IMG/VR virus record: IMGVR_UViG_3300033149_003963
Coordinates: 1-24,384 of that record
Length of the DNA stretch: 24,384 bases
Source: a virus
Reading direction: 5' to 3' (one strand)
Position 1 is the stretch's first letter, and the number at the start of each line of letters is the position of its first letter. Below, in pieces: positions 1 through 24,384 of the stretch. The position numbers and the translations under genes were made by a program. The notes under the pieces are model-generated. The model was not told where the DNA came from and did not search any database. It saw nothing but the letters and a program-made list of their open reading frames with translations.

Positions 1-683
1 TCGTTGTCGCCACAGACGTGGGCAGTTCCCGCCGTGGCGTGGTCGGCCCAGGTGTAGCCACCCCCCACGTTCGGCTCGGTAAGGCGGTTGGCGACCTGCT
101 CGGTTCCCCCGGTGACGGTATTGCCACCAACGTCCTCCTCCAGGTCCAGTTTCATTTCGGCGTCCTCGTCCTGGCTCATGTAGGTTTTGCAGCCGGTCAG
201 GGCGTCGGCGTCGGGGTTCACCAGGAAGACCTTCTCATAGAGCTTCTTGGTGGCTCCGCCAGCGGCCTCGGCCTTGGCCTTGAGGAAGACAGCAGCCGCA
301 CCGCGCTCCCCTGCGGGGATGGTGAACTTCTCCGCTGGCGCACCACCATTGTACTCGGAGACGGTGATGACTCCGACCGCATCGGCGGCCATCTCGCACT
401 TGCGCATGTGGAGATACTCGTTGGTGGTCTGGACGTGGGCCGCGCCGTTGAGCGCCACGACCTCCTGCACCCAGGTGCCGTCGGCCTTGTAGCCCGCCAC
501 GGTCACGTTGCAGGTGTCACCTGCGTTGTCGGAGACGAAGTCCAGCTTGTCACCTGCCCCACCACCCAGGCTGTCACCGTCCGCACGGGCCAGCCACCGC
601 ATCTTGCGGTCAACTGCACCGCCGGATGTGGAGACATCATCCTCAGGCCTGTTCTGACTGAGGTAGAAAATGATGGTAGCCAT
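1..683 (-). CDS. Beta-rich virion-type protein, C-terminus beyond the window
   Basis: This frame is open from an ATG at 683 to the window edge, 227 residues without a stop. AAAGGAG lies nine bases before the ATG. It begins MATIIFYLSQNRPEDDVSTS, continues with KMRWLARADGDSL and LDFVSDNAGDTCNVTVAGYKADGTWVQEVVALNG (about 49-80), then MAADAVGVITVSEYNGGAPAE, IPAGERGAAAVFLKAKAEA and DAEMKLDLEED. The repeating strand-turn pattern and Ala/Gly content fit a structural or appendage protein with a beta-sandwich. I do not recognise a family. It belongs to the same leftward operon as its neighbours. Confidence 0.75.
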   Translation of the reverse strand, partial: MATIIFYLSQNRPEDDVSTSGGAVDRKMRWLARADGDSLGGGAGDKLDFVSDNAGDTCNVTVAGYKADGTWVQEVVALNGAAHVQTTNEYLHMRKCEMAADAVGVITVSEYNGGAPAEKFTIPAGERGAAAVFLKAKAEAAGGATKKLYEKVFLVNPDADALTGCKTYMSQDEDAEMKLDLEEDVGGNTVTGGTEQVANRLTEPNVGGGYTWADHATAGTAHVCGDN

Positions 684-689
684 TGCACG

Positions 690-890
690 TCAACTCCTTT
701 TGAGTTTGTATGCGCACGAAGCCACGATGAAGTCGGTGTGGGGCACCACACCCATCGTGGTCACTTCGATGATTCCCGTGTCGTCCTCAACCTCAACAAC
801 CCGACCGGACTGCTGGACCCCGTGCACGTCCGAGTAGTCAACCAGGTCACCTGCGCGGATGGTTCGGCCCTCAGCATCCTCGACGGTCAT
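690..890 (-). CDS. Small SH3/KOW-like protein
   Basis: A 66-residue protein starting ATG at 890, with GGTGAG just upstream and GGAG ten bases upstream. The sequence reads like a small beta-barrel: RAGDLVDYSDVHG, then GRVVEVEDDTGIIEVTT and VVPHTDFIVASCAYKL. It lies seven bases before the next gene's start in the same frame, so they form one operon. A 95-base stretch without a gene precedes it, in which I see no clear signal. Function unknown. Confidence 0.6.
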   Translation of the reverse strand: MTVEDAEGRTIRAGDLVDYSDVHGVQQSGRVVEVEDDTGIIEVTTMGVVPHTDFIVASCAYKLKRS

Positions 891-985
891 GTCTCACCAA
901 CTCCAGCAACTTCAGGCTCGTGATAGAAGCCAAGTTAGAGCGCGTTTCAGGTGCCTCATGGGGCTGGGGGCCATCTCACAATTCT

Positions 986-1360
986 CTAGGCCTTAGAGCG
1001 CGTCTTTGACTTCGACTTCGACTCTTGCTGCCTGCGCTCTTTCCAGCACTTGGAGACTCGCCTGAACTCGTCGCCCAGTATGAACGTCCACATCTCGCCG
1101 ACCAGGGCGAAGGCCATCCCCACGAATAACGCAATGGGGCCTGAGCCGCGTATGAGGGCGGTGGTAACACCACTCGGACTGTTGCGGATGTAGAGCGTGT
1201 GCGGCTCCGCCGACTCGGACGAACGCTCCCACGCCAGCTCAACGTCAGGCTTCAAGGCCCGTGCGAAATCCTCGAACTCCTGCCAGGCCTCCTCGTCGCC
1301 GAAGGCCATGCGCACAGCGCGTTCGGCCATCGTGGTGAAGAAAGGTGGCTGCTGATTCAT
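986..1360 (-). CDS. Single-segment membrane protein with basic tail
   Basis: A 124-residue protein whose ATG at 1360 overlaps the previous stop (ATGA). Residues 1-70 are soluble and helical (AERAVRMAFGDEEAWQEFEDF). Residues 73-95 (SGPIALFVGMAFALVGEMWTFIL) form one membrane helix. The tail is strongly basic and ends in repeated Lys-Ser pairs (ESKSKSKTRSKA). The layout resembles some one-segment holins or inner-membrane phage proteins, but there is no endolysin gene in view to support lysis. I do not recognise a family. The stop is TAG. Confidence 0.65.
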   Translation of the reverse strand: MNQQPPFFTTMAERAVRMAFGDEEAWQEFEDFARALKPDVELAWERSSESAEPHTLYIRNSPSGVTTALIRGSGPIALFVGMAFALVGEMWTFILGDEFRRVSKCWKERRQQESKSKSKTRSKA

Positions 1361-2412
1361 CGCACCATCGTGTCCTCTTCGAGCAGGATGACGATGATGC
1401 TCCAGGCCCCCAGGGTCTCGGCCCCGTAGCTGAACGGGAGGTCTCCTCCGGTCATCAGCCCAGCCCCATAGCTGAACCGCAACTCACCCTCCTGCACGGC
1501 GTCTGCGGTGTAGCTGAAGGCCAGCTCGCCCTCCCGGACAGCATCGGCCCCGTAGCTGAACTTCAGCGCCCCTTGTCGGCCCGCGTCCACACCATAACCG
1601 AAGGCCAGCCTGCCCTCCCTGCCATCTGCGCCGTAGCTGAACGGAAGCTCACCCTGGGCACCGACACCGTAGCTGAAAGGCAGTTCTCCACCCCGACCTA
1701 CTCCGTAGCTGAAGACCAGCGCACCCTCCCGCCCAACACCGTAGCTGAAGGGGAGCAGGCCGCCCTTGCCAAACTCTCCTGTGGCATAACTGAACTCCAG
1801 CTCGCCAGATTTGGTGGGCGGGGCGTAGCCGGTCAGCACGGTGCAGAAGATGCTGAAACCAACCTCCTCCGCAATAGGCTCCACCTCAGCCGGGTCAGGC
1901 CAGCCGTCGTAGGAGGTGCCGTCACCGTCAATCCAGCCCTGGCCACTCTCTGTGTCATACGCCAGGTCCAGGTCATCCGAACTCGACCACACCGCGATGA
2001 CATAATGGGTTGCATCGGCTATCGGCGGTCGGCTCTCGGCAGGGAAAGGGAACTCAACCCAGCCCTCGTAACCAGCAGCCACCTCTACCTCTTCGGTTAC
2101 TCCCACCAGGGCACCGGCGGGCGTGTAGAGGGCGGCCTTGGCCGAGCGTGGCCCTCCTTCGTTCAGGCTTACCGTTGGGGCGGGTGGTACGCCCAGGCCA
2201 GTCGTGGACCACGGGTTAGCAGGCAGGCCTGCGTTCAGGTCACCCTGATAACGCTCGTCACCACCGCCTAGCGAGTCGTTTAGCGCCCACCAACCACCGC
2301 GTAGACCCCGTTGTAGGTCCCATCCCCCGCGCCCTCGACCAGCCACCCTCCTCCCGCTCCTGTGGTGTTGCGAATGTAGGCGCTGATGCTCAGGCCCTCG
2401 CCCGCCCCACAA
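1357..2412 (-). CDS. Tail appendage protein with ten FSYG repeats, second related copy
   Basis: Up to 351 residues. The only usual start codon is a TTG at 2412 with GGAG seven bases upstream, inside the previous gene; its first 42 residues are Arg/Gly/His-rich and look like out-of-frame shadow. The recognisable domain begins right after the upstream stop (LGGGDERYQGDL) and is paralogous to the upstream protein: ALYTPAGALVGVTEEVEV, THYVIAVWSSS, TSYDGWPDPAE. From about residue 200 come ten repeats of 12-15 residues of the form GELxFSYG, ending in a hydrophobic AWSIIVILLEED. The stop overlaps the next start (ATGA). It is probably a fibre or tip protein. The true start, or a -1 shift from the upstream gene, is unresolved. 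Confidence 0.7.
   Translation of the reverse strand: MWGGRGPEHQRLHSQHHRSGRRVAGRGRGGWDLQRGLRGGWWALNDSLGGGDERYQGDLNAGLPANPWSTTGLGVPPAPTVSLNEGGPRSAKAALYTPAGALVGVTEEVEVAAGYEGWVEFPFPAESRPPIADATHYVIAVWSSSDDLDLAYDTESGQGWIDGDGTSYDGWPDPAEVEPIAEEVGFSIFCTVLTGYAPPTKSGELEFSYATGEFGKGGLLPFSYGVGREGALVFSYGVGRGGELPFSYGVGAQGELPFSYGADGREGRLAFGYGVDAGRQGALKFSYGADAVREGELAFSYTADAVQEGELRFSYGAGLMTGGDLPFSYGAETLGAWSIIVILLEEDTMVR
1420..1809 (-). repeat. Ten in-frame tandem repeats encoding FSYG motifs
   Basis: The core TTCAGCTA (seen as tagctgaa on the plus strand) recurs at 1427, 1469, 1511, 1553, 1595, 1634, 1670, 1706, 1742 and 1787. The spacings are 42, 42, 42, 42, 39, 36, 36, 36 and 45 bases, all multiples of three. 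Copies at 1595 and 1787 are diverged (taaccgaa, taactgaa). Confidence 0.9.
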
Positions 2413-2957
2413 CTGATGGCTCCGGCACCCACGAAGAGGCGGAAATCAGACCAGCTTCCCCCCTGCGTCTCCTCTCCGAAGTTGCAGGTCTCCTCGCCAG
2501 TCTCATAGTCCACGTAGATGCTGTAAAGCCAGTTCTCAGCGCCCAAGTGAGCCGGGTCGGGCCACCCATCGTAATCGTTGGCCTGCGTGTCGTACTGGCC
2601 CGCTCCACCAGACTTGCAGGCAATCTCCGGCTGCTGGTTTGGGCCTGTCTCCTCCGCCCAGACCACAAGCACATAGGAGTTGCCCTCAGTCACCACCGGC
2701 CTGTTCTCAGTTGGAATCGTCAGGCATTCCCATCTCTCAATCAGGCCCATGATGGGCCGCTCTTCCGTCTCGGCAAGCAAGGTCCCGTCTTCCTCGTAAA
2801 TCGCCCCCTTGATGTGAATGACTCCGGCATCGTTGTAGAGCCAGAAGAAGTGCAGATGACTAACGAGGCCGGTGCTAGGCGCTACGAACTTCCCACCCCT
2901 GAAATGGTGGAAGACGAAGTGGCGGTCGCCGATTGTCCGATTTCCAAACCAGGCCAT
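2280..2957 (-). CDS. Tail appendage protein, first of two related copies
   Basis: A 225-residue protein starting ATG at 2957. It is beta-rich: RHFVFHHFRGGKFVAPSTGLVSHLHFFWLYN, then IHIKGAIYEEDGTLLAETEE, then NSYVLVVWAEE and the landmark NDYDGWPDPAHL (about residues 137-148). The C-terminal 60 residues form a Gly-rich beta region (CGAGEGLSISAYIRN, GGGWLVEGAGDG). The same order of elements, including YTPAG/YEEDG, YVIAVW and DGWPDPAE, appears in the next gene, so the two are paralogues by tandem duplication. The fold is probably a jelly-roll or other carbohydrate-binding-like sandwich; a role at the tail tip or fibre is inferred from position. No enzyme motif is visible. Confidence 0.7.
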   Translation of the reverse strand: MAWFGNRTIGDRHFVFHHFRGGKFVAPSTGLVSHLHFFWLYNDAGVIHIKGAIYEEDGTLLAETEERPIMGLIERWECLTIPTENRPVVTEGNSYVLVVWAEETGPNQQPEIACKSGGAGQYDTQANDYDGWPDPAHLGAENWLYSIYVDYETGEETCNFGEETQGGSWSDFRLFVGAGAISCGAGEGLSISAYIRNTTGAGGGWLVEGAGDGTYNGVYAVVGGR

Positions 2958-2960
2958 CGT

Positions 2961-3200
2961 TCAGTTTTCCTTCTGGAGCATCCCGCCGCTCAGGATGTGA
3001 TACCACTTCTTCGGCCACCAGCCGTCACGAGTCCACTCACCCTCGGACATTGCCGACTTCATGTCAATGTCGCCGACCGCGATGGTGCCCGGCGATGGGT
3101 GAAAACCCAGCATTGCGCCGTGCGCGGTGCGCTTGCGAGGCTCCGCGATTGTCAGGATGGTCTCTCGGATTGCGGATGAGGCATCTCTGCCTTCGGGCAT
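2961..3200 (-). CDS. Small tail-tip protein of unknown function
   Basis: A 79-residue protein whose ATG overlaps the endonuclease stop (TGATG), with GAGGTG eight bases upstream. The N-terminal 20 residues (SSAIRETILTIAE) are helical; the middle (AMLGFHPSPGTIAVGDIDMKSAM) looks beta-like; then comes an aromatic stretch (EWTRDGWWPKKWYHIL). I do not recognise a family. Its place after the hub suggests a minor tail or baseplate component, once directly downstream of the hub before the endonuclease inserted. It ends three bases before the next start. Confidence 0.6.
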   Translation of the reverse strand: MPEGRDASSAIRETILTIAEPRKRTAHGAMLGFHPSPGTIAVGDIDMKSAMSEGEWTRDGWWPKKWYHILSGGMLQKEN

Positions 3201-3214
3201 CAGGGACTCACCTC
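3189..3214 (-). repeat. Right junction repeat of the homing endonuclease gene (downstream copy)
   Basis: GAGGTGAGT, then the stop of the endonuclease overlapping the ATGCCC start of the next gene, then AGGC. It mirrors the upstream copy at 3989-4017. Confidence 0.55.
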
Positions 3215-4000
3215 AGCCAGCATCTGCAAGTACCTCTCGTACTTGCGGTCGAGTCGAATCAGGTCGTGCGAATCTTGGTAAAGAGCAGTTGCGACGGCGA
3301 GGGGGAGGTGGCTGCCACAAAGCGCGAATTGATAGATGCTACCGTGTGGGTGAACTCTTGCCTTTGTGTCAGAGACAGTTTGGCACCAGCCGCGCACAGC
3401 CTCCATCATAGCTTTGGTGCCACTCCAACGAACATGCCACTTCCCACCGCTTTTGAAAATCGTGCCGTCACCGTCGAAGACACCCCGCCAGAAGTGGGAC
3501 CGGAGCCTCTCAGGGAGGAAGTCAGGCGGCTTGAGAGTGAGGCTCTTTCGAGGAGTAACAGCGTGTCGGGTGAGGTCGAAGACAAGCTGGGCACTAACAA
3601 GGGAAATCTTAGACTGAGTCCCACCCTTTGCAGGGTGTATCAGATAGTCGCTGTCCAGGCAGTCGAGGAGCTTCTGAAGGTAGCCTTTGTCCCCAGCAGT
3701 CAGGCTGACATCAACCCTATTGTTCTTCGGCAAAACACAACCATCTGCTCCAAGAAAGCCCAGCCAGTAGGCACGGTCGGGGGTGTTGACGTGCTCGAAG
3801 TAGGCATCGTCCACCTGGGGTTGTCTTGGGCTACCAGTATGTCGAGGCCTCGCTTGAATACCCTTGCGCTTGAGGATGTTACCGACAGTCGCTTGGCTGA
3901 GGTCAACAGCCTCACCAACCTGCTCCTGAGTTTGACCGGTCAGGTAGAGTTGAGTCGCTTCGGCTTCCTGCTCAAGTGTGACGGGAATGCCTCTGGGCAT
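3200..4000 (-). CDS. LAGLIDADG homing endonuclease with N-terminal helix-turn-helix
   Basis: A 266-residue protein. Residues 8-50 form a helix-turn-helix of the resolvase/Sigma-like type (TGQTQEQVGEAVDLSQATVGNILKRKG). Two LAGLIDADG helices follow: YWLGFLGADG at 77-86 with Asp86, and FWRGVFDGDG at 170-179 with Asp178, so it is a single-chain two-motif enzyme of about the usual size with both catalytic acids present. It is free-standing, not within an intron or intein as far as I can see. Such enzymes cut an allele lacking the gene and spread by repair. It sits between the hub and a small gene, keeps their translational coupling, and is flanked by near-identical junctions. Confidence 0.88.
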   Translation of the reverse strand: MPRGIPVTLEQEAEATQLYLTGQTQEQVGEAVDLSQATVGNILKRKGIQARPRHTGSPRQPQVDDAYFEHVNTPDRAYWLGFLGADGCVLPKNNRVDVSLTAGDKGYLQKLLDCLDSDYLIHPAKGGTQSKISLVSAQLVFDLTRHAVTPRKSLTLKPPDFLPERLRSHFWRGVFDGDGTIFKSGGKWHVRWSGTKAMMEAVRGWCQTVSDTKARVHPHGSIYQFALCGSHLPLAVATALYQDSHDLIRLDRKYERYLQMLAEVSP

Positions 4001-4017
4001 GGTCAGACACTCACCTC
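3989..4017 (-). repeat. Left junction repeat of the homing endonuclease gene (upstream copy)
   Basis: GAGGTGAGT, then a stop codon, then ATGCCC and AGGC: the end of the hub gene and start of the endonuclease gene. It matches the copy at 3189-3214 except for a three-base gap and four substitutions. Confidence 0.55.
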
Positions 4018-4806
4018 GATGGGCTTGCCCTCGCGGTCCAAGACTTGGGATAGCTCCAGCGTTTGACTATAGCGCCCACCCTCAAAGCGCCAGTTTTTGC
4101 GCGTGACTCGCCAGACGTGGGTGGGGTCTATGTCCATCTCGTCGAACTCGACCCGCGCGAAATCGTCTGGTTTGACCTCAGGACGGCCCTCCAGGACGAC
4201 GACGATGGTATTCCGCAGTTCCATCCGCCGCCGGAAGAGGCGGTTCGCCACCTGCCGTATCTCGTTGGCGTCGTCAATGGTCTCAATCCTCCACCAGTCC
4301 TCACCGATGAAGTCAGGCGAGGTCGAGTCCATCATCGAGGCATCATCAAAAAGGACCTTGGACTGCGCCTCCCACCCACTTCCCTTCATAGCCACCAGCA
4401 CGTTGAAGAAGTCTTCAGGGGTCTCGGCCTTGCGGAAGTCGAAGATGGTCTCCTCAGCAACCCCCGTGTCCTCGTCAATCACCAGGGTGACCTCATTCTC
4501 ACCTGTCTCGAACGAGCCTTTCGACGCAACCTCCAGCCCCTTGCGCAGGAAGTAGCAGCCTTCGATGTTGCGCGGACCCATCACCCAGTTCTTTCCATCC
4601 TCACTCAGCACAGCCGTCTCCATCTCCATCGCCATTGAAGCGTAGCCCCATTGAAGGTTCTTGGTCTGGCAAATTTCATCCAGCATCTCGATGAGTCCGA
4701 TGTCCGGCCCGAACTGGAGCAGCCGCTGCCCTTCACCAACCGGCAGGTAGAAGTCCATCCAGTTGTCCAGCGTTTTGCTGACGATGTGCAGGTCCCGGTG
4801 GTGCAT
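4003..4806 (-). CDS. C-terminal half of the baseplate hub (gpD/gp44-like)
   Basis: A 267-residue product from the ATG at 4806, chosen because GAGGAG lies six bases before it; an ATG at 4812 abuts the site. Hub features are visible: LLQFGPDIGLIEMLDEICQTKNLQWGY (about residues 30-56), and near the end ANRLFRRRMELRNTIVVVLEGRPEVKPDDFARVEFDEMDI followed by WRVTRKNWRFEGGRYSQTLELSQVLDREG, the typical close of gpD/gp44-type proteins. It continues the frame and fold of the upstream gene across one TAG. It ends in TGA two bases before the homing endonuclease start. Confidence 0.75.
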   Translation of the reverse strand: MHHRDLHIVSKTLDNWMDFYLPVGEGQRLLQFGPDIGLIEMLDEICQTKNLQWGYASMAMEMETAVLSEDGKNWVMGPRNIEGCYFLRKGLEVASKGSFETGENEVTLVIDEDTGVAEETIFDFRKAETPEDFFNVLVAMKGSGWEAQSKVLFDDASMMDSTSPDFIGEDWWRIETIDDANEIRQVANRLFRRRMELRNTIVVVLEGRPEVKPDDFARVEFDEMDIDPTHVWRVTRKNWRFEGGRYSQTLELSQVLDREGKPIEVSV

Positions 4807-4863
4807 CACCATCTCCTCAGGGACGCCACCGCGATTCAGGATGTGCTCGAAGAAGCTGGGCTA
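4807..4863 (-). other. In-frame amber codon splitting the hub reading frame
   Basis: The TAG at 4863-4861 ends the 668-residue gene. The same frame is open on both sides: 16 sense codons follow (P-S-F-F-E-H-I-L-N-R-G-G-V-P-E-E) before the first downstream ATG at 4812. Those codons read like the helix that continues a hub domain. GAGGAG lies six bases before the ATG at 4806, so reinitiation is possible. Confidence 0.8.
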
Positions 4864-6867
4864 GGGCCACCCGTGCCCCTCGGTGGCTCCGGTCTGGAAT
4901 GGGTTCGGGTAGGGGTAGACATCATTGCACACGGGCCAGCCCTCGTAGGAGCAATGCCACCAACTCTTGTGCTTGCGCAGGCGGGCCTCAGGAGCGTCGG
5001 CGCAGTTGATTGTAGCCACCACCGGGCCGACCCCCCCGCCCTTCTCGCGCTGGGGCACGATGTAGCCGACAAACTGAGTCACGAGGCCCTGGTCATCGTC
5101 AACCTTGACCTGCACCTTGACCTTCTGGTTGCTCTTGATTGCGGGCAGGGTCTCCCCGTGTTCAGCCCGCAGGGTGACCTGGCAGGTGGCACCACGCCAC
5201 CTGCTGCTCACGCTTCCGCTGGCCTCCATCACCTTGAGCTGCGGGTTCCCCTGCGTCTGGACCGGCTCGCTCACCGCCGCCTCGATGTGGGCTGGGCGAT
5301 ATTCCTGCACGTTGTAGAGCAGCGCCCGCTGCTTCTGGTCGGCGACTCCTTCGAAGATGACCCGTGGCCGATGGACGTTCTCCTTAATCTCGTCGGCCTT
5401 GACCGTGATGGAGGGGCCGTAGCGGTCGGGGCTGTAGGGGTCATACGGTAGAGGCGACGCGATTCGCCGGTACTTCGGAGGCCTGTGAATCAGCGGTGGA
5501 ACGCTCACCACACCTTTCGGGAACAGGCCATAGTCGTCCCAGACCGAGTGTCCATGCTTCTCCTCGTAGGCGGCCTGGCAATGCTCCTTGATTTCCTCAT
5601 CACTCCAGGATGGATGCTTGGCTCTGGTGTCCACCAGGCAGTCCCGATACTCCTTGGGCACCCCAGGATAGCGAGGGTAGGTAAGCTCTTCGAGGTTGAA
5701 GGCCATCTTATGGCCGAGGCACCAGATGCGAATCGGCCCTGGTTTCAGCCAGGACTGGAGGACCACCTCTCCCTCCTTGTTGCGGGTGAACGGCTGCCAA
5801 CCTGGGGGACGCCAGGCCCACCTGCCTTCATCCTCCTTCCCGTTCACTATCCTGCGCACCAGCAGCCAGCCGTTTATCGTGTATTCCACCACGTAAACGT
5901 CCAGCGTCGCCTCCCCTTCAGTCGGCTGACTGCCCCACCCCTCGAAGCGGGTCAGCTCCTTGACGCTGACCCCATCGTACTCATCTTCGTCCCAGGCCGC
6001 CTGTACGAGCACCGGGTAGTCCTGTTGGTCACCCTCCTCCTCACCAGCTCGCCCGGCGGGGAACCGCAGCATGTAGCTGTGCCCCTTGCCCTGCCCAAGG
6101 AACTGGATACCGTTGCGAATCGGGTCGGCCTCGTCCGGGTGTGGTGGCATATTCCAGAAGCGGACGATGAAGCAGGGGTTGATGTCATAGTTGGAGCGGA
6201 CGCGACCCCACCCATCCTTTCCCAGGTTGGGCCGCCCGTCGAAGAACTGAATCCAGAAGGCTGGTGGCTGCCCTTTGCCGGTTATCCGCGCAACGTTCCA
6301 TAAGCCCCGCTCACGAACCCAATGCTTGTCGCCCAGCGAGTGGGAGTAGGGAGCTACCTGTAGTGAACCCAGGTCCTCAGGATACCTCTTTGCAAAGCGG
6401 CGGGCGACCTCCTGGCTGACCAGCTTCTCGTTGAAGTAGGGGAACTCTTTCTCACAGGCTTCATAGTCCCCCCTGAATATGCACCTCTCAGTAGAGCCAG
6501 GCTCACAAGGCTCCGAGTGTTCCTCTAGGCAGTCTTGAAAGCCCTCGTGCCACTCTGCAAAAACCTCGTTGGCAAGAGCCTGCCATTCCTCAAGGCGAAC
6601 GGGGTCGAAAACGAATGAGTTCGACAGCTCCATGTCCGGCGGCTGCCGACTCCACCTGCCCTTCGGAGCAATCGCCATGACCGGGTCAGGGATGTATTCG
6701 AACTCGTCGCCGTAGTCCCAACCCCATTGAAGGCCCAGGTCACCGGTCTGCTTGGCCTCCTTGACAGGTTCGGCGGCAATCCAGTCCCTACCCAGGCCGA
6801 ACACGGTCTTCCGCCCGTCGCAGTCGGCCCGGTCAAGGATGACGTTGCAGGAGGGTCGAGCAGCCAT
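4861..6867 (-). CDS. Tail protein fused to the N-terminal half of a baseplate hub
   Basis: A 668-residue protein starting ATG at 6867, one base beyond the stop of the propeller gene. Residues 1-400 are unfamiliar: aromatic-rich, with a Cys-rich segment at about 113-138 (DCLEEHSEPC, ERCIFRGDYEAC). The Cys/His motif shared with the previous protein is at 404-445. From about 530 to the end it resembles the first half of gpD/gp44-type tail hub proteins: TCQVTLRAEHGETLPAIKSN, then VKVQVKVDDDQGL, FVGYIV and ATINCADAPEARL. The frame then meets a TAG, and the same frame goes on as the next gene. It should form or anchor the central hub at the tail tip. Confidence 0.75.
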   Translation of the reverse strand: MAARPSCNVILDRADCDGRKTVFGLGRDWIAAEPVKEAKQTGDLGLQWGWDYGDEFEYIPDPVMAIAPKGRWSRQPPDMELSNSFVFDPVRLEEWQALANEVFAEWHEGFQDCLEEHSEPCEPGSTERCIFRGDYEACEKEFPYFNEKLVSQEVARRFAKRYPEDLGSLQVAPYSHSLGDKHWVRERGLWNVARITGKGQPPAFWIQFFDGRPNLGKDGWGRVRSNYDINPCFIVRFWNMPPHPDEADPIRNGIQFLGQGKGHSYMLRFPAGRAGEEEGDQQDYPVLVQAAWDEDEYDGVSVKELTRFEGWGSQPTEGEATLDVYVVEYTINGWLLVRRIVNGKEDEGRWAWRPPGWQPFTRNKEGEVVLQSWLKPGPIRIWCLGHKMAFNLEELTYPRYPGVPKEYRDCLVDTRAKHPSWSDEEIKEHCQAAYEEKHGHSVWDDYGLFPKGVVSVPPLIHRPPKYRRIASPLPYDPYSPDRYGPSITVKADEIKENVHRPRVIFEGVADQKQRALLYNVQEYRPAHIEAAVSEPVQTQGNPQLKVMEASGSVSSRWRGATCQVTLRAEHGETLPAIKSNQKVKVQVKVDDDQGLVTQFVGYIVPQREKGGGVGPVVATINCADAPEARLRKHKSWWHCSYEGWPVCNDVYPYPNPFQTGATEGHGWP
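5533..5658 (-). repeat. Shared Cys/His motif, copy in the hub protein
   Basis: Residues 404-445 carry EYRDCLVDT, HPSW, EHCQAAYEEKHGH and DD, matching the motif at 7706-7831 in spacing and in all Cys and most His positions. It lies between the unfamiliar N-terminal region and the hub-like part. Confidence 0.65.
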
Positions 6868-6868
6868 G

Positions 6869-8581
6869 TCAGTTTGTCACCTCGACGTTGGCCCGGAGAT
6901 GGGTTAGAAGGGTGGGTCCCAGCCAGGTGTTGCCTTCGTCCTTCGAGTGCCACTCGTAGACGTGCCTGCTGCTGGCCTTACGTGCTAGGACAATGAGCGT
7001 CTCACCATCCCCTTCAATATCAGCAGCATCGAAACCACTCGAATCAGGCAGCTCCCTGATGTCACCGGCGGCGTAAGTCGTCCACTCGGTCGGGTCACCC
7101 TTGCGCCGGAGGACCTCAATCTTAGTCCAGCCGATGTTAACTGCCCATTGAACCCCTTTCGGGTCGGTGAACATGCCGAGCGCACCTCCTGCGCGTGTTA
7201 TCAGGCCACCAACGATGCCGGGATGGTGGGTGCCGATGTTCAGCCAGTCATCCCATATCCTGCCAACTTCTGGCGAGGCCGGGTAAGCAGCAATATCGGC
7301 CATGCAGTAAGCGCAGAAGGCCCCGTAGAGATTCCGCTCAACCCAGAAGGGCTGGTCGAAAAGGTCCCTCTTCAGATAGAACCAACCCCCGACCAGGTCG
7401 GCGTCGCAGGGCCAGCGGCCACAGTCCATGCTGTGGTGCAGCCTCATGTTGCTTGGGTCAGACACGTCCACGGCAAACAGCCCGGCAGTTCCCGGCACAA
7501 TCCCCATCAACAGGTGGGAGAAGTCCTCGTCGGACCTCTGTATCCGCAGCGAATGAGGAGCACCCTGGTAGTACTTGCCACCGATGGGCAGGTAGCCCAA
7601 CCGCGTCGGGTGAAGTCGGTTCTCGGAGGCGTCGAGCGCCACAATCCCACGATAGTCCCTGTCCTCCAGGCGAGCTGAGACGTAGAGCATATCGTGGACC
7701 GTCTTATCATCCTCAGCAGGGTGGCCGTGCTCTTCCTCGTAGTCAGCTTTGCAGTGGTCCTCAACTTGCTCCTCAGTCCAGTCATCGTGTTCGGCCTTGG
7801 TAGCTACCAGACACTCCAGGTACTCGCGTGGCATTATCTCCTGACCTTCCTGGGCAACGACACTTTGCCCCGCCCAGCCTCCCCACCACCCCGGCGTGAA
7901 TGGGTCAGTCTCGAAGGCCACCTCTAACGCTGGCTCGACCTCCAGCGCCTCAGGTTCAGGGCAATGGAGGACGTAGAGGTTGCCGTCGTGTTGGGCAGGC
8001 ATGTAGAGGTAGTCGTCAATCCAGGCGAAGTCGGCAGGCCAGTCCCCCTCAGGATACCAGACGGTCGGTGTCCAGATTTGATTCACCAACTGCGGGTCGT
8101 CAGGGTCTGAGATGTCGTAGATGGTGAAAGCCGGGGGAAGCTCACCTGTTCGCTGCAAGAAGTTCAACCCGCTGAAGGCCCAGAGGTAGTGCCCGTGAAC
8201 GAACAGCCTGATGATGCAGTAGCCGGTCTCATCCCAAGGCCGAAGCGCCCTGACCAGTTGCATGTTCTCAGGGTCGCTGACATCAATGACCGCCAAGTGC
8301 TCGGCAGGTGCCTGGCAGCCCGAAGCATGGGTGCATTCGACGCCTGCCTCAGCATAAATGTAGTTGCCGACGCGGGTGATGTCCCCGTATTGACCTTCAA
8401 GCACTCCCACCAACCGGAAGATGCTCCACTCAGGGTAGCCCCCAGGCTCCCACGGCTCCTCAGGAGGCTCCGCCACCACCGGCACATAGGCTTGCAGCGG
8501 GTAACGCTCCGCAGGCTGCGGGTCCCATTGCTCCCTGAACCGGCTGGTGATGAAGGTGCACTCTGCGGGGTCGTAGCCCAT
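6869..8581 (-). CDS. Tail-tip protein with LVIVD-type beta-propeller repeats
   Basis: A 570-residue protein directly after the tape measure, starting ATG at 8581. LVIVD-like blade motifs recur: LAVIDVSDPENMQLVRAL (residues 96-113), FTIYDISDPDDPQLVNQI (152-169) and LFAVDVSDPSNMRLHHSM (368-385), with blade-like strands between (NLYVLHCPEP; YRGIVALDASENRL). Residues 251-292 hold a Cys/His-containing helical motif that recurs in the next gene. The C-terminal part (YEWHSKDEGNTWLGPTLL) has an Asp-box-like SKDEGNTW. Propellers of this kind are rare in tail clusters. In place of a distal tail gene it may be a hub-associated or receptor-binding protein. No enzyme motif is visible. Confidence 0.75.
   Translation of the reverse strand: MGYDPAECTFITSRFREQWDPQPAERYPLQAYVPVVAEPPEEPWEPGGYPEWSIFRLVGVLEGQYGDITRVGNYIYAEAGVECTHASGCQAPAEHLAVIDVSDPENMQLVRALRPWDETGYCIIRLFVHGHYLWAFSGLNFLQRTGELPPAFTIYDISDPDDPQLVNQIWTPTVWYPEGDWPADFAWIDDYLYMPAQHDGNLYVLHCPEPEALEVEPALEVAFETDPFTPGWWGGWAGQSVVAQEGQEIMPREYLECLVATKAEHDDWTEEQVEDHCKADYEEEHGHPAEDDKTVHDMLYVSARLEDRDYRGIVALDASENRLHPTRLGYLPIGGKYYQGAPHSLRIQRSDEDFSHLLMGIVPGTAGLFAVDVSDPSNMRLHHSMDCGRWPCDADLVGGWFYLKRDLFDQPFWVERNLYGAFCAYCMADIAAYPASPEVGRIWDDWLNIGTHHPGIVGGLITRAGGALGMFTDPKGVQWAVNIGWTKIEVLRRKGDPTEWTTYAAGDIRELPDSSGFDAADIEGDGETLIVLARKASSRHVYEWHSKDEGNTWLGPTLLTHLRANVEVTN
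7706..7831 (-). repeat. Shared Cys/His motif, copy in the propeller protein
   Basis: About 42 codons (residues 251-292) with the pattern EYxxCLVxT, then HxxW, then HCxAxYEExHGH and DD. About half the positions are identical to the copy at 5533-5658. Two Cys and four His are conserved between the copies. Confidence 0.65.
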
Positions 8582-8583
8582 GA

Positions 8584-10344
8584 CTACCTCGCCCCCACCG
8601 TGGCCCCGTGGAGGGCATCAAGGGCCACCCGCCGCTGCCTTTCGTCAAGCTTCTCGTTACCGATGTAGACGTTGACGGGCACCGTTATCTCCGGGGGTTT
8701 CACTCCCGGCCCCTGGGCCGCAGGCAACCCCAAGGACTTTCGAGCCGCAGCTATCTCCCCCGCCGTAGGTGCTGCTCCCGCCTCCTTTTGCATCCACCTC
8801 TCTTCAGCCAAGGTCTTCCCGGTCGCACCGGGTGTGATAAAGCCCATAAGCGTCTCTCGTACTGTTGGCGTGACTGCCTTGAGTTCCGCTGTCTTGCCAA
8901 CCAGGTCAGCGTACTCTTCCGTCTTGGCCTTGCACTCTGCTATCGCCGCCGCCGTCTCTTTAGCGGACTGCCAGAGCTTGTAGAACTCAGTCGCCAGCAG
9001 AGCAACACCACCAGCCAGAGCAATCCAGGGTCCTGCCGCCAGTAAGCCCGGCCCCAGCGCAGTCAAGGCACTTGCCACCTCGCTCACCAGACCCGGCAGC
9101 TTGCCGAAGAACCCTATGAGGCCCGGTCCTACTCTGACAATCCCACTCAAGGCGCTCGAAACCGTCGGCAGCATGTAGACCAGCGGGCCGAACGCCTGGC
9201 AGAATGCCCCTATCCCCAGCGCCCACTTGGTAGCACTCTTCCCCAAGTCGGTCTTCACAAAGTCACCCACACGCGCTATGAAATCGGTGAGCATGGGGAG
9301 TATCTCAGCGAGGGTTTCACGAACAGGCTCCCCGACCTCAATGGCGAAGTTCTTGAGTTGGGCGGTAATCTCCCGCCACGGACCCATGCCCTTCTCCGCT
9401 TTGGTGGCGGCGGCCTCAGCCGCAAACCCCTGCTTCTGTATCTCCTCGGTGGTCTTCGCGACAGCGTCGGCCTGCCCTATCAAGGCCCTGGCAGCAGCGC
9501 CCGCCCGACTTCCGAACATGGCCGTGATGTTGGCCCCGCGCTCCTGCGCCGTGGTCAACAGCTCGATGAGGGTCACGGGGCTTTTCATGGCCTTGGTCAC
9601 ATCGGCCATTGAGATGCCCACGCCCTCGAACTCAGTCACCATCTTCTTAGTCGGGGCCAGCAGCTTGTCAACCATCCCCCGGAAATAGGTCCCCGCCATG
9701 CTCGCCTCGCCGGTCACCTTGATGACCTGGTCGGTCACCGCGATGGTGTCCTCAAGCGACCAGCTGAGGGAGCGACCGGCCATCCCCGCGTATTTCATAG
9801 TCTCCGCCAGCTCATCACCCTGGAAAGACGTGTCCGCCAAGGCCCCGGTGAGCGTATCGGCTATCCGCGCCATGTCGCCGGTTCCTAGCCGGAACTGCTC
9901 CATCAGGTTGAGCATAATCTTGGTGGTCTCACCCTGTTCGAGGCCGAGACCGATGCTCGTCTCGGTGATGGGCTTGAGCATCTCCTGCATCTTAGCGATG
10001 TTGTAGCCCTCTGATGCCAGCCGCTTATACGCCCCCGCCACGTCGGTAGCACTCAGACCGAGCTTGGTGAAATCCTGCGCTTTGCAGGACTCGCGTATGG
10101 CCTCCATTTCCTTGGCGGTCGCACCGGACTGTATCTCCACATCGGCGAGCACATCCTCAAACGATGCAGCTTCCCGTCCGGCGGCAAGCAGACCACCGAC
10201 CACGGTGGTGCCAGCAGCAGTCATGCCCGCGCCAACTTGCCGCAGGCTGGTGGCGTTGGCCCTTATCTTGTCACCCAACCCCTTCAGGCCGCGACTGGCC
10301 TCGTCCTTGAGACCCACTATGATGCTGACCGTGTAGTTAGCCAC
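8584..10344 (-). CDS. Tail tape measure protein
   Basis: A 586-residue protein starting with GTG at 10344 (GAGGTG six bases upstream). The phage tape measure core is plain: an N-terminal helix (GLKDEASRGLKGLGDKIRANATSLRQVG), SFEDVLADVEIQSGAT near residue 61, LGLSATDVAGAYKRLASEGY near 96, LNLMEQFRLGTGDMARIADTLTGAL near 144, and SLEDTIAVTDQVIKVTGEA near 196. Residues about 355-460 contain several hydrophobic stretches (ALGIGAFCQAFGPLVYMLP; ALTALGPGLLAAGPWIALAGGVALLA) that could cross a host membrane during ejection. It fixes tail length; by the usual 0.15 nm per residue rule, the tail would be somewhat under 90 nm. The stop is TAG. Confidence 0.93.
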   Translation of the reverse strand: MANYTVSIIVGLKDEASRGLKGLGDKIRANATSLRQVGAGMTAAGTTVVGGLLAAGREAASFEDVLADVEIQSGATAKEMEAIRESCKAQDFTKLGLSATDVAGAYKRLASEGYNIAKMQEMLKPITETSIGLGLEQGETTKIMLNLMEQFRLGTGDMARIADTLTGALADTSFQGDELAETMKYAGMAGRSLSWSLEDTIAVTDQVIKVTGEASMAGTYFRGMVDKLLAPTKKMVTEFEGVGISMADVTKAMKSPVTLIELLTTAQERGANITAMFGSRAGAAARALIGQADAVAKTTEEIQKQGFAAEAAATKAEKGMGPWREITAQLKNFAIEVGEPVRETLAEILPMLTDFIARVGDFVKTDLGKSATKWALGIGAFCQAFGPLVYMLPTVSSALSGIVRVGPGLIGFFGKLPGLVSEVASALTALGPGLLAAGPWIALAGGVALLATEFYKLWQSAKETAAAIAECKAKTEEYADLVGKTAELKAVTPTVRETLMGFITPGATGKTLAEERWMQKEAGAAPTAGEIAAARKSLGLPAAQGPGVKPPEITVPVNVYIGNEKLDERQRRVALDALHGATVGAR

Positions 10345-10893
10345 GTCTCACACCTCGCCTGGCCCTGGCGTCCCGCCGCTCCCGTTCAGCGGCCTTGCCC
10401 CTCTCCTCCAGGATAATGAGCCAGCGCTGAATCACCCACGCTGGCTCACGGTCGAGCTGCTCGCGGGTGTAACCACCCAGTGTTTCGAGCAGCACAAACT
10501 CTAGGATTTCGTCGGGTGGGTTCGCAACAGAGCGCCCCTCGACAAAATCGCGGGCTAACTGTCGGAACCCCCCGCCGGGGGGACTACACCACCGCTCCCC
10601 TGCTGACCGATGGAGGTGACAGCCCTCACTATCGCCCTGGCAAGGCCCGGCGAGAAGGTGTCGAGAACTTCAGGGGTCACCTTCGTGACCGGGTTCCCGT
10701 CCTTGTCCTCGACACCCCTGATGCTGTGGATGTAGGCACAGACCTTCTCCCCAACCGCATCCAGCGTTGCGGGGTCCTCGTTTGGCAGGGCGTCAATCTC
10801 CTTGACGAGCTTCTTGTATTGCCCCCAGTCAATGTTGAGTATGAGGGTGACCTCATCATTGACGGGCACCGTCGTAAGCTGTCCAACTTTCAT
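10337..10893 (-). CDS. Tail assembly chaperone, -1 frameshifted product (GT-like)
   Basis: After residue 109 of the G-like protein a -1 slip gives 76 further residues, for 185 in all. The extension has no start codon of its own and ends at TAA (10339-10337), overlapping the tape measure GTG. It reads FRQLARDFVEGRSV, then DEILEFVLLETLGGYTREQL, then EPAWVIQRWLIILEERGKAA and an Arg-rich tail. This is coherent, helical and protein-like, and fills the otherwise empty 210 bases between the G-like stop and the tape measure. In lambda the equivalent GT fusion recruits tail tube subunits to the tape measure. The open frame and slippery sites are seen; the shift itself is inferred. Confidence 0.75.
10555..10893 (-). 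CDS. Tail assembly chaperone, unshifted product (G-like)
   Basis: A 112-residue protein between tail tube and tape measure. The N-terminal 20 residues are beta (VPVNDEVTLILNIDWGQ), then come helices (YKKLVKEIDALPNEDP, VGEKVCAYIHSI) and SPGLARAIVRAVTSIG. It ends in a Gly/Pro linker and stops at TAG. This matches the lambda gpG type of tail chaperone, which coats the tape measure during tail assembly. Its last codons contain two in-register slippery heptamers, and the -1 frame continues open to the tape measure gene (separate entry). No ribosome site of high quality is seen; GGGAG lies about 11 bases upstream. Confidence 0.78.
   Translation of the reverse strand: MKVGQLTTVPVNDEVTLILNIDWGQYKKLVKEIDALPNEDPATLDAVGEKVCAYIHSIRGVEDKDGNPVTKVTPEVLDTFSPGLARAIVRAVTSIGQQGSGGVVPPAGGSDS
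10567..10582 (-). other. Probable -1 programmed frameshift site
   Basis: Two heptamers of the X XXY YYZ form are in the correct register: CCCCCCG (10582-10576) and GGGGGGT (10573-10567), two bases apart. The C and G runs can also pair with each other as a six-pair GC hairpin with a three-base loop. GGGGGGT is the better candidate because a slip there leaves both tRNAs fully paired with GGG codons. The site lies four codons before the zero-frame TAG. Confidence 0.68.
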
Positions 10894-10963
10894 CTCTGAC
10901 TCAGCTCCCTATGAACGCGATACACGATGCGCGGTACTCTTTGCAGCCAAGTCCATTCCTCAC

Positions 10964-11836
10964 TCAGGCCAGCGAGACTGCGAACACGTCCAGGTCGTTG
11001 TGCTCGGCCTCCGCGCTGACCCTCCACAGGACCTCGTCGGCACCACTCTCGATGGGCAGCGGGTCGCCCGCCAGGTGCAGACCGTTGCCACCTGTCAGGT
11101 CCACGGTGAGGAGCTGACCCGCCTGGGACGTGCCCGTGGCCTTGAACCCGAAGGTCGGCACCCAGTCGGCGATGAAGTTGAAGCTTGCTCTGACGCGGAA
11201 CTCCACGGTCAGCGCGACTGAGAAGTCCCCAGGGTCCATCCACTCAGGCAGCCTCTCCGCGTCGGTGGCCTTCTCGTCCTCCGAGGTCTGCGCCGTGATA
11301 GCGTTCTCGACGGTGACGGTCCAGCGTTGGGTCTTGAACATCTCGTCAGCTATCAGCACGTTGCCGGTATGCCAGGCGATTGCGAGATTGCTGGCCTTCT
11401 TCGCGGCGGCGGCGGCGATGTTCACCTGCTCCTGCCCCAAGGCCATCCAGTTGTAGGTCGCCATGAATAGGCCACCCCGCTCGCAGCTCAACTCCAGCGT
11501 GTTGAGGTAGCAGTCGGACTGTTTGCGAGCGGCGTTGACATTGCCGACGACGCCACCCTGGATGAACTTGATGACAGGTGGCAGCGCCCCAACAGAGGGA
11601 GGCTTCGCGCAGTTGATGAGGTCGAGGGACTGGACAGCACAAGTGGCGTTGCCGATGGGCACGACCATGTCTCGATAGACGATGTCCTGCCCGCCCGTGC
11701 CGACATTGTGCTGCGGCTCGCCACCCTCGTAGTCGAGACCGCCGCTGTCCACCTTGTCGAAACTAACCCACGGGCCGCTACCGGCCACATCGTATTCTGC
11801 ACACTCGGACAGCCCTACATAGGCCTCTACTGCCAT
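10964..11836 (-). CDS. Major tail tube protein
   Basis: A 290-residue protein. The ATG at 11836 has GGGGTGAG five bases upstream. It is beta-rich, opening MAVEAYVGLSECAEYDVAG, with a helical insertion (AAAAAKKASNLAIAWHTG, about residues 137-154) and later strands typical of tube proteins: QRWTVTVENAI, FSVALTVEFRVRASFNFIADWVPTFGFKATGTS, and a C-terminal LWRVSAEAEHNDLDVFAVSLA. It precedes the chaperone pair and the tape measure, the invariant order of long-tailed phages. No sheath gene is present, which argues for a non-contractile tail. The family is inferred from composition and order. Confidence 0.75.
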   Translation of the reverse strand: MAVEAYVGLSECAEYDVAGSGPWVSFDKVDSGGLDYEGGEPQHNVGTGGQDIVYRDMVVPIGNATCAVQSLDLINCAKPPSVGALPPVIKFIQGGVVGNVNAARKQSDCYLNTLELSCERGGLFMATYNWMALGQEQVNIAAAAAKKASNLAIAWHTGNVLIADEMFKTQRWTVTVENAITAQTSEDEKATDAERLPEWMDPGDFSVALTVEFRVRASFNFIADWVPTFGFKATGTSQAGQLLTVDLTGGNGLHLAGDPLPIESGADEVLWRVSAEAEHNDLDVFAVSLA

Positions 11837-11842
11837 GAGAAC

Positions 11843-12319
11843 TCACCCCTGGGTCTCTAGCTCCTCATACCACTTGACTAGGAACGGTATCAGCTCTATC
11901 TCCCACGACTGGTCCTCCTCGTCGCGGCCCTCAACACAGGTGCTGGGACCGGGCGTCCCCGTCAACCAGTAGTCCGTCTGTTTGAAAAACATGAGATTCC
12001 TGAGCACGTTGGCCGCGAGGATGCTCACGTAGTCGTCAAGCCGCTCCGGGTCGCCCACGTATCGCGTGGCGAGCGTGACCGCCCAGACCCCGTCAACCTC
12101 CACCTGCTGGTCGCCCATGAAATACTCCCAGTTGTCAATGCCTGAGCGGTAGACGAAGACGGCGTGCCGGTCAGCCACCGACGCCAACCGGCGCGGTCCC
12201 TTGAAGACACGCACCTCTTCCGACAGGCCCTCGCTGAGGTTCTGGTCGTCGCGCAGGTTGGCGATGATGGTGTCGGTGACTCTCACGAACAGGTTGCTGG
12301 GCGGCTTGGTGAGTTCCAT
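11843..12319 (-). CDS. Probable tail terminator / completion protein
   Basis: A 158-residue protein coupled to the previous gene by a one-base overlap. It has the size, position and mixed alpha/beta pattern of tail terminator proteins: an N-terminal helix (NLFVRVTDTIIANLRDD), strands around RHAVFVYRSG, VWAVTLATRYVGDPERLDDYVSILAANVLRN in the middle, and WEIELIPFLVKWYEE at the end. Such proteins cap the tail tube and form the joint with the connector. I see no family-specific signature, so the call depends on gene order between the gpG-like protein and the tube. Confidence 0.65.
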   Translation of the reverse strand: MELTKPPSNLFVRVTDTIIANLRDDQNLSEGLSEEVRVFKGPRRLASVADRHAVFVYRSGIDNWEYFMGDQQVEVDGVWAVTLATRYVGDPERLDDYVSILAANVLRNLMFFKQTDYWLTGTPGPSTCVEGRDEEDQSWEIELIPFLVKWYEELETQG

Positions 12320-12882
12320 CAGCCCATCACAACCTCAAAGTGCCGAATGAGCATCTGGAGCATCGTCCTTATGTCGGCGCGATTCATCCCGACGAAGGGC
12401 CTGGCAGGGATGCCAGGATGGTGGACCTCGCGGGCGAAGACTACTCCTGCTGCTGTCATGAACCGCAGCAGGCTGACGTTGACGGGCCGGATGGTATGCG
12501 GCCCCGTCCCCCCATGTTGCCACGGGCTTTGCTCCGTGCCCGCCCCCACCTCAACTGACAGGCCCCGAACTACCGAGGTCACCGACTGCTGCATCCGGCG
12601 AGTGTCCTGGAGCGCCCTGGCTCCTCCTCCACCTCCGCGCCGAGCTGCCAACGTGCCCTCCGCCAGCGGCACCCAGGCTCTTCCGGCGGCGGCGGTGGCT
12701 CTGCCTACATCGGCCACTATCTCCGGCGCGGTCTCGGTGCGGAAAGCCATGGCGATGGATGACTCAATCACCACTCCGAAGTCCTGCATCACGTGCCGTA
12801 TACCGGCAGGCGTGAGGCCCCGTTGAAGAAGTCCCAGACCCTCTTCAACCTCGTCCAGGCCCTCGACTCGCACGTAAAGCAC
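12319..12882 (-). CDS. Virion morphogenesis / tail completion protein (Mu gpG-like)
   Basis: A 187-residue protein starting with GTG at 12882 (AAGGAG, seven bases upstream). The gpG-family pattern is recognisable: a helical N-terminus (LDEVEEGLGLLQRGLTPAGI), WVPLAEGTLAARRGGGG near residues 70-86, ALQDTRRMQQSV near 90-101, VEVGAGT near 110-116, and near the end HHPGIPARPFVGM (154-166), the most diagnostic element. Members act in head-tail joining or tail completion. Its stop and the next start overlap as TGATG, so the two are translationally coupled. Confidence 0.8.
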   Translation of the reverse strand: MLYVRVEGLDEVEEGLGLLQRGLTPAGIRHVMQDFGVVIESSIAMAFRTETAPEIVADVGRATAAAGRAWVPLAEGTLAARRGGGGGARALQDTRRMQQSVTSVVRGLSVEVGAGTEQSPWQHGGTGPHTIRPVNVSLLRFMTAAGVVFAREVHHPGIPARPFVGMNRADIRTMLQMLIRHFEVVMG

Positions 12883-12893
12883 TTGCCGTCTCC

Positions 12894-13340
12894 TTAGCTA
12901 AGGCCGAACTCACCCGCAGGGGCTTTCGTAATAGATGGCCCCGCGCTGCCCTTGACCTTCTTCAGCTTGAAGTGGGCCTCGGAGTCGGCGATGTCTTTCA
13001 GCCACCTGCGGGCCTCGCGGTCAGCATCCTTGAGGTTCTCGGCCACTTCACCAGCACCACCAGCGTAAACGCGGTAGCGGACGGCACGAAAGACGGCCAT
13101 GACCGCGACCGCCTCACGCAGCTCGCGGGGCGGCGACGAGAACGGCCAGGTGTTGGGCCACCGCGACCTCAGGATAGACTTGGCGCGGTCGGTAGCGAGC
13201 CTGATGCAGCCGTCGAGCAGGTCGGTATCCTGGCGCAGGATGTCGGACAGGTCGGCGATGACCATGCAGCAGTCGGACCTGCTGCACCAGCACCCTGACC
13301 CCAGCGTCGTCTCTTGGAACGGTAGAAACTCCGATGGCAT
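12894..13340 (-). CDS. Head-tail adaptor (Mu gp36/DUF1320-like)
   Basis: A 148-residue protein. The ATG at 13340 follows AAGGAG with six bases of spacing. After about 24 residues, including Cys at 17, 19, 24 and 25, comes MVIADLSDILRQDTDLLDGCIRLATDRAKSIL, then a Trp/Pro loop, then PPRELREAVAVMAVFRAVRY, the helical layout of gp36/gp6-type adaptor proteins that form the ring below the portal. The basic C-terminal tail (HFKLKKVKGSAG) may enter the next ring. The stop TAA forms part of the next gene's ribosome site. The N-terminal Cys-rich segment is unusual for this family; the start could in principle be the ATG of MVIADL, though the ribosome site favours the longer form. Confidence 0.72.
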   Translation of the reverse strand: MPSEFLPFQETTLGSGCWCSRSDCCMVIADLSDILRQDTDLLDGCIRLATDRAKSILRSRWPNTWPFSSPPRELREAVAVMAVFRAVRYRVYAGGAGEVAENLKDADREARRWLKDIADSEAHFKLKKVKGSAGPSITKAPAGEFGLS

Positions 13341-13356
13341 AGTGAACTCCTTCGGC

Positions 13357-13386
13357 GTAGGGTGGACCGTGTCAGGTCCACCCTAC
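13357..13386 (-). promoter_or_regulatory. Perfect 12-bp stem-loop after the major capsid gene
   Basis: GTAGGGTGGACC (13357-13368) is exactly complementary to GGTCCACCCTAC (13375-13386), with a six-base loop. It fills the gap between the major capsid stop and the ribosome site of the next gene. On the minus strand no T tract follows, so it is not a classic terminator. It may stabilise the capsid mRNA or act as a partial terminator or processing site. Structure is seen; function is inferred. Confidence 0.65.
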
Positions 13387-13423
13387 ACCTTGGCCCTCTG
13401 GTGGCTTGCTAAGTCAGGACGGA

Positions 13424-14473
13424 CTACGACTCCGCTCCTGCGGTCACGTCCTGGTAGACGTACTGCGAGCACGCCACCGCGACTTCCGGCCCACCAGTCC
13501 ACTCGCCGGTGACATCAACCCTACCAGGAGCGTCCTTGACGGTGTCGGAGGTGTAGAAGGCCCCGAAGTGACCAGGAGGCGCCTCTACGTGAACCGCCTC
13601 ACACTCCCTCATCACACGGCCTGAGCGAGTGTTGTCGGAGTCGAGGACAATCGCTACATTGTCCGGGATGTAGTTAGTCTCAACGCCGGTCAATGGGTGG
13701 ACATAGGCCCCATCATCCACCACCACATCCAGCTCATCAATGCGGGTGACACCACCCTCCAGCAGCACGACAGTCTCGATTCCAGGCATATTCCCCGAAA
13801 TCATAACGTTCGTGGAGATATACCTGCGAGTCACGCTGTCGAGGAGAAGGGTGTCGGCGACACACCCGGCCCTGGCAATGGCAGCCTTCGCCGCGTCTAG
13901 GTCTGCCATGATGTTCGCGAGATTGGCCTGGGCCTCCGCCTGAGTCGGCCCGTCGTCGAAGCCGTAGTTCCAGGCACCCGCCGTGTTATAGGCCTGGAGG
14001 CAGTCGTCGGTGCAGAGCAGCAGCTCCTTGACCTCGGTGTCGGAACCCTTAGGCTTGTAGGTCTTGATTCCCATCAAGGCCTCAGCCCGCAGCCACTCCC
14101 AGAACGACTCCAGGCGCAGGCGCAGCTCGCGCTCGGCGCGAGCCAGCTCACGCTGCCCACGGCTCTGCGTGGAGCTGCCAGGCTCACGCAGGTCCTTGAG
14201 GGTCTGCGCGGAGATGTGAATCCCCTCTCGCCAGGTCTCCGCGACGTAGTCCACCTGCATCAGCACGGGTGGCTCCACGAACTTGGCCTCACCCCCACGG
14301 GTGTTGACCTCCCCTCGCACCCTGGAATAAGCAAGCACGTCGTACGTCACATGATTGCCGGGTCCGGTGTTGGGCACGAACGGGAAGAACCGTGAAAGCG
14401 GAGCCTCGACCTTGGTGAACTGCTCCATAGTCCTCGCGATGGTTTTTGGTTGCAGTTCAATCGGCACAGCCAT
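13424..14473 (-). CDS. Major capsid protein (lambda gpE-like, HK97 fold)
   Basis: A 349-residue protein with a good site (GAGGTG eight bases before the ATG at 14473), following scaffold and decoration genes. Features of the gpE family are visible: RFFPFVPNTGPGNHVTYDVL near residues 28-47, VLMQVDYVAETWREGIHISAQ near 70-90, a long charged helix (ARAERELRLRLESFWEWLRAEALMG, about 110-134), the spine-like region LANIMADLDAAKAAIARAGC near 185-204, and GAYVHPLTGVETNYIPDNVAIVL near 253-275. It forms the icosahedral shell. Its stop is TAG, followed four codons later by a second in-frame TAG. A long perfect stem-loop lies just beyond the stop. Confidence 0.9.
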   Translation of the reverse strand: MAVPIELQPKTIARTMEQFTKVEAPLSRFFPFVPNTGPGNHVTYDVLAYSRVRGEVNTRGGEAKFVEPPVLMQVDYVAETWREGIHISAQTLKDLREPGSSTQSRGQRELARAERELRLRLESFWEWLRAEALMGIKTYKPKGSDTEVKELLLCTDDCLQAYNTAGAWNYGFDDGPTQAEAQANLANIMADLDAAKAAIARAGCVADTLLLDSVTRRYISTNVMISGNMPGIETVVLLEGGVTRIDELDVVVDDGAYVHPLTGVETNYIPDNVAIVLDSDNTRSGRVMRECEAVHVEAPPGHFGAFYTSDTVKDAPGRVDVTGEWTGGPEVAVACSQYVYQDVTAGAES

Positions 14474-14503
14474 TGTTTTTCACCTCACTTTCAGTTGCAG
14501 CTA

Positions 14504-15223
14504 TCAGACCATGTCCGGCACGTCTACGGCCACCGCACCGTGCGGGCGAGTGATGATTTGCACGCCACCCGACGCCGGGTTCCAGAGCGACAGCTCCGGG
14601 ACCAGGATAAGGTCGGTGGTTGCGGCCACCGGGAAGTTCAACGCGCCCTCCTCGATTGCACCCTCAACGACCACCTCGGCGGTGGTCAGGGTGCCCGTGG
14701 TGTCGCTGGCGGTGACCCTCATGTCCACAGGGTCCCTCAGCACACCAACGGCCTTGGGCACTACCCACTCACCGCGAGTCAGGTCGGCTGCGCCGTTCTC
14801 GTAGCACTCAATCCAGTCCGTTGCGGCCACGCCAGCCGACGCCGCGACCGTGATGATGTTAGTGGTGTAGTCAACCGCCACCACCTGACCGAGCGCAACA
14901 CCACCACCCGTCGCCGGACCGGTCACATCAATGGACTGGATGGTGTCACCAGCCTTGAACGGGCTGGCGTCGGCCACCGTGATGTGCGTCGCGTCAGGCA
15001 CATCCGTGACCTGCGACCGGCGAATAGGCAGCCACAGCCCCTCGTCGGCATAGCCCGCCTGGTGAATCGCCGCCATCGGGGTCCCCGCCGGAATCACGAA
15101 CGAGGTGTGGTCAAGCGGGTCGCGGGCCTCGGCAGAGATGTTGATTCCGAGAATCCGCTCGATGGCCTGGAACGGCGCGTCGTACGCCAACTCCTCACAG
15201 TTTCGCTCCACATCGTATGGCAT
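14504..15223 (-). CDS. Probable head decoration protein
   Basis: A 239-residue protein between scaffold and major capsid genes, the usual place of a gpD-type decoration protein. The ATG at 15223 has a strong site (AGGAGGTGA, eight bases upstream). Residues 1-75 include SAEARDPLDHTSFVIPAGTP and QAGYADEGLWLP. Residues about 77-130 form a beta module (ITVADASPFKAGDTI, then ITVAASAGVAATDWI) like those in the 529-residue protein upstream of terminase. The C-terminal part is beta-rich and ends in VAVDVPDMV. It would bind the outer shell after expansion. Length is about twice that of lambda gpD, so an extra surface domain is likely. The role rests on position and composition, not on a diagnostic motif. 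Confidence 0.55.
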   Translation of the reverse strand: MPYDVERNCEELAYDAPFQAIERILGINISAEARDPLDHTSFVIPAGTPMAAIHQAGYADEGLWLPIRRSQVTDVPDATHITVADASPFKAGDTIQSIDVTGPATGGGVALGQVVAVDYTTNIITVAASAGVAATDWIECYENGAADLTRGEWVVPKAVGVLRDPVDMRVTASDTTGTLTTAEVVVEGAIEEGALNFPVAATTDLILVPELSLWNPASGGVQIITRPHGAVAVDVPDMV

Positions 15224-15278
15224 CGAATTGTCACCTCCTACTGCATTAGTTCGGTTACAGGTGTGACCCTACCCCTCG

Positions 15279-15887
15279 TCAGTCCTCCGGCTCGTTGGCC
15301 ATCGCCGCCATCTTGGTCGCGACGGTGTCGGCCTGAGCGTCGGATGCCTGGTCGGGGTCCTCCGACCCCTCCCACACCAGTCCCTGCGGCCCCCGGCGGA
15401 CAGCCTGCGAGCTACAGGCCTTGAGCAGGGTGAGCACCACCTGCGCAATCGGCTGCTCGGCTTCCTCCTCGCCCCCGTCCTCCTCCGCCCTAACCAGCAC
15501 GGTCACCTTGTCGTCGCGGGCGAGCAGGTACTCCAGCAGCACATAGGCCTGCCGCCTCTGCGCCGGAGGCACATAGCCCTCGCGGACCAGGTCATCCACC
15601 AGGGCCTCGGCCTGGTCCCGACGCCGCGCAACTGTCAGGGCCTCGACCTGACCCGCCAGCTCCTCGCGGGCCTTGCGCTCCTGCGCGAGCAAGCGCAGGG
15701 TCTGGTCCTGGTCATCATCCCCGGCGGGCCGATTGCCCAGCGTGTCAGCCACTACGTCGGCCCCCTCAGGCAGCCGCTCCGGGTCCTCGACACCCACAGG
15801 GTCGTCCAGGTCCGCGAGGCTCTCAGGCTTGGCCTCACCCTTGAGCACGGAGACCAACCCCTCCTTGAACTTCTCCCAACTGGACAT
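15279..15887 (-). CDS. Capsid scaffold protein made from an internal in-frame start
   Basis: The ATG at 15887 is in frame with the protease gene and is preceded by AAGGAGGT (15904-15897) with nine bases of spacing, one of the strongest ribosome sites in the window. The product would be 202 residues starting MSSWEKFKEGLVSVL. It is acidic, with a central coiled-coil stretch (about residues 65-90: RLLAQERKAREELAGQVEAL), then EALVDDLVREGYVPPAQR and a Glu-rich region. This is the arrangement known from Mu gpI/gpZ and lambda C/Nu3, where the free scaffold is the C-terminal part of the protease gene expressed alone in greater amount. Production of the separate protein here is inferred. Confidence 0.7.
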   Translation of the reverse strand: MSSWEKFKEGLVSVLKGEAKPESLADLDDPVGVEDPERLPEGADVVADTLGNRPAGDDDQDQTLRLLAQERKAREELAGQVEALTVARRRDQAEALVDDLVREGYVPPAQRRQAYVLLEYLLARDDKVTVLVRAEEDGGEEEAEQPIAQVVLTLLKACSSQAVRRGPQGLVWEGSEDPDQASDAQADTVATKMAAMANEPED

Positions 15888-17066
15888 CGTCTTCGCACCT
15901 CCTTCCGAACTGAGTTCATCAATAACCTCGGACTCAACCTCACACGCTGTCGCCGCAGCTTTCAGCCGCCGCTTGGCGGTGGCGTCAAGGTCTGAGGGTG
16001 TCCACTCGCTGCCCCGCGCCCCCCTCAGCGCACCGGCAATGGCCCGCACACGAGGGCAACTGATGGGACCTGCCTTCGTGTATCTCTCCACGCGACCCCA
16101 CCTGTCAGTCTTCTCCGAACTGGTGTCGGCGTCTCGGTAAGGCAGGTGCCAACTGTCCGGCTCGTCTATGTCTCCAACTATCAGAAAACACTCAGGTGGG
16201 AGCAGGGTCTGCTTCATTGGCCTGCTCTCCGTCGTGTCGGCGTGTATCCTGGTCATAGGTATCTCACCTCTCAAAGCGTCCGTCCAAGTCTGTTTGACCT
16301 CGATGCGTTCAGGCTCGACGGTGACCTTGACGCCGTCCACCTCGTAGTTGTGGCGGTAGTAGCGGCCCTCGTAACTGACGACCATGTAGCCGTCGAAAAC
16401 ATCCCGCACATACGGGCCGAAATCGTCGCCTGCGTAGTCCGGCAGCTCGGCAAGCGCAGCCTGGAGTTTCTCGGACAGCTCAGAGGCCGAGAGGTCGCCG
16501 AGCTGCTGGGTGTGAACGACATCCTGAAGGTGCGAGTACTCGGCGCGGTTCAACACGATTTCCCAGGGCAGCCGCTTGACCGCCGGGTCATCCACCCAGG
16601 CAACGCCCACCAGGGCCGGGCCGATGGATTTATCCTCATCCCCACCCTCCAGGACATAGTCATCAACAGTTTCAGCGGAGAGGTAGCGCAGCTTGCCCTT
16701 CTGCATGTCGGCTATCATGCTCTCCTCGACCACCTCAAGGTCGCCGAACAGGACCCCATCCTCCTCATCGAAGCGGAGGTCGCTGAGCCAGGCCATGACC
16801 TCGCGGGCGTCCGCGTTTTCGGGTTGGCCGGTCCGGGCATCATACGTATGCCTGGCTTTGAGAGCTGGACTCCAGGACTCCTCGTCCCGCAGTCGCACGA
16901 AGTTGTCTGCCATCTGCTGGAGGTCAGCGGCGCTGTAGTCCTTCCCGTTGAACTTCCCCGGACGCATGATGGGCAGGCCCCGCACCACCTGCTTGTCGCC
17001 GTCCTTTTCATACAGGACCTCGTAGTTAGTCAGGTCGTTCAAGAAGAGGCTCACGCCTGGTCCCAT
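15279..17066 (-). CDS. Prohead protease-scaffold fusion (Mu gpI-like) with a middle domain
   Basis: A 595-residue protein. I prefer the third of three clustered ATGs (17066), because GGAGG sits eight bases before it; 17081 is the longest option. Residues 1-180 look like the Mu gpI/HK97-type prohead protease: LKARHTYDARTG with candidate catalytic His73, EVMAWLSDLRFDEEDGVLFGD, RYLSAET with candidate Ser130, and PALVGVAWVDDPAVKRLP. Residues about 190-265 hold a separate domain (YVRDVFDGYMVV, YEGRYYRHNYEV). Residues about 290-350 contain CFLIVGD and WHLPYRDA, reminiscent of DUF6582-type phage domains. The last 202 residues are the scaffold: acidic, with a coiled-coil stretch (LAQERKAREELAGQVEALT). 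Strong ribosome sites with in-frame ATGs occur inside at 16256 and 15887. The protease matures the head; the scaffold guides shell assembly. Confidence 0.85.
   Translation of the reverse strand: MGPGVSLFLNDLTNYEVLYEKDGDKQVVRGLPIMRPGKFNGKDYSAADLQQMADNFVRLRDEESWSPALKARHTYDARTGQPENADAREVMAWLSDLRFDEEDGVLFGDLEVVEESMIADMQKGKLRYLSAETVDDYVLEGGDEDKSIGPALVGVAWVDDPAVKRLPWEIVLNRAEYSHLQDVVHTQQLGDLSASELSEKLQAALAELPDYAGDDFGPYVRDVFDGYMVVSYEGRYYRHNYEVDGVKVTVEPERIEVKQTWTDALRGEIPMTRIHADTTESRPMKQTLLPPECFLIVGDIDEPDSWHLPYRDADTSSEKTDRWGRVERYTKAGPISCPRVRAIAGALRGARGSEWTPSDLDATAKRRLKAAATACEVESEVIDELSSEGGAKTMSSWEKFKEGLVSVLKGEAKPESLADLDDPVGVEDPERLPEGADVVADTLGNRPAGDDDQDQTLRLLAQERKAREELAGQVEALTVARRRDQAEALVDDLVREGYVPPAQRRQAYVLLEYLLARDDKVTVLVRAEEDGGEEEAEQPIAQVVLTLLKACSSQAVRRGPQGLVWEGSEDPDQASDAQADTVATKMAAMANEPED
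16254..16270 (-). promoter_or_regulatory. Internal ribosome site and ATG within the protease-scaffold gene
   Basis: GAGGTGA (16270-16264) lies seven bases before an in-frame ATG at 16256 (protein begins MTRIHADTTESRP). Translation from here would give a 325-residue protein holding the middle domain and the scaffold. The spacing is ideal, but the bases also encode Arg-Gly-Glu, so chance is possible. Confidence 0.35.
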
Positions 17067-17313
17067 CGTCATTGCCTCCATCCCTTTGTCTGCGCACCTT
17101 CCGAGCCGCTGCGCTGTAGGCGTCGAAGGCGCAGGACCGTATCCCGTCGAAATAGGCCCGCCACTCCTCCGGCAACTCGTCGTCCGACACCTCCGGGCAA
17201 TCCCCTGGAGGACTCCGCTTGAAAAGCGTATGCTCCTGCGCGTCCTTGTAGCCCCTCACCATCCACGTGAAGAGGTCCCTCAGTTTGGAGCCGATGACAT
17301 GCCCTCCCGACAC
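17026..17313 (-). CDS. Small protein of unknown function
   Basis: A 95-residue reading frame beginning with GTG at 17313 inside the end of the membrane protein gene (34-base overlap) and ending inside the start of the protease gene (about 40 bases), with stop TAA. An AGAGGG lies about ten bases before the GTG. The sequence is hydrophilic: a basic N-terminus with an aromatic patch (LFTWMVRGYKDAQ), an acidic centre (VSDDELPEEWRAYFDGI) and a charged tail ending in EPLLERPD. It has no membrane segment and I recognise no family. Overlap on both sides and the lack of any other gene in the gap support it as real. Confidence 0.5.
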   Translation of the reverse strand: MSGGHVIGSKLRDLFTWMVRGYKDAQEHTLFKRSPPGDCPEVSDDELPEEWRAYFDGIRSCAFDAYSAAARKVRRQRDGGNDDGTRREPLLERPD

Positions 17314-17651
17314 TGAAGCACGACCCTCTGCACGATGTTCTCCGCCAGCAACTCAATCTCAGTGCGGGGCATGAAGGTCTTCCCTGCCTCACTCAGGGTG
17401 AAGTGGATGTGCCTATCCTCGCAGTGGGCCTTCAGCTTTTGCAGGGCCATCCCATAGCCTAAAGCTACCCCCGCTGCTGTGGTCAGCAGCCCTAGCAGCG
17501 CCGCAACGTCAACACGGATTGTGACGCCGTCGTCAGGGTTCACGGTGGATGGGGGTTGGGCATAGGCGTAGGGGAGTGCCACATAGCAGCCCATCACCAC
17601 TGCGAGCAGCACCCAGGGTATGGCGTTTGACTGCCAGAAGCGTTGAGTCAT
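17280..17651 (-). CDS. Two-segment membrane protein, holin candidate
   Basis: A 123-residue protein from the ATG at 17651, where GGGAGAAGG lies just upstream; an in-frame earlier ATG at 17675 falls inside the previous gene and lacks a site. Residues 11-31 are hydrophobic and end in AYAQP, so this could be a signal peptide or a first membrane helix. Residues 49-71 (AALLGLLTTAAGVALGYGMA) form a second segment. The last 50 residues are charged and helical with two Cys. Two short membrane segments fit a class II holin, but no endolysin lies nearby and small membrane proteins also occur in head clusters. Function is unknown. Confidence 0.6.
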   Translation of the reverse strand: MTQRFWQSNAIPWVLLAVVMGCYVALPYAYAQPPSTVNPDDGVTIRVDVAALLGLLTTAAGVALGYGMALQKLKAHCEDRHIHFTLSEAGKTFMPRTEIELLAENIVQRVVLQCREGMSSAPN

Positions 17652-17664
17652 CGTCCTTCTCCCT

Positions 17665-18639
17665 TCAGAGACCATACTTCGCCTTCACCCGCTCGACCCA
17701 CTCGCGCATCTCGGCCTTATCCGACTCGGATAGCGGCCTCAAGAAGTCCCTCAGGTCACGCGGCTCAGGCATCGTGCTGTAGTCCACGGCCCCGAAACCT
17801 GAGAGCGGCCTCTCGTCCTCGGTAGCCCCCGCCAGCACCTCCGCCGCCGTCTCAAACTCGACCTCCTCGTTGAAGAGGATGGGGGTCAGAACACAGCGGC
17901 AGCCGAAGTGCAGCGGCAAGCTGACTCCGTCCATGTCATCACAGCGAAAACAGCGCCCATCCATATACATGCAGCGTTCGCAGGTGCGGTTGTCGCCGAC
18001 CGCCGCGACTTGGACTCCCTGCACCACGGCGCTGGCGCGGTAGCGAGCCAGACTGCCGTGATTGTAAAGCGTGGCCGATTCGGTGCGAGCTATCGTTTCC
18101 CGATGATTAGTCGAGCGCCCGAAGCCCTCGGTCGCCAGGTGCATCATGGTCTGGCTGGTCGTCATCCCCTCCCGCACAGCCTCGGCCACCAAGTCGCGGC
18201 AGAGTTCGCGCCGCACCTCACTCAGCACGTGGCGCAGCGGTGGAACCCGCGTCGCGACGTACCGCTCAATGCTCTCCTCAGGGATGACCAGGTCCTCACC
18301 GACCAGCGCGAACCCCAGCGCCTCGTCCTCCACCGACTGGTGCGTCCACACCCGCGAGGGATGCAGCGCGGAGAGGACGCGCCAGCCCCGCCGCAATGCT
18401 GACTGGACCTCCTTCTGTGCCCGCGTCCAGCCTCGCGCAACGGCCTCCTCGAAAACCGCCTCAAGCGGCACAAGCGGGTAGGGCACGGCCAGCGCCTGCA
18501 ACGGCGTCTCGCAGGCCCCAACCTCGTCGAAATAGGCGCGGTCCGCATCCTGGAGGACCCGCCTGATGTCCTGGATGCAGAGGCCCAGGTCGTACTGCGC
18601 CGCCCTTGCGTAGATTCGCACGGCCTCGACGACGGCCAT
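17665..18639 (-). CDS. Head morphogenesis protein (Mu gpF / SPP1 gp7-like)
   Basis: A 324-residue protein. I start it at the ATG at 18639, two bases after the portal stop, rather than at 18822; the 61 extra residues would overlap the portal out of frame and are Arg/Ser-rich shadow sequence. The family signature is clear: ARTESATLYNHGSLARY from residue 184, then DNRTCERC with Cys220 and Cys223, a second Cys pair at 230 and 233, and PLHFGCRC at 242-249. The four to six Cys and the His suggest a bound metal. Proteins of this family enter the prohead in few copies and associate with the portal. The C-terminal 60 residues are acidic and helical (DLRDFLRPLSESDKAEM). Confidence 0.88.
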   Translation of the reverse strand: MAVVEAVRIYARAAQYDLGLCIQDIRRVLQDADRAYFDEVGACETPLQALAVPYPLVPLEAVFEEAVARGWTRAQKEVQSALRRGWRVLSALHPSRVWTHQSVEDEALGFALVGEDLVIPEESIERYVATRVPPLRHVLSEVRRELCRDLVAEAVREGMTTSQTMMHLATEGFGRSTNHRETIARTESATLYNHGSLARYRASAVVQGVQVAAVGDNRTCERCMYMDGRCFRCDDMDGVSLPLHFGCRCVLTPILFNEEVEFETAAEVLAGATEDERPLSGFGAVDYSTMPEPRDLRDFLRPLSESDKAEMREWVERVKAKYGL

Positions 18640-18640
18640 C

Positions 18641-20041
18641 TCAGGCCACCCACCCGTATCGTGCAGCCTGCTCGCGGGCACGCTGGCCCTCGGCCTGGAG
18701 CCGCTCCTCGCGCTCATTCGGCTCCAGGTCGGAAGACAGCGCCAGCACGTCGCTGAAGACCTCGCGCAGCTTGTCGTGGTCGGCCTGCGGCAGAGGGTCG
18801 CCAACCGCTGTCCGGCCCGCAATTCCTCGCTGCACCTTCTCGAAGACCGAGGCCAGCAGGTCCAGGTCCTTCGTCTGCAACGGCTCCCAGGCCCACCTGC
18901 CCAGGTCGGCGGGGGGCCTCTCGATATTGTAGGTCACCAGCGGTCTGACCAACTGGTGAACAATCACCTCGCCCAGCTCCTGACGGATACCGTCAAGCAG
19001 CAGCAGGAAGAAATCAAGACTTGTCTGCGACTGCGCCCTGCTCCCATGCTCCGGCTCTCGCATAAGCAACTGCGGCGTGAGCACACTCAGGAAGAGTTGG
19101 TCGTCCCAGTAACGCAGGATGGTGTCGAAGGCTTTCCCATCCCCGGTGGGGGAGAGGGTCTCCATCTTGAACGGAGTCTGCGGGTCAGCCGGAATGCCAA
19201 CCGCCATGCCCGGTTGCAAGTCACCAAAGAACCTGGTGAGGAACTTCGGCCAAGGAACCTGTTCGCCCGTGTCGGGGTCCTCGGTGGTCCCAGCCGGGCA
19301 GAGAAACACCGGCGTCGGCATCGCGGTCTTCTGGCAAAACGTATTCCAGTAGCCCTGCTGCTTCGTCTTCGAGTACCAGGCCGCCCGCGCCGACTGGAGC
19401 AAGCTCGCTCCGTACACCTGCTCTCTCAGCTCAGAGAACAGGGTGAAGTAGACGACATCAGCAACCTCGTGAGTGACCGGCTCCCCACCCTCCAGACTCG
19501 TCGGGAATTGAGTAACCCTCTCCACCCGCTTGGTCTTCTTGTCGAGCTTGATGCCATTGCCATCAGACCTGTAAGGGTTGAAGAAGGTCAGCGGATGGCA
19601 GAGGTCGAGGTGCTCGATGTACCACTCGCTCGCCGTGGTCCCCCAGGTCGGCTCCAACACCGCGAACCCGGCCCACAACGAGGACAGCATCTTGCCGACG
19701 ACGGCTCGCATCCCACCCTCAACCCTGGCAAGCAGGGCGCGCACCTTCTCCTGGACCGCCTCATCATCGTGGTGATAGTCACCCAGGCGCGACAATATCA
19801 GGGTCCTGATGACCAGCAACGCCATGCGCACGGTCGGGTCATAGGAGCGCATCAACCAGTACTCAGCGACGCGGTCATGCAGCGCTGGGAAGGGCTTGTA
19901 TGGCCCTACATCCCAGGCCTCCCACTCCCTCGCCCTGATGACGGCCTTCGCCGCGCCGCCCCCCGGCGTGGCAGGCTCCTCCTGGTGAGTTGCCACCAGG
20001 ACCAGGCTGCCGAAGCTGTTGTCAACGGGCACCGTCACCAC
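18641..20041 (-). CDS. Portal protein (Mu gp29/DUF935-like)
   Basis: A 466-residue protein starting with GTG at 20041, preceded by GAGGAGG, and overlapping the terminase stop by a few bases. Features of the portal families are visible: YDPTVRMALLVI near residues 67-78, SLWAGFAVLEPTW near 121-133, YGASLLQSARAAWYSK near 209-224, and a C-terminal helical stretch rich in Gln, Glu and Arg. The portal forms the ring at one capsid vertex that is the DNA channel and the docking site for terminase and tail. Position directly between terminase and the Mu F-like gene supports the call. The choice of the DUF935 family over other portal families is by eye only. Confidence 0.85.
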   Translation of the reverse strand: MVTVPVDNSFGSLVLVATHQEEPATPGGGAAKAVIRAREWEAWDVGPYKPFPALHDRVAEYWLMRSYDPTVRMALLVIRTLILSRLGDYHHDDEAVQEKVRALLARVEGGMRAVVGKMLSSLWAGFAVLEPTWGTTASEWYIEHLDLCHPLTFFNPYRSDGNGIKLDKKTKRVERVTQFPTSLEGGEPVTHEVADVVYFTLFSELREQVYGASLLQSARAAWYSKTKQQGYWNTFCQKTAMPTPVFLCPAGTTEDPDTGEQVPWPKFLTRFFGDLQPGMAVGIPADPQTPFKMETLSPTGDGKAFDTILRYWDDQLFLSVLTPQLLMREPEHGSRAQSQTSLDFFLLLLDGIRQELGEVIVHQLVRPLVTYNIERPPADLGRWAWEPLQTKDLDLLASVFEKVQRGIAGRTAVGDPLPQADHDKLREVFSDVLALSSDLEPNEREERLQAEGQRAREQAARYGWVA

Positions 20042-21393
20042 GCCACCCGCGCCTCCTCGAAGTCGAAATCGGCAGGTGCTGTTGAATGCACAAAATCTGC
20101 GGCCCTCACCGGGCTGCCGTGCGTCGCCGCCAGGCCCATCTCAGCGTACCTCCTGGCGTCAAGGGCGTGATTGAACTCCCGCGCCGGTGGTGCGTCGGCA
20201 ATCGGGTTACCATCGCGGTCCTCGCGATAGTGGTATTGTTTCAACTCGCTCAACGTATGCGGGCAGTTCGGCTCGACCACCTGGAGCGTCGGCATGATGG
20301 ACTGCACCTGCCGGATGCCCGGTATCACAGAGTTGTCGGCCTGCGTCACGTTCATGCCCGCCCGCTGCCAGGCCAGAATCGCGTTGGCGTCTTCGGGGTC
20401 TGCGTACCACATGCTGACCCCCCACTTCTTCGTCAGCTCTTGTGCCTCCGTGAGCCAGTCATTCCCAGGTTCCCCATGCGTTAGCTTGTTGGTCTCGTAA
20501 ACCTCGTCGAGCCACACACGCCGCCCCCACCGGTCAACCCCGTTGACCACCAGACAACCGGGTGAGGTCGTGCCCCAGTCCACGCCGCCGACGACGGCCC
20601 TCAGCTCGCTCCGTGGCGGAGCCTCCTGCACGCAGCACTTCTCGGCGTCGAAGTCGGCATAGACAAGACCCCTGAAGGTGACAAACTCAGCGCCCATCTC
20701 CTGCCGGTGCCAGTCCGAGCCGACGACATAGGCCTCCTCAAGCGCCAGAATGTCATCGGGCCTCAGCCCTGGGTTGTCGTAGGTCCGCCAATGGAAATAG
20801 GCGTAGCGGTCGCGCCTGTCGCGGGTCCAACCGCCCCGCCCCTTGACGAACGTGTCGTAGACCCAGTCCCTGCCCCTGGGCGTGGTCGTCATCCAGGCGC
20901 GGTGGGGGTAGCCGCCCTGCTGTGTCAGCCGCCCCACCAGCACTTGCCAGGCCGTATGCCTACACAGCGCCCCCTCGTCCAGCCAGGCGATGCTGGCCTC
21001 CGTCGCTCTAATACTGTCGGGGTCCGCCGCGTAGCAGTACTGGATGTGACTGCCGTTGTGAAAAGTCACGAAGTTGTCGGCGCGGTTCTCCTCGGCGAAC
21101 AGCGTCGGCGTCCCGTCCCCCCGCGTCCCCCACCAACCGGCCACCAGCCGAATGGTGGGGATGGGGCCGCCACGCCTGCGCAACATCGGGTACGTCGGCG
21201 CGGCGACCAGGGCCTCGATACCCGGATATTTCAGCAGGTGCCTGACTACATCGTAGGCGGCGACCAGGCTCTTGCCGCCTCGGATGCCAGCGACGACTCC
21301 ACGATACCGCGCAGGGCTGACCAGGAAATCGTGCTGGCCCTGGTGCCGCTCAAACCAGTTACATTCAGGAGGCACCGACCCGCTCAATGTCAT
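20035..21393 (-). CDS. terL: Terminase large subunit (packaging ATPase and nuclease)
   Basis: A 452-residue protein with the full motif set. The Walker A variant AGIRGGKS is at residues 35-42, Walker B SIAWLDE at 134-140 with Asp139 and Glu140, and the coupling motif WMTTTPRG at 167-174. The RNase H-like nuclease acids fit Asp272 (GGVDWGTTS), Asp332 (WYADPED) and Asp412 (NHALDARRY). It is the motor that threads DNA into the prohead through the portal and cuts it at the end. It overlaps both neighbours: its ATG lies within the small subunit gene and its last codons overlap the portal's GTG. Nothing is missing, so it appears functional. Confidence 0.95.
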   Translation of the reverse strand: MTLSGSVPPECNWFERHQGQHDFLVSPARYRGVVAGIRGGKSLVAAYDVVRHLLKYPGIEALVAAPTYPMLRRRGGPIPTIRLVAGWWGTRGDGTPTLFAEENRADNFVTFHNGSHIQYCYAADPDSIRATEASIAWLDEGALCRHTAWQVLVGRLTQQGGYPHRAWMTTTPRGRDWVYDTFVKGRGGWTRDRRDRYAYFHWRTYDNPGLRPDDILALEEAYVVGSDWHRQEMGAEFVTFRGLVYADFDAEKCCVQEAPPRSELRAVVGGVDWGTTSPGCLVVNGVDRWGRRVWLDEVYETNKLTHGEPGNDWLTEAQELTKKWGVSMWYADPEDANAILAWQRAGMNVTQADNSVIPGIRQVQSIMPTLQVVEPNCPHTLSELKQYHYREDRDGNPIADAPPAREFNHALDARRYAEMGLAATHGSPVRAADFVHSTAPADFDFEEARVAW

Positions 21394-21859
21394 GCAGCCG
21401 CCAGACCTCCCCGTTGCCGCCGTCGCCCAGCGGGTCGCCCGGACCGTGCACGGGCACCGCGACGACCCTCTGCTCGGCGCGGCTGTCAGCCTCGCCCAGC
21501 AAGAACGCCTTCAACCGAATGAGCTTGTCCAGGCCGCTGGCGCTGGGCGTGCCCTCCCCAGCGAGCAGGGCGTCGTAGGTGTGCGTGATGACCTCGTCCA
21601 GGCGCTCCACCTCGGCGACGGCCCATTTCACCTCCGCCTCGATGATGCGCTCGCGGGTGCGCCGCCTTATCTCGGCAATCATCTCCTCGAACTCCGGCTC
21701 GTTGGCAACCTCGCGGGCGGAGGTGGTGTGGAGGTTCACCTCCCGCGCCGCAGCCTCCAGGTTGCCGGTCCGGGCGTAGACCGCGATGAACCTGCGCTGT
21801 TCGCGCCGGTCCAGCTCGCTCCACCAGCGACGTTTTATCCTGGTCTCGGCCATGCTCAT
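21365..21859 (-). CDS. terS: Terminase small subunit
   Basis: A 164-residue protein directly before and overlapping the large terminase by 29 bases. Residues about 13-55 fit the helix-turn-helix of small terminases: RREQRRFIAVYARTGNLEAA, then AREVNLHTTSAREVANEPEF. A long charged helix follows (about 55-95), suited to oligomerisation. The C-terminal 60 residues are low in hydrophobic content and may contact the large subunit. The usual role is to bind the packaging site and load the large subunit onto DNA. Length and position are typical. The assignment rests on the helix-turn-helix pattern and context, since small terminases diverge quickly. Confidence 0.82.
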   Translation of the reverse strand: MSMAETRIKRRWWSELDRREQRRFIAVYARTGNLEAAAREVNLHTTSAREVANEPEFEEMIAEIRRRTRERIIEAEVKWAVAEVERLDEVITHTYDALLAGEGTPSASGLDKLIRLKAFLLGEADSRAEQRVVAVPVHGPGDPLGDGGNGEVWRLHDIERVGAS

Positions 21860-23445
21860 CCGGCCTTGCTAATCAACCTATCAGGGTGCGCCTGGATTGT
21901 GATGGCGTCACCGGCGTCGCCGTCCGCCCCATCCTCGGTCAGCACCACATCTCTCAAGAGCGGCACCACGAATGCGGCCTCGAAATAGCTGTGAATGAGT
22001 GCGTCGTTGGTCACCAGGTCGTCCGTGTTGACCGCGCTCAGAATGTGCCACTCATTGTGGCCTGGGAAGGTGCCCTCCTGCACCAGCAGCACCGACGTGC
22101 CGTCCTCGTGGGCGACGGCGGTGGTCCCGTTCGCACCACGGGCGGTGATGGTGATGTCGTTGCCTACGACGTTGGTGTATGTTATCTCCTCGTCATCAAT
22201 GAGCAGGGTTCCCGAAGTGGGGAAACCTGAGGCGTCGGTGACGGTGAGGGTCATGTCATCATGGGCGAACAACCCACCCTCGTTGATGGTGGTGAAGGCC
22301 AGGCAGACGAATGCGTTGTCGGCGACCGCGAAGTTTCCCAGGGTGGGGGCGTCGAGCAGGATGAGACCCTCGTTGTGGTCAACGTCGTGAATGGTCGCCC
22401 ATTCGTCGGTAGGGGTGTCATCCACGATGCGGATGTAGTCACCAGGCCTGAAGGCCGAGGCATCGGCGACGTGGAGTTCGTCATCGGCCAGGCAGTCCTC
22501 CGTCAGCAGCTCAGGTGAGGTGTGGTCCTTGACGAGGATATAGTTGCCGACCTGCCAGTTGGGGGTGCCGCTGCCGATGCCGGTGGAGTTGAGTGTCGTG
22601 CCCCCCGCCGACGAGAGTGAGGTCAGCGCAGCCACGTCGAGGTCAACAAGCAGCCCCTCCCGCGCTGACACGCGAATGGTCGGGGTGTAGGTGTGGACTT
22701 TGTAGACCGCCGTGCCGGTGTTATGAGCGGCGGCTGCGGTGCCATACTGGGCGCGGGTGAGGGTGGTGAAGCTCGTGGCGGTCTTGCCCCCGTAGGCGAT
22801 GGCCTCGTCGTCTACGATGATGTGGCCGGTGGCGGGGAAATCGCTGGTGTCCACAACGGTGATGGCGTCTGTCTCGTCGGAGGTGAGGCCGCCGTCGAGG
22901 GAGGTGGTCGGACCCTCACAGACCGCGTGAATGTCCGGCGTCCACGGATTGACCGCGCCCTTCGCGTCCACCAGGGCACGAAGTCGCGCCGCGCCTGCGG
23001 TTGCGGGGATGCCCCCGATGGCGGTGTGGCCGGTGGTGTGCAGGTGCGAGCAAAGGTTGGTCAATTCAGGGCATACATTCGTGCGGTCGAGCGCGCTGGC
23101 AATCTGCGCGTCGGCCCAACCCCGGTCGGCGGCGTAGCGGTGCGCCCTCCAGCGCCTCGCGGCTGCATACTGACGGATGGTGCCGTAGCCCCCAACCCCC
23201 TGGATGTGTTCAAGGAAATCAGAGAGGATGGGCTTGATGAGGGGGGAGAACTGCAAACCCTGGGCGATGTTGACATCCACCTGTTCGGCACCGAGGCCAA
23301 GGTCGGTCTCAACGTCGGGGTCGTCGGTGTCCGAGACACGGTCGTAGAAAGACCGGTCTCGCTGCGCTGCGGTGTGAACGTCGAGCCACGAGTCCGCAAT
23401 CCCGTCCCACACAAGCTGTCCGACTCGGTCGGCTATCAATGGCAT
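21856..23445 (-). CDS. Probable virion protein with repeated FCCH-like beta modules
   Basis: A 529-residue protein. The ATG at 23445 is preferred to an in-frame TTG nine bases earlier because GGGGAG lies nine bases before the ATG and abuts the TTG. Residues 1-185 are mixed helical with several Cys and His. After that come beta modules with a shared pattern: about 192-247 (TSDFPATG, then IIVDDEAIAYGG, then GTAAAAHNTGTAV), about 322-380 (DASAFRPGDYIRIVDD) and about 399-455 (DASGFPTSGTLLIDDEEI, then GTTAVAHEDGTSV). The first and third are clear copies. Such modules resemble the FCCH-like beta domains found in phage structural proteins, which is family knowledge applied by eye. The stop overlaps the small terminase start (ATGA). 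A head fibre or other surface component is likely; the exact role is unknown. Confidence 0.65.
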   Translation of the reverse strand: MPLIADRVGQLVWDGIADSWLDVHTAAQRDRSFYDRVSDTDDPDVETDLGLGAEQVDVNIAQGLQFSPLIKPILSDFLEHIQGVGGYGTIRQYAAARRWRAHRYAADRGWADAQIASALDRTNVCPELTNLCSHLHTTGHTAIGGIPATAGAARLRALVDAKGAVNPWTPDIHAVCEGPTTSLDGGLTSDETDAITVVDTSDFPATGHIIVDDEAIAYGGKTATSFTTLTRAQYGTAAAAHNTGTAVYKVHTYTPTIRVSAREGLLVDLDVAALTSLSSAGGTTLNSTGIGSGTPNWQVGNYILVKDHTSPELLTEDCLADDELHVADASAFRPGDYIRIVDDTPTDEWATIHDVDHNEGLILLDAPTLGNFAVADNAFVCLAFTTINEGGLFAHDDMTLTVTDASGFPTSGTLLIDDEEITYTNVVGNDITITARGANGTTAVAHEDGTSVLLVQEGTFPGHNEWHILSAVNTDDLVTNDALIHSYFEAAFVVPLLRDVVLTEDGADGDAGDAITIQAHPDRLISKAG

Positions 23446-23450
23446 AACCC

Positions 23451-23732
23451 TCAACTCCCCATGTCGGCTCTAGTCGGCCTAACCTCAAACTCCGTCTCGG
23501 TCTGCTCGTCGGCACGCTCCGGCCAGGTGTCTTCGAAGAGGCGCGGCGGTTCGTCCATCACTATCCTCGCACCCGGATACCTCAACCTCAACTCGGCAAG
23601 GCGCTCATCGGGCGTCTGGCCTGTCGGCAGGGCAACGGTTTGAGTCCGCGTCTTGCCACAACATCCGGCCTGAACCGTCAGCGTGGCGAGGTCGCCAGTT
23701 ATTTCAATTTTGACTACGCGGGCACGCGCCAC
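23451..23732 (-). CDS. Small protein of unknown function, first gene of the structural operon
   Basis: A 93-residue protein. I chose the GTG at 23732 because GGAGGAGG ends six bases before it. An upstream in-frame ATG at 23828 has no ribosome site and lies inside the leader palindrome. The N-terminal half (residues 5-37) alternates polar and hydrophobic residues around a Cys-Cys pair (AGCCGKTRTQTV), suggesting a small beta-sheet. The C-terminal 45 residues are charged and Pro/Glu-rich, probably flexible. The stop overlaps the region of the next gene's ribosome site, so the two are probably co-translated. I do not recognise a family; small genes just upstream of terminase are common and often uncharacterised. 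Confidence 0.6.
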   Translation of the reverse strand: MARARVVKIEITGDLATLTVQAGCCGKTRTQTVALPTGQTPDERLAELRLRYPGARIVMDEPPRLFEDTWPERADEQTETEFEVRPTRADMGS

Positions 23733-23812
23733 GAGCAACCTCCTCCAGACCCCGAACACAAGCCCCCTTTTGTTACATTCAGCACCCGAAGACGACCCCC
23801 CAAATGCGGAAG

Positions 23813-23855
23813 CCCCACCCGTTATCATCAGTTGGCGGTTGATGACCGGGTGGGG
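23813..23855 (-). promoter_or_regulatory. Large imperfect palindrome in the operon leader
   Basis: CCCCACCCG (23813-23821) pairs perfectly with CGGGTGGGG (23847-23855), and inside it TCATCA (23825-23830) pairs with TGATGA (23840-23845) around a nine-base loop, with a small asymmetric bulge between the two stems. If the promoter at 23920-23892 is used, this lies in the roughly 150-base leader before the first start codon at 23732. It could be an RNA control element or a second protein site. No T tract follows it. Confidence 0.45.
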
Positions 23856-23866
23856 TCATGGAGAAG

Positions 23867-23887
23867 CCCAACAACCTGTTGTTCGGG
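23867..23887 (-). promoter_or_regulatory. Operator-like inverted repeat at the expected transcription start
   Basis: AACAAC and GTTGTT face each other across a two-base centre, and the arms extend to CCC/GGG with one unpaired base, giving a 21-base near-palindrome. It begins about five bases downstream of the -10 box, so it covers the expected start point of the promoter. There is no T tract on either side, so it is not a terminator. A repressor or activator site is the natural reading; the binding protein is unknown. Confidence 0.45.
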
Positions 23888-23891
23888 AATC

Positions 23892-23920
23892 AGAATAGCA
23901 CGTTGAGGTGTGTGTGTCAA
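23892..23920 (-). promoter_or_regulatory. Sigma70-type promoter for the leftward structural operon
   Basis: On the minus strand, a perfect -35 box TTGACA (23920-23915) is separated by exactly 17 bases from TATTCT (23897-23892), which matches four of six positions of the -10 consensus. The expected start point is near 23885. It lies in the only gap of about 300 bases in the window and faces the whole run of minus-strand genes. The boxes are seen directly; activity is inferred. Confidence 0.65.
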
Positions 23921-23933
23921 CAGGGTGAGCGCC

Positions 23934-23955
23934 AAAAAACGGCCCAGGAGCGCCG
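23934..23955 (-). terminator. Candidate intrinsic terminator
   Basis: Read on the minus strand, CGGC and GCCG form a four-pair GC stem around an eight-base loop, followed directly by six Ts (23939-23934). It lies about 80 bases past the stop of the gene ending at 24035 and just before the promoter at 23920-23892, which is where a terminator separating two units would sit. The stem is short, so termination may be weak. Confidence 0.4.
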
Positions 23956-24034
23956 CGCTGCATTTCGATGGGGCAAGGCCCACACAAGAGCTTCGCGTCG
24001 CACCACGGCCCACCAAGCGACGCCGGTGAACCCG

Positions 24035-24352
24035 TTAGCGCATGGCCTGCAACACGAGGTGCGCGACCGCACTCTCGTGAGCAGCGTCGCCGGTGGTGAT
24101 GGCAACGCGGATGCCGTCGCGCTCACCCAGGGTGGGGGCGTCGGGCAACTCGAACTCAACTCCGCCCTCAGGCGCGGCGAGGGTGAGGGGCCGCGCCAGC
24201 GGACCCGCGCTCGCGGCGACGGTGGCTTCGCCCTCGACGCCCTCGGCGTGGAGGGTCGCCCTCGTCAGCCTGGCGGGGATGCACAGCGGTGAAAAGGCTC
24301 CGAGGAGCAGGCCAGGTGCGGCGTGGAGTGGTAGGGTGACCAGCAGTTTCAT
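24035..24352 (-). CDS. Small beta-rich protein of unknown function
   Basis: A 105-residue protein. The ATG at 24352 follows a clear Shine-Dalgarno GGAGG seven bases upstream, and the stop is TAA. There is no signal peptide or convincing membrane segment; the first 20 residues are moderately hydrophobic but rich in Pro and Ala. The rest is a run of short hydrophobic strands separated by Gly, Pro and acidic turns, with a LGERDGIRVAITTGDAA stretch near residues 75-91, the pattern of a small beta-sandwich virion protein. I do not recognise a family. It lies upstream of a candidate terminator and promoter, so it probably ends the preceding transcription unit rather than beginning the structural operon. 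Confidence 0.6.
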   Translation of the reverse strand: MKLLVTLPLHAAPGLLLGAFSPLCIPARLTRATLHAEGVEGEATVAASAGPLARPLTLAAPEGGVEFELPDAPTLGERDGIRVAITTGDAAHESAVAHLVLQAMR

Positions 24353-24384
24353 GTCGTCGCCTCCGATTCGCGAAACGTCCTCAG

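Follow-up and report, generated by a model that had tools for sequence, protein, structure and literature searches.

The viral sequence studied here comes from a temperate phage that is unclassified, and a region on its minus strand is likely the signal at which expression of the structural genes begins. We propose, at roughly even chances, that this region joins a late-operon promoter to a 5' leader whose predicted fold would hide the Shine-Dalgarno (SD) sequence of the first gene, keeping its translation low until the fold is opened. In this model, the packaging/structural operon would be transcribed by host-type RNA polymerase from a start near 23884, set by a near-consensus promoter with an extended -10, and the leader of ~150 nt would fold with its 5' segment CUUCUCCAUGACCCC paired to the SD of the first gene (GTG 23732) around a 43-nt hairpin and a second hairpin. 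With the SD held in this closing helix, translation of the first gene would stay low until the helix is opened, either by a protein or by ribosome loading at AUG 23859. What we infer from the sequence and its computed folds is that RNA polymerase uses the promoter and that the leader adopts this fold in vivo and regulates through it. On the whole, we regard the region as an ordinary late promoter with a structured leader that is probably functional, its predicted control elements being of known kinds, and the main use of the finding is as a candidate.

Phage and gene neighbourhood

The window, that is, the whole stretch of DNA analysed, spans 24,384 bases and comes from IMG/VR as a linear virus record. 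Its minus strand is a tailed-phage structural module with large terminase, portal, major head protein and tape measure genes. The promoter/leader region heads this module, with the structural genes downstream in the same direction, and the gene direction is reversed beyond their far end. Reading along the minus strand, the order is a 105-aa gene, a terminator-like site, the promoter, a palindrome, the leader with its hairpin, GGAGGAGG, and the GTG at 23732 of a 93-aa gene (Table 1).

Table 1. Features of the control region and leader, in window coordinates
Feature	Position	Strand	Basis or remark
Weak intrinsic-terminator-like site GCGGC/GCCGT + T6, after the 105-aa gene	23934..23956	-	Fold at shuffle level
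Sigma-70-type promoter TTGACA-17-TATTCT, TGN extended -10	23892..23920	-	Scan; two sister promoters in contig L002
Near-palindrome CCCGAACAACAGGTTGTTGGG over the expected start point; possible operator	23867..23887	-	Chance-level by itself
Anti-SD strand CUUCUCCAUGACCCC of the leader (limits approximate)	23852..23866	-	Predicted fold
Putative 26-codon leader ORF MTPPGHQPPTDDNGWGFRIWGVVFGC, without SD	23779..23859	-	Frame from AUG 23859 to UGA
Leader hairpin, 16 pairs, 9-nt loop, 2-nt bulge, -25.5 kcal/mol	23813..23855	-	Predicted fold
SD segment GGGGUCUGGAGGAG of the first late gene (limits approximate)	23739..23753	-	Sequestered in predicted minimum-energy fold
First gene of the late operon, 93 aa, GTG start	23451..23732	-	No known family
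Complementary leader segments CUUCUCCA/UGGAGGAG and GACCCC/GGGGUC			

One metagenome supplied two further contigs, of this phage or one nearly identical to it, which extend the phage to about 35 kb. L002 (11,411 bp) matches window positions 17634-24384 at 99.5% and adds ~4.7 kb of upstream sequence. The other contig, G002, has 23,627 bp and was read as L004 and L006; along L004 its identity to the window is 99.9%, and it shares an overlap of 114 identical bases with L002. Upstream of the region, in the same direction, lie genes for a PTPS/QueD-like protein, a tyrosine recombinase, a replication-initiation-like protein, an HTH protein and a second tyrosine recombinase. Judged from the gene content on its two sides, the region would be the divide that sets an early or integration module apart from the late module.

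Several other features of this phage were observed. There are three tyrosine recombinases in its ~35 kb (L002 932-1576, L002 4122-4697 and L006 1-519), the second being ~55% identical to recombinases of Salinibacter ruber plasmids. The PTPS/QueD-like gene (L002 651-953) lies downstream of a perfect consensus promoter (L002 216-244). Inside the structural operon, an endonuclease gene (phrog_4645; window 3200-4000, minus strand) has LAGLIDADG-like motifs by eye. Compared with the window at about 2294-2300, L006 has ~75 extra bases (8099-8173) near a gene for short repeated peptides (GELxFSYG), a variation in repeat number between near-identical phages. In L002, a 12-bp tandem repeat (3845-3987) would encode repeated (R/L)ASL in one frame, and an 18-bp perfect inverted repeat, GGAGCAAAAATGTCCTGT, surrounds repeats of AGAGAGTCGTT just before the HTH gene (3239-3347) and is a possible replication or regulatory element.

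The phage is without close relative in the collections searched. With the terminase, portal, major head protein and first gene as queries, the viral contigs gave only the two near-copy contigs of one metagenome; the terminase query gave no match in genome contigs, and no DNA similarity to named phages was found. A terminase profile detected 79 further loci, the closest full-length match being 38% identical, but neither the first gene nor the 532-aa gene nor the 164-aa gene ahead of the large terminase is present at any of them, and they therefore offer no leader to align. No diverged relative was found in these collections. In the sole other contig, identity is 100% from the promoter through the palindrome and leader into most of the first gene; this contig is too close to inform on conservation.

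Promoter and terminator-like site

All four features named in the original prediction, a terminator-like stem, a promoter, a near-palindrome and a leader palindrome, are present on the minus strand where it had placed them. The promoter agrees with the consensus at 10 of 12 positions, its hexamers lying within the 16-18 nt separation taken for -35 and -10 elements. It had been described as the only such promoter facing left in the window, and this holds for our scan of the window, in which it is the sole minus-strand site of its kind and faces the structural genes. L002 carries two sister promoters, at 216 (TTGACA-17-TATAAT, 12/12) and at 4035 (TTGACA-17-TATACT, 11/12), both with TGN, both facing the same way and both upstream of the late promoter. 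It is unlikely that a small genome would by chance contain three near-consensus promoters built to one design. The sequence evidence thus supports a promoter that is good against chance, apparently of sigma-70 type and placed to drive the structural genes, in line with the control region first proposed.

The terminator fared less well. A stem of the CGGC/GCCG type followed by T6 is indeed there, with four G-C pairs; however, it is weak, and the segment folds just as its shuffles do (z 0.00). In the scanned region of 3.4 kb, five terminator-like sites were counted versus 1.6 expected.

Predicted leader fold and Shine-Dalgarno pairing

The 43-base leader palindrome of the original prediction lies at 23855-23813, and folding gives it an energy of -25.5 kcal/mol with a z of -4.64 for its composition. 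Among 16,228 sampled 43-nt windows on either strand, 24 fold as stably, in a genome that is GC-rich and in which stable folds are common; the whole leader (~150 nt) folds at z -1.9. On these predictions we take the hairpin to be real. It has no T run after it and is therefore not a terminator, and an Rfam search of the region gave no match at the gathering score nor at E up to 10.

The strongest new feature, missed in the original prediction, is the predicted pairing of CUUCUCCAUGACCCC with GGGGUCUGGAGGAG, which was noticed after inspection of the predicted fold. In the minimum-energy fold, the two strands form 14 pairs with one bulge, a duplex of -26.4 kcal/mol, so that an upstream strand complementary to the SD is found and the SD is paired. 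This duplex energy is reached by 2 of 2000 dinucleotide shuffles of the upstream part and at 23 of 4848 minus-strand positions of the window, some of which may be the site itself. Among 27 start positions tested with an 18-nt segment, the pairing at this gene is the strongest. The SD has an unpaired probability of 0.12, which rises to 0.70 when the anti-SD strand is occupied, the two folds being separated by ~4 kcal/mol. The value of 0.12 is not extreme, since 23 of 300 shuffles are as low, and start sites buried to a similar degree are seen at several internal genes.

GGAGGAGG lies six bases before GTG 23732, the start of the gene that follows the leader. A possible N-terminal extension of the first gene to ATG 23828 has a GC3 of 0.62, lower than in the gene itself (0.70) and in other late genes (0.75-0.90), and GTG 23732 is therefore the favoured start; with this lower GC3 and no SD of its own, ATG 23828 is rejected as the true start. 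AUG 23859 of the putative leader ORF falls inside the anti-SD strand. As this ORF lacks an SD, its translation is a guess and its role is speculative. We consider it improbable that the late operon is gated by a leader switch in which a ribosome on the leader ORF, or a factor at the hairpin junction, would open the first late gene.

Alternative explanations

The original prediction read the palindrome as an operator at the start point, through which a phage-encoded regulator would control late transcription; a repressor or activator such as the HTH protein (L002 3363-3848) could play this part. Indeed, the palindrome sits over the start point with 9-bp arms and one mismatch, the phage encodes an HTH protein, and another of its promoters also has a start-point palindrome, the int promoter. 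There, a perfect 9-bp inverted repeat, ATACCGATA-N8-TATCGGTAT (L002 4072-4097), lies over the start and is matched in quality by 0 of 300 shuffles; given its 8-nt spacer beside an integrase gene, it may be an operator or a recombinase core-type site. The palindrome of the late promoter is much poorer than this one, and by itself is at chance level: in the 45-nt stretch behind the -10, 35 of 300 shuffles have one as good, as do 45 of 308 L002 windows, and the whole 24-kb window holds 19 palindromes of its quality. The search for further copies proposed in the original prediction found none, the window and the sister contigs showing this one copy only. Nor is anything alike found at the two other promoters of the phage: the int palindrome differs in sequence, and the first promoter has yet another. 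Outside this phage, the promoter-plus-palindrome pattern had no match in viral contigs. In bacterial genome contigs it had two, one of them before a transport-type operon in a Lachnospiraceae bacterium; they stand in unrelated places and are taken as coincidence. The extended palindrome occurs in four other viral contigs with similar sequence context, inside coding sequence where examined (L094), and a literature search for the palindrome found nothing. Being at chance level, in single copy, unlike the palindromes of the other promoters, and elsewhere coding or unrelated, CCCGAACAACAGGTTGTTGGG does not support a shared phage regulator acting through it, and we hold the operator reading to be unlikely.

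More weight is due to the explanation that the late promoter is ordinary and its GC-rich leader unregulated, base composition having given rise to the palindrome, the hairpin and the SD pairing. The chance level of the start-point palindrome, the shuffle level of the terminator, the equally stable hairpins at several other places in the window and the strong SD duplexes at 23 of 4848 places all agree with it; it is nevertheless somewhat doubtful, as a hairpin of z -4.64 and an SD duplex reached by 2 of 2000 shuffles fall in the same 150 nt of non-coding leader. The stem-loops might instead be 5'-proximal mRNA stabilisers, unrelated in sequence, that slow decay behind the three phage promoters. 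Hairpins do occur at ~+16 (7-bp arms), ~+2 (9-bp arms) and ~+30 (the 43-nt hairpin), similar in position and different in sequence, but only the int-promoter palindrome is clearly non-random and the fold energies computed for the 60 nt after each promoter are ordinary for this genome, which makes this quite unlikely. Finally, as the inverted repeats are non-coding and lie upstream of the large terminase gene, they could mark a DNA packaging site (cos or pac) instead of gene control. Several genes, however, separate the region from the large terminase gene, two contigs run straight through it, and it contains a good promoter and SD; we give this explanation very little credence.

Comparison with known systems

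The sigma-70 promoters of temperate phages may carry operators at the start point, as in the lambda CI/Cro type. The phage here is alike in having a near-consensus promoter with a palindrome over +1, but differs in that this palindrome is single-copy and at chance level, and in that no repeated operators are common to its promoters. Leader-peptide translation attenuators of the erm type (cf. PMC6851288) are similar in another respect, since the start of a short ORF lies in the anti-SD strand and ribosome occupancy of the leader is predicted to free the downstream SD; in contrast to them, the putative leader ORF here is without SD, and without a known inducer or stalling.

Phage leaders that hide the SD are established for T4 genes e, soc, 49 and I-TevI (PMC3014915). 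As in the leaders of gene e and I-TevI (PMC3014915), an upstream mRNA strand here is predicted to pair with the start region and hide the SD in a phage transcript, the predicted pairing strands of our phage being ~100 nt apart. In the case of T4 gene e, an open transcript is made from a later promoter located within the structure. In our phage, no internal promoter that would make a transcript with its SD exposed was found in the promoter scan, and the only promoter found precedes both strands; opening would therefore need a factor or translation of the leader. If the fold is real, expression of the structural genes in this lineage would be restrained at translation as well as at transcription. 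We think it probable that translation of the first late gene is held back by the leader, much as for T4 gene e, and not that the region supplies an operator for a phage regulator.
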